From Brassica napus (Eukaryota; Streptophyta; Magnoliopsida; Brassicales; Brassicaceae), in NCBI RefSeq assembly GCF_020379485.1, contig NC_063438.1, positions 6,896,335 through 6,960,334 on the forward strand: a DNA stretch of 64,000 nucleotides, read 5' to 3'. A program made the position numbers and the translations under genes. Below are positions 1 through 64,000 of the stretch, one piece after another. Below the pieces are notes generated by a model that saw nothing but the letters and a program-made list of their open reading frames with translations, had not been told where the DNA came from and made no database searches. Within the stretch, counting starts at the first letter, position 1. Each line of letters opens with the position of its first letter.

Positions 1-1444
1 ATTACTTGACAACTCAAAACTGAATCAAGAACTAGATAAACATTAATTTTAATTTCCGAAAAAAAAGTTACCTCATTGTTTGGAGTTTCATATGAAGTAA
101 CTCTTTGTAGTTTCTCTAGGTTTGTCACACGTTCTTTAATCTGTTTCCTGTCTTTTTCAATCAAACACAAACGATCGTTCATGATCCTTAAATTATCTCC
201 CACCATCTCGCTGATTCTGTTGATCTTTGATTCCAAAGACTCCTCCTGATACGAAGTAGAAGCTTGACTCATCCCTCCATTCCCAAACAGTAAAGATGCT
301 CTTCTTATTTCTTCATTAGCACCGTATAGGTCTACTGACATGTTTCGCCAATCTCTAATTTTAAACTTATAACCTCTCTTGGATAAATCGGCCATGTCAT
401 CCAGATCTTTATTAGCTTCGTCTCCCATGCAAACATCATCTTCTGGATCATTAGAAATAGGAGGTAGGATGCATGTGACCTTAAGCTGAAACCATAAAAA
501 TAATTAGCTTTTAAATGGAGAATCATAAGGCAAAACAGAAACAAGAAAAAAATAATGTAAAAACTTACATGATCTTTGATTTCAATTAGGAGAACATCTA
601 TCAGCTGTGGAGAAGCTATTTGAAGGTACTTCTCACACAAAAATATTGGGGTAGACGGTTGAACGCTCAGAATAGGAACAACTTGACTGAATGCATACTG
701 TAGCAAAGGTACTGACTCAAGTATCCATATAAGAAATGCCATAGGGAACCCTTGCAAATCATAATTGTTTTTGTCGAGGCTTTTGTCGACAGCTCTCTGA
801 AGTGATTTTAACAGCAAATTATAAGCTGTTCTCCCCCATGGGTATGTCATCAAGACATCCATATCCTGCGCTATTTTCACATAATCCAAAGTAAAAGTTG
901 TGCCACCGTCGAGAAGGCTCTTCTGTAGTAGTATGCTCTCAATCAGGAGGAGCATTGCAAGGCAGAATCTCTCATCAGAAGCATCTTCTCTTGTGTTTCT
1001 GAGCTGCTTCTCCACGTCCTTTACTGTATGAGTACGCCCTTTTAGGAAGTCCCACTTAAATTTCTCGGTTCCCTCTCGTGGTTCTCTTGCTTCACCACTA
1101 CATTTCAAACCAGTCACCATGTGGAATTCTCTTATAGAGAACCTCATTGGCTGAGCACCAAAATGGAACCATGCTTCGTGTCTCTTCACTGTCTTGATGC
1201 TTTTGGTGAGAACTGCGTGCACTATCTTAGCTGATAATTTCAAAGACCTCTCTCCAAGCTTGATCACCGGTCCCAAAAACGTCCCTCTTATTCTGTTGAA
1301 CTCATCATTTCCTAGAATTTCCTTAACAGTTTTGATATAAGCAACTATCGAGTGTTGGTTTATCGATATCGTCTTCTCTGGCTCTGATCCAATCGGATAC
1401 CTCAGCTCAGGCAGTGCTAGTCTTAATGGTAATGGATCTCCCAT
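1..1444 (-). CDS. DUF1985-domain protein of the transposon-borne Ulp1-like family, 3' end outside window
   Basis: Two minus-strand exons can be read, 1444-569 and 485-72, joined through GT/AG sites; a donor at 71-70 shows the gene continues left of base 1. Exon 1 carries the DUF1985 signature (HFGAQPMRFSIREFHMVTG, then MTYPWGRTAYNLLL and a hydrophobic FPMAFLIWILESVPLL segment). Exon 2 is acidic and ends in a predicted coiled coil. ATG 1444 is chosen because the paralogue at 8148 starts at the same place (MGD.LPL.LALPEL) and both have a GTTTACGCAG acceptor just upstream, so a leader intron precedes the start (donor near 1685). In the plant family, DUF1985 precedes a C48/Ulp1-like domain and the genes are usually carried by Mutator-like elements; the function of DUF1985 is unknown. 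The protease part would lie outside the window. Confidence 0.75.
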
Positions 1445-1456
1445 CTTGTTTCTATC

Positions 1457-1900
1457 CTGCGTAAACAAGAAAAATTTTATTTGTCTAAATTAATTAAAAT
1501 CCAATTTTCAGGAAGGGTTTCCTGAAAAAAATACAAATCCTTCCCGAAGTCTATACACATGCTTTCACATGAACTAGAATTCTACGAATCATATTAGGTT
1601 AAAACGAGCAAGTCTATACACAAGCAAAAACCAGGAGACCAATCTCTCAGAAAGAAAACACACATAAGGTTGAATCTGCAACATACCTTCAAGAGATAGA
1701 GCTCTAGAAATGGTTTTTCTCGGAGAATAGAGAGAGCTCGCGTAAAAGATCGAGAGAGAGAGAGTTCTGGAGATGGGTTTTCGTCGGAGATCGAGAGATA
1801 TGGAGATGAGAGAGAGATTCGAGAGGCGGAGACGAGTGAGATTCGAGAAGTTTGAAACGGCGAGAGTGTTGAGACGGCAAGAGTTTTGTTTTTTTTCAAT
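1457..1900 (-). promoter_or_regulatory. Leader intron and 5' leader of the DUF1985 gene
   Basis: Upstream of the ATG at 1444 the minus strand shows an acceptor (GTTTACGCAG) and, near 1685, a GTATGTTG donor following a purine/pyrimidine-biased exon. This matches the leader layout of the paralogue at 8148. The GAGA-rich stretch at 1750-1830 (plus strand) would be CT-rich leader in the transcript. Reading frames crossing this stretch look incidental. Confidence 0.4.
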
Positions 1901-1971
1901 CGAAATGTATTGTTTTGGAAACCTATCCTATATTAATTGGGTTAAGTATGCTTATGTAATATTCTTTAACA

Positions 1972-2225
1972 GATGATTCTCCTCAGACCAGCGGTTAAAC
2001 CAAGGCTTTTTATAACTCAAAAGTCTCTCTATCCCCGGGTTCGATATGTGGTGGATTCAAAATCTATTTTAATTCTTTTTTGTGTTACAGTTTGGAGTTA
2101 AATAAAATTAAATGTAATCCATAACAGATGATTCTTCTTGGCCTAGTGGCTAAACTCCCACACTATCCAAATACGCAGACTCTCTCCCTCTGGGTTCGAT
2201 CCTTTGTGGTTCTAAATTTTTGTTG
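1972..2225 (+). repeat. Two tandem tRNA-like (SINE-type) units
   Basis: Two units of about 150 bp each begin with AACAGATGATTCT (about 1968 and 2124). Each carries a pol III A-box-like stretch (CAGACCAGCGGTTAAAC; TGGCCTAGTGGCTAAAC) and, 50-60 bp on, a B-box-like stretch (CCGGGTTCGATAT; TGGGTTCGATCC). Spacing and motifs fit a tRNA-derived SINE, but no cloverleaf can be drawn, so these are not called as tRNA genes. Each unit is followed by a T-rich tail. Confidence 0.45.
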
Positions 2226-2503
2226 TCTGTAAACATCACAATTTTAAGCTTACCATATACATGTCCAATCCTTAGTATATAATCTCATTTCATTCTTTTT
2301 TACATTTGAAACACTTAACTTTTTTTCTGGAAACCCATCCAGAAACAATATTTTAACCTTCCAAGATATATGATACCCAAATAAAATACTTGATATCCTT
2401 CCAATCTTTCTTATGTAACCAGACGCCAACAACATAACAAAATAAACAGTCATAACTAAAACCGAGTCTTAACTAAAACAAAAAATGTTTTCATGCATCA
2501 TTC

Positions 2504-5500
2504 TCATTTCCCAAAGCTCTCATCCACAAATTGGTTGAAGATCTCACAAGACAAGGTTCTCCTTAGCTCCAATGCATTGTCATCATTAATCTTTGTCATG
2601 TCTCCTATCTTCAATGACTGGCACTCCAGAATCTTGACAAGAAATATCCCACAGTTGAAAGGATGTTTTGTCTTGGGTAAACCTTGTGCCTGCTCAATCT
2701 CAAATGGAATCATCTTCACCTTATCTACCTCATCACCAGAAGATTCCACCAGCAGATTAGAAATCAACACTGTCATATTTAAAAATCAATATCAAGATAG
2801 AATCAGTTGAATATTTCAAACCAAGAAACAGATGAATACATCAAATACAGATTGTTTATACATACCTGCCAACTTTTTCACTTGAGGAATATCAATGCTG
2901 TTGCTTTCCTTTTGAAAACAATCATATACTGTGATTCTTTTCTTCTTCAAATGAATTTCCATCCCAATCCAGACATTGCTTTTTTTTCCAAGAGTAATCC
3001 CATACACAACATCAACATCTTCTCCCCATGTCTTCTCTGGATATACCTTCCCTCTCACAGTATCTTTAAATAAATCGTTGAAAATCTTTTTACCTTTGAC
3101 CTTTTCTTTCTTGTAAGCCAAATCATCAGAGAGCAAGCAATGCAAGAACTCCATAGGTAGGAAGCACGCCTTTGGAATCTTGTAGTTGTGGAACCAAGCA
3201 GCATTCTCATTTCTTCTGCAATTTAGCATTGCAAAGGCTCCATCAATGTGCTGCAAAAAAAAAGGCAAACATTATCTAATTTGTTACTATATAATTTCCT
3301 GAAACTAAACAAATCCTTCCTGAATTTTTTTTTAAAAAAAAGCTCAAGGCAAGAACATATGTAAACAAATTACCTCTTTCTTAAGGTCCTTTTTTGCATT
3401 TTCCATGCTTTGAAAGAAAGATTTCCTTATCTTATTATCATTGATTGATAGGGACCTGCAGTCGATTAAAGATTCAAAGGAATTACCAAACCTCTTATAC
3501 ATAAATATAAGAATATATAGACAAGGACAGAAACATGCTTACGTTTCATGCATGCCGGGCTTTAATGTCATCCAATTTTGAAGCCTTGAAAGCTTATGTT
3601 CCGCAGGAGTTGAAAACGGATCAACTGCAGGTATAATCTCAGGTATTACAGTTAAAGCCGGATTTCTGTCAGACTTGAATGGAGTTTTTGTGTCTCTAGA
3701 TCGTTTAGGCACCCTCTCGCTCCTTCTTAGGAAAACATTATCCATTCCTGAATTTTGTGATGAGGCAGCAGCTTTCCTTTTCTTATCAGGCTTCACCTTT
3801 AATCAAACAATAGACACCAAGCAAAATATTATCAAATTTGTTGCAATCGGAATTTCTGGAAACCATTCCTGAAACTAAAATGTATGTATATCAAACAATT
3901 CACGTGAAGTATAATTCTAGTTATGATTTACCTTATCTGCCATCTTCCAGACTCCATCTTTCCATTCTCTATGAATTCGCAAATCTGAATGTTTGAATAG
4001 AATAGTTTCCATAGAAGTATAGAGACACACCGAGTATGTGTTATCACCAAGTACCATGCTAATTTGTCCGCTGCTCCAGCCATTGTTGTAGAAGGCTTCT
4101 ACCTTATCCATCATCTCAAAGGATTTTTGGTCACTAGTTGGTGTTGCAGGACGTATTTTGTCAGCCGTGATAGTATCCTGAAGTTTCTGAAGTCTATGTT
4201 GGTCTGTGAAGAGTGTCGTGTACTCAACTGTCAGCTCCTCTAGTCATTCACACAGTTTAAGATCAACAACCTTTCCTGGATACCATATTTCGTCATCAGT
4301 AGACAAAATTTCAACCTCTGCGCCTATTTGAAAGTGAGCTAGAAGCCTGCTTACTTCAACCTATTAAAAATGAAGATTCAGTAACATCAGCGGTTTTAAA
4401 TTGTTAGAATAATAATTAAAGATCAAATATACTCGATGCATACCTCGTTTTTTTTGAAAAATCTATAGCACTTGTCTGAAGATGCTCTGTTTGCTGAGTA
4501 ATAGGCGGCATCTTCGAAACATATGTGGAAACTAGCTCAGTAGTAGGTTCTGTAGTATCCTTGAGATTTTCTTCTGCTTGATTCTGCTCTGATGGTGTCT
4601 CATCGGATTGATCTCCCTCACTTGTCTGAAGGTGCTGTGTTTGCGGAGTAAGAGGTTGTGTCTTCGAAACATCTGTGGAAACTAGCTCAGTAGTAGGTTC
4701 TGTAGTATCCTTGAGATATTCTTCCGCTTGATTCTTTCTGCTTGATTGTGAATGCTCTCCTTCACTTGTAGAAAAATATTGGGTCGCAGTTTCTGTCTCA
4801 CTCTATAAGACAAAAGTAAATGGTAAGAGTTAGTTGAATAGAAAAATATTACCTAAACATTTTAAATATTTCTTCTTACCAAAGCATTCTTATTTTCTTC
4901 AATAACTAGTGCAATTAGTGAAGACAATGGAGAGGAAGGTCTGTAATGCACAGCATGTGTATCCTCCTGTAATAACAGTAAAATAAAAGAGGTAGTTATG
5001 AAGAAGTTTCTACAATTTAAAATTCAAGTTGTACTTATGAAAGACATTTCTATGCTTACCTTTTTATTGTTTGCTGAAATGATCTCAGTCAATGGCTGTG
5101 TAGCCTCATACGTTTCCTCTGTTACCGTCTGCAAAAAAAAACAAAAAAAAGTCAGGTAGGGGATCAAAAACACGTACAAAAGCTTTCAAACATTACTTGA
5201 AATCTCCAAGATTTTTTGAACATTTACCTGCTGTTTCTGAATTGGAGTAAAAACTTGAGCCTCAATACTCTTTGGAGATATTGGAGAAGAAGGTGTCTCA
5301 TTCATTTCCAGTGTTTCTTTTTGCAAAACTTGAGTCTGAGCAGCAGGTGACTCAATCACAATCTGCAAAAAATATCAGGAAAGGCCATCATGAATACATT
5401 CAATTATAATTTCTAGAGTAAATATTACCTCATCATCTGGTTTTCCTTCTCCTTGATTAGTTTTGGGTGGCGTTTCATCAGTAGAGGTTTGTGTTTCCCT

Positions 5501-8148
5501 CTGCCAAAAATTAGAAAGGTCTATATATGTAAATCACCCAAAACTAATTGTAAACTCCAACTGTCATTGAGCATATACCTCTTTTGTCAGATTAGGAGTA
5601 AAAACTTGAGTATCAAGGGCAGGCGTGTCATCCGATGGCTCTCTCTCAATCTGTAAAAATTATCACGAAGTCAATCCAGAGTACGTTCTAAAGCTTTCAA
5701 ACATTAACTTAAAAATCCAAGATTTTTTTTGACCATGTACCTGCTGAGTCTGACTTGGAGTATAAACGGGAGTTTCAATACTCTTTGGAGCTATTGGAGA
5801 AGAAGGTGTCTCATTCATTTCTACTGTTTCTTTCTGCAAAACTTGACTCTGACTAGCAGGTGACTCACTTGTTAATTTCTCTCTCACAATCTGCAAAAAA
5901 ATATCAGGAATGGCCATCATGAATACATTCAACTATAATTTCTAGAATAAATATTACCTCATCATCTGGTTTTCCATCTTGATTAGGATTGGATGGCCTC
6001 TCACCGGTAGACGTTTCTGTTTCTTTCTGTCAAAAATCAGAAAAGCCTTTATATGTAAAAAAAAATCACCCAAAACTAATTTGTAAACTCCAACTGTGAA
6101 AACAATATCATTGAGCATATACCTCTTTTGTCAGATTAGGAGAGAATACTTGAGTATCAAGGGCAGGAGTTTCATCATCTGATTCATTCATTGTGTCCTG
6201 CAAAAATCAAGAATGCATTCTAGAATATGTACAAAAGCTTCCAAATATTACTTCAAAACTCAACAATATTTTATTGGTTACATACCTCATTTGTCAAATT
6301 AGGCTGTTGAGACATTGGAGATAAAGGCGTCTCACTCGATGATTGCGTGTAATCCTGCAAAAATCAGGAAGGCATTCAGGATTTTGTACAAGAATTTCCA
6401 AATATTTTCTTAAAAATTTTTGAGCATATACCTCATTTTGTTGAGACTTTGGAGATGCAGCTGATTCAATCATTGTCTCCTGCAAAAATCAGGAATGCAT
6501 TCAAGAAGTACAAAAGCTTTCCAAATATTACTTCAAAACTCAACAATATTTATTGGTTACATACCTCATGTGTCAAATTAGGCTGTTGAGACATTGGAGA
6601 TAAAGGTGTCTCACTCGATGGTTGCGTGTGAGACATTGGAGATAAAGGTGTCCCACTGGATGGTTGCGTGTGAGACATTGGAGATAAAGGTGTCCCACTG
6701 GATCGCTGTTTGTCAAATATTAGGAAGGCATTCAAGAATATGTACAAGATCTTCCAAAAAATACTTGAAAATGCAAATGTAAAAGAAGATGTTTTGAGAA
6801 TTTACCTTTTGTGTCACGTTAGTGGGAAAAACATTGCTGTTTCCTTCCAACTCTGACACACGAGCTCTAAGATGTATGTTTTCTTCTTCCAGTAATGACA
6901 TTCGATCCTTCATGCTCTTCAGATTCTCCTCCATTACCGTGATGATCCTGTTCACTTTTTCATTTACTGAATCCTCATCAATCGGAGTAGAAGCTTGGCC
7001 AGTCTCCTTATTTGCCATCATTTGAATAAGAGCATCCAATGTGTCAAATGTGTCTACACACCTATTTTCCCAGTCATCGGCTGTAATCTTGTACCCTTTC
7101 TTTGTTACATCTTTCACTGTTTCCAACTCGTCACTATATTTGTCTTCAATGGAGATATCATCTTCTGGATCATGAGGAATAGAAGGTAGTATGCAATGGA
7201 CCTTCAGCTGAGAATATTTCAAAAAAAGACCAATGAGAAACATATTAAAAAGAAGAAGCCAAATAAACTGAGAAACATATACTTGGAAAAGCTTACCTTT
7301 GTATCAGCTTCAACCTGTAAAACCCTATCAAGTGATGGATTCTCTATCTCAGTGTATTTTTCACACAAGTAAGTCGGCCCAGGAACCTCAACTGTTGGTA
7401 CACACTTACTGAACTTATTCCTTAGCAAAGGAATCGACTCTAGTATCCAAAGAAGGAATACTAGAGGATAACCTTGCAACTCAAATTTGGATTTATTCTC
7501 CAAATGATTCGCGACAGCGTTTTGAATTGACTTCAGGAGCACAATGTAAGCCTCTTTTCCCCATGGATATGTCATATCCTGTGCATTTTTCGCATATTCC
7601 AAAGGAAAACTCCCTCCTTTGCTCTTCCGCAATAATATGCTCTCTACCAGGATGAGCATTGCGAGGCATATTCTCTCCTCAGAAGCATCTTCTCTTGTGT
7701 TTCTGAGCTGGTCCACCACGTCACTTAACTTATGACTACGCCCCTTTAGCAATTCCCAATTAAATCTCTCGGTTTCCCTTCGTGGTCCTTCTAATGCACC
7801 ACTACATTTCAAGCCTGTCATCATATGAAATTCTCTTATAGAGAACCTCATTGGCTGCGCACCGAAATGGAACCAGGCTTCATTCTCCTTGACAGAAACG
7901 ATGCTTCTAGTGAGAATGGCGTAGACTATCTTTGCTGATAACTTCAATCCTCTCTCACTGAGCTTCATTACAGGTCCCAGAAATGATCCTCGGACTCTTA
8001 TCATCTCATCTGGTTTTAGGATGCTTTTGACAATAGAGATATAATCTGAACCAGAGTATTGGTTGATTGCTGACTTTTCTTTTGGCTGTGAACCAATAGG
8101 ATACTTCAGCTCTGGCAGTGCTAGTTTTAGAGGTACTGAATCTCCCAT
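2504..8148 (-). CDS. DUF1985 - coiled coil - repeat exons - tandem Agenet - Ulp1-like (C48) protein, with an in-frame stop
   Basis: A many-exon minus-strand gene. Clear exons are 8148-7297 (DUF1985, HFGAQPMRFSIREFHMMTG), 7207-6806 (acidic, then coiled coil), a run of short Ser/Pro/Thr-rich exons between 6.7 and 4.4 kb, 4360-3932 (two Agenet-like folds), 3796-3543 (basic), 3454-3374, 3251-2866 and 2773-2504 (C48-like tail). The C48 tail keeps the Asp (ITVYDCF) and the Cys (PFNCGIF), but the catalytic His position is Val (SNVWIGMEI, where HW is usual), so desumoylating activity is doubtful. Agenet 1 has a TGA at 4246-4244 where paralogue logic predicts GGA, so a full-length product needs readthrough or exon skipping. 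The right MULE end at 8791 suggests this gene is transposon cargo. Exon limits in the repeat part are approximate. Confidence 0.65.
3932..4360 (-). other. Exon with two Agenet-like domains, first one broken by TGA
   Basis: This 429-nt exon has a clean acceptor (before 4360) and donor (after 3932). The first fold contains RLLAHFQIGAEVEIL and DEIWYPGKVV; the second contains KVEAFYNNGWSSGQISMVL and ETILFKHSDLRIHREW. These match the paired plant Agenet (Tudor-like) pattern found in DUF724 and related proteins, which bind chromatin or RNA-linked partners in known cases. A TGA at 4246-4244 interrupts the line between the two folds. Confidence 0.6.
4475..4780 (-). repeat. Tandem duplication, about 150-bp period, inside the Ulp1-like gene
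   Basis: Two adjacent copies, each beginning with a CTTGTCTGAAG.TGCT.TG block and containing the shared stretch GTGGAAACTAGCTCAGTAG followed by GGTTCTGTAGTATCC. They encode Thr/Ser/Glu-rich low-complexity protein on the minus strand. Confidence 0.6.
5160..6280 (-). repeat. Duplicated exon-intron block, about 0.5-kb period
   Basis: A block starting near 5190 is repeated starting near 5700. Intron sequence is copied along with exons: GGCCATCATGAATACATTC occurs near 5380 and 5915, and ATTACCTCATCATCTGG near 5427 and 5955. Each unit codes on the minus strand for short peptides of the type ETPSSPI.PKSIE flanked by splice sites. Intron phase is preserved, so duplication lengthens the protein without shifting frame. 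Confidence 0.6.
6287..6710 (-). repeat. Reiterated SxTPLSPMS-coding exons
   Basis: Short exons repeat a Ser/Pro/Gln-rich motif (TPLSPMSHTQPSS, TPLSPMSQQPNLT). Three copies sit head to tail at 6570-6710 in one exon (45-bp period) and single copies lie in the next exons at about 6290-6355 and 6434-6479, each preceded by a near-identical TGCAAAAATCAGGAA.GCATTC intron border. The encoded region is probably unstructured. Confidence 0.55.
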
Positions 8149-8347
8149 CTTGTTTCTATCCTGCGTAAACAAGGAAAAAAAAATTTCAAACTTTTCTGGA
8201 AGGCTTTCCTGAAATAACACAAATACAAAACAACACAAAAGTCTTCATTTGCTTCGCTTGTTAATAAGAACGAGTAACACACAAATCAAAATCAAAACGC
8301 AAGCTTCCCAAATTTTAATTCAAAAACCCTAATTTTAAAAAGTTACC

Positions 8348-8640
8348 GATTTTGAGAGTAGAGAGTGTGACGCTGATGATTAGATAGCCGGAGAAGATGA
8401 TTAGCGAGCCGGAGAAGACGATTAGCGAGCCGGAGAAGACGATTAGCGAGCCGGAGAAGATGATTCCCGAGCCGGAGACTTCGATTCCCGAGTCGGAGAA
8501 GATGATTCCCGAGCCGGAGACGACGATTCCCGAGTCGGAGAAGATGATTCCCGAGCCGGAGACGACGATTCCCGAGTCGGAGACGACAGTGCCGGTGAGG
8601 GTTTGAAGATTCCCGAGAGGAGACGACACGATTCGCGATC
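8348..8640 (-). repeat. 21-bp minisatellite in the 5' leader of the Ulp1-like gene
   Basis: About ten copies of a 21-bp unit (consensus GATT.(A/C)(G/C)CGAGCCGGAGAAG, plus strand) run from about 8378 to 8590; later copies form a 42-bp higher-order unit with GAGCCGGAGAC and GAGTCGGAGAAG. A donor at 8345-8344 places this in the first, untranslated exon of the gene starting at 8148. On the sense strand of that gene it forms an upstream reading frame of 104 codons from 8629 made of GS/DSG-I-V repeats, and on the plus strand a (S/P)EPEK/T-I repeat frame. I regard both frames as consequences of the 21-bp period, not as genes. Confidence 0.65.
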
Positions 8641-8654
8641 GAATGAAATGAAAT

Positions 8655-8791
8655 GTTTTTTTTTTCTATTCTTATAACAAAGGGTATAAAGGTAAATTAC
8701 CCCTTTAATGAAACCTATTTTTGTGACTTCTGATCCTGAGTGCTAGTTTGGGAAGGAAAACTTCAAAAGGTGCTATTATTGACAATTGCCC
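8655..8791 (-). mobile_element. Probable terminal region of the Mutator-like element carrying the Ulp1-like gene
   Basis: Read on the minus strand from 8791, the sequence begins GGGCAATTGTCAATAATAGC and continues through a stretch with GTCACAAAAATAGG. This resembles terminal inverted repeats of Brassicaceae MULEs from memory. The opposite terminus is not in view, so the assignment rests on one end only. Bases 8792-8800 would be the 9-bp target duplication. Confidence 0.45.
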
Positions 8792-8800
8792 AAACAGATA

Positions 8801-9162
8801 TGTTCTATTCTCATCTATTAGATTTCTTTGAATATATTTACTTGTGATTTATTTAGGGAATTATAAGGTAATTTCCTATTTTATATATGTAAATGTGATA
8901 AACAAGTTTGAAATAAATTTAAAATTATTTAATAAACTTTTTAAGAATTATTGTATTTCCTCCACATCTATCATCATCAATTGAAAATGGAAACTATATA
9001 TAATATGTACACGAAATATATATGCTCACGTATGTTCAAAAAAGAAATATATATGCTCACATGTTTCTTTACATACCATCATACATATGTTGGATACAAA
9101 TCCAAAACATTTTACATACTTCCTATTTTGAAAAAATATTGTAGTACACGAAATAATATTTT
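8801..9162. other. AT-rich spacer, no gene seen
   Basis: Between the putative MULE end and the CACTA element. No conserved coding, RNA or transposon signal is recognised. The last three bases (TTT, 9160-9162) are the left target duplication of the CACTA element. Confidence 0.5.
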
Positions 9163-9549
9163 CACTACAAGAAAACGTAGCAGTAACAACGAAGATTTAC
9201 GACGAAAATATTTTCTCGTAAATTTGAGTGTTTACAACGCAATTACGACGAGACCAAAATTCGTCGTAAACTCCATGGAACTTTACGACGAAAGTGTTTC
9301 GTCGTAAAGTCCATGTAAGTTTACGACGAAAGTACGTGGAAAGCGAAAATAGTCGTAAACGTTACATCGACATTACAACGAATCATGTTACCGTTATATT
9401 TAGGTGAAAACGTGTATTCAATGTGCTTTAACTTATCTAAATTCGTTGTAAAGTCGTTGTAAATATTATGTTAAAACCATGTAAAATCAATGTAAAACAT
9501 TCCTTGTAAAATCGTTGTTATATTTCAACTACCCAACTCGAAAATTTCT

Positions 9550-9606
9550 CTATATATATGTCATTTCCCACAATTCTCTTTCTCACAACACACAACTCTC
9601 TTCCTT
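9550..9606 (+). promoter_or_regulatory. TATA box and CT-rich leader in front of the hairpin
   Basis: CTATATATAT at 9550-9559 is followed by a CT/CA-rich leader (TCTCTTTCTCACAACACAC) and then the ATG of the EDM2-like arm at 9616. Distance and composition fit a plant pol II core promoter with start site near 9580. In intact CACTA elements the transposase transcript starts at a similar distance from the terminus, so the hairpin probably inherited the element's own promoter. Confidence 0.5.
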
Positions 9607-9615
9607 TCGAACTTG

Positions 9616-9879
9616 ATGGCGTTTATTGACGATGATGAAGAGGAAGACTATGTTCCTCAATCAGCCACCAATTACTATTTCGAAGATGACGATAAGGAAC
9701 CTGTGTCATTCGTCTGTCTGCCAATTCAGTGGAGCGACAAAGAGAAAGTGGACGGAAGTGCAGCTGGTTTGTACTTGAGAGGAACCTCTGACGATGGTCT
9801 TTTGCCTCTGCATAGCTTGTCAAGGCTTGGAGGTTCGACCTTTCCAACTTCAGTCTGGAGATCTCTGTTCTCACGAAGG
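9616..9879 (+). pseudogene. EDM2-like 5' coding fragment, left arm
   Basis: Starting at ATG 9616 the arm encodes an acidic N-terminus (DDDEEED), NYYFEDDDKEPVSF, LPIQWSDKEKVDGS and LYLRGTSDDGLLPLH, after which a 1-bp deletion relative to the other arm shifts the frame (SLSRLGG instead of KLVKAWRFDL). This closely resembles my recollection of the N-terminus of Arabidopsis EDM2, a PHD-finger nuclear protein that controls transposon chromatin, IBM1 and RPP7 transcripts. Only about 90 of more than 1200 codons are present, so no EDM2 protein is made. Identification is from memory of the family. Confidence 0.65.
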
Positions 9880-9890
9880 TTCGACATTAT

Positions 9891-10155
9891 CCTTCGTGAG
9901 AACAGAGATCTCCAGACTGAAGTTGGAAAGGTCGAACCTCCAAGCCTTGACAAGCTTATGCAGAGGCAAAAGACCATCGTCAGAGGTTCCTCTCAAGTAC
10001 AAACCAGCTGCACTTCCGTCCACTTTCTCCTTGTCGCTCCACTGAATTGACAGACAGACGAATGACACAGGTTCCTTATCGTCATCTTCGAAATAGTAAT
10101 TGGTGGCTGATTGTTGAACAGAGTCTTCCTCTTCATCATCATCAATAAACGCCAT
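9891..10155 (-). pseudogene. EDM2-like 5' coding fragment, right arm
   Basis: The minus strand from ATG 10155 encodes the same segment as the left arm but keeps the frame further, through GLLPLHKLVKAWRFDLSNF and LEISVLTKDN, before the palindrome centre ends homology. It differs from the left arm at a few residues (EEDSVQQ against EEDYVPQ; LSIQWS against LPIQWS). An upstream extension of the frame to 10212 lies in CACTA sequence and has no counterpart in the other arm. Confidence 0.65.
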
Positions 10156-10164
10156 CAAGTTCGA

Positions 10165-10323
10165 GAACAACCAACTGATGAAATCCTTTTGATCGACCCG
10201 CAAAACTTTCAATATGAAGATATTCCCGAAGATGCGACAGATGAAGCACGTGAAGACGAGTTCGAGAGAAGCGACGATGATGATTGTAATGATAGTGATG
10301 AGAATGAAAACGATTTAGAGTGA
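10165..10323 (+). pseudogene. Acidic tail of a CACTA transposase-type reading frame
   Basis: Directly right of the hairpin an open stretch encodes REQPTDEILLIDPQNFQYED followed by an Asp/Glu/Asn-rich end and TGA at 10321-10323. The position after the promoter and the composition suggest the 3' end of the element's original large gene, whose body was replaced by the captured fragment. No catalytic residues remain. Confidence 0.4.
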
Positions 10324-10617
10324 TGTAATATTGATGAGAACGAAAACGATTTAGAGTGATGTAATATATGTAACAAATGTTGTATTTCTCTATTGTAATG
10401 TATGTTTAAAGAAATATGTTTTTTTACCATCTTAATGTATGTGTAACAAATGTTGTTTTCTATAATTTTTCATCTTTAGTTTTTAAAAAATTTATTTGGA
10501 GTTTTAGGGTTTAAGTTGGAGAAAGAGTAAGAAGTAGTAAAGAATAAGGTATGATGTTAGATGATATGTGACTTTGGGGTTTAGGGATTTCATTCTCGGT
10601 GTTTAGGGTTAAGTGTC

Positions 10618-10885
10618 GTAAAATCCTTGTAAAAATAATACGGACGTGGTAATTTCGTCGTAAATGGAAAAAGACGGGCCTAGTAAATTCGTTGTAAATG
10701 AGAAAACGCGGGCCTGGTAAATTCGTCGTAAATGGAAAAGCCTGGTAAACCTATTCAACGTAATTTCGTCGTAAATCGAGAAACACGGGCCAGGTAATTT
10801 CGTCGTAAATGGAAAAACACGGGCCAGGTAACTTCGTCGTAAATGGAAAAACGCGGGCCTGGTAAATTCGTCGTAATATTACGTC
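10618..10885 (+). repeat. Subterminal tandem array of CACTA element 1
   Basis: About seven imperfect copies of a unit of 35-40 bp contain GTCGTAAATGG(A)AAAAACGCGGGCC(T/A)GGTAA. They share the CGTCGTAAA core seen at both element ends and probably extend the protein-binding subterminal region. The stretch just before (10500-10610) has several TTTAGGG telomere-like heptamers, likely incidental. Confidence 0.6.
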
Positions 10886-11778
10886 GCGTTTACGGCGAAT
10901 CGTTATCTATATAATGAGACGCCGAGAGCGAGGCTACCTCGTTCATTCCTCCCAAACTCCTTTGCTCTCCCTCTAAGGTAAACTCTCTCTTCTCTCTCTT
11001 TTTTTTTAAGTTAGTTTAGGTGATTAATTAGTTAGATAATTAGTTTAGATGATTAGTTAGGTAATTAGTTTAAGTGATTAGTTAGGTGACGGAATACTAG
11101 TTTAGGTGATTAGTTAGGTAACAGAATAATTTTTTAATTATGCAGAGAATGTTGAGTGAGAGATGAGCCGCTCTTGGGTTGCCAGTACGAGATCCCCAAG
11201 AGTCCGATCCAACCCGTCAACAGCCGAGCAACCCCACCGACTACTTCGATGATATGTAGTTTTTTTTATATTTCTGTTTGTATTATGAATTTAAATATTA
11301 TTGTATGACTTTTAAATGCTTTTTTGTAATATGTTTTTTTTATTTTCATATTTCGTTTTAAAATTATTTTAAATTCTGAATTTTAAATAAATTCAAATTT
11401 ATATTTGAGGTTAAAAAAAACAAATTTATTATATATATTAATAAGAATCGATGTAAACTCCACGTAAATGTTTACGATTGATTAACGTCGAAAAATTTAC
11501 GAGGGTTTTACATCGAAAAGTTTACGTGTTCTTTACAACGAAAGTATTTACGTCTGCTTTACATCGAAACTTTACGTGGAGTTTACCACGAAGTATTACG
11601 TCTCGTTTACGACGAAACGATGCCCTGCGCTTTACGAGGAATATATTTCGTCGTAAACTCCGTTACGACGGACGTTTTACGATGAAATGTCTTTCGAGGT
11701 TAATTCGTCGTAACATCCCGTTTACAACGTATATTGCCCTCGTAAAAAATATGTTTTCTTGTAGTGTTTAGAAAACAT

Positions 11779-11780
<2 letters not shown>

Positions 11781-11836
<56 letters not shown>
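11781..11836. repeat. (AT)n microsatellite
   Basis: About 56 bp of uninterrupted AT dinucleotides a few bases to the right of the CACTA target duplication. Confidence 0.95.
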
Positions 11837-11839
<3 letters not shown>

Positions 11840-13370
11840 GTTTTTGTTGGTTGTATTTGCTTTTAGATTTTGGCACAGTGAACTGATGGAAAACCTTTAG
11901 AACTTATACTAAAATTGGCTAACCTATCAATGGACGAGATATAATACAACATTATTAAAGTGGACCACGAGCCGTGAAGCTTAGCATGTGTACGGTCGAA
12001 GAGTTGCACATTAGATAAATGCATAATGATAGGTGAAGTGAGTGTGTGAAACATGACGAAGATGCAATCACCATTCAGTCATACTCTTCATTTTCTTCTT
12101 TTAATAATGATAGCTTGTAATTTATATTTTCTGCGAATTTGATTTTATATATTACGTGGAAGATTCATCAAACTAGCCACCCTGGTGTAAAATTGAGTTT
12201 ATATGTATAAGATGCAATGCTCAAACTTTTTTAATTAGTTAGCATAAATAGAGAACCATCGTCTTTGATCAACTAACGATTAATCGTAGTATTACTTTTT
12301 AAGCTGATATCAATGTCACTCTATTAATTAGTTTAAATATGAAAATCTGGCCAGTTTTAAAAAAAAAATATATGAAAATCTGGTAGCCTTTGAAACCAGG
12401 AAAACGATTGCCTAATGATCTTACATGTTGACAGGGTGTTCAAAACCTGATATCGTTTATATTTGTAGTTAAGAGTTTTGATCCAATGTGTTCTTATGAA
12501 GGATACCTAATGAAAATTATATTCAGCATATATAGAGTGTCATTGGTAATTTTTGGAGTGATTATAAAAGGTGGAATTGAAAAGAAATAAATAAATGAGA
12601 GAGTGAGAGGTTATAATAAGTGTGTGATTCTTTTGTTTAAATAGTAATAATCAGAATTAATGTAGAGTAAATGAATTTCACCTGATTGGCCATTTCTAAG
12701 AGTAATAAATGTTTCAGCTATGTTTTTTTTTCTATGTTTCAGCTATGTTAGTTGCACCAGAAATGCTATCCAGTCAAAACCATAGTAAAAGTGGAACAGA
12801 TAAGGATAAGTAACAATGGATGTGTCAGACTGTCGGTGTAGAACGATACAAACTGACATCATAGGTCAAGCATGTCATAGGAAAATTGAGACGAGTATGG
12901 ATCAACCTAAATATGCATACACTATTTATCCATATCTTTACTCGGTACGTAAAAACATATTTACATTAAAAATGATTAGAGCCTATAATCTTATATACCC
13001 TTGTTTAAATAGAGTTTACTCTTGACAAAAAAAAAATAGAGTTTACTCTTTAAAGGGTATGTCTTTTTCCAATGAGTTGAATTCATTTATGGCTAGTAAA
13101 TTTTGCGGCTATGCACGTAACTGAAAAAAGATCAGTGACACTTTTATTTGTCAGTCCAGAAAAAAAAAACTTTTTTTATTGTTGAATTCACATGTGTGTG
13201 TATAATTGTTTGTTGTGTTTTTTTGTCGGCTTTCTATTATTTTGTCAATAATCAAGAAATGATTCATTATAATTCTCTCATTATTATTTATAAATTTAAT
13301 TAGTGGTGAAGGCATGGGATAAAATTTCACGTAACAAAGATATCGGATCTGGATCACGCTAGCCCAATGA
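11837..13370. other. Intergenic spacer, no gene seen
   Basis: AT-rich sequence without a supported gene. The short reading frames lack introns, known motifs or coding bias. A short direct repeat TATGTTTCAGCTATGTT occurs near 12720-12750. The last base (A, 13370) is the left flank of a Helitron. Confidence 0.5.
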
Positions 13371-14779
13371 TCTATATAATCCCTTATATATTAAAAGAGA
13401 AGCATTGTAATAAATGCATTCACATTATAATAGACACGTGACAGCCTCACAATGATTTGATAATAAATATGCTAACGCGTTCACACTATAGTCATAAATG
13501 TGTTCACACTATGTACTTTGTGATTTTTTTAATATAAAACTCACATATATAGTTCCAATAAAACTCTGGATTTTTCGGTTCGAAAAAAAATAGATAACGA
13601 ATCAAAAGCCAAACTATATATATATTATTTTTATTGTTTACAGATAAAATTGAGCAAAATATTCATAAATTTTGATTCGATTTGTTATCCGTTTTGATTT
13701 GAACCAAAAAATCTTGATATTTGAAACTTTACGAAACAAATCAAATACTAAAATACAATATCCAAAAAAGAAGCAAATCACTAATACCAATATTTTTAGG
13801 AACATATATCTAATTCGATATGTTATATGCATATATATACATATATGAAAAGAATTATATATATTATACTTTATATCAGTTTTACAATATAAATTTATTA
13901 TATTAGGTACTAGAATTAAAAGGTTATATAATGTTTTATTTTTGTAATAAAATGTTATTATTAAATTATTTTTAAAATTTTATTTTATTTACGAATCAAA
14001 TCGGATATTCTGTAAAATTCTAAAACATTTCGGATATCGGAGTCACCGAATATCTAGGTGGCTAAAGATAGAATTGACAAGAATGCTTCCAAATATCCAG
14101 ATACTTGATATGTGTCCACCCCTATTTACGAATATAATTTTATTTTCTTTTGATGAAAAAATGACTAATGTCAAGGTCTTTTTTATTTTAAATAAATTTT
14201 AATTTTATCTTTCATGTATTATTCTGAACAAAAATGTCATTTAATATTAATTAACAATATCTTTATATATTTTTCAACTATTTTTATATATTTTTTACAT
14301 AAACATACATGTGCACCTTGATGTGAGCATCTTATAACTAAGTATTCACCACAGCTGAAGTATCTAATTTTTTTTGAAAGTTGAAATATTTTTCTTAATG
14401 TTTCTTTCACTACCGACCAAATTGTAGTGAAATGATTTGTCTTAATAATTTTCTTTTCTTTTTCTTAAACTATTATCTGTTTAAAAACTATAATATGAAA
14501 CTATTGGTTCGACATGACAACTATCTAAACTTCATAATATGAAAATAAACATATAATATTAATTTTAGGTTTTTATCTGAAAAAACCAAAAAATCAAATG
14601 TTTTAACCGAATAAACTAAAATGAATATTAATTTAAAATAATAGTTATATTTTAGAAGATTAAAAACAAAAAAACGTAAAACCTAACCAATATCCAGATT
14701 AAACAGATTTATTGTCTTTTTTATTAAAAATAACGAACCTAATAATCACATCCCGCGCAAGGCGCGGGTTATTACCTAG
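13371..14779 (+). mobile_element. Non-autonomous Helitron
   Basis: Starts TCTATATAATCCC (13371) with the TATATTAAAAGAGAAGCA 5' signature of Brassicaceae Helitrons and ends CTAG (14776-14779) about 10 bases after a GC hairpin (CCCGCGCAAGGCGCGGG). Flanks are A (13370) and T (14780), the expected A|T insertion site. No Rep/helicase reading frame is present. It lies immediately upstream of the CNX2 pseudogene. Confidence 0.85.
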
Positions 14780-15042
14780 TTTTCTATTAAAATCGGTTTG
14801 ATTACCGGTAACCGGTCACCGGCGAGACCGGCAGATGTCCCTAAAAAAACAAAAGAGTTGTTTTATCCCTTTTTAGCCAAACTCTCCGTTTTTTAGTACC
14901 GTCTTCATTTCTTCAACGCCTTAGCTTTTACGATAGACCAAGAATCTTAACTTTCTTGTTTTACAGAAGAAGACTCTCTCCGTCTACCAAAGAAGTGACT
15001 CATGGTTCACATTCGAGTTGTCTCTCTGCAGTGTTAACAACG

Positions 15043-16033
15043 ATGAGGATGTGCCTTTTCATAATCAATGACTGGCAAGTGGCTTTCACGAATTTGAACT
15101 GTTTCTTGGTAAATTTTGGGCTATATATGTTTTTTTTAGATAATGGATGCTTAAATTGTGCTATCTTCTCACCAGGTTGGTTCAAGCTCAATATCAAGAA
15201 ACAATGCTACGACCAGTGAGCATTTGTTTAACAGAAATGCGGCTCAAGTTGATTGGAGAAATGACAACCCTATCTCAGACATATTGATTGATTCGTTTGG
15301 TCGGTTACATACCTACTTGAGGATATCTTTGACAGAACGGTCAAAGATGTAACCTCCGGTGTCAGTATTGTAGGCCGTCTGAAGGCGTGGAGCTTACTCC
15401 TAAGCCTCAGTTTCTGTCTCAGTCTGAGATTGTTAGGTTGGCTGGTCTTTTTGTTTCTTGGGTTACCAATATTAGGTTGACTGGTGGCTAGCCTACTTTT
15501 AGGAAAGATATCGAAGAGAAGAATTTTGCCATCTGAGAAGTTGACTTAGTGTACGAATCCTTTGGGTCACTTAGTTGGAGTATAAGGGATCATAGGTTCG
15601 TTTTCCGTTTGGAGAGTTATGTTCTTCTAAGAAAAATTAATTTAACATGGTTAAAATTTTGCCTTGAGGAATATACGGATCTTTAGGCCTAAAACCTCTT
15701 AGTCAGTTGAAAGATACCAAAGCTTAAAGAATGTGGGCTTGATTCGATAAATATGAGCCTGGATACTCTGGTCCCATCAAAGTTTGAGTTTTTGACTATA
15801 CCTATAAAGGACAGTTTCCATTTGCTTGCAGTAGAGCGATATTTGATGCTAGTTGTCAACTTGTCATGGAGGGATTGAATGATGATGCGATTTGTGATTT
15901 TGTAAAGTTGACACGCAATAATCCTATCAATGTCCGGTTCATAGCGTTTATCCATTTCATGTGGAAATGTTTGGAATGTAAAGAAACTTGTGCCTTACGC
16001 ACATATCATGTATGATAAAGTGGTAATGTAAAG
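15043..16033 (+). pseudogene. CNX2: CNX2 (MoaA-type molybdopterin synthesis enzyme) pseudogene
   Basis: From ATG 15043 the sequence follows plant CNX2, the mitochondrial radical-SAM enzyme that makes cPMP in the first step of molybdenum cofactor synthesis: a transit-type start, an intron (about 15107-15177), VGSSSISRN, then NDNPISDILIDSFGRLHTYL and RISLTER. A 7-bp insertion (GTCAAAG, about 15340-15346) shifts the frame just before the C-x3-C-x2-C iron-sulphur motif, whose codons are otherwise still legible. The GGE motif reads GG-stop (GAG to TAG near 15490). Later pieces LDTLVPSKFEFLT, GLNDDAICDFVKLT and NVWNVKKLVPYA appear in changing frames to about 16033; the C-terminal part with the second cluster is absent. 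Retained intron means a DNA-level duplicate, not a retrocopy. Confidence 0.85.
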
Positions 16034-16407
16034 TTCTTTTAGTGTTTAGCCCTTTTGAGATTAATTCGTCGACCTTTACTTTGAGCATATTCATCATGAT
16101 ATACTTCTCCAATCGAGCAAAAGGAAAGTTAATATCAATGGCGACCAAAAGAACTATAATATCAATAAAGGATTATACTAAATTATAAACATACTAAATT
16201 GTTTTGGTACATGGTACGGCTTAATACTGTATCTACATAGAGTACTGACAAATTTTACATCAATATAACGAATCAATCATTCAAACTGGAAAAGAATACG
16301 AAACAAATGTTCCAAAAAATAATAAAATAAGGGAATAACAAATTAGAGACATATGTCTCTAATATAAAATTTAAATAATGATCATATATATGTCTCTAAG
16401 ATGGTGA
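16034..16407. other. Spacer between CNX2 pseudogene and small membrane protein gene
   Basis: Holds the 3' untranslated region of the minus-strand gene ending at 16408 and AT-rich sequence; no further feature is recognised. Confidence 0.5.
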
Positions 16408-16701
16408 TTATGATGATGCAGAAGTTGTTGGTACTACATCATCTTGTAAAGAAGGCGAAGCAAGAGAAGAAGACGCGCCATTAGAGGAAGGAGACATCTC
16501 GCCACCGGCAGGCATATCCTGAAGCGCCGCCAGAATTCGGCGGATGCTGACGGACCTCGCCGGCCGAAAACTGTAAGCCCTCTTTAAGGATTTTGATTTG
16601 GAGAAAACCCTCGATGACTTAGTGAGAATGAGATACACCAAACCCTGTACCAGAGCGAACAAGACCACCTTCATAAACATCGTTCCCAAGCCTCCTTCCA
16701 T
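16408..16701 (-). CDS. Small single-pass membrane protein (97 aa)
   Basis: Intact single-exon frame starting MEGGLGTMFMKV. Residues about 8-27 form one hydrophobic segment (VVLFALVQGLVYLILT), followed by a basic, Ser-rich stretch (SKSKSLKRAYSFRPARSVSIR) and an acidic/Ser-rich C-terminus, so a signal-anchor or tail facing the cytosol is plausible. Length and layout fit small Brassicaceae proteins of unknown function. Its place next to CNX2 and a callose synthase sequence recalls the Arabidopsis neighbourhood At2g31945-At2g31960, which suggests orthology to the small protein there. A TATAAATT box lies about 130 bp upstream. No function can be assigned. Confidence 0.7.
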   Translation of the reverse strand: MEGGLGTMFMKVVLFALVQGLVYLILTKSSRVFSKSKSLKRAYSFRPARSVSIRRILAALQDMPAGGEMSPSSNGASSSLASPSLQDDVVPTTSASS

Positions 16702-16825
16702 ATGTTGTAATAGATAGAATACTCGATGAGATGATATTAGAAAAAAACGTTTCTCTTCTTTGTTGGATGTGTGTCAAGATTTGTAGATGAGTTTGAGATT
16801 GTAACTCTTAATCATGCAAAAAGGT

Positions 16826-16836
16826 AAATTTATAGA
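16826..16836 (-). promoter_or_regulatory. TATA box of the 97-aa membrane protein gene
   Basis: The minus strand reads CTATAAATTTACC here, about 130 bp before the ATG at 16701. An ACGTGG/ACGT-type motif (CAGAGACGTGGACGT, about 16868-16882) lies about 40 bp further upstream and could be a G-box-like bZIP site. Confidence 0.55.
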
Positions 16837-17170
16837 GGGAGATAGCGCCTTGCGTATTTGACCAAAGGCAGAGACGTGGACGTAAGGAACATTTTATCTT
16901 ACGACCTTATCCGGTCAAAGGAAAGGACACGTTATGTTTTCTCTAGAAAAGTGTCGATGCTCGAACATAACATGAAAATTCAATATTTTAAAAGTTGACA
17001 CAAAAAGGTTTGTCATTATAATAATATAAGAAAATCAGGGAAGTGCACTGTGTAACAAAACTGTCATCAATAGACAAAATAACTATTATTTTGTAGTCGT
17101 TCATAAAAAAAAAATTTGGTGTCGACTACAAAAGGTTGAATAAGTGTTAGAGCATCTTTTATCGAAAATA

Positions 17171-17419
17171 CTTCCTCTATTTCCGAAAGTGAGATTTTCT
17201 AAAATGTTTACGCTTATTAAAAATTCAATAAATATTTATATTTTTTTTTTTTAATTTATTATACACTTTCCAATAACTTTTCACCAATAAAATTTAATCA
17301 ATTCAAATATTTTCATTTAATATTTCTTAAAAATATAAAAAATACCTTAAACATATAGAAAATCTATCTTTATGGAACAAGTAAAAAATCTAAAACATCT
17401 TACTTTGAAGAAAGGGAAG
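17171..17419. mobile_element. Stowaway-type MITE
   Basis: A 249-bp element with terminal inverted repeats (CTTCCTCTATTTCCGAAAGT at left; the right end reversed reads CTTCCCTTTCTTCAAAGTAA) flanked by TA duplications (17169-17170, 17420-17421). The interior is AT-rich with no gene. Confidence 0.75.
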
Positions 17420-17904
17420 TATTTCATAGACTTTTTCAACATTTACTAAGCCAAAATAGTGTAAGTTATTATTTCAGAATATTTAAAACTAACATTAATA
17501 TGTTTGTGCATTTACACTGATTTGATTCGAAAGGCTCATGTTGAAAAACATCTATTAGAGATGCTCAAATGGTATCCAATACGGGTAGACTAGCTCATTT
17601 TTTGATCGAAAACTAACTTAGACTAGCTCTTTTGGTGTTTAAAACCGTGATATTTTTTTGTAATAAAATCAATGTACAATAGAATGCTTTTAATGTTATA
17701 TAAAAAAAAGAATGATTTTAATCAAAGTAAACATCATTACATAGCCTGGTTTTGAATATATATCAGAATAAAAGAGGGAAAATGTTGCAAAGGTATACGG
17801 TTGAATTGATTTTACTTCGAAATAGTATTAAATGAAAAAAATGTGTTGGGTTAGAAATAGGAATACCAGTAACTATTCAATACTCTCTCTGTTTTTAAAT
17901 ATAA

Positions 17905-20876
17905 CTAAGTTCGTGTCCGCGCTACGCGCGGATTATATGATTGTATATATTTTATAAAAAATATATTGAAAATATGAATTTGTTTCACAAAAGCCCATAA
18001 AACTATAAATTATGATGTAAAAAGATGGAGATACATATTGTATTTTTTATGGTAAATTTTGTTTTTGATTTTAACTTCAGAGTTTTCAATTTTAAAATAT
18101 ATATTTTTTCTCATTGACAATAAATAGAACACTCATTTTGTTTTTGTAATAAATAAGCATTATATACTCAAATTTTAGGAAGTTAGTAGTACAAACTTTT
18201 TTCTGCGCTTTTTACTTATTAATATTCTAAAATATTTAGTAGTTATATTATTTTTAATCAGTTTTGATTAAATATTTCTTTAGATGATTTCCTATTTATT
18301 TTTTGCTTTAAAGATAGAAAATATTTTGTTATATTTTATTTCTGTTTTATTATATAATAAGTTTATAATTTTCATTACATAAAATGAGTAGTAACTAACA
18401 CAATAAAGATCAAAGAATATAGTTTATTTCTGAGTTTGTATGACAGTGTAATATTTTGAAAAATTAAGCATGATAAAAAAAAACATAAAATCATTAACCA
18501 TCTAAACCGACTTTTCTCTTTCTATTTCTCTTTCTATTTCTCTCTACCATTTTTTTTACAAATTTAATTTTCATTTTTTTGTTATTTAACAAATAGACTC
18601 TAATATTTTTATATTCTATTTTTCTTTTTCCTAATTTCACTCTTAAGTTTTGAATAATTTTATCAGAAATTATATTCAATAACCAAAAAAAAACTATTTT
18701 CACTAACTAATTGTATCACTCTCCCCTTCTTTTCCTCTCTCTTCCTATCTCTCTCTACTCTCTCTCTAGAAAACTATTTTTTTTGGTTATTCCAAAAATT
18801 AACCCTAATTTTATTGAAGTAAAATTTTATTGATGGTATTTGAAGCGAGTGCTACTTTTTTTGTAGTTTGTTAATTTTGGTTATGTTGAATGTAACTTAG
18901 TTACAACTTCTTTTCCTTTTGCCTTGCTACATTTTACTATTTGCTTAGAATATTTATGTTGTCTATACCTAACTCCGTTGAAATTAAATATTTATATTTA
19001 ATACTTAATAATATAAATTAAGATTTCAAAAATACAACTAAAATAGAAACCAACTATGATTTTATATTTAACCAATTAGTTCTCTTGTATATTATGTGGA
19101 CCATTAAACAACATTCAAGAATTTATTGGAAGACTAATTTTAACAACTTAATTTAACTATAATGTTTGTGTAAGGAAGATTTGGAGCACAACAGAAGAGG
19201 GAAAATAAACATTAAAGAAAAGAGCGGAGGACAGTAGACAACTTTAAAAGCCATAAAGAACTGATGGTGAAATGGTGGTCTTAGGCAGACATGGAATGTG
19301 TAGGTGGAGAGTTGGAGCAATTAGGTGATACGCTTGGAACAATTGGCTTCCTTCTCTTCGTTAGTGTCTTTGGTAAGTGTACTTGTCTCAGCAGATCTCT
19401 TTTCTACCTCATTTGGAGCTCACGACTTATATAGTTGCAAAGCTGTTGTGTCCATCCCCTTCGTTTATTGGATTGTCATTTACTGATTTGGAAGACGGAA
19501 GGTCTGCAGCGTAGTGACTGATGGTCTCTCTTTTGCAATGAAGTTGTAGCTAGTCAGATCCTGAATTTGTGTGTCTGGCCAATTGTATCCACCATACATT
19601 GTGGGACTGGGACCTCATGCTCATCACCCATGTATCCATTAGCCTAGGAATATAAAACAAAATGTGAGTGAGTTTAAATGGTTAGGGAGGTGAATGCTGT
19701 GGGAGAATAGGATCCCTCCAAGTAGGCATCCATTAATTCGGAAGCTTGTCTTCCCGTCAGCTCTTTACCTGTGACACCAAGCAGGACAACAGTAGCTGTG
19801 TCAACTGTCAACATTGCTGTAGAGCGATATTTCTACTCGATACCTAAAATTTTAAAACACACGTCATAATGTTTTCATTTAGAAACATACGCTAATAGAC
19901 AGAGCTAACGCGACATGTAATCTAAAAATAAAAATGATCAGATATTTGAAACAACACGTACAATAATTGGTAAACAGAAATTTTTTTGGTAAACCAAGAC
20001 GGACGACCTAATGTTTAATTTTAAAACAAATACTAATATGCAGACCAAGCACTATTTGTAATTTAAATGCAAACATGACCTGTAATTTCAAAACCAGCAC
20101 TAATAAGAAGAGGAAACATGATCTGTAATCTAAAAACACAAAGACATCGGTATTTTGAAAATAAATACAAACTTTTTTTTTTTGAAAAAGACGGCCTGTA
20201 ATTTTAAAATAATCTCGACCTGTAGGTTTAAAGCCACACTAATAGGCAGAGAATGACATGTAAAACTACGTGATCCATCAATATTTGTTCAAATGATGAG
20301 ACGAAGCTGATCTAGAAAGCCTGTAACCCAAGTAAGCTCATTGGTAGAGTTGCTTTCGTCTCATCCAAAATCGAATAAAACAGCTGCTTGACCCACGCCC
20401 GTTGATTTTGAGGAGTTTGACGCCATAGATGCGGTGGTTTAGTTTTCCTGGTCTATGAAATAGGTTGCGAAGCATAGTGAAATTATATAGACTGAGGAGG
20501 GAAATTGAAGGGGTAATTGTCATGGTTGAAAAGTCGAAGAAAATATTGATGGATCATGTAGTTTAATATTGAAGAAGATCTATTTAAGTAGAGGAGGAGA
20601 TGGCTGGAGTTAAGCCGGAGATTCGAAACGGCGTAAACTTGTCGAAAAGAAGGGTTGAAGTTGACTAAAATGGGAAAAGAAGGTGAGTATTTACAATTGG
20701 ATTTAAAATGGGCTCATAAAGGAAGAAAATTAATTAAACGATCAAGCAAATACTATCATATTTTGGCCCAATATTGAATAAAGGTGTTGATATGTCAAAA
20801 TGATTGGGTAGGAATATTTTATCCTAGGTGGCATAGCTTAGAAACTTTCAATTTAGTTCCTTTTATATAGTAGTGA
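17905..20876 (-). mobile_element. Non-autonomous Helitron with RPA1-like remnants
   Basis: Read on the minus strand it starts TCACTACTATATAAAAGGAA (20876) and ends with a GC hairpin (CCGCGCGTAGCGCGG) followed by CTTAG (17905). Flanks are A (17904) and T (20877), the A|T target inside a MITE. The last bases TTAG differ slightly from the usual CTAG. Replication protein A-like gene pieces inside are a common Helitron cargo in plants. Confidence 0.75.
19485..20426 (-). pseudogene. RPA1-like (OB-fold) gene remnant inside the Helitron
   Basis: The minus strand has an ATG at 20426 starting MASNSSKSTGVGQAAVLFD, then, after decayed sequence, segments reading ATVVLLGVTGKELTGRQASE (about 19830-19745), NGYMGDEHEVPVP with IGQTHKFRI after an intron-like gap, and YNFIAKERPSVTTLQTFRLP (about 19540-19485) in changing frames with stops. 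Order and motifs match the C-terminal OB fold of plant RPA1-like proteins. Broken, no product expected. Confidence 0.5.
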
Positions 20877-21397
20877 TATATTTTAGATAATATACACTTA
20901 TTAAGAAAGTTACTTTTTACTAAAAAGTATCATTAAAATTATAAACTAAAAACTACTCAACCAATTACAAAATAGAATTATTAAATTTGACTGGTTACAC
21001 TATTTTTGACAAACTTAAAGTTACCTAGAAAGATGAGAATATCTTATATATTAGAACATAAAAATGTTTCTAAACATCTTATATTTCGGAACGGATGGAG
21101 TATATGATTGTAATAACATTCATCCTTTCATTCAGGAATGGAACCTTTTATATATTTACAATATAAATATTTAAACAAGAAATTGATTATTCTACACAAT
21201 TAATATTATAAATGATAAATTTAGCTATTTATATTGATAATGGTAATTAAAAATATAACAATGGCATATATTAAATAGCAAGTAACTTTAAATTTCAGAA
21301 TACATAGAGTAGCACAGTTAAAGATAATCACAACAAAGACTAAGACCAAGATCATCAAAATATTGTCAAAGCAAGAAATAAAGCAAAGGATAGATTC

Positions 21398-22674
21398 TTA
21401 ACATCGGTATTGATAATTACGCTTTTGCAAAATCCTTGTTTGTTCGCCTTCCATAAATGAACGAATATACGGATTATGTATAGAACTCAAGTCCAGCAGT
21501 AAGATTTTGTTTTCTTCTCCAATTTCTTTCAGTGCGTAAGTTTTGCTTTGAATATCCAGAAACTGTTGTCTTTGTTCGTTTGTCTTCTTCAATTGCTCTA
21601 GAAGTTGTTTGTTTCCTTCTTCTATAGTATTAATAAGAAAAGATTTTTGATCAACATTTTCTCTTTTCAATTTGGGTTCTTCAGCTACAATTGGTTCTTG
21701 AGGTATTCCTCAAAAATGTCATCATCATCTTCTAAGGCACATAAAATCTGGATTCTTTCAATGATCTTTGTGTGGGCTTCCATAACCTACCACCAAGAAA
21801 TTAAAATGAGAAACAAGTGAGCCAATAATTTGATATTCAAGGATGCGTCATTAAAATCTTGCCTTAAGACCTATAAGAACCAACAAAAGTGAAAGATTTA
21901 ACAAGAAATAATCTACTATCAGATTCACCTCATCAGCCACTTCCACTTTTAACGACTTCAAGACTTCAAGGAAAATAGCGTCAGTTTGATATGCCTTTTT
22001 GAGTTGAGCACTACAAGGATAACAAATGTTGTATAAATGAATGAAACTAAGACACAGAAAGATAAGACTCCAATAGAGATAAACCGCAGATCCGAGCGAA
22101 CACTTCCATGAAACACGTACCGGTCAGCTTTGTCAGCAGCGTCTAGCAAAGGCTGAATATATGTCTTGTTGTAGTGTTGATAAAAGCTTTGCATTTCGCA
22201 AGCATCACTACCCTTCTGCCTATCTGCACGAAGTGTTTCATCCTGATCCTGTCAAAGTTGAAAAAAATATGGTAAAGTGACACATAATCCCCACCTTGCA
22301 GCAACGATATTATTGGCAAGACAACAGCAAAATGAAGCTCAATCAAAGTATATATTAAAGTGATGATACATGTTCTAAGCGTCGAAGAAGCGCAGTCTTG
22401 AACTGGCGAACACCACGACGACTTGATGTGGGATCAATCTTGCATGCCTTCTCAAAAGCATAAAACCGACCTGAGAAAAAAAACAACCAAGGAAACTTTT
22501 TAAAACTCTTTTGACCAATGATCAATCGCATCATTAGGAAATTTTTTTACATTAGTTCAACTCACATAAGTAAGCAACACGAGGGTTACTAGCTTCTACA
22601 TCATTGGCTAAACGAAGGATTGGTGCTACCTCCACAAGAGATGATGGCACCACTTCACTCTCCAGATTAGCCAT
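21398..22674 (-). pseudogene. Callose synthase 5' fragment (copy 1) fused to a coiled-coil/NAM-associated-type tail
   Basis: Exons of a CalS1/2-type callose synthase N-terminus are read from ATG 22674: [20 protein letters not shown], then [60 protein letters not shown] and VMEAHTKI, with plausible splice sites. The N-terminal leader of CalS proteins (before the LDSEVVPSS block) is missing. Beyond VMEAHTKI homology stops, the frame runs to a stop in LEDDDDIFEEYLKNQL, and a separate frame 21670-21398 (KKTNEQRQQFLDIQ ... FMEGEQTRILQKRNYQYRC) resembles the coiled C-terminus of plant NAM-associated/transposon-derived proteins. The catalytic glucan synthase region is absent, so this is a truncated, chimeric copy. 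Confidence 0.75.
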
Positions 22675-23480
22675 TCCGAGTTATCTGCGGTTTGAGATAT
22701 CTTAATTCTAAATCCTCCCAAAAAGTCTTTTACATCACCATCAAGGACAAAATTAAAGAACTATATGAGCTAAAACAAAAGAGTTAAATGTAAGCTCATA
22801 CAAGTGAAAAGACAGAGTCTGCCACTAAATAGCGATCGGAAAAGAGAAAACGAAACATGGATTGCTTAATTCCGAAGGAAGATGTGATAAGTCTATAATA
22901 AATCGATATCATGAAAAAAGGAGTAAAAAATTGCATCTATTAGTTAAGAGAAAAAAAAAGAATCGAACAGACGAAAATAAAGTTAGCATAAGACGTGTAA
23001 AGCACAAACTTTATAACGAAACCTAGTCACCCAACACCTTGTTTCACAAGCATCTTTAACTATTCATAGCGAGACACAAGAAAAGCCTGTATTAACTAAA
23101 GTTAACCTTTAAATAAGTTTCGGACTAGTCACGAAGCAAAGGAAAAAAAAAAAAAGAGCAAAGACATAGGCTTCCGAATAAAAAAGAACTATGGGCAAAC
23201 CAAAGAGATTAGTGATTACCTGAACGAGAGAAGGACAAAGAAATGTATGGTCAAACTGCGATCGAACAAGAACATAACGACGTGAAAAATATAGAGAGAA
23301 GACAGTCTGGCGCCGATGTTTTAAGTCTTTAAACGTATTGTTGCAACATTTTTATTTCAACCAATCTGGGAATGTCAACGACATCACTGGTCCATGTTCC
23401 GATGTCAACACTATTAATTTTTTTAGAATGACAAACATTTATTATTCTCATTGATATAATTGAACATGCATGAAGCCATG
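22675..23480 (-). repeat. Duplicated promoter/leader of callose synthase copy 1
   Basis: This stretch is homologous to 35342-36060, upstream of copy 2, over the whole length (for example GAGCTAAAACAAAAGAGTT, ACATGGATTGCTTAATTCC and GTTTCACAA.CATCTTT in both). The duplication therefore included the promoter as well as the first five exons. A LINE insertion lies at its right edge. Confidence 0.7.
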
Positions 23481-23544
23481 AACTATATAATGAGTCAATT
23501 AGCCATCTTTTCTTTTAATGTTCCTTTGCGGCTGCTACTTGGAC

Positions 23545-23864
23545 TCGTTTTTTATGGCAGGTACATGGCGTCTCCTCAGACTTCGTTAGCAGCGATCGTT
23601 CAGCTCTGTCAGCAGATACAGGGCCCCCAGGCTCCTTCTGCAGTAGCAGTCCTGAAGCTCCTCAATCAAGTCATCAACTACTTTCTTTGGCGTGAGCGGA
23701 ATGCCCGCATCTTCAAAAGCTTATCTTTTACTCAAGAGGCGTTCTTCCGAGTGGTGGATCGTGCTATGCAAGATAGGCTTCTGTCACTGTCTCGACCCAC
23801 GGTGTCTGCTCCCTCCCCGACGTTGCTTGAGCTGTACTTTTGGTTCCTATCCCCTTATAGTTAA
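23545..23864 (+). pseudogene. LINE ORF2 C-terminal fragment
   Basis: The protein fragment contains QVINYFLWRERNARIF, FTQEAFFRVVDRAMQDRLLS and LELYFWFLSPYS, the usual tail of Brassicaceae non-LTR retrotransposon ORF2 after its zinc-binding reverse transcriptase region. No reverse transcriptase or endonuclease domain is present. The stop at 23862-23864 is the natural end. Confidence 0.7.
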
Positions 23865-24331
23865 TGCTCTCCCTTCACTACAAGAAAACAGCGGTATTCT
23901 GACGGACGTTCCGACGGAAAATGAATTCCTCGGAATATACCGAGGCATTTCCGAGGCAATTCCGAGGAAACACAAAATTTTGCTTCCTCGGAATTCCGTC
24001 GGAATATTCCGACGGAATTCCGAGGAAAATTCATTTCGTCGGAATATTCCGACGGAATACCGAGGAAACTAGTATTCCTCGGAAAAAACCGATGAATTCC
24101 GAGGAAATATTATAGACGTTAGAGAGCCGTTGGAGAGCCGTTGGGGGGATTTTAAAAATTCCGAGGAAATTCCGACGAACTAGCCGTTTGCATCGGAATT
24201 CCGTCGGAATTTCCTCGGACCGTCGGCAGGATTTCAACTATAAATACAAGCACCCCTCTTCCTCTTCATTCACACCATATCTTCATCCTCCCTCTCACTT
24301 TCTTTACACACGAATTTGATTCATAAAAAAC

Positions 24332-25651
24332 ATGTCTTCTTCAAATTATTTTCGTTCTTGGATCGATCGACCTCATTTGGATCCGAACACGAGATTGCTT
24401 ACGGAAGAATACCAACAAGGTATAACCGAATTCATGGGGTTAGTTCACCGACAACCGGAAGCAAAAACAGGTATGTTAAGATGTCCTTGCTCTAATTGTA
24501 AAAATAAAAAAGTTATTAAAGAATGGGATGTTTGGACTCATTTATATTTGAGTGGGTTTACACGAAGTTACAAAATTTGGTATCATCATGGAGAAACTGA
24601 TTATGAACTTGGTAGTACTAGCGAACCTCAGCCAGCGGTTAGATTAGAAGATCCAATTAGAACGGATGTAGATTACGGTGTAGGTACTGAGCAGATGGTA
24701 AATGATCATTTTAGAGGGGAAGATTTACCCAATGCCGAAGCTAAGAGATTTTATGATATGTTGGATGCTGGAAAGCAACCATTGTACGAAGGTTGCAGAG
24801 ATGGTCATTCAGCTTTATCATCTGCTACAAGATTGATGGGCATTAAGACGGATTATAATTTGGCTGAAGACTGTGTGGATGCGATTGCTGATTATGTAAA
24901 AGGTATTCTACCCGAAGATAATGTAGCTCCTGGCTCATACTACGAGGTTCAGAAACTCGTAGCTGGTCTTGGTTTATCGTATCAGGTAATAGATGTATGC
25001 AGAGACAACTGCATGATTTATTGGAGGGCGGATGAACAGCGGGTTTCATGCAAATTTTGTGGGAAGCCTCGTTATAAAGATACGAGTGGAAGAGTTCCAG
25101 TACCATATAAAAGGATGTGGTATTTGCCTTTGACGGAAAGGTTGCAGAGGCTGTATCTGTCTGAACGCACAGCGCAACCAATGAGATGGCATGCGGAGCA
25201 CTCAACAGATGGTGAGATCAGACATCCTTCAGATGCAAAAGCGTGGAAGCATTTCCAATCAAAGTATCCCGACTTTGCGTATGAGAGAAGAAATGTCTAC
25301 CTTGGATTATGTACTGATGGTTTCAGCCCGTTTGGCAAGAGTGGAAGACAATATTCTCTATGGCCAGTCATTCTTACACCATACAACCTACCCCCAAACT
25401 TGTGCTTGCGACGAGAGTTTTTGTTTCTCTCGATTCTCGTTCCCGGACCAGAGCATCCTAAGAGATCACTTGATGTGTTTCTTCAGCCACTAATATATGA
25501 GTTGCAACAACTATGGACTCAAGGTGCTGAAACATACGATGTTTCGTATAAAGAAAACTTTCAAATGCGGGCAGTACTAATGTGGACAATAAGTGATTTT
25601 CCAGCAGTACTAATGTGGACAATAAGTGATTTTCCAGTTTTTTTTTTTTAA
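24332..25651 (+). CDS. Truncated TNP2-type CACTA transposase
   Basis: 439 codons from ATG 24332. Residues about 10-90 form the transposase-associated zinc-binding domain (MLRCPCSNCKNKKVIKEW, then DVWTHLYLSGFTRSYKIWY). The following part enters the tnp2 transposase domain (SYYEVQKLVAGLGLSYQVID, CMIYWR, WYLPLTERLQRLY, and PNLCLRREFLFLSILVPGP where the family has a conserved segment). It stops where the family continues past LMWTISDFPAYG: after a 33-bp tandem duplication the frame runs into poly-T and a stop. The usual transposase is about 700 residues or more and the DDE region is incomplete, so it should not be active by itself. A short spliced transcript remains possible. Confidence 0.8.
   Translation: MSSSNYFRSWIDRPHLDPNTRLLTEEYQQGITEFMGLVHRQPEAKTGMLRCPCSNCKNKKVIKEWDVWTHLYLSGFTRSYKIWYHHGETDYELGSTSEPQPAVRLEDPIRTDVDYGVGTEQMVNDHFRGEDLPNAEAKRFYDMLDAGKQPLYEGCRDGHSALSSATRLMGIKTDYNLAEDCVDAIADYVKGILPEDNVAPGSYYEVQKLVAGLGLSYQVIDVCRDNCMIYWRADEQRVSCKFCGKPRYKDTSGRVPVPYKRMWYLPLTERLQRLYLSERTAQPMRWHAEHSTDGEIRHPSDAKAWKHFQSKYPDFAYERRNVYLGLCTDGFSPFGKSGRQYSLWPVILTPYNLPPNLCLRREFLFLSILVPGPEHPKRSLDVFLQPLIYELQQLWTQGAETYDVSYKENFQMRAVLMWTISDFPAVLMWTISDFPVFFF
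25571..25636 (+). repeat. 33-bp tandem duplication at the transposase truncation point
   Basis: Two exact adjacent copies of a 33-bp unit starting GCAGTACTAATGTGGAC and ending TGATTTTCCA. It repeats residues AVLMWTISDFP in frame exactly at the end of the preserved transposase sequence, which suggests it arose with the internal deletion. Confidence 0.9.
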
Positions 25652-25728
25652 AAGTTCAATTTAATTATTTCTTGATTTTTATTTTATCATCAATTTAAAT
25701 TATCTAAACTTGGTTATTTATATTTCAG

Positions 25729-25995
25729 TCGGTTCCAAAGAAAAAGGGACGTTTGGTCGGTTTGGGTCGTCGCTCCCGGTCGGCTGCTCCTTCTTCTGCA
25801 CCACATGCGTATGTTGATCCAGAAGTTCTTACGGCTCAGCTGAAGGACAAGGATGATCGGATATCTGCGTTGGAGACTCAGATGGCAGCTCAACAGGCGG
25901 GCTATGAGACCCAGAAGAGGCTGAACGAGCAGATGATGGAGATGATGAAGAGGATGTACCCGAACGAGACGTTCCCGAACATTCAAGACCCGTAG
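25729..25995 (+). pseudogene. C-terminal exon of the second CACTA gene (TNPA-like)
   Basis: An exon following an AG acceptor (TATATTTCAG, ending 25728) encodes SVPKKKGRLVGLGRRSRSA, then a coiled coil (LTAQLKDKDDRISALETQMA ... MMEMMKRMYP) and ends NIQDP-stop. This is the usual end of plant Ptta/En/Spm second-ORF proteins that bind subterminal repeats. The upstream exons are deleted, so it is a remnant, perhaps spliced onto the truncated transposase. Confidence 0.65.
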
Positions 25996-26840
25996 TTTTT
26001 TTTTTCCAAAAACTCTGAATGTTTTATTTAAATTTGAATATTATCTACTATGTTTTATTTTATGTTTTATTCAATTTTAATTTTAAATTTTAAAAATTTT
26101 AATTTTTAAAAATAAAATTAATTTTAAAAAAAAAAAAAAATTTTTTAAAAATAAATTTTTTTCAAAATTCCGAGGGAATGGAGTTCCTCGGAAAATTCCG
26201 AGGAACTTTCTCCCCTCGGCAAATTCCGACGAACTTTAAGTTCCTCGGAATTTTCTGAGGGAAAAAGTTCCTCGGAATTTTCCGAGAAACTCCACTCCCT
26301 CGGAATTTTCCGAGGGAGAGGAGTTTCTCGGAAAAGTCCGAGGAACAAATGTTCCTCGGTATTTTCCGATAAACATTCCGAGGAATATTTCGTCGAAACT
26401 TCCGAAGATTGGGCCATCGGAATTCCCTCGGTATTTTCCGAGGAACCTTCCGACGAACTTCGTGTCCTCGGAGTATCCTCGGAATTTTGTTTCCTCGGAA
26501 TTCCGTCGGAAAATTCCGACGGAATTCCGAGGAATTATGAATTTCCGAGGAGTTATTTCCGAGGACTTTTTTCGTCGGTATGTCCTCGGAATAGCGTTAT
26601 TCCGACGACATACCGACGATTTTTTCCCTCAGTATCCCGATGTTTTCTTGTAGTGCTTGTTCCTTGATCCATTGCTCTCTTGCTCACTCTCTCTTCTCTC
26701 TTAACTTTCTTTGTAATAAGTTGTGTCCCACAACAATGTACTCTAAAAAACGGTATAACTTTTAACATTTAGACCAAAAAAAAACTATAATGATTTTCAT
26801 TCAGTTTTTAGTTTTTCTTACATACATCTATAAACTTACA

Positions 26841-28090
26841 CCAGATCTCGATCCGCGCGGTTACGCGGGTGTTTATTTTCACCTTTATATACGTAGATGT
26901 TTATTTTAGATCATTAGTAATATACATTTTTAAACAATTAAATATTATATTTAAATATTTATATAACTATTTCAGATACAATAATTTAATAATTTTATAG
27001 TTCATATGTTGTAGTTAAACAATTGTTTAAAACCATCATATGTATTTGTTGCTTCGTATTATATATTTGTCTTATTGTGTTTGCATTTAGTTATTAAACA
27101 AAATAATATATATATGAAAAAATATATTTGAAAATTATTTTGTATTTAATTTTGTCCTATTAGCAATATTTTTTTTTTACTTTTATTCATTTTAGATAAT
27201 GTATTATTGTATATAGGAAAACCTTAATATAATACATGTATTATATAGTTTGCTAATTTTAAGTTGTTATATCATAATATTATATTTTAACATGCATATT
27301 TTATATTTATGAAGAGTAAAATTTATAAATTCATCAATTTAATATAAATTTATCATTTTTAGTTCAATATAATAGTTTTATTTTAACATGATGGATTGAC
27401 TTTTTGAAAATTAAAATATTGTCAAAATATTTATCAACAGATTTGTTAGAATAATTTATATATATATATATATATTATATTAAAAATAAAATGATATCAT
27501 GATTAAAGTAGTTACAAATATTTTATGTTATTAGATTTAATGAAATACATGTTAATTTTTATACATGTATTATATAGTTTGTTAATGTTAACCCGTCTTA
27601 CCAACATATTATATTTTTGAGCATATGTGTTTATAATTATGAAAATACATTATATATAAATTTATTAATTTAATATAATTTACCATATTTAGCTCATATG
27701 ATAATTTTCTTTTAATATATTTGATAATGATTGTATAATAAATAAAAAATAGGATAGTATTTTTTATTTTTTATTTTATAAACGATAACTGAATATATTA
27801 ATGTCTAATAATATTTCAAAACTAATTACAAAACTAGTGAAAATATTTACATATAATTTTTGAAAATTAAAATCTTGTTAAAATCTTTTCAATCAGATTT
27901 TTTTGATTTTTTAAAATATATATTTTATATTTAAAATGAAAAGATATGAAAAGATGTTAGGATTAAAGTAGTTTAAAGATTCTATGTGTTATTAGTTATA
28001 ATAAAATACAATAATAAAAATTTAAATAATGGTCCAAATTAAAAATATTATACACGAAAGAAGTCATGACTTATATTTTAGTAAAATAGA
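26841..28090 (-). mobile_element. Helitron remnant, minus orientation
   Basis: The minus strand ends in a hairpin (CCCGCGTAACCGCGCGG) and CTGG at 26841, a permitted CTRR end, with flank A at 26840. Its start is placed at TCTATTTTACTAAAATATAA (28090) followed by AGTCATGACTTC, the same start as the family member 28577-30931. The base beyond the start is C instead of T, so this end is less certain. AT-rich, no gene. Confidence 0.55.
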
Positions 28091-28576
28091 CTGGCGTTGG
28101 AAACTAATCCAAAAACATTTAAGATACTTCATATTTCGAATATATATATATGACATGAAAGAAAAAGTAGAAAACGGATTCAAGTATTCATATATGTAAC
28201 TAAATTTATCGTAATCAGTTGTTTTTTTTATTTTGCTCCCGCTAACATTTTTTACTAAGATTCTCTATAAAAAAGTTTAACCATTGGAAATATCTCGATA
28301 AGGTTTCTACAAGAAAAAAATTGATACGAGAGTGTATGTGACAAAATATCTCCATTGAGAATTATCAAAATGCTTTTAAAATATTCATTTTACAAATTTG
28401 ATTAGTTTAGCCTCTTAAAAATTATAAATTATTAAATGATATTTTAAAAGTATTAATATTTTATAAGTTGTTCAATGCTATTATAAAGATTGTCATGTTC
28501 ATATTTCCTTCCCTTTTGGTCGATTTATTATGAATATATCAAGTTAATAAAAAGTATTGATCTATTTTAAATCACA

Positions 28577-30931
28577 CTAGATTTCCACCCGCACAACCGT
28601 GCGGGTATATTTTTTTTTTTGTTCAACCCGTGCGGATATATATTTTCACATTTATATATATAGATATTTGTTTTACATAATCCCCTATATATTAAAAGAG
28701 AAGCATCACAACATATTTTTGTAGCCACATGTCATCACCACAATCATTCTTAGAATCCTTAGAAAAATATGTTGGTCCATATAAATGTATAATAAACTTT
28801 TTATTAAACTAACCATAAACTAATCATAAATGTTCTCCATTGTTTCCTTAAATAAAAATCACGGAATTACCTAATATGGCTAAAATATATATGACAATTA
28901 AATCAAATGATTTTGAATAATAAAAGATTTGATAAAAATTACTCTATTCTATCATTTTAAAAATTTAACTAATTAAAATAAATTAAACAACCATGTTAAC
29001 TTAGATTTTTTCGTATATGCTATATTTTGAATTTTTAAAAACGAATATAAATGACTAAAGTTGTTAAAAATCTCACATTGAAACTTTTGTGATCCATGGT
29101 CTAAACTTTATGTTATAACAAGATACAAATGATTATGAAATTACAGAAGTAGGAAGTCTCATTTAATAAATATTATATATATGTATATTAATATTTTTAA
29201 AAATACTTTATATACCATATAAAATACATAAGTATTTTAATTTCGAATTTGCATTGAATTTTTTTGATAAACATTTTGAACAATTATTGACAACTTAATA
29301 TTTAGATTTTAAACTTTGCATTGAATATTTTTAAAATTATAAATTACTAAAACTATTAAACATCCCATAATTTTTTTATTGTTATCTTTTATTTAAAAAA
29401 TTTGTTATAAAGAAATACAAACGATCAAAATAATAAGAGTATAAAATATTTTTTAGCAGATGTCAATATTAAAAATGTACTTTATATCTATGTTAATATC
29501 ATGTAAACTTAATTTTATAACATATAAAATAGAAAAAGTATTTGTCTCGATTAATAAAATTTATTTAAGTATTTGTACCAATTTAGTTACATACGTAATA
29601 GTTACTAAATTTTTTATTATTCAATATATATTTATTATTTCATAATATATAAAAAATATATAATACTTCAAAATAATTTATATATAATATTCATCCCGCC
29701 CAAGGGGCGGGTCTTAACCTAGTTATTATATATTTTTAATGTTACTCACATATTTAAATATTTATATAATTATGCCAAATATAATAATTTTATAGTTTTC
29801 ATGCTGTAAATTAAAATCATCGCATATATATGTTGCTTATTATATATTTGTCCTATTGAATTTGCGTTTGATTACTAAACTAAATTTTTTAATGCATGAA
29901 AAAACATATATGAAAACAATTTTTTATTTAATTTATTATAATCATGATCCGTAATTCAAATCGCTAGATTTTTTTAGTAATTTTTTAATGTTTATTAATT
30001 TTATATAATAAATTACTGTATATTAAAAAAGTTTAAGATAAGTTAAATTTTTATACATTTATTATATAGTTTACTAATATTAACCTATTCTACCAACATA
30101 TTATATTTTTAGCATAAATATTTTATATTTATGAAAATAAAATATGTTAACTTATCAATTTAAAATAATTTTATCATATTTTGTTCAATATAACGTTTTT
30201 ATTTTAAAATGATAGATATTATTATAAAATTGATAAAATAGGATATAATTTTATTCTTTTAGTAACATTTCATTACTAATTACAAAATTAGTTGAAAATA
30301 TATATATTCAATTTATGACAATTAAGATCTTATTATAATCTTTTTCAAGAGATTTGTTAGAATTTTAATTTTTTTTTAAAAAATTAAAAGATATAAAAGA
30401 TATTATGATTAAAGTAGTTAAAAATATTATATATATTTCCATTAGTGATATACATTTAATAGAAAATTTAAATGATGGTCCAAATAAAAATATCACTCAT
30501 CAAAAAATCATGATTTTTATTTTATTAGAAAACAAATTTGAAAAAATTAAAATAGAAATAAAATATTTATTTCTAACAAAATCTTTAAAAATTATTTGTA
30601 AATTTATTTTTGAAATTAATTAATGTCATTTTATTTAAATTTTCGTTTATAAACCAAAACTATATTCAATTTTAATTTCTTATTATATTTTATGATAATT
30701 TAAATTAAACTAACTAATTTTTGAAAGTAAATTTAAAAATATTCTAAGAAGATCTTAAAAAGATTTTGTTACAACATTTTAAATATTTTCATTTGTATTT
30801 CAATTAAAAAGATAAAGATATTAAAAGATATAATAATAAATTTATGTAAAATATGATATTCTCTAAGAATGGTCTAAACTAAAAAAATCACACAAGAAAA
30901 GAAGTCATGACTTCTGTTTTAATATATTAGA
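28577..30931 (-). mobile_element. Helitron (minus) carrying a nested Helitron
   Basis: Minus-strand start TCTAATATATTAAAACAGAA (30931) and end CTAG (28577-28580) after a hairpin (CCCGCACGGTTGTGCGGG); flanks A (28576) and T (30932). Alignable with 26841-28090 on both sides of an interruption at 28681-29722, which is a second Helitron in the opposite orientation. No gene inside. Confidence 0.75.
28681..29722 (+). mobile_element. Helitron inserted into another Helitron
   Basis: Starts TCCCCTATATATTAAAAGAG (28681), ends CCCGCCCAAGGGGCGGG hairpin plus CTAG (29719-29722), flanks A (28680) and T (29723). Its 5' end is close to that of the Helitrons at 13371 and 38094, so these three share a subfamily. 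No Rep/helicase gene. Confidence 0.85.
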
Positions 30932-31030
30932 TATGAATGGTTTAGTGGTAGCTGGATTTTGAAAAACTAAGCAACCAGGGTTCGAAGCAATTCTGTGTGT
31001 GATTATGTGGATATGAGACTATATTTTGAA
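30932..31030 (+). repeat. tRNA-like SINE fragment
   Basis: TGGTTTAGTGGTAGCTGG followed 35 bp later by AGGGTTCGAAGC looks like pol III A and B boxes, and the copy sits directly at a Helitron end. No tRNA fold can be drawn. Weak evidence. Confidence 0.3.
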
Positions 31031-32387
31031 TTTTATTTGAATATCTAGAGAAGATATATCAATAAATTGTATTTTCTGTTGAAGATTAATCTGGACGCGT
31101 CCATAAACTTGAAATATCCCAAATTAATCAAAAAGTTAATGATAGGGGAAAATGTTTCTTCATCTCCTTGTCGTGTTTCAGACATTAAAAAGGTTATAGT
31201 CTAAGTTCGTGCACGTGAATAGCCATCGGGAAGAATTTTGAGATTTTATTGTTATTAGTTTCTGAATTTCAAAAATCTTAATAGAGTCCATTGTTATTGG
31301 TTTAAGAATTTTCAAAATCTATTCAAATTTCTTGTTATTCTAAACGTTTAGTTATTATTGATTCTCTAATTCTAACAAAATCTAGTATTATTGGAAGATG
31401 AATTCTATTCATTTTTACTCATAAGACTTAATTTTCAAAATATAATATGTAATCTTGTGATTTTCAAAATCCATGTAATAAAAAACTAGAAAACAAAATA
31501 ATTATTCTTACCAAATATATATTGCACCTTTAATCCAAATTATATGTCCAAAACTATAATTCATTGCGTTTATATACTTTTACATTTTTAGAATATATAA
31601 TTATTTTTATAAATAATTATCATTTTGAATATAAATATTAATAATTTTAAAATAGTTGAAAAAAATTTTGAATTTCAAAAAGAAAATTTGAGAGCCAAAT
31701 CTTGGGTTACGCGAACAAACCTGAGTTTAGAAAATATTTTGAAAAAAAATCGAAAATTATAAAAATTATTAAAAAGTTCGAATTTGAAAACATGTTTCGA
31801 ATTTATAAAAGAAACTTATTTATTCTCAATTTCTTATTACTTTATTACTTTTATATATATAAAACAAAGGGTAAAATCGTCTTTTACTTTTTCATGAATT
31901 TTTTTGGTCATTTTTTTCTTTGAATACTCTCTTTGTGACAAAAACTTTAAAATGGCTATTTAAGAAAAAAAAATCAATTTTGTATGTATCACTATTATTT
32001 TCTTTTTAATTTGAAAGAAAAAATAAATAATAATGCTATATGATTTAGAAAATAAATAAATTATATATTTACTTTGCAAAAAGAATGATAGAAAATAGGT
32101 AATACAAATTCATGAAAATATATATTAATCCAAAAAGTTATGATCAAATTTCATAAGTCAATGTATATAAATTTTCACAATCTACATAACTTTTAAAATC
32201 TATCAACTCTTAAAATTCACCAACTCTATACAAATTCATCTCCCAATAAATTGCACTCAGTATGATAGTAATATATTGAAGATTTTTTTGATAAACAACA
32301 ACGAAACTTGATTAAGCAAAAAATTTTAAAGATAACGGTTTATAGTTATTTTGTCAGTTTTGTAAAAAGAACGAAGCTATTTTTAAG
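31031..32387. other. AT-rich intergenic region, no gene seen
   Basis: Long A/T runs, short frames rich in Lys, Ile and Phe as expected by chance at this base composition. No family motif, splice pattern or transposon end is recognised. Confidence 0.5.
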
Positions 32388-32389
32388 TA

Positions 32390-32629
32390 CTCATTCTCTT
32401 TCATTATAAGTGTCGTTTTAGGTTTCGGCACACGGATTAAGGAAAAAATTAATTTTGTATATTTCCTATAAAAAAAACACTATTACCTATACACCTAACC
32501 ATATTTTCAACCAATAGAAAAACAAATTTTGCATAAAATTAATAAATTTTGCATTGAAAATCGAAAACAACACTTATTTTGTAACGAAAAAAATTCTCTA
32601 AAACGACACTTAATATGAAACGGAGGGAG
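32390..32629. mobile_element. Stowaway-type MITE
   Basis: A 240-bp element flanked by TA (32388-32389, 32630-32631). The left end CTCATTCTCTTTCATTATAA and the right end, reversed, CTCCCTCCGTTTCATATTAA match well, with AGTGTCGTTTTAG shared just inside. Interior AT-rich. CTCCCTCCGTTTC is the classic terminal sequence of this superfamily. Confidence 0.85.
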
Positions 32630-32689
32630 TAACTTATTATAATGGTTTGTTATATGTTCTCTCTCTTTTATTAAAAGAAAGTGTTTACA

Positions 32690-32800
32690 TCATTTTCAAT
32701 ATTTTATCAAATGTGTCGTTGATGTCATCATTCCTCCTCCATCGCTGGATAGAAAATAGACGGCGAAGAGCAAAAGCAGAGAAGCATCTATAAGTTTTTC
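32690..32800 (-). pseudogene. Fragment of a small membrane protein gene joined to the callose synthase fragment
   Basis: Minus-strand sequence 32795-32715 resembles codons of the complete gene at 53203-53562 (CTTTTGCTCTTSGCCGT, TTTTCTATCCA.CG.TG, then GGAGGAGG region), about 80% by eye over 75 bp. It follows callose synthase exon sequence without a gap and is out of its own frame. Confidence 0.55.
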
Positions 32801-35341
32801 GAAGTTCCTCAGCTGTCTGACAAAATAAATCAGCATCATCTCGCATAGGCCACCCTAGCTGAAAGCACCGAACTGACCTATTAAGTTGAAAAAACAAGGA
32901 GATTCAATCATGCAGAACTTTAAATGAACATTTAAGAAGATTACAAGATAGTCATATGCATTGTACCAAAAATACTCATTAAAGTCGTCATAGTGTCTCC
33001 TCTCAGAATGCTTCAACTTTCCTCCTCTGCTTCTCTTTGCGTCCTACAGTACACGAATATGGTGATGGAAAATAGAGGAAATTACAGGAAAAGAAAACAA
33101 AATGGTCAAGACTGAAGAACCAAAGCAAGCAACCTTAGCTACTGTCTTGTCTATAGGAGTCACTACTTTCTGCAGGAAAGCTTCATGTCCACCAGGACCA
33201 CCACCATATGCCGGCTTTATTCGCTCCCCTGTCATTGGACTAACACTCCCAGCCAGTATCCCGTACAATTCAAAAGCCATCTATACAAATTTAGAAGACG
33301 AACTTAGATATAAAAACATCCCCCTAACGTAAATATAAAACATGCATTACTAAGTTCTCGATGTCGCAACTCGTCCTTATATATTACGTTTTCAACTCTC
33401 CGGAGTCTACTTATCGATAACTACGTCTATGTAGTAGCCAAGATCACGAAGAATTGAACTCACATGCTCGTCTCTAAATTCAAAATGTAATGTTTCACTT
33501 TCAGGCAAACCACATAGAGAGAAACTGAAGAGTGAAGACATACATGGTGATATATATAGCAAAGGCACGCTGGCATGAATCTTAGGTTTGCAGCCTCTCC
33601 CCATATTAAAAGATGGAGACATATATATAGCAGTTTCCGCTGCTGAACCTCTTGTTGAATCACCGGCATCCTGCAGAACAATAGAGATGAAAAGGTAAGA
33701 AAACCTCAAGGCGTTACATCTCTTTTCTATGTTTTTAAGAAAGAAAAAAATGAATACAAAATATAAGACGTTACAAGGAGAATCCTCACCAGAGGCTGCT
33801 TTTCCGACCCAAGTATTTGCACCACTTTTTGTAGGTTTTGAAAAGTTTCTTCATCACTATAGTTACTGCGCGATCATCCAACTAAAGGAAGAAATTGCAA
33901 ATTAGACCGCTATTGCAAACAGAGAGAAGTAGACTCATGAATTGCAAACTGTGAGTTGAAGAAGTTGAAAAAGAAAACATACCTTTGGCTGTTGTTCAGG
34001 TCTCGGAAACTGTCGAATGTGTACATTAGTAAGTAACAAAAGCAAGTTCTCTCTTTGATTAACAACATTATCTTTCTGTCATTTAAAGGTTTTGATCAGA
34101 ATCAGCACTCAATCAACAAAACAAACACAGGATATTCACTAGTATCACCTGAAAACCAAACATGGTTTGAAGCCAGTCTAGCATATCTTCATCGAGTTTC
34201 TTCTCGTGGCCTGCTGGCCATGGTAGACCCCTCGTGTTACAAAGTGCGGTAACTGTGGCTTGTATCTGTAGAACAGTGTGAAACTGTTTATTTTGTCTGA
34301 CTCAGAACAGACTAAACATAAATGGATATGCCTATTTGGTTAACCTTAGGAAATCTCGTTATAGCCAGATTTTGACTATCAGGGTCATGGGGAAGATTGT
34401 TGTAAGGCACGTCGATTTGGATTTTTTCTTCAACCTTTGTGTGGGCTTCTAGAACCTACCAGCAAAGAAAAAAAGATTAACAGAAACAAGTGAGCCAAGA
34501 ATGTGGTAACCCTATTAATGAGATATCAATATTTCCTCCATGAAATCATTGCTAAAGACCTGCGTAAGAACAGAAGTACGAGACACAAAACTACCTCATC
34601 AGGCACTTCCACATCTTCAGTCTGATTAACAGCCTTCAAGACTTCAAGAAGAACAGAAGAAGTTTGATATTCCTTTCTAAGTTGAGCACTACAAAGCAAA
34701 AAACATCTTTGTTTTATGAATGAAAAACACATATAAAATATAGAGATAAAACACCGATCCGAACAAACAGTTCCATCAAACACAAACCGGTCGTCTTTGT
34801 TAGTAGAGTTGACCAAAGCCTGGATGTATCTCTTGTAGTAGTGTTGATAGAAATTTTGCATATCGCGTGCGTCGCTCTGCTGCCTTCCTGCGAGAGTTGT
34901 TTCGTTCTCCTGCACAAATTTAAGAAAATAAGGTAAACTGACACTTAATCCCCAATTCCCCATGCAGGATGCAGCAATAGTTTTATGAGCAAGCAACAGT
35001 AAGGTAAATGAAGTGGATACATGTTCTAAGCGCTGAAGAAGAGCAGTCTTGAACTGGGGAACACCACGACCACTTGATGTGGGATCAAGCTTGCATGCCT
35101 TCTCAAACGCATAAAACCGACCTACAAAATAGCCCATGATTTTTGTTTACAATATCATTTGAGATGATCAAATCATCAAGGGACTTTTACATTATTTCAA
35201 CTCACATAAGTAAGCAACACGAGGGTTACTTGCTTCTACTTCATTGGCTACACGGAGGATCGGAGCAATCTCCACAAGTGAAGATGGCACCACTTCACTG
35301 TCCAGAGTAACCATTCCTAGTTTACCAGCAGTTTGAGACAT
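32801..35341 (-). pseudogene. Callose synthase 5' fragment (copy 2), about 12 exons
   Basis: From ATG 35341 ([18 protein letters not shown]) about twelve exons can be followed: 35341-35206, 35121-35021, 34909-34788, 34689-34594, near 34455-34346, 34265-34148, 34080-33985, 33882-33790, 33671-33544, 33280-33125, 33045-32966 and about 32880-32801. They encode typical CalS1/2 blocks such as [91 protein letters not shown] and CFQLGWPMRDDADLFCQTAE. The protein would end in the cytosolic N-terminal region; all membrane segments and the glucan synthase domain are missing because the gene breaks off at 32801 into an unrelated gene fragment. Callose synthases make beta-1,3-glucan at the plasma membrane; this copy cannot. 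Confidence 0.85.
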
Positions 35342-36080
35342 CTTCTAAATCCTCAAAAAAATCTGATGAAGACTTCTTCAAGTATAAAGAGCTTGTACAG
35401 AACTATATGAGCTAAAACAAAAGAGTTAATAAAGGGCTCACGAAGGAGAAAAGACAGAGACTGCCATTAAATAGCGATCAGTAAATTTAAAAAAATACAT
35501 GGATTGCTTAATTCCAAAGGAACCTGAGATTCACTCCAAATAATAAATTGATATCATGGTAAAAGAAACCTTAAATGCTAGTAAAAAGTTGCGTTTATTA
35601 GTTAAAAGAAAAAAAGGTTCCGAACAGACGAAAATAAAGTTAGCATGAGACGTGGAAAGCACGAACTTTATGTCTAAACCTAGTCACCCAAAACCTTGTT
35701 TCACAACCATCTTTTTACTTTCCACACACAAGAAAAATCATGTACTCCATCAAGCTAGTAAAAGAAAGAACAAATGTGTAACCTTTGAATGAAAGAGAGA
35801 ATTGAAGGGCAAAATAAACGAATGGTCAAACTGTGATCAAAGAAGAACATAACGACGTGAAAGATATAGAGAGAAAGACAGACATGCGTCGATGTTTTTA
35901 TTCTTTTCAATGTATTATTGCGGCATTTTTTTTTATATTAACCAATCACAGAATGTCAAAGACATAACCGATCCATGTTCCAATGTCTTACGCCATTGGA
36001 GTAATTTCTTTGAGAATAACAAACGTTGTTTATCCTCATCGACTGAACTGAACTGGATTTAATCATGCAGCAATGTAACT
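35342..36080 (-). promoter_or_regulatory. Promoter/leader region of callose synthase copy 2
   Basis: Homologous to 22675-23480 upstream of copy 1, marking the limit of a duplicated block. It contains the probable untranslated first exon (region around 35390-35520) and AT-rich promoter. No clear TATA element can be fixed. Confidence 0.45.
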
Positions 36081-36317
36081 ATGATGCAAAAAGTGTTTAC
36101 GACTAAGGTTTATTGTAACCAGTTCTATTTTTATTTTGCTTTGGGTAAGTTTTTTGGTTGTTTAATGAAATAATATTTTCCATTTAAACAATACCCACGA
36201 AAGGTATATATATTACTCATGCCAACTAAGAGCATCATCAATCATCAATCATGAGAACAAAGAATTTCTCAACAATAAGTTATTCTCCCTCCATTTCAAA
36301 AAATATATACATATATA

Positions 36318-37323
36318 CTAGATGATAACCTGCACATGCGCTGAGTGTATTATTTATCCTAATATTTGTTCATTAATTCGATTTAACATTTTGCAACAGT
36401 ACAATTTTTATCGATTGTAAAATGACGAATATAAATTTCGGTATCTTAAATGTATCATCGTTGTTGAAGAGTTTAACATATTACAACTCATTTTAATTAT
36501 TTTAAGACTTCAAATGCACAAAAGAAAATTATGTTTTACGAATGACACAAATCAAAAAAATCACATAGGCAACTTTTATTGTAAAATGACGAAATGGGAG
36601 TACGTTTTCTGGTTTCGATTTGCTTACTATTGACTATCCATAAATGATTTCATTTTCTACTTCTATAAATTTATGCTTTCGTTCTCGTTTATGTTTCACT
36701 GATATGAATTTTTTTTTTAACTTCTTCTGTGAATTCGATGAATTACATAAGTGTCAATTTAAAAAGATACACATATGTAAAATTAGTTCCACTCCAGATA
36801 CATATCTAAAAATCAAAATTTTGAAGAAAATCACTGGCAAACTCTATTCACAAGTTAGTGTTCAAATCTAATGTATCAAATTGTTATATAATATAAGTAA
36901 AAACTCGTAATATAAATGTTTGTCTATTGTATATTCACCAGTTTGGTCTAAAAACATCTAATTGTAGAACAACAAAAAAATTACTTATTTTATTAACCTA
37001 CGTTTTTTAGGTTTAGTTATTTAAGAGTATACCGATAAGAAAATATAATGCTTTACCATTCTAGTATATGTAAACTATGTATAAGTAAGAATTATTTATT
37101 TATTAAATGATATACCAGAAAACTTATAATAAATAGTTCAAATCTCTCATTCTTACAATTATAATAGCTAGATATAGTATTAGGGAGAAACAAATAGTAG
37201 ACGAATGATCAAATCATTCATTATTCGAACAAACTCAAAAGGAGGTGATTGAAATCTTGTCATGATATTTCATTAAACTTTTTCTAGGAGTAAAAATCAA
37301 GACTAAAATACTTAATGAATGAA

Positions 37324-37362
<39 letters not shown>

Positions 37363-38094
37363 GTGCTTCCAATATTAAAAATCACTTAGATTTGAAAAAG
37401 TATATTTTTGGGATTGTCAGGATAAAATAACATATTAGAAACCACCTATTTAAAAATAATTGATATACATAAAAGTATATACGTTAGAGTAAGCACATAA
37501 ATCAAAACCAATACTTTTTATTTATTTACAATCATGTTTATGGTAAATAAATCAAAACAATTATTTTATTTACTTTATATGGTATATAATTAAACTATAG
37601 TGATATTTACATATATATATAGTATATTTTAATATAAATATATATTATTGACACTTCCTACTTATATGATTTTATTAACATTTGATGTAATAAAAATTTA
37701 AATCGTTAATCACAAAACATTTAATGTGAGATTTATCAATTTTAAAATTAACATATTTAAATATTTTGATATAGTATATAATTTAATTTAAATGATATTA
37801 ATATATATATATATAATATGAATATATATTAATGAGACTTCACATTCATACGATTTATGATCATTTGTATCTTGTTTGAACAAAAAAAAGTTAAACCATT
37901 AATGAAATATTTTTCAATCTGGGACTTTTACCTTGTTTAGTAATTTAAAGTCAATTTGATAGATATTTTAATAATAAATATATTATATATTTGTATGTAC
38001 CAACTTATTTTTTTAAAGATTCTAAGAATCATCCTACTGATGACACGTGGCTACAAAAACATATTGTAATGCTCCAAGATTAATATATAATGGA
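36318..38094 (-). mobile_element. Helitron (minus)
   Basis: Minus-strand start TCCATTATATATTAATCTTG (38094), followed by AACATATGTTTTTGTAGCC-type sequence shared with the Helitron at 28681, and end CTAG (36318-36321) after a worn hairpin. Flanks are A (36317) and T (38095). No gene; contains an AT microsatellite at about 37325-37362. Confidence 0.75.
37325..37362. repeat. (AT)n microsatellite
   Basis: About 38 bp of AT dinucleotides with one G interruption, inside the Helitron. Confidence 0.9.
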
Positions 38095-38569
38095 TTTTAC
38101 AGTGTTTATACATATTAAAAAGCATTTTATTTTTTAATTATAAATGATTTGTTTGTAATTAACTATTTTACAAAAAATAGCCAATAAAAATTCAATAAAC
38201 AAAATTAATTTTCCTTTATTATCTAATAAAAATGCATTGAAAATATAAAAATAAATCATTTTGTAAAAAAAATTCTAAAACATGGATCAATTTGAAACGA
38301 ATGGAATAATATTTCATGTATTGTCTAATGAAAAAGAGACAAATCATAAATAAGTGTATACAATGTGTTTTGAGTATCAACCAAAATAAATTTCCTCTTT
38401 CACTACCTTCAATTTTTTTTTTTCATTTCTTATTATGTGAAAAACTCATCAAGATACCATCTAATACACATGCTCTACAATGATGTCATTTTCTAGAGCA
38501 AGGTTCTTTTTCTTATCTTGACTATTAGAGATAACTCAATTTGAATATCACTCGCAGCAATATTTGAAG

Positions 38570-39400
38570 TATTTTGTGACAGGGGTGGATATCGAACAAA
38601 TATCTGGAATTTTGGTAATATCCGTGATCATTTCTGCTTAGATCAGCAATTTTTTTTTTATAGATATTCGTTGTCCATATATCCCAAAAATCTATAATTT
38701 TTATCGGATGTTTGATCAAATCCGTAAAACTGAATAATTTCCTTTTTTAATAAAATATTTATAAAATAATAATATTTCATTAAAAACACAAAATTATTTT
38801 TAAATTTTTTAATAACTAGATAATCAGTTGAGAGTATAACATATAACAATTGTTAAATATATATTATGTATATATATATTAGAGTACACAAGACAAGCCC
38901 AAAACAATACCAACAAACTCATTTCTATGTTATAAACCCATGTGTGTTAGGGTTCATTTGCAAGTGAGTTAGTAGTATAAATAGAATTGCAATATGGTGA
39001 GAAATGTAACCTTGCTGCCGTGAAAGGCAGCCCCTCTTATCCTTAATGAAATACCAATTTAATTCTTGTGTTCTCGGTGACAAAGCTAAAGCATTTTCCT
39101 TCCTTTATTTCTCTGTATAATAAAGCTCCTTGAGATATCTCTAGTTTATATTCAATAATAAAGTCCTTAAACACACAAATCCATCTTGTTCTTGAAATGC
39201 TATCAATATACACATATGTATATTCAGATCGAATATCTGTTAAAAATGTATTACTATTTTTTTTGCTTCGTCTTTAATGAAAATATAAAATGTAGTTCAT
39301 AAAATTAGGCATTTCTAAATTTTTCTGATCGAATGGAAACATATAACAAACTAAATCAAATTGTATAGATATTTGTCCATCCTTAATTTATGGGGGATCA
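38570..39400. repeat. Decayed dispersed repeat with ATATCCG/GGATAT motifs
   Basis: AGGGGTGGATATCGAACAAA at left and ATATTTGTCCATCCTTAA at right recall the sequence at 13980-14130 (CATTTCGGATATCGGAGTC and GATATGTGTCCACCCC). The same degenerate repeat seems to be present in both places; here it is interrupted by a probable solo LTR. Confidence 0.35.
38877..39207 (+). mobile_element. Probable solo LTR (Copia-type size)
   Basis: A block of about 330 bp starts near TATTAGAGTACACAAGACAA and ends TGAAATGCTATCA, flanked on both sides by ATATA. Inside are a TATA-like TATAAATAGA (about 38975) and AATAAAG poly(A)-like signals (about 39120, 39155), the order expected in an LTR. The usual TG start is TA here. 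No internal retrotransposon sequence adjoins, so a solo LTR is the simplest reading. Confidence 0.45.
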
Positions 39401-39739
39401 CTCATTGCTATTAAAAAGATGAGTCATTTAGGTGTATAACCATAAAAGAGATGGTAATTAAGTATCTGACCATGTTGTTTTGGCAAATTATAAGAAAGGT
39501 GAATATTCCATTTATACCCCTACACTTAGGTCAATAGTATTAGCTGACATTCTCTGTGCTCATGTGCTAAACCTATGCTCCCCTATTGGCTACTAGAGAG
39601 TGACCTACTACACGCAAGTAATGATGTCTGAGATTTTGTTATATTCTATATGGTTCTTCATCGGGAACTCAAAACGTTTCAATTGGTTATCGACATACTA
39701 AAAAAAAAATATAGCTGGGGTGGTCATCTTTAAACGAAA

Positions 39740-42700
39740 ATGGCGTCGTCTCCCATAGTTGACATCGGAGATAACGTAAATCGAAATAATATGGGGTCGT
39801 TACCGGAAATGATGTTTGCTGCCGGAGAAGAGCCCGTCGGAGTCAGGGTTCTGACCTACCAATCATCTCGAGCGATAAAACAAATAATCAAAGGGCTTGA
39901 TGAAGAAGAAATACTCTCTATACGGGCATCGTCTTTTGGGAAGATAATCGACATTGTAGATAAGCCATCGTTTTCGGGAAGATTCGCGAGGTACATGATG
40001 TCAAGGCAGCTGAAGGTAAAGAAGAAGCACGAGGTGTGCTTTAGGTTTGCCGGACAGCCAATTAGGTTCTCGCTGAGGGAGTTTGCTATAGTAACTGGGC
40101 TTCCATGTGGTACATTTCCACCTAAATGGAAGATGAAGATTAAAGAGACTATTACCGAGAAGCCATACTGGCCGTCGTTGTATGGGAAAGTGGAGGTTGT
40201 GACTGTAGCTTCCGTAATCAAGATGCTCCGCCGAAGAACAGTAAGGGATAGAGAAACCCGGATTAAGTTTGCATGTCTGGCTATTCTCTCTTCTGTCCTG
40301 CTACCCACAAGCCTGAATACGAAGATCTCCAGAGAGCATGCTGAGGCCATTGAGGATCTGGATGACTTCTATTCATTCCCGTGGGGGAGATGGGCGTACG
40401 AGATGCTGATGAATAGTATAAAAGAAAGAGATGAGATCTCACTGTCGCAAAATACTATTGCCGTGAAGGGCTTCGCTCTAGCTCTTCAGCTAGTACTGGT
40501 AGAAGCTGTACCCTCTTTAACAGAAGTAGTCCAAGAAACATGTTCTTCTTCAGAATCAGAAAGCGCGGACGATGTTGAGGAAGGGTCTGAAAGGTCATCA
40601 AAAAAGCAAACGCTAAGCCCTGCTCACGCCCGTAACCTCGACAAGAAAACTGAGGTTGTGTAATAAACAGTTCTTATCCAAGAACAATCGAAAATATATA
40701 TAAAGTGTGATTATTATGTTCGTAAATGAGAGTAACGTGTGTTTCTCAGCTGGTGGTTTATGTTGCATTGCAGGTGTATGTGAAGAGCATAATTGATGAA
40801 GATCCAAGCCGACCATTGGATGAGAGTACGCTCGGGTGGTCTGATGATGTGGAAGATGTTGGGGTTGACAATCTAGTGAAGCTTATAAATGAAGGCTATA
40901 AGTTTAGTGCCTCTATGTTTAAAGGTGGAGCCACAAAGTCTGATGTGGAGAGGATGAGAGAGGATGCAAAAGTACGAGGTAAAGAGAAGAAAAGTAGCAA
41001 AGCACCAGTGAAACCAACCGATGTAGATGGAGGAAATTGTGAAGTTGCTGCTGTTTTGATGGATATGATAAAGCCGGATCTGGATAGGATTGATGGGAAT
41101 GTGTCATCTACAATGAGAGCCGTTGATGATATGATCACAAAGATAGGAGTGTAGCATGGGGCCATAAAAACAGAGGTGGGAGAATGGATGGGAAAAATAA
41201 AAGAGGATATTCAGGGGCAGATTAGCTTGGCTCTTAAAGAAGCAGTTGGACCATCAACAGATCCTCCAGGAGTTCCTATAGTCACACCAACTGCCCCGAT
41301 AAATCCAGTAGGTGGAGGAAGTGTAGAGGAAGCATTTTATCAGGATACCATCCGAAACATTATGGGGAGCATCGAACAGTACAGGACGCCTCTGCGCCAG
41401 AACATCCAGGTTCAGGTGAGTATGAAACTAACTAATTTACTAATAATGTAGTTCCCGGGTATTGAGTTAATAGATTATTTGAAACACATAATTAGGAGGT
41501 CGGCGTTGTTGATGGACGTCAAGACGTTGGAGCCGAGGCCAGCGTCCCTATTGTTCCACATAACGACGGGACTGCTCTATTAGCATCGAGCCACACTCAT
41601 ATGAGGAAGGATGGAGTCGATGAGATAAAGGTCAGTTTGTAAACTCATGGTGTCTTACTACATATAGGAGATGGTGATTGAGAATGAATTTGTAAATAGA
41701 AGATGACATTATTATGGTTACTAGGTAACCGACAATGCGACAAAGGAACAAGCACCTGCCACTCCTAGTTTTTCACTCGGTCTCACTCAGCAGGAGAATA
41801 GTCCTTGTAATGAGCAGTTTGGGACAGTAAGGCTAGCTGCAGATCTAAATATTGCGCATGACGAAGGGAAGGAGGATGTGGAGGCAAATAACGTGTGTAG
41901 GAAAAGCAAGAGACAAAAAAATATTTCCCACCAATTTGATGGCCGATTACGAATGCGGGCATAACATAGTGGGTCCTGGTCGTAAAGCCCCTGTGTTGCT
42001 GTTTGTGTCGTCAAACAGTGAAGATACTCTAACAAAGTACCAGAAATTAGGGGAGAAGCTTCTGAGCTCATTGTAAGTAAATCACAAGCGGTCCATAAAT
42101 AGCCGTATTTTTTTTTATAAGTAAAACCTTCTAGAATATGTAAATCCAGAATCAAATATAAGGATAAAGACGTTGTTAAAATAACCGGATCAGACATTAG
42201 TTATGTGTATCCAGCTTCTGTAGTATACAACCGGATTTAAAGGGAGGTTTTAACGCAATGCTTGGTTTTGTAGTGTTATCAATGTGGCCGGACTATCCGT
42301 GTCGGATAAGGACATTAAGGACATCGCTGAAAGATCCCGTCCTCTCGCCGCAAAGGTTGTCGATCTACTCACCCGTATACTGCGTACAGTTCAAGACAAA
42401 CATCTAATCAGTGAAAGGAGTACAAGAGATGAGTTCTTTGATACCAAATTTGCTGGATCTCTGGCAAGAAATTACTCCAAGTTCGCCAAGTGCAAGAACA
42501 AAGAAGGTCACGTGTTCCCAAAAGGTACATTGGATTTTCTATACAATATAAAGGATTCAATATGTATGATACGTCGGTTTTACCTGCCATTCAACTTTGA
42601 CAAAAAACACTGGGTGGGAGTTTGTATTGACTGCGAGAAGTGGAAAATATATGTCCTCGATTGCAACACGTCGATTAAGAGTGACAAGGATATTGTGAAA

Positions 42701-42976
42701 GACCTTACACCCATAGCGGAGGCTTTTCTGTATCTGCTCAAACAGGCGTGTGGGTCGGCCTACGAGGAGAATTTAGATCCAATGGTTATTGAGAGGGTAA
42801 AAGGAGTAGGACAAAACATGGAAGAAAGCGTCTCCGGCATTACTGCAATGGTGCTAATGTGGAATCATTCAATTGGAGGGTTGGAGGGTTGCCGATCAGT
42901 CAATGCTGATCATGTAATCTTAGAAGCAAAGGGGGCAGCTGTGATGGCATATGAGCTCCATGAGGAGCTGAAGTGA
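39740..42976 (+). CDS. DUF1985/Ulp1-like gene 3, with stop and frameshift
   Basis: Exon 1 (39740-40654, 305 codons) has DUF1985 (FRFAGQPIRFSLREFAIVTG, then FPWGRWAYEMLMNSI). Exon 2 starts after TTGCATTGCAG (40774) and stays open through a TAG at 41152-41154 to about 41415 (EWMGKIKEDIQGQISLAL). Further exons at 41496-41630 and 41725-42073 are low complexity and end in FPTNLMADYECG ... KYQKLGEKLLSS; an extra A in the A-run at 41911-41917 shifts the frame. The last exon (about 42272-42976) is an open C48-like domain: His (KKHWVGVCID) and Asp (IYVLDCN) are present, but the Cys position is Ser (ESVSGITAMVLM). Other plant members also carry Ser here as I recall, so loss of protease chemistry may predate this copy. 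The two lesions make a full product unlikely. Confidence 0.65.
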
Positions 42977-44102
42977 TAAGATCAGTTAATGTGTAAGCTT
43001 GTTTAATTGCCTCGTATTTTGAATTATGTTTGGATTTTCAGTGTGTTTTCGGTTAATGTGTATCTCTGACTTGATGAATACTTGGTTTATGTATGAAAAT
43101 TGATGCATGTTATCGTGGTTTATGTATTCAATAGTGTGTTGTGTTCAATAATGATTATTAGAGTTTGTGTATCAGAATGTGATCCGGATTTCTCAGGTTA
43201 TATTCTGATTTATAATACATTAAATCCTTTAAAAATTACAAGGACTGGATTTAGTAGGCATGTATGATCTCTATGATCCGGATTTCGTTGCTAAATGACT
43301 CTTTTCAGACTAGGGATGGTTCAAGCCTTAGGTGATATTAGTTGATCGAAGTGTGAAGTTAAGTGATTATATATAAATAATGATCAAAAATGGTGATATT
43401 TATAGTTGATATACGTGATTGTATGAAGAGTAGAACCGTATTTGGTAGGTTGAGTTCTGATTAAAAATGAATTAAATGCTAAATGAGTCTACCTTCTAAA
43501 AATTATGAAAAGGACTGGGTCATTTGTTAACCATGAATTGAAATCTGTGAATAGCAAACTAATACTTGTCGAAATTAATTAGATTTAAGTAAATTGAACT
43601 CTGGATATAAAGGTTATACACCTAAATTACTCTTTCCCACGTATTGAGTGTTTTTTGTCATAACCAAATAAAAAATGTATTCGATCAACCATACTCCTTA
43701 AATAACTGGATTGCAATAAAATAACCGGAGTACCATCAAAGGATATATTTTGGTAGAACCAGATATGATACGTAAATATATTTACAACATCCGGATTTGT
43801 GACCTTGAAATTTAAAACATTTGGATTTCGATAGTTTGTGTGGGTGTAATATGAGTGTTATATCGTGTTTAAGTTAACATAACATTCATCGAAGAAGAAG
43901 CTATGGGAAAATGGATCTTTATTTATAATATAGTCTCGGGTAATAATACAATCCTGCCACTACCATAACTGGTTATTATATTTCACATAAATGATTAGGA
44001 ATCATAATCCTAATGCTGCCCAGCAACAGCTGCCACCGATCTTGCCTTACACCTTCATCATCCGAGTCGACCATCTTTCCCATAAACATACTCCGAAATA
44101 AC
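42977..44102. other. Spacer between DUF1985 gene 3 and the MULE transposase gene
   Basis: Convergent 3' ends meet here. The T/G-rich stretch to about 43150 is probably 3' untranslated sequence of the plus-strand gene. GGTTATACACCTAAATTACTC (43612-43632) is the inverted partner of a sequence at 39421-39441. No gene is seen. Confidence 0.45.
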
Positions 44103-45173
44103 TTATATTGGCATCTTGCAAGTAGCCTTGTTGTGACCACTTGCCTTACAGCGGCTGCATATGTGTTTCTTCCTATGTGGCTTCATCTGCAATAAACAGT
44201 AATAGTTATGTAAGAGTTGTACAAGTTATTTAGAAGGGAATGATAATTGGAAGTCTTACCCTGATTTCTCCACGAGAGAGGATTCTGGATTTCGTTGGAC
44301 GACCAGGAGGGCGTCTAGTAGTTGGCGGAATTAACTCGACATTAGCATCAGTAACAACATCATCAGTATGGATCTCGAGAGGCACTGGAGGGGGAGCTGA
44401 ATCCGTAACCGGTAGTATGTCCATATCATAAGCAACCAGTAGATTCTCTAGAGTGTAAAAATGAGAGACAAGGCTTTCAACTCTAACTTTACCAAAAACA
44501 GCTGCAGCAATCGCATGGGAACAAAGAATCAGTAGAGTCTGGAACTCGTTGCAGCTACATGTCTTTTTAACTAGGTTGACATGGAAGACAATTCCTTCCT
44601 TATCACTCACTTGATACTCAGACCGGTTCACATTTGTCACGCCATATCCACCCCCCGAGGTCAAAATTAGCAGCTACTATCTCTGCAACACGCGGAGTAA
44701 GGGTGTCGAATGAAATGCAAGTTGTAGCTCTTCTAGTAGAGAACCACTGCATTAGCTTGTCTCTGATAAATTCAACGAGTGGTTTGATAGGGAACTCGCG
44801 AGCTTCGCGTAGGACAGCGTTCCATGATTCAGCAACATTGCTGGTCATGATGTTGTATCTCTGACCTTTGAAGTGGGAACGCGACCAGTGCTCAAATCCA
44901 ATGCCGATTAGGTAGTCTGCGCAGGAAGGATTTATCTTCTTGATCTCGTTGAATATGCGGTAAAAACTGAAACCTTGTAAGCCCTAGCCGCTTTTCCAAC
45001 CATGTAACCTAGGTGCTTGTTCTTGAAATGAGTCTTTATGTTTCTTTGCAGATGCAACACACAGGCGCAATGCCTAGCAAGCGGATAGACCTACAGAACA
45101 AAGAGTTTGGAAAACATAAATCACATGAATACGTGGAAGGATCATATCCAGTAAATACAAATTATAATACATA

Positions 45174-45310
45174 CTTTAAAACCGGTTTTATGTGGTTACA
45201 TATCCAAATTTAGAAACCGGTTTTTGTGGTTACATGTCCATACTTTAAAACCGGTTTTATGTGGTTACATATCCATATTTAAAAGCCGGTTTATGTGGTC
45301 ACATATCTGG
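45174..45310. repeat. About 35-bp tandem repeat in a MULE intron
   Basis: Four imperfect copies of AAACCGGTTTTATGTGGTTA plus CATATCCATATTT lie in an intron of the transposase gene. Confidence 0.7.
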
Positions 45311-48111
45311 TTAGTGGAATGTGGGTTATCCAGTTACATATATATAATACATCAACTTTTGTCAATGCAAGGATTACTAATATTGAAACAGGATATTACG
45401 ACATGAAACATAGATGAGATCACGAACCTTCGCTATTGCGTAATAAATCGAAGAGTGGCAATCCGAGACAAATACCAAATCCTCAGACTGTGGTACGACC
45501 TCCAATAAGTTTTCAAGGAACCACTCCCATGCCTTGTCGTTCTCGCCATCGACGATTGCATTAGCTAATGGATAAACTTGGTAGTTTCCATCTTGAGCGC
45601 AAGCGGACAAAAGGCATCCAGCGTATTTTCCCCGGAGATGTGATCCGTCAACGATTACAACTTTCCTTAGATACCTATACCCTACAATGCATGCTCCAAT
45701 CGAAATGAACAAGTACTTGAATCTTTGGCCAACTCCATCCTCAAATTCCGTATGTAAAGCTGTCTTCGTCCCTGGATTTGCTTGAACCAATTGCTTAAGA
45801 TAGTCTGGAATCAGGTTGAAAGAAGCGCCAGAAGATCCTTTAGCAAAGTCCAGAGCAATTTGTCTAGATCTCCAAGCTTTCCAATATGAAATACGGACAT
45901 TGTGGTCACCTTGCATGACCTGTCTTATTTCTCCAGGGAGGTCCAGCGCCACTACCGCCAAACCTGGCTTTCATCATCTCCCCAATGACCGAATGTGTTA
46001 GCTTGGCTTTGATACCCTACACGTATCACGTGTTTAGACAGTTTGTAATTTACTGTTTTTTGGATAATATGAAATTGTGGTACTAAGGGTAAGCGGTTGT
46101 GTAATACCAGCACGTGAATCAACAGAACACGTGTGTTGCAAGTCAACTCTTCGAATTTCATACGAAGTTACAATTTTCATCCTTTTGGCGTAAACACGCC
46201 AGTTACAAGTGCTACTAAAGCATCGTAAGACCATCCCATCTGGAGAAGACCTTGAGTTACGAAACCAAAATTTATTTTTGATCGCATACATGGCCATGTG
46301 GTGTTTGAACTCTTCCCTGCTTTTGAAAATCATGCCGACGTATACAATGTCGTCTATTGGTTGCTTTGATCCTACAAATTTTCCATAACTGATGTTGATT
46401 AAAAATCAGTAGATGTTTGTAAATAAATCTAATTGACACTCTTGTGGTTTGACTATGGTTTAATGATGTTCTAACATGGATTGCATTACGTAAACTGAAG
46501 ACATGAAAAAGGTACAACATTGCTATCCGGTTTAAAAGAGATCAATCCGGCTATGAAAGGAGACATATTGAAACAAAATCCGGATTTACTCCGCCGCAAA
46601 TATGAAAAGTAAACAAGCAAACATAGATATAAGACCCTAGCTTCGTCATAGTAAAACATGCAGTTAGCTCCAAATCTATTGAGTCGGACCAAACCCACCA
46701 TCATTCTCGTCGGTGTCAGAGGATGAGTCCCCTAAGTTGACGTAACTACTCCCCGATCCATTTTTGTTATCAGTATCGAGACCCAAACGCAGATCAAGTG
46801 AAGGACCACTGCCACTCCCACTTCCTTGCATGAAAGACTGAAGCAGGTTTCTTTTTGGTAGAGCGGGCGCATTGGACGTGCCACCTGTGGGAAAAATATT
46901 GAATGATCCGGAACATTAATGCGTAATTATATATTGGAAAAATAGGATTTATTGGAAATGAGCAAACTACCTTGTTCAAATTTTCCTCCACCAACAGGTC
47001 GATGAGGTGAGTGAACCGGAATCCCTAACAGCGGGGGCGTCCTGATATGAGTGATATCAGCAATGAGTCCATCAGACGAGCCAGTTTGTGAACCGAAGTT
47101 GTCTCCATCGCTAAGAAGCGTAACGGTTGCTCTAGCTGTCATCTGACATGGCTTAGCGGGCTGGGGTAGTGATAAAAGACCTTGTGTTGGTCTCGGCTGG
47201 GGGGGAGGAGGAATTGGGTCATCATGCATACCATCCCAGAAGTCATCGTCGTCATCACTCGTTTCACCCCACGCATTTGGTAGACGTGGGAGACCCCTTC
47301 CTCTCTCGATGTCTAGACTGGCACCTCTAAATATATCAGAGGAATGGTCTGGAGAGATTGGGTTTAATGGCTGAGAATCAAAACTCGGATGTTGAGTTTC
47401 GGTCACTATGTTACAAAGTATAAGGAAAAAAAGAATCGTTAGTTACATTGAATGTGATAATCTGGATATTGTATAATAATTTGATTACAGAAGACCAAAT
47501 GTGGATATTTGTTAAAATATTCAGATGTGGAGTGAAAATCTGGATTAGACAAAAAAAGGTTATGTGATATCAACAAAACGTACCGTTGTTGAATGGATGG
47601 AGTGGCAATACTCGATGCGCATGATTGTTGGGGCCCTGAAGTGGTAACGTTTGGTACGGTAGTTGGGGAGGAGGATGTTGAATATCGTCATCCCACGCGA
47701 GTGCGGTGTCTATCTCCATTGCCATACGATAAACAATTATCAGTTGTTGTTCATCGAATAGTAGCTCCAAGACACTCTTAGCGCATCTTATGGGATCGCC
47801 TCCGACTAGATCTTAATCAAATAACACTGGCATGTTAGTATGTTTGCTATTTTTAAAAAGTCAATGAATCAATATAATAAATAGTCGCCACGGTTTTAAG
47901 AAGGAACGTTACCCCTAATAGTATGACGGTGTTGAACTTTCGTTGTCCTGTCGCCGAGGAAGGTCATAGAGCCAACTGTAAATGGAGATCTACAGTGGAA
48001 CTGGTATTTGGCAACATTCTGTGGACCGAATGTGACATTAAGTGTAGGGTCCGGGTCGTAAACCCTAACACTCGTCATCACCTCAACATCGTTGTTGGTA
48101 CGAATGGTGAA

Positions 48112-48126
48112 GGGGGGGGGGGGGGG
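48112..48126. repeat. G15 homopolymer
   Basis: Fifteen G in a row on the plus strand; on the minus strand it is a C-run encoding a Pro stretch in the MULE N-terminal exon. Prone to length change and to sequencing error. Confidence 0.9.
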
Positions 48127-48539
48127 TTTGTTGCCCTCAGGTACAAGCATCCATTGAGGGAGCTGATATGTTAGAACGAGAGGTGTGGTTTGATTCAACA
48201 TAAGCCTCGCCCTAACCATGTTGGTCAGATCTTCATAGGTTTCGTTCTCTCTGACTAAGAGAGTTTCACCAAGGTAAACTGATGATGATTCAAAACGCCA
48301 GTCTCCGATTGCTGTTTTGGTCCACACACCTTGAAGGAGACGCAAAAGCATCACCATCTGAGACAAACATTTTCGAAATAACATAATCAGATGTGAGACG
48401 TTGTCGCTATATAGAGGGAAGAGATAAGAAGTAAATCATGCAGAAGAGAAGAGAATATATTTGCGACCCTACAAACTATAAACGGACCGACATCATAATA
48501 AATGATAGAAGTAAAGATTCAATAAGACAAACCTCTTGT

Positions 48540-48660
48540 TTAACTTCAAGTTCTCTTCAATATCCGGAGGAAACAGAAGAAAACGGATTTAAGGTTTCTT
48601 AATGGAAACAGTTGAAAACGAATTTAAGGTTTCTTAATGGAACTGGAGTAGATGCAGTGT
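48540..48660 (-). promoter_or_regulatory. Upstream region of the MULE transposase gene with direct repeat
   Basis: A direct repeat of about 27 bp (AA.GGATTTAAGGTTTCTTAATGGAA type) occurs twice at about 48577-48650, just 5' of the probable leader of the transposase gene. Role unknown. Confidence 0.35.
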
Positions 48661-49116
48661 GCATTTATAGCGAGATGCAGTGCCTAAATCCAGACACAAT
48701 AGCAGAGATAGAGATATGGACATTGACATAATTAAGCTCATGCATTGGGTTAATGCTTGCCGCCTACCAAAACAAAGGTGTAATCATTATCTCTAGGAAT
48801 AGCTTGCACTCTGACACGCCATCTTAATAACGTTTTGATTTCCATTTTCTTTTAAGTTGTAGTTTCCAAGCAAACCAGATTAGAAATTGAATCGACAACC
48901 AATTTTAAACCAAAACCCGGTTATTTTAACGGTATCAAGCAATTGAGCTGGATAGATTAGACGTGTATGGTTTCTACTAGAAGATAGTGGTGTAGTGCAC
49001 GTGTCAATATTAGCAAACCCTGTGGCTTTCACGCGCCAACTCTCCTACTAGATATGTCCAAAACTCTGTCTTCACTTGTACTCTTCATTTCTCACTTTTA
49101 CCTTTACTGAATCAAA

Positions 49117-49581
49117 ATGGCAAACTGTAACTCATCTTCGTCAACTTCTGCTGTTTCGATGCGTCAGTCTCATGGTCCGCCGTGTCATTGCGGAAGAGTT
49201 ACTAATATGCTGATGTCATGGACTGATGCGAATCCTGAAAGACGATTTTACAAGTGTGAAGAACATGGATTTGTAATCTGGGCAGACGATGAGAAGCCAG
49301 GAGGTTGGCAGAAAGAAAGCTTGTTGGAGGTGCGAGATCAGATCTGACGATACCGATCGGACATCAACCGCCTCAACGTGTCTGTACGAGAAGCAAGAGA
49401 GCAACTGGTTCGTGAGCGTGCTATTCGCGTGGCAGCTGAAACTGTATCTGATGTTGTTGATCACGAGATCTTCCAAGAAGAGCTTCTAAAGCGTGAAAAA
49501 ATGCTTAGACAAATGTTTGCAATGTCCTGGGGTGGTTTTATTCTGATGACTGGTACAATAATCTACATGCTCAAGAACTAG
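49117..49581 (+). pseudogene. GRF zinc-finger, coiled-coil, tail-anchored protein with one in-frame TGA
   Basis: One frame of 155 codons is interrupted only by TGA at 49345-49347. Before it lies a GRF-type zinc finger (PPCHCGRVTNMLMSWT, then NPERRFYKCEEHGFVIWADD). After it the same frame continues with a helical region (RYRSDINRLNVSVREAREQL, EIFQEELLKREKMLRQMF) and a C-terminal membrane segment (WGGFILMTGTIIYMLKN). This GRF-coil-TM layout is common in small Brassicaceae genes associated with MULEs. CGA to TGA is a single transition, so the gene was probably whole until recently; readthrough is possible but not shown. It follows the MULE gene and may be part of the same element. Confidence 0.7.
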
Positions 49582-49599
49582 ATCTACGCTTCTTGTTTA

Positions 49600-50897
49600 A
49601 GTCACGATAATAATGTTTTATCTTTCTCCCTATGTCAGATCTTTCTCGATCCTTGTTTAAAATATGTTAATCCTGTGTTTCCGGAATGGTAAGTGGAATG
49701 TTATGTTTCTTGATCTAAACTATGAAGTTATGAACTTTGGTTGTAATATTGCGATCTAATTATAAGAAACTTTTGTTATTCGTTTCTATTCGAGTCTAAA
49801 TTCTAATTTGTACACATATCCTCTATTAAAATTGTTAGTATACAATGTAGTCAGATAGTGTAAAGATACTAATCACATAACTGAATCACGATAATTAACA
49901 TCAACGTACAGAATCTTGATCATGTCGACTTTACAATCGAATTATATCAGCTTTACAGTACAGTTATAACTAAAAAGGTGGACAGACCAATTTTCGAAAA
50001 GGTTTTGGGTTAATCATCATTGTTTAACCGTTGTTCGTAAGCTACGCTCAGTTAATTAATATAATACTCAGATTGGTCGATAATGAAAATACAGTGCTAA
50101 GCATGCGCTCCTTATGGCCACATATTAAAAAATGTATACGCAAATCGAATCCACTTGAACACTACAAAAATCACACACTTTCTGGTTAGCAGACAACCCT
50201 AGATAGCTACAATACGACTTACGATGAGGACTACGTATTAAGCTAAGCTTCGTCTAGGGTATTACGGTAATATCATGTAGTCACGGTGACTATTGAGCTA
50301 ATTATATAAAAACATTACATGGTCAGCTAATATATATCTTGTTCGTTACTACATAGTGCAAATACTCTAAAAAGATTACCATTCATCGCCTTCTGAATAT
50401 GTCAAATCAATAAAACAAAAATTTGGGAAAAAGTTCACAGTATAAGTTCATGAACATGAATGGCATCGCGTAGATATATGGACATTACAAGATTGGTTTT
50501 AAACCCCAACACTGAAATAATGGAAGGCTTCCAAAATAATAGTATAGTCGTTGCCGCACATTCCGGCAACAACTTGTTGTCTATACGAAGTGTAATCAAT
50601 CTTTTTTGTGATTTAATTTTTATTCTGATTTATGAAATGAACTTATAAGCAACTTCTTATTAATGCACCTCTAGGATTAAACCAATGATATTACAAAAAC
50701 AATTATAATTATCTGACAGTTATTTAGAAAAATATATTTTTACTTACCGCCCATATTTATTTCTGCTGACACCCAAAAGCTTATATACTGTCTATGAGAC
50801 AATAGACTAAAAAGTACATAAAATGGTATGGTAATAAGAAAAAGGATAAAAATTAAACATACATTATCATGAATCTATTATACTAGACCCAATGAGA
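49600..50897. other. Intergenic region, no gene seen
   Basis: AT-rich spacer between the GRF gene and the LINE target duplication. A short frame at 50460-50648 lacks any recognisable domain. No transposon ends are recognised. Confidence 0.45.
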
Positions 50898-53175
50898 AAG
50901 TCAAGAAAGTGACAGATCTTTTGCTTAAACAACGGAATTTCGACCCATCTCTTGCTTAAACACGATGTATAAAGTGATCTCCAAGCTCTTGGAATCAAGG
51001 CTGAAAGAGATCCTCCCTCTGATGGTATCAAATTCCCAATCTGCCTTTCTCCCGGGGCGTCTCCTAGCGGAGAATGTGCTCCTAGCGACAGATCTTGTTA
51101 AAGGGTACAACACTCAGGCTCTGTCTCCCCGAGGTATGCTTAAAGTAGACTTGAGAAAAGCTTTCGATTGTGTAAGGTGGGATTTTATTCTAGCTTCTCT
51201 CCGAGCCTTGAATATTCCAGATTCCTATATCAGATTGATCTCAGAATGTCTATCTACTGCATCATTCTCTGTCTCGGTTAATGGAGTCTCGGGGGGCTTC
51301 TTCAAAAGCACTAAAGGAATCCGCCAGGGAGACCCGCTTTCCCCATATCTTTTTGTGTTGGCCATGGAATCTCTGTCTCGCTTACTCTTGTCGCGCTATG
51401 AGGCTGGTATAATTGGTTATCATCCCGGAACTGCTAGCCTAAGGATCTCTCATCTCATGTTTGCGGATGACGTCATGGTCTTCTTCGATGGTACTAGTAA
51501 CAGTCTCCATGGTATTGCGGAGTGTCTGGATGACTTCGCCTCTTGGTCTGGCTTGCACATGAACACGACCAAAACAGAGCTCTTCACCTCGGGAATAGAC
51601 CAAAGTGAATCCACTGCCATTCTACGCTATGGATTCTCTTCTGGTAAATTTCCAATCAGATATCTCGGGCTGCCTTTAATGAGTCGAAAACTGAAGATCT
51701 CTGAGTTCTCTCCTCTGATTTCCAAGATCAACAAAAGGTTTCAGTCCTGGTCAGCAAAGCTACTCTCTTTCGCCGGTAGGTTACAGCTGCTGAAAACAGT
51801 TATCTTTGGCACGATTAACTTCTGGATATCAGCGTTCATCCTTCCGAAAGGATGCATAAGGATCATAGAGTCTCTTTGTTCTCGATTTTTATGGTCGGGA
51901 AACATTGAAAAAAGAGGCATAGCCAAAGTGGCTTGGATAACGGTTTGTCTCCCCAAAGATGAATGAGGTCTAGGATTGCGGAGCTTCACTGTCTGGAACC
52001 AAGTGCTCTGCCTTAAGTTCATCTGGTTATTGCTCTCTAAGTCCCCATCGTTGTGGGTGGAGTGGCACTGGTCCACTCACTTGGCTGACAAATCCTTTTG
52101 GCTAGTTGAGACTTCATCTACTGACTCTTGGGCGTGGAGAAAACTCCTGGATCTTCGACCACTTGCTCTTCAGTTCTGCAGAACGAATTTGGGTAACGGC
52201 TTATCCACGAGTTTCTGGTACTATAGATGGACCCCGATGGGTCAGCTTCACACGTTCATAGGACCGGCTGGGCCTCGCAAATTGAGAATCAGACAGACTG
52301 CGATGGTTGCAGATGCCATCTCAGGATCATCATGGACACTACCGCACCCTAGATCACACCAGGAAGTGGAATTTCATGCTTACGTAACTACTCTTACTCT
52401 CCCCTTATCTCATGATGTGAATGATGTATTTGAATGGGTTGCTGGTGACTCTCCCTTGCGTGTTTTCAGGTCGTCTACTACGTGGGAGGTACTGAGACCA
52501 CGACAGGAGAAAAAGGATTGGGTGGACGCTGTCTGGTTCAAGGGAGCGGTTCCTAAGCACTGCTTCACGATGTGGGTGGCGAACTACGACAGACTACCTA
52601 CGAGATCAAGGCTTGCTGGCTGGGGAATGCTACTTTCTGCGGAATGTGCTTTCTGCTCCAGATTCGATGAAACAAGAGACCATCTCATGCTCACCTGCGA
52701 GTATAGTAACCAAGTCTGGAAGGCGGTGCTTCTCAAATGCCAATCGCCTTCAACTCAGTTCACTAACTGGTCTGAACTTCTGTCTTGGATCAGAGCATCA
52801 CCGTCAAAGAAGCTAACCTTACTGAGAAAGTTAGCCACTCAAACCACTATTTTTCATCTTTGGAAACAAAGAAACAACCTAATGCATAACCAGACTTCAA
52901 TCCCACCTGAGTCTGTCTTCTATGGCATTGATAAAGACATGAGAAATATTATTTCAGATAGGAGACTCAGTAAGCATTTTCACTCGCTTATGGCGATGTG
53001 GTTGAGCTAAGGAGATTAGCTTCCTTGTAGTTTGTATTCTCTAAGTTCCATCTTGTTTTTTCTCTTTTTTGCCAAGATGGCTCTACACTAAGATCTACTT
53101 TGTAACATCCTTCTTTCATTATATGATATTTACATTTAAAAAAAAAAAAAAAAAAAAAAAAAGTCAAGAAAGTGA
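50898..53175 (+). mobile_element. 5'-truncated LINE with poly(A) and 15-bp TSD
   Basis: A 15-bp direct repeat AAGTCAAGAAAGTGA flanks the insert (50898-50912 and 53161-53175). The insert (50913-53160) starts inside the reverse transcriptase domain, so the endonuclease and ORF1 are missing, and it ends in a tail of more than 20 A (53138-53160). This is the standard product of target-primed reverse transcription that stopped early. The intact TSD and tail imply a young insertion. Confidence 0.9.
50965..53010 (+). pseudogene. LINE ORF2: reverse transcriptase and C-terminal zinc region, one TGA
   Basis: From 50965 one frame runs 682 codons with a single TGA at 51964-51966 (reading PKDE-stop-GLGLR, where GG is usual). 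Reverse transcriptase motifs are seen as VDLRKAFDCV, GIRQGDPLSPYLF (about residue 118-130) and the catalytic FADD (residues 166-169). After the stop are the thumb/connection region and the zinc-binding zf-RVT part (WFKGAVPKHCFTMWV, CAFCSRFDETRDHLMLTCEY), ending FHSLMAMWLS. The N-terminal endonuclease is absent by truncation. Confidence 0.85.
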
Positions 53176-53202
53176 AATAAAAGACACAACACGAGTCCTT
53201 TT

Positions 53203-53562
53203 TCATCTTAGGGGAAACCAACGTTCTTGAAACTGAGATTGATACGAAACCATGAAGAAGAGGAAGACGAGCATGAAGGCCACTCCCCATGGCGTTCCTC
53301 CAGCTCTATACAAAGACTCTCTTTCGTTCAGAGGTAATAATGACGTCACCATCCCTCCTCCTTCACCGTTGGATAGAAAATGAACGGCCAAGAGCAAAAG
53401 CAGAGGAGAAGCCATGAGAGCAAGCTTGAGCTGGTCCGTAAAACCTTCTATAACTGGTTCGTAGCTCGCATACCATGAAATAGTTACGAACATTAAGAGG
53501 ATGAGGACGAAGACGCAGAGGTGTAGTGGAACTGGAGGGATTCCGTCGTGATCTCTTCCCAT
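53203..53562 (-). CDS. Small multi-pass membrane protein (119 aa)
   Basis: Intact single-exon frame from ATG 53562 (MGRDHDGIPPVPLHLC). Three hydrophobic segments at about residues 13-32 (LCVFVLILLMFVTISW), 46-63 (LALMASPLLLLLAVHFL) and 92-108 (WGVAFMLVFLFFMVSY) predict a three-pass membrane protein with a polar loop SNGEGGG and a C-terminal FQERWFP. Plants have conserved small proteins of this kind; no function is known to me. A TATAAAA box at about 53691-53698 lies about 130 bp upstream. The LINE inserted less than 30 bp beyond its stop codon. A partial second copy is joined to the callose synthase fragment at 32.7 kb. Confidence 0.8.
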   Translation of the reverse strand: MGRDHDGIPPVPLHLCVFVLILLMFVTISWYASYEPVIEGFTDQLKLALMASPLLLLLAVHFLSNGEGGGMVTSLLPLNERESLYRAGGTPWGVAFMLVFLFFMVSYQSQFQERWFPLR

Positions 53563-53690
53563 GGCTTATCTCTTTCCTTAGATTCTTGAGTGTTTGTTTC
53601 TTTTCTTTTCTTGTGACTTCTGAGTTTTTTTTGGAGATTCAGACTTGGAAGCTTTTGATGTTTTGATGAAGAAGTTGACGGATGAGTTCG

Positions 53691-53698
53691 TTTTATAA
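53691..53698 (-). promoter_or_regulatory. TATA box of the 119-aa membrane protein gene
   Basis: Minus strand CCTTATAAAACG, about 130 bp before ATG 53562, with a pyrimidine-rich leader between them. Confidence 0.55.
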
Positions 53699-53699
53699 G

Positions 53700-54641
53700 G
53701 GAAATTGATTGTTTGCTTAGGATCCTACAATACTGTGTTAAATTTTATGCACATTGTACCATCTGCCATCTGATATAGTATTATTTAAAGTTACACTTGG
53801 GTTTGTGAAGCAAACTGAATTAACCGAGTGTTAACCGACATTGCCATGTCAAACAATAAAGTAACTAAACCGAAACGAATCAAACCAACTAAGTATAATC
53901 AGATAATTTATTACTTGTAAGTATTTGTTATGTTATGTATGTACACCACAAAATAAAGTAATTGAAAAGAGCTGATTTGGCACTTTAATTATCTTGCTTT
54001 TTGACGGTGCAATAAAAAGGTTCCTTAGCAAGGTCGGTGAAGCCATGCATCTCCAGTTTTATTGGTAAAAAAGTCACCCAATGAAAGCCCGCCATGTGCT
54101 GCCGACCACTTTCCTTACGTCTGAGGTCTCCTGATACTTTCTCATTTATTTATTCTCCATGTCCATGTTGTATATTGAATAAATTGCATTCAGCATGACA
54201 GTATATAGTAATAAATTATTTGCAATACGTAATACAATAGAACTTGATTAATCAGGAGTATATTTTAAAGTATAATGTTTTAACTACAGTTATTTTGTCA
54301 GAATTATTAAAAGAAGTTGTTATATAATGCTATTATATGTTATCTTCTTACGAAATTAGGCATCACAAATTTGGAGGTTAGGTATACAATCACCACTCGT
54401 CCTCAGATTCCATAATAGAAAAATATTTGTAATTTGGAAAGACCATACATAAAATTTATTAATTAAAGAGAAACTGCGTCCAGTTGAAAAAGGGAAAAAC
54501 AAAAACTGTGATGTATATAGTACTCGATCTAATCAAAATGAGTATCCGAGTTTACGGGCCAAGTATATACCAATTAGCAAATATGAGCTAGATGGATAAC
54601 AAGTAAATAAGTAATAGTACTCAACTCTGTATATGACGATA
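53700..54641. other. Intergenic spacer, no gene seen
   Basis: Promoter-side sequence of the membrane protein gene, then AT-rich spacer up to the Helitron. Nothing further recognised. Confidence 0.45.
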
Positions 54642-55232
54642 TCTATACTATTAAAGCAGGATCCTATTGTTATAATTACCTTAGGGACATATTTCCTTCA
54701 CTAACATTGCATGTTTCATTAAAGGCAATTAAGTAATATTAATAACAAATCTATATTGGGTCATTATTTTTGGATCCAGCCCAAATCAAATCTCTCTTGG
54801 GCCTTCAATTCTCACTTTTTTTTTTCTTTTAGGCCATTGAGTCCAAGTTCAAATAATTTTTTTTCAACTATTCTTAATTACTATTTTTTTCTTTTCTTAA
54901 TATAATTTAAGCATTCATAAAAATAATTGAATTTTTTTATTGAAAAGTATAAATCTTTATTAAAAGTATATAATTTTTTAATTAAAATATTTACCCCATA
55001 ATAAAATTAATTTATCATAGTTATACCAACTTAATTCATTAAAAAAATAAAGTTTAATTTTTTTAACATAAATAGTCATTTAAAATGAAATACGATAAAT
55101 AAAGATAAAAATTTTAAGTCTTTTATAAAATAAAACACAAATATATGAAAATGTGACATTTACTAAATATTTGTCAATTGAAAAAAAAAAAATAAATAAA
55201 CTCGCGCTTTGAAAGCGCGGATCAAAATCTAG
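54642..55232 (+). mobile_element. Short non-autonomous Helitron
   Basis: Starts TCTATACTATTAAAGCAGG (54642), ends with the hairpin CGCGCTTTGAAAGCGCG and CTAG (55229-55232); flanks A (54641) and T (55233). 591 bp, no gene. Confidence 0.9.
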
Positions 55233-55769
55233 TAAAATATTATATAGAACGGAAAGACTATTTGATCACTAGGAAATTAGTTACAATATAATTAAAATTA
55301 ACAGATCTTGCAGTTATTTTAGTGGTGAAAAAGAGAGAGGAATAGAGTCGCAGTCAGACAGCGTCAGTTATATTGTCCATCTATATCACAATGTGTCATT
55401 CAATTCAAACAACTACCTAGAATATTTTTATGGTATCTGTAGCTAGCCTTGACATCTATTTACAGTTTCCCATTTGAGATTTGAAAATAGCAAGTGGAAC
55501 ATACAAACAAAAACTCTTAATCCTTAGAGCCATAATTTGCTTGTTTCATCATGTTTTGTTTTTGTTTCATTGTAAAACTACCAAAATATTAGAAGTTACA
55601 AACTTACAAATCATAAACCTAATGTCCACCTACAATCGTCATTAGTCCGCGAAGATCTACTATAGCAACCCTAAGATCTCAAAAAGTAGTCGGACAAAAA
55701 TAAATCTAATAGAAAAGACATTTAACAAGAGCTCAAAACACAACAAAAACTGACGTAATGAGGTTCTTA
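55233..55769. other. Spacer and target flank of the Harbinger element
   Basis: AT-rich sequence without a gene. The last three bases TTA (55767-55769) are the left target duplication; the adjacent bases may be the continuation of the broken exon at 61269 and beyond. Confidence 0.45.
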
Positions 55770-56140
55770 GAGCAAGTCCATCAATGAACCCCCTCTTGGG
55801 GTTCATAAGTATTGTTTATTAATTTAATGGTGGGGTCTGAATAGTGATGAACCCGGATCAATACTGCTTCTCCATCAATGAACCTGAAAGTGAGTTTATA
55901 AGAATAAAATAATATTATTTATTTGAGAAAAACGTTAATTTTTTTGTTGTTTGAAAAGTGAATATTTAATATAATGAGAATTGTATTCAATCAAATGGAA
56001 ATAAATTTGGTTTTTAAATTTTGAAAAGTGAATATTCAATATAATGGAATAAAGTTTGGTTTTATTCAATTCATAAATTTTTTATAATATTTCTTAAAAG
56101 TTTTTATTCAATACATTGAGAATTCATGAACATACAAAGA

Positions 56141-57397
56141 TTATTCATCATGATTACCAAATTTTTCCCAAACATTTTCAACTAAATCAGCTTTCAAACG
56201 CTCATGTAAATGTGGATCTCGAATTTGATTGCGAATGGTAAGCATAGGGACATTGACACTTTCTCTACTTTTCACCTTCGAACTTCGACTAGACTCTCCA
56301 GACTCGAACTCAGATGTATCAATTTGAATGTATCCGTGTCGCTCGTCCTCCACTATCATATTGTGCAATATGACACAAGTTCTCATTATCTTTCCTATCT
56401 TCTCCTTGTCCCATAGTAGAGCTGGGTTCTTAACAATTGCAAACCTCGATTGCAATACTCCAAAAGCCCGTTCGACATCTTTTCTGGTGGATTCTTGACG
56501 TTCCGCAAATAACTCTGCTTTTGGACCTTGAGGGAGTTTGATGGATTGGATAAATGTTGCCCAATTAGGATAAATTCCGTCGGTAAGATAGTAGGCCATA
56601 CGATAAGTGTGGTTGTTGACCTTGAACTTAACTTTAGGGGCTCGACCTTGTAAAATGTCATCAAAAACTGGTGACCGATCAAGAACATTGATATCGTTGA
56701 GGGTACCTGGTAATCCGAAAAATGAGTGCCATATCCAAAGATCTTGTGATGCCACAGCTTCTAAGACGATTGTCGGCTTTCCTGAACCACGTGTGTACTG
56801 ACCTTTCCAAGCCGTTGGGCAGTTTTTCCACTCCCAATGCATACAATCGATGCTGCCTATCATACCCGGAAACCCGCGTGCCTCTCCAGCGTCAAGTAGT
56901 CTTTGAAGATCTTCTGGTGTAGGGCTTCTTAGATACTCACCTCCAAACAATAGTATTATCGCATCCGTGAAATTTTCCAAACATAAAAGTGCAGTACTTG
57001 CCGCAAGTCGGAGATATTCGTCATTCGCATCTCCGGCTTTACCATATGCCAACATTCGTATCGCTGAAGTGCATTTTTGAAGTGCAGATAGGCCGCACCT
57101 TCCGTGACCATTTCTTCGTTGCTGAAAGTATGGAACTTCATTATTTAGGCGTTCGACAATGCGAAGGAACAAAGGTTTGTTCATTCGAAAACGCCGCCTA
57201 AACATTTCCGGTGGGTATGTTGGATTTTCGCTAAAATAGTCGTGCCATAGTTGATTGTGTCCTTGTTCCCGATCTCTTTCGATATACCCTCGTCTCTTCG
57301 GGTTGTTGGCAATAACGGAGTCCATGAAATCATCAATTTGTTCGTCGACCATTTCTTCAAATACCTCATATACTTCATCATTTGAGGAGCTTGACAT
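56141..57397 (-). CDS. PIF/Harbinger DDE transposase
   Basis: 418 codons without introns from ATG 57397 (MSSSSNDEVYEVFEEMVDEQ). The helix-turn-helix-like region covers about residues 60-140 (FRRRFRMNKPLFLRIVERL). The DDE_4 nuclease follows: first Asp in GSIDCMHWEW (D184), second in YLTDGIYPNW (D273), Glu in RKDVERAFGVLQ (E309), with 35 residues between the last two, as expected. The C-terminal ILHNMIVEDER segment is also typical. The enzyme cuts at TTA targets and recognises the element ends; in relatives it enters the nucleus with the Myb-like protein. Length is normal and no lesion is seen. Confidence 0.9.
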   Translation of the reverse strand: MSSSSNDEVYEVFEEMVDEQIDDFMDSVIANNPKRRGYIERDREQGHNQLWHDYFSENPTYPPEMFRRRFRMNKPLFLRIVERLNNEVPYFQQRRNGHGRCGLSALQKCTSAIRMLAYGKAGDANDEYLRLAASTALLCLENFTDAIILLFGGEYLRSPTPEDLQRLLDAGEARGFPGMIGSIDCMHWEWKNCPTAWKGQYTRGSGKPTIVLEAVASQDLWIWHSFFGLPGTLNDINVLDRSPVFDDILQGRAPKVKFKVNNHTYRMAYYLTDGIYPNWATFIQSIKLPQGPKAELFAERQESTRKDVERAFGVLQSRFAIVKNPALLWDKEKIGKIMRTCVILHNMIVEDERHGYIQIDTSEFESGESSRSSKVKSRESVNVPMLTIRNQIRDPHLHERLKADLVENVWEKFGNHDE

Positions 57398-57559
57398 TTT
57401 TCCCTAATTTTTAAAATGTTAAGAGTTTTAAACAATACCATACTCTACTTACAAAATCGAAAAACTATATAGAGTTTTAAACAATACCATACTCTACTTA
57501 CAAAATCCAAAAACTTATGGATTTTTAAAATAAACTATAGGTTAAATTTGACAATTTTT

Positions 57560-57900
57560 AAAGTAAACTATGGGTTAAATTTTTACAATTTTAAACTCAT
57601 GAATTTTTTACAATTTTAAACTCATGAAATTTTTTCAATTTTAAACTCATGAAACTTTTACAATTTTAAATTCATGAAATTTTTACAATTTTAAACTCAT
57701 GAAATTTTTACAATTTTAAACTCATGTAATTTTTACAATTTTAAACTCATGTCAGTTTTAAACTCATGTCAGATTTAAACTCATGAAATTTTTAGAATTT
57801 TTAAAATGTCAGTTTTAAACTCATATCAGTTTTAAACTCAAGAAATTTTAATTTTTAAACTATAGATTAGTGAAATTTTAAACTCATGAAATTTTTACAA
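57560..57900. repeat. 26-27-bp tandem array downstream of the Myb-like gene
   Basis: About ten imperfect copies of ATTTTTACAATTTTAAACTC plus ATGAA lie between the transposase start and the Myb-like gene end, in the transposase promoter region. Flanking copies are shortened (TCAGTTTTAAACTCATG). Confidence 0.75.
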
Positions 57901-58583
57901 TTTTTAAAATGTCAGTTTTTAGTAACTTATTGCCAATGTTTAACTACAAAAAGATAAATATACCCGATTACTCTAGTGAATAAGTAATGTACAAGTAGTG
58001 AAATATACCCGATTACTCTTTCGAAATGAGATAGAAGAGGAAATGTTCAAGTGCTCTTGTGTTCTTCGTTGGTAGTAGATCAAGTGCGATTCAAATACTA
58101 TAGGAACTGTTTAAGTTTAGCAATGAAATTTTTCTTTTCAGACAGAGAAACAATGAGAAGAAGTTGAGTTCTCATATAGAAACATACGTGAAGAGAGCAT
58201 ATTAATATATGCTTGTTTGTTACATAAAACCCGTGACATGAGAGTAGTGTAGAAACAAAGTACAACCCGTGAATTCATAACATAGTAGCAGTGTACAAAC
58301 TAACAAAATAGTACACTGCATCCGTAGAGAAAAAGAAACAACAGCCAAGCAACATCAGACAAAGCAACCCGTGATCCAGACATGATGATCCCGTGACCTG
58401 CAAAAAAAAAAAACAAACTACAAAGTTTAAAACTCTTGGAGATTCTACCAAGTAAATAATGTAAAACAGAGATTCTACTAAGCAACAAAGTTAACCAATT
58501 CAATCATATTGATGCAACTAAATAATGTAAAACAGAGAATCTACTAACCAACAAAGTTTAAAAAAAAAAAGTAGTTAACCAAT
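57901..58583. other. Spacer inside the Harbinger element
   Basis: 3' untranslated region of the Myb-like gene and probable promoter of the transposase. Two copies of AAATAATGTAAAACAGAGA occur near 58455 and 58521. No gene seen. Confidence 0.4.
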
Positions 58584-59369
58584 TCAATCTAGCAGTTCAG
58601 AAACGAGTTTGTTTTTGAGACTGATTTCATTTGGAGATAGATCAGTCTCATTTTTGGCTAGGAGACGATCTAGGAGTTTCTGCTGGGATATTTTCTTTCT
58701 CGCAGCCAGGATGCTCTCTATTTGATCGAAAGCAGCCTCATTCCCGTGCCGCTTGCGCTTGCTTGCTTTCGCAGCCTTTACACCCGCCGGTCTAACCTCC
58801 TCCTCAGGCATCACCTCTTCGTTCTCCTTCCTTTTCTCCTTCCCGGCATCTCTGGACTTGGAGTATGACTTCCATTTCTGATCATATCTCAGTTCCCTCC
58901 AACAGTGTTCCATGGCGAACTTCGCATGGTAATCATTAAAGAAGATGTCATGGGCAGCCTTCATGACATCATTCTCATTTTGACCACTAGATTGCTCCTT
59001 CAAAGCCGCCTCATAACTCCCCACAAACTTGCACACCTGCTCGTTCACCCTTCCCCACCTCTGCTTACACTGACTCCACTCTCTAGGAACTGAGCCAGTG
59101 AGCTGAGGGCTTGAATTGAAGTAGAGCTCAATTCTCTTCCAAAAGGATCCTCCCTTCTGCTCGTTACCGACAATAGCATCCTTGCTCGTGTTCAGCCACC
59201 CACTGATGAGCACTAGGTCTTCTTTTGTTGTCCACTTTCTCTTTAGGACCGGTTTCACTATCCCGGGAGAGTTGGCTACTGCCTCAGCAAACTCGCAGTC
59301 CATTGCTGGACTGCTCTGCGAAGCTAGGAGCGAAGTAAACCCGGGAGAGTTTATGGTAAAGGGATCCAT
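58584..59369 (-). CDS. Harbinger Myb-like DNA-binding partner protein
   Basis: 261 codons from ATG 59369 (MDPFTINSPGFTSLLASQSS). Residues about 43-115 form a Myb/trihelix-type domain (RKWTTKEDLVLISGWLNTS, GSFWKRIELYFN, REWSQCKQRWGRVNEQVCKF). A basic, Glu/Lys-rich linker and a C-terminal helical part (IESILAARKKISQQKLLDRL) resembling NAM-associated tails follow. In characterised relatives this second ORF binds the subterminal DNA and carries the transposase into the nucleus. No stop or frameshift. Confidence 0.85.
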   Translation of the reverse strand: MDPFTINSPGFTSLLASQSSPAMDCEFAEAVANSPGIVKPVLKRKWTTKEDLVLISGWLNTSKDAIVGNEQKGGSFWKRIELYFNSSPQLTGSVPREWSQCKQRWGRVNEQVCKFVGSYEAALKEQSSGQNENDVMKAAHDIFFNDYHAKFAMEHCWRELRYDQKWKSYSKSRDAGKEKRKENEEVMPEEEVRPAGVKAAKASKRKRHGNEAAFDQIESILAARKKISQQKLLDRLLAKNETDLSPNEISLKNKLVSELLD

Positions 59370-59941
59370 TTTTCTTATGGTTTAGGTTGATGGTTTAGGT
59401 TAATGGGGTTTGGGTACTCTATTTAAACTAGTTTAAGCTACCACAAGAGAGAAAATTTAAACTCTAACTGCAAAACATTCAATATAAAAGCGAGTATAGA
59501 ACAACTACTTCACAGAGAGCAGTCATTACACATCAAATCAACCACTTAATACAATCAACTACTCATCACAATTAGAGCAACCAACCAACCAACACAGAGT
59601 AAATTACGCTGTACTTTTCGTTCTAACTTATTAATACAATCACAGTAACCAACCAACTCAGACTACTAGTTCAGTTCAGTTTAGTTGAACAATAAATTCA
59701 TACATTCAGATGAACCAACCAACCCAGACTACTAGTTAATTCACGCAAACATTTACCTAGTTCTACTTTATATTTCAGGCAAACATCTAGGTAGTTCTAC
59801 TATATATTTCACGCAAACATCTAACTAGTTATACTTAGTAATTCACGCAAACATTTAGCAAGTTCTACATATTAATTCACGCAAACTTTTAACTACTTAT
59901 ACTTATTAATTCACGCAAATATTTATATGTACCTCTGATTA

Positions 59942-60577
59942 TCAGTCGAAACACACCTTCTCAAGGGTACCCACCTCGACAGTGAGATCATCAACCTGCT
60001 CGGAGAGGGTTGAAACCTGTTCCTGGACATGGAAACAACAATGATGATTTGTTTTAACTTACTGACTCATCAAGTACAATGTAACAAATAACTACAGCAA
60101 GGAGATATTTGAGCAGGTTGATAACTACAGCAAGGAGATACAAACAATGTAACAAGTACACTTACCTCTAGGTCCTTAATCCGTTTATTGAGTTTCCACA
60201 CCCCCTTCACAACCTCCTCTGCCTCATCCAGACGCGTGCTCAGCGTTTTGATCTCTTCCTGGACAGCAACCACCCAAGGATGACGGTAATGCAACCCATC
60301 ATCCTTGTTCACAACAGAAAAGAAATATTAGACAGACTTCAAGTTACATATATTATAAGAACATGATTGCAGAGACACTAACCTCATAGTTTACGCATGT
60401 GAAGAAACGCTTTCCAGGAAGACTGTCGTAGTCTTCCTTCCCCCGAACCTCGTCAATGATTCTCCCGCCGCAAGCACACTTTCTTGGAACCCCGTACTGT
60501 GAATCCGCGACAAACCCTAACATGTCGCAGTGATCCTTTTGCTTCTTTGAATTTCGTCTTTCTTCTGCGGGATCCAT
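59942..60577 (-). CDS. GRF zinc-finger, coiled-coil protein, third gene of the Harbinger element (137 aa)
   Basis: Three exons in phase 0 with canonical splice sites: 60577-60383 (65 codons), 60303-60166 (46 codons) and 60022-59942 (26 codons plus TGA). Exon 1 has a GRF-type finger (KCACGGRIIDEVRGKEDYD, then GKRFFTCVNYE; C-x-C-G ... F-x-C). Exons 2-3 form a heptad-like coiled coil (VAVQEEIKTLSTRLDEAEE, EQVSTLSEQVDDLTVEVGTL). A CTCTTGCAG just before the ATG suggests a leader intron. Standard Harbinger elements have two genes; this third one has clean exon phases and so looks selected. GRF fingers can bind single-stranded DNA in other proteins; here the role is unknown. Confidence 0.75.
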
Positions 60578-60599
60578 CTGCAAGAGGAAGATAAAACAA

Positions 60600-60935
60600 T
60601 TAAGTAAGACGACCCCTATATCAAACCAGAATGATACAAACGACCCCTATATCACACCAGAAACACGCTTTACTACCCTATCAAAGAAACCCCCAAAACG
60701 ATTTCATATCGCACTCTATTGAACCGTAAGAAAGAAAACCCTAACAAAGAAACCCCCAAATCGATTTAAGATCGCACATTGGATCGAACCCTATGAAAGA
60801 AAACCCTAACAAAAAAAACCCCTAATCGATTTAAGATCGCAGACTCTATTCAACCCTAACAAAGAAAACCCTAAATCGATACAATCAGACGAAGCCACAA
60901 ACTCGAAAACCTACCTCAGGTCGATGAGATCTCAC
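60600..60935 (-). promoter_or_regulatory. Leader/promoter of the Harbinger GRF gene with 50-60-bp repeats
   Basis: Three imperfect copies of AACCCTAACAAAGAAACCCC plus AATCGATTTAAGATCGCA occur at about 60690-60870, and CGACCCCTATATCA.ACCAGAA occurs twice near 60612 and 60640. On the minus strand the repeats are TTAGGGTTT-rich, typical of leader regions with telo-box motifs. Confidence 0.45.
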
Positions 60936-61268
60936 TACGCGTCGATTTGATGGACAATTTTGCTCTGGATCGGCGTCGCTACAAGAATCGTCGGCGTCGC
61001 TACAACAATCGCCTCTCGAGTCGCAAACCCTAGCTTTTTTGGAGAGAGGAGGAAATGAGGAGATTCACGCGTTTCTTCTCCTTTCCCCGTCGACAACGCG
61101 CGTCTCAACAGCCAATAACTCTTCTCCACGTGGCTTGAACTCGTTTCATGCGGGCTCTCTCCAACGGCCCGGTTCAGAGATAAAGACCCATTTTTCATTT
61201 TCTTTTGGATTAAAAATGCTATGAAACTCAGCCCATGACCCCCCTTTGAACCTTCAATGGACTTGCTC

Positions 61269-61720
61269 TTAATGCCTGCAAAATATGTTCTAAGTACAAC
61301 AAGAAGCTAATAGAGATTCCGGTTTTGAACGGTTAGGGGGTTTGGAGGCATTACCTTTCTCACGGTATAATGTGTTTCCGGCTTTAGTGAAGATGATCTC
61401 TGGGAACAAAGACACTTGCAGAGAAGAAACCAAATCAGTCTCAACCACAGCATCAACCAAAACACACAGCAAACCAAATTTGTATGTATGAATGGTGATT
61501 AGCACACTTACTTGTCTAGTTCTTCCATTCTCTTTAAGAGCGCAAGTGAGTTGTGTCGAGTATGGGATAATCATTTTCTCTGAAAACAAAATTGAAAATT
61601 CAAACACCAAAATAACCAGAAACCGGCTCGCCACCAGAGGAATCGAAATGGATTTGAATAAGATCAGCAATACCTGGAATTGTGAAGCTTCAATTGAAAC
61701 CTTGGCCAAACCAGTTTTTG
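61269..61720 (-). pseudogene. Thioredoxin-fold (MRL7/SVR4-like) gene fragment interrupted by the Harbinger element
   Basis: Minus-strand pieces read MAKVSIEASQFQ, MIIPYSTQLTCALKENGRTR, then DAVVETDLVSSLQVSLFPEI followed by IFTKAGNTLYREKG and, after an intron ending TTTTGCAG, IK at the Harbinger junction. The second piece recalls the C-terminal thioredoxin-like part of plastid MRL7/SVR4 proteins, from memory. The acceptor before DAVVETD lacks AG, and sequence beyond the Harbinger (reading on at 55769) loses similarity, so this was already a fragment. Assignment is tentative; Arabidopsis has an MRL7-like gene near PARG. Confidence 0.4.
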
Positions 61721-61729
61721 TTTGATTAA

Positions 61730-62690
61730 GATAGGATCACAGAGTCGTACAACAATAATCGTGTCAAATAAGAATATGACACATCATCACACACAAATAT
61801 TTTTTGTTTAAATTACGAAAGTAACAATGTTTCGAAAACCGGAGGAGACATTCACTATCTAGACTAAATGGATCAATTGTCGAACCGGTCCAATTAGATT
61901 TTAAATTTTACTTAATTTTGATTAAGTAACTATATATATATATGTATAACTATAAAATTATTTTTATACCATTGTTATAATCTAAAATAATATAAAAAAT
62001 GATTTATTTCAATAGATATTTAAAAAATAGTATGAATTTTTAACAAATTCTTTTTTAAATTTGCATTTTTATATTTTTCTTCGTGAATTTGAAAAAATCG
62101 AGTTTTATTATCGAATAGAATCACCGGTTTTAACGAGTTTCACCCGTTTTTAACCAAATTTGTCGGTTTAACTCAAATCCGCTTTTTAGTACAATCTGTA
62201 ACTAGTTCGAATGCCATGAAGCCCCCATCCGCTCAACGTCAGAGTTTGCTCACTCATCCAGCGGAAGGAGAAGCATCATAGGAGCAGATAGATGGATAAG
62301 TCAAGGTCCGATCAGCCGGTTCAGTCCAGTTTTCAAAACAGTGGAAAATAACTTTTCCTTTTTCTTTAGAGGAGTCGGCCTAATTGTATTAAAACCCACT
62401 AAGGGTAGTAGCATCCTCTCTTCTTCTCTGGCATAAACTTGGGATTCGGCTCCAGCTCTTGTTGAAACTAGACATTCTCACAACGACGGCCAAAGCAGCT
62501 CTATGCTGTGTAATCAGTCTCTGTTAATTGTGGCCTCTTGTTTCATTACCGTGGGATGGGATGCAAGTTTTAATTACTTCTCACTTCAATTTATTTTCAT
62601 AAAGACGTCACTCGAAAATACAAATGGTACACACTGCTAAAAACCAAATTTATCTTTTGTTGCTTAGAAAAAAGTTGGGAGGCCAATGCT
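61730..62690. other. Intergenic region, no gene seen
   Basis: AT-rich and low-complexity sequence between the gene fragment and the PARG 3' end. Contains an (AT)n run near 61930 and the PARG 3' untranslated region at the right edge. No other feature is recognised. Confidence 0.45.
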
Positions 62691-62691
62691 A

Positions 62692-64000
62692 TTAAGCAGC
62701 ATTGCTAGAAATAAGCCAATCAAACAAACCAACTTTAGGCTCTCTTCTTTTCTTGCTGCTTCTTAATCTCTGGTTCGAATACTCGACCAGCTTCTTCCAT
62801 ACATCTCCCACCCTCAATCCTTTAGATATAACCAATTCCGTTACCTGATTTAGGTTATGAAGTGCTTCAAATCCAAAAGTGTAATAAGACATGAAAGGCC
62901 TTCTTGCCTGAGAACAATGCAATGTTTGTGAGACAAAGAAACAGCCACTGACTAAAAATTACACACTTTGGTTAAGGTTTAACCTGAGAAACAGCAATCC
63001 ACTGAAGGAGAGATTTGACCTCAGCATCTCCACCGTAAGCACCACATCCCCAATTCCCTGTAGCAACACCAACACCATCTTCATGATCTATGCAATCCTT
63101 CTTGCACACATGGAGGAACCCACAGAGAGCCTTATTAGCCTCCCTGGAGAAAAAAAAAAGAATGTTCAGAAACAGAGTTTGATATAAGAAGACTAGTTAA
63201 ACTATACAAAGATTTGATTCAGTTTTTTACCGTAGGAGGCATTCAGGTTTGTACTGGGAGATTCCTGGATGACGCAGAGCATCTATGGCGATGATTCTTG
63301 TTTTTCTCCTTCCGAAAACATCTCTTTCCTTTGTGTCTACGTAATCACCAGAGAACCTAAAGGAAGATGAATATCTGCAGTATGGAGAATAAACCATTTT
63401 CTTTCATAATTTAAAAAAAAAACATTTTATAAATCACTAAAAGTATTTTTGGAAAAGTGTGTCACCCTGTGTAGTGAGAGAATCTTTCGGCACCAACAAC
63501 TTCAATTGCTTCAGAGACTTCCATGGCTGGTAAGAAGAGCATACCAGCGATCAATTCCGGATTTATCATGAACCGAATCTCTTCCTGTGTGTGTGTGTTT
63601 GAAAACATAGTCAAGATTTGAATAAAAACTTCAAAAGACCAGAAGCGTATTCAAAGCTATAGTTTATTATAGACCTGGACACATCCCTTGCGAAGAGCGC
63701 CGCCTCCTAAATACTTGTTGGCGAAGTCAACTTCAAGAGCTTCAACGCTTTGATCCTCTATCAAACCACAAGTGTGAACCTATACACCATTTGAAAAACT
63801 GATACTTGGATACAAAAATCTTTATATAGACAATAGAATCAAGCATACATCTACTTAATTAAGTAACCTCAACAGGGCAGAGATTGACAGTAGATGTACT
63901 CCAGAAGCCTTCATCAGGAAAGGCTTCAAGGCCAGAATGATCTTGTTCTAAAGAGAGTATCTTCCGTTCGAATGAGACGAATCCAGGAGGGATGCATGAA
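62692..64000 (-). CDS. PARG: Poly(ADP-ribose) glycohydrolase, C-terminal half
   Basis: Seven exons with good splice sites: beyond 64000-63868, 63779-63675, 63584-63466, 63356-63231, 63143-62984 and 62907-62692, stop TAA at 62694-62692. The protein reads [32 protein letters not shown], then [15 protein letters not shown] joined to [11 protein letters not shown], giving the catalytic GGG-x7-QEE signature across a splice junction, then [40 protein letters not shown] and [24 protein letters not shown] removes poly(ADP-ribose) chains from nuclear proteins and in plants acts in DNA repair, stress and clock control. All visible catalytic residues are intact and no lesion is seen. PARG1 and PARG2 cannot be told apart here. 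The N-terminal half is outside the window. Confidence 0.92.

Follow-up and report, generated by a model that had tools for sequence, protein, structure and literature searches.

An inverted repeat of the EDM2 5′ exon in a CACTA transposon family of Brassica napus: a possible RNA cassette against a host silencing regulator

Results

The window element and its hairpin

The window, i.e. the whole stretch of 64 000 nucleotides of Brassica napus DNA analysed here, sits on the A-type chromosome C116 (we call A-type and C-type the chromosomes taken, by inference, as B. napus A01-A10 and C01-C09). It contains a non-autonomous CACTA element in which a segment of a host gene is present twice, in opposite orientations. 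The features are as follows.

9160..9162, target-site duplication TTT, left copy
9163..11766, + strand, non-autonomous CACTA element of 2604 bp with termini CACTACAAGAAAA and TTTTCTTGTAGTG
9234..9595, + strand, subterminal repeats and a promoter-like block with TATATATAT and a CT-rich leader
9551..9559, + strand, TATA-box-like TATATATAT, about 50 bases 5′ of the hairpin, of putative promoter activity
9607..9879, + strand, hairpin arm 1, EDM2 5′ exon in sense, with one frameshifting deletion
9880..9890, loop of 11 bp
9891..10164, - strand, hairpin arm 2, EDM2 5′ exon, EDM2 frame kept
10164..11142, + strand, transposase 3′ region, in pieces 85-98% identical to the relatives L012 and L013
10165..10323, + strand, relic comprising the final 52 codons and the stop of the transposase 3′ ORF, directly abutting arm 2
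11607..11766, + strand, 3′ terminal region, 77-81% identical to the full-length element L018
11767..11769, target-site duplication TTT, right copy

A first-pass annotation of this DNA had described two arms of about 273 bp inverted around an 11-bp loop, within a CACTA element with intact ends and TTT duplications, and these coordinates proved exact: the arms are identical at 267 of 273 aligned positions, with one 1-bp gap (arm-to-arm identity 97.4%), the element ends lie at 9163 and 11766, and TTT is found on both sides. As RNA, the 9607-10164 segment has a predicted fold of -525 kcal/mol; the inverted repeat is real and chance is excluded. The annotation had also stated that both arms code for the same N-terminal segment. 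Arm 2 is indeed open throughout on the minus strand (MAFIDDDEEEDSVQQSATNYYFEDDDKEPVSF...HKLVKAWRFDLSNFSLEISVLTKDNV), but in arm 1 the frame is shifted after LPLH by a 1-bp deletion, so that the coding identity of the arms does not extend over their full length.

The relic at 10165..10323 corresponds to the end of the ORF that carries DUF4216 in full-length L018, and the remaining transposase is absent from the window. The element has retained its 5′ end, the promoter block and the hairpin, and then jumps to the last 52 transposase codons; judged by its sequence, it is a deletion derivative of a larger CACTA family. The long apex of its hairpin has a single genome occurrence within three mismatches, and for this reason the window hairpin was rejected as the amplified form.

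The window contains other elements. At 23876-26655 there is a second CACTA element with intact ends and a 439-aa ORF (24332-25651) for Transposase_21 and Transpos_assoc, whose DNA identity to the hairpin family is only ~71-73% over the longer matched pieces. ORFs at 332-1468, 7219-8238 and 39740-42976 resemble what we take to be proteins of other plant transposons.

Source of the arms

Used as a protein query, the arm matched 12 proteins, among them P0004, a Camelina protein annotated ENHANCED DOWNY MILDEW 2-like, and P0001, an exon with Pfam PF12047 (92% identity). In the window's own genome, a search with the arm gave 77 matches, from 40 of 140 candidates scored, and the best ones devoid of an inverted partner were on C38 (EDM2_A) and C262 (EDM2_C). 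The C38 gene has a DNMT1-RFD exon with NSD-type PHD fingers downstream and is adjoined by an MBOAT gene; the corresponding exons are present at the C262 locus. Arabidopsis EDM2 has neighbours of the same kind. Arm 1 is 95.6% identical to EDM2_A and 94.9% to EDM2_C, and arm 2, with the loop side, 95.4% and 94.6%, respectively; the matched EDM2 segment begins shortly 5′ of the start codon. On this sequence evidence, the source of the arms is the 5′ coding exon of EDM2. EDM2 had been named by the first-pass annotation; with ~95% identity to two genes of the same genome and the Camelina EDM2-like protein among the matches, the assignment stands. The annotation had set well under about 85% as the identity too low for siRNA targeting. 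A Pfam search with the arm alone gave one sub-threshold match only, and a PDB search with the arm gave 0 matches.

A third match, 87% identical to the window arm, lies ~6 kb from EDM2_A on C38 (2880-3152 of locus L009). It is a partial duplicate of the EDM2 5′ exon, apparently broken, amid repeated small ORFs that by eye are secreted-protein-like.

Hairpin-bearing relatives

A 33-base pattern, taken from the apex of the commoner and shorter (trimmed) hairpin, was found at 130 genome sites within two mismatches, against 0 sites for the reversed control pattern. At least 100 sites are exact (all 100 among the matches listed); three of the remaining 30 are, by reading, EDM2_A and the two window arms. 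All 13 hairpin loci L012-L024 have a CACTA end 396-447 bp 5′ of the first arm's match, and for further A-type copies this end lies 547-563 bp 5′ of the apex in 14 cases out of 16 and was not found in the other two.

When eight loci were extended downstream, six turned out to be complete elements of 7754-7803 bp with both CACTA ends, while for L012 and L013 no 3′ end with the full motif was found. The 3-bp target-site duplication is perfect in five of the six (it is TAA/TAT in L020), and five are mutually 99.4-99.9% identical, the exception being L015 at ~92.6%. The first transposase ORF, counted from its ATG, has 724 aa in five of them and 681 aa in L016. In L018 this ORF contains Transposase_21 (PF02992, E 4e-77) and Transpos_assoc, and ORFs for DUF4218 and DUF4216 come after it; the Pfam matches besides PF02992 are PF13963, PF13960 and PF13952, and a 115-aa piece of a second gene had no Pfam match. 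From their sequence, the complete relatives are apparently autonomous. A search of L018 and L012 against Rfam gave no family at its threshold. Of 28 fragments, each 300 bases long and covering a trimmed hairpin, 27 have predicted stems of 114-131 pairs, and L023, where part of arm 2 is lost, has one of 105 pairs. L021 and L023 are hairpin elements with internal deletions, and it is the deletion in L023 that cuts arm 2.

Four database entries from B. napus, B. carinata and B. rapa that are labelled hypothetical proteins (P0002, P0008, P0009 and P0012) look by eye like gene models that run through EDM2 hairpins, sense then antisense, and so like hairpins seem to be present in those species. The continuation of the B. 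rapa model, P0009, is identical in every letter to the window translated from 9881 onward to the first stop, and a like element is thus present in B. rapa.

A copied promoter-like block

In L018 (7.77 kb) the hairpin and the transposase ATG are each preceded by a block that contains TCTATATATATATGTCATTTCCCACAACTCTCTTC together with a CT-rich leader, the two copies being identical at 239 of 260 aligned bases. In the window, the 9234-9595 segment in front of the hairpin is identical at 303 of 322 aligned bases to the L018 block that lies before the transposase start codon. Since the block before the hairpin matches that of the transposase, the hairpin begins about where the transposase leader would continue. 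The TATA-like sequence of these duplicated blocks and their position suggest that they are promoters.

Match to EDM2 and sequence constraint

The window hairpin shares with EDM2_A 101 identical 21-mers in antisense and 77 in sense, and with EDM2_C 97 in antisense. For L018, a young hairpin, the numbers are 29 antisense and 2 sense for EDM2_A, and 22 antisense for EDM2_C. Uninterrupted antisense identity to EDM2_A extends over at most 68 nt in window arm 2 and 49 nt in L018, in the latter at EDM2_A coding nt 122-170; to EDM2_C it reaches 42 nt in L018. A perfect antisense 49-mer match to EDM2 is found in 25 of 28 trimmed hairpins, a count that covers neither the window nor L012 (longest runs of 31 and 39 nt). 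Under random placement of changes, a 49-nt run has a probability of ~0.007 (17 changes over 143 sites) or ~0.05 (12 over 137), which is weak evidence given that the run was chosen post hoc.

Divergence between subfamilies was compared after L023, L036 and L039 had been dropped. Between L018 and L012 it is 6.2 and 7.8% in the arms and 7.3-8.9% in the flanks; between L018 and L034, 10.1 and 4.7% versus 5.2-9.6%; between L018 and L047, 2.3 and 3.1% versus 3.1-3.7%. The arms thus diverge about as much as the flanking non-coding DNA, sometimes slightly less. The two arms of L018 are 87.5% identical to each other, without repair, and selection on base pairing was rejected because the arms drift. In the alignment of arms from trimmed hairpins (L023 dropped), the arms group by position, first with first and second with second, which suggests a single inversion followed by drift. 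The EDM2 frame, read from the conserved ATG, stops after 17 codons in L018, L015, L013 and L014, and after 38 in L012. As the protein frame is broken in all five copies translated, anything kept would be kept as RNA or DNA, not as protein.

Hairpin-less sisters and recent bursts

The junction between promoter block and transposase leader was found at 232 sites within three mismatches. The exact sites, 82 in number, are on C-type chromosomes and one small contig, and the exact hairpin pattern is present 300-700 bp upstream of 40 of them and absent from 42. We examined 50 of these 82 loci, 25 with and 25 without hairpin. At the 25 hairpin-less loci the CACTA end lies 416-441 bp 5′ of the leader, i.e. 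there is one promoter block; with one block and no hairpin in the sisters, the hairpin unit is a ~600-bp addition made up of the hairpin and a block copy.

How this addition relates to the backbone can be seen by comparing the C-type hairpin element L018 with the older hairpin element L013 and with hairpin-less L059. Over bases 717-800, L018 and L013 differ at 0 of 84 positions, whereas L059 is only ~85% identical to L018 over bases 752-797. From about base 800 on, L059 and L018 are 98.8% identical, and over bases 1106-1620 L059 differs from L018 at 1 of 515 positions and L013 at 22 of 511. The most economical explanation is that a hairpin-less backbone acquired a hairpin module on C-type chromosomes, and that the resulting chimera then multiplied.

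For the comparison of ages, the rearranged L021 and L056, one per class, were dropped, leaving 24 copies of each. The mean difference is 0.28% among hairpin copies and 1.44% among hairpin-less copies; an identical neighbour exists for 18 of the former and 0 of the latter. Tree-building placed 23 of the 24 hairpin copies together in a single nested clade (support 0.885), with L015 amid the hairpin-less ones. A Mann-Whitney value for the age comparison takes no account of shared descent and was set aside.

A second leader variant has 29 exact sites, 25 of which were compared (24 A-type and one small contig; four on small contigs were left out). Set against the hairpin sites listed, 23 of the 25 have the exact hairpin pattern 420 bp upstream. 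For this variant 100 of 181 sites were listed; among those with one mismatch, on A-type chromosomes (C72:18387 left out) 8 of 25 have the exact hairpin pattern and 17 are without it, and on C-type chromosomes 0 of the 45 listed have it, although mismatched hairpins would escape such a search. Four of these 45 C-type copies, when compared, were 4.2-5.7% apart, and are therefore older. Among six A-type hairpin copies compared, five show no difference over ~360 bp and the sixth is 1.1% different; L048 and L049, outside this comparison, are 2.1 and 3.1% from L034 over leader and coding start. The two hairpin lineages, C-type and A-type, thus appear from these distances to be the youngest among the lineages seen. 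The backbones of the two bursts are ~10% apart over ~360 bp including the variable leader. An apparent difference of 16-18% in bases 1041-1240 falls mostly in A-rich leader and was not used.

Discussion

The first-pass annotation had proposed a counter-defence by the transposon. Part of this proposal is strengthened by what we found, a repeated cassette that stands behind a copied block in recent elements, and part is made more doubtful, because EDM2 acts both ways on transposons and hairpin-less sisters are numerous. The feature is repeated and structured, and a counter-defence role is plausible. In our estimate there is close to an even chance that the hairpin is an RNA silencing-suppressor cassette of a CACTA family, aimed at EDM2. 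A fragment of the EDM2 5′ exon would have been captured and inverted immediately 3′ of a duplicated transposase promoter block. From this duplicate, transcription would produce an RNA that folds back into a stem of some 115-270 bp, to be cut by DICER-LIKE enzymes into small RNAs; those from arm 2, antisense to the EDM2 mRNA, would lower EDM2 while the transposase is also expressed, and lowered EDM2 would in turn ease the heterochromatin control of the element. We infer promoter activity, transcription, dicing, EDM2 knock-down and benefit to the element from the arrangement of the DNA. Several observations support the anti-EDM2 reading: the arms are ~95% identical to both EDM2 homeologs, with perfect antisense stretches; the hairpin sits behind a copied block in apparently autonomous, recently multiplied elements; the module was joined to another backbone, and there was a second burst on A-type chromosomes; and the protein reading is broken in all amplified or older copies translated. 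In a stronger version, the anti-EDM2 cassette would be portable, would bring along its own transposase promoter copy, and would have passed from one backbone to another and caused a burst in each subgenome separately; this we regard as somewhat less likely than not.

Several points weaken the anti-EDM2 reading. The evidence from bursts consists of two events, which are few. Small RNAs from the hairpin would match the element itself too, and could silence it. Another difficulty is the biology of EDM2 itself. According to a published Arabidopsis study, EDM2 affects over 2000 transposable elements, promoting silencing marks at Mu1 and lowering them at COPIA4, and in edm2-2 H3K9me2 is gained at 1124 transposons and lost at 612, mostly retrotransposons (PMC7529245). 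In Arabidopsis, loss of EDM2 thus leads more transposons to gain than to lose this mark. Other points favour at the same time a serious rival: the hairpin could be a neutral passenger, born when a CACTA element captured a gene fragment that was inverted by accident, and hitch-hiking on lineages that multiply for other reasons. Arms diverging about as their flanks do, and drifting apart from each other, are what such a passenger would show, and hairpin-less sisters with nearly the same transposase start persist and are equally numerous (25 of the 50 loci, besides the 45 listed C-type sites, none with the exact hairpin). Capture of this kind has already been described for Pack-CACTA elements (PMC13317346). 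However, chance alone accounts less readily for a hairpin that occurs in two separate bursts with backbones ~10% apart, that was joined to a hairpin-less backbone, that is placed exactly 3′ of a copied transposase promoter block, and that has kept its 49-nt perfect EDM2 match in most trimmed copies, with the post hoc probabilities given above. We consider this rival a reasonable contender, with somewhat less than an even chance.

One may also imagine that small RNAs from the hairpin methylate and silence their own family in cis, to the service of the host, the identity with EDM2 being incidental. The hairpin lies near promoter blocks common to the copies, so that 24-nt products would target the family, but among the lineages seen, those with the hairpin multiplied most recently, the opposite of what is expected from a self-silencer, and we find this unlikely. 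That a truncated N-terminal EDM2 peptide acts as a dominant-negative protein, as the open frame of window arm 2 and the database gene models read as running through such hairpins might suggest, is very improbable and largely refuted by the broken frames (17 or 38 codons in the relatives), and in the window the arm whose frame stays open runs antisense to the promoter block.

If the anti-EDM2 reading is retained, how does the hairpin compare with known systems? Few cases of RNA-based counter-defence by transposons were found in the literature, namely miR820 and TART-A, and among the titles and abstracts listed in searches of open-licence full texts there was no report of an EDM2-derived transposon hairpin. 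According to PMC3459959, rice miR820 comes from a fold-back derived from OsDRM2 within CACTA elements, gives 22- and 24-nt RNA and target cleavage, and its elements underwent a burst of identical sequences, with at least 18 copies in a BB Oryza genome. Both systems thus combine a CACTA element, a fold-back from a host gene of epigenetic silencing and a burst in copy number. They differ in that miR820 is a miRNA precursor, for which small RNA, target cleavage and effect were shown (PMC3459959), whereas the Brassica hairpin, described here as DNA, is a longer inverted repeat of EDM2 behind a copied promoter block, with at least 100 exact apex sites. In Drosophila, the abstract of PMC7785250 describes TART-A as having captured a portion of nxf2, with antisense small RNAs proposed to repress that gene; it resembles our case as a transposon with part of a host gene that restrains transposons, but it is a telomeric element, acts through piRNAs, and its captured portion is named in that abstract with no inverted repeat. 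Vandal elements with a VANC gene likewise carry their counter-defence, which in their case is a protein that targets related elements for loss of methylation and not an RNA against a host gene (PMC13317346). Lastly, host coding fragments between CACTA ends are found in Pack-CACTA and Pack-TYPE elements (PMC8903248, PMC13317346). The window copy, non-autonomous and with a captured coding fragment, fits the Pack-CACTA type; the Brassica fragment is unlike these in being an inverted repeat, and in being present also in elements with a transposase gene, such as the six complete relatives.

Should the anti-EDM2 reading be true, this would be a transposon suppressor directed against a histone-reading silencing regulator rather than a DNA methylase. 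Elements with the hairpin and their hairpin-less sisters exist side by side as dozens of closely related copies in one genome, so that the effect of an RNA cassette on the success of a transposon can be tested. If real, it would also mean that EDM2 could be adjusted by a large family of transposons, and in Arabidopsis EDM2 affects 59 NLR immune-receptor genes as well (PMC7529245).
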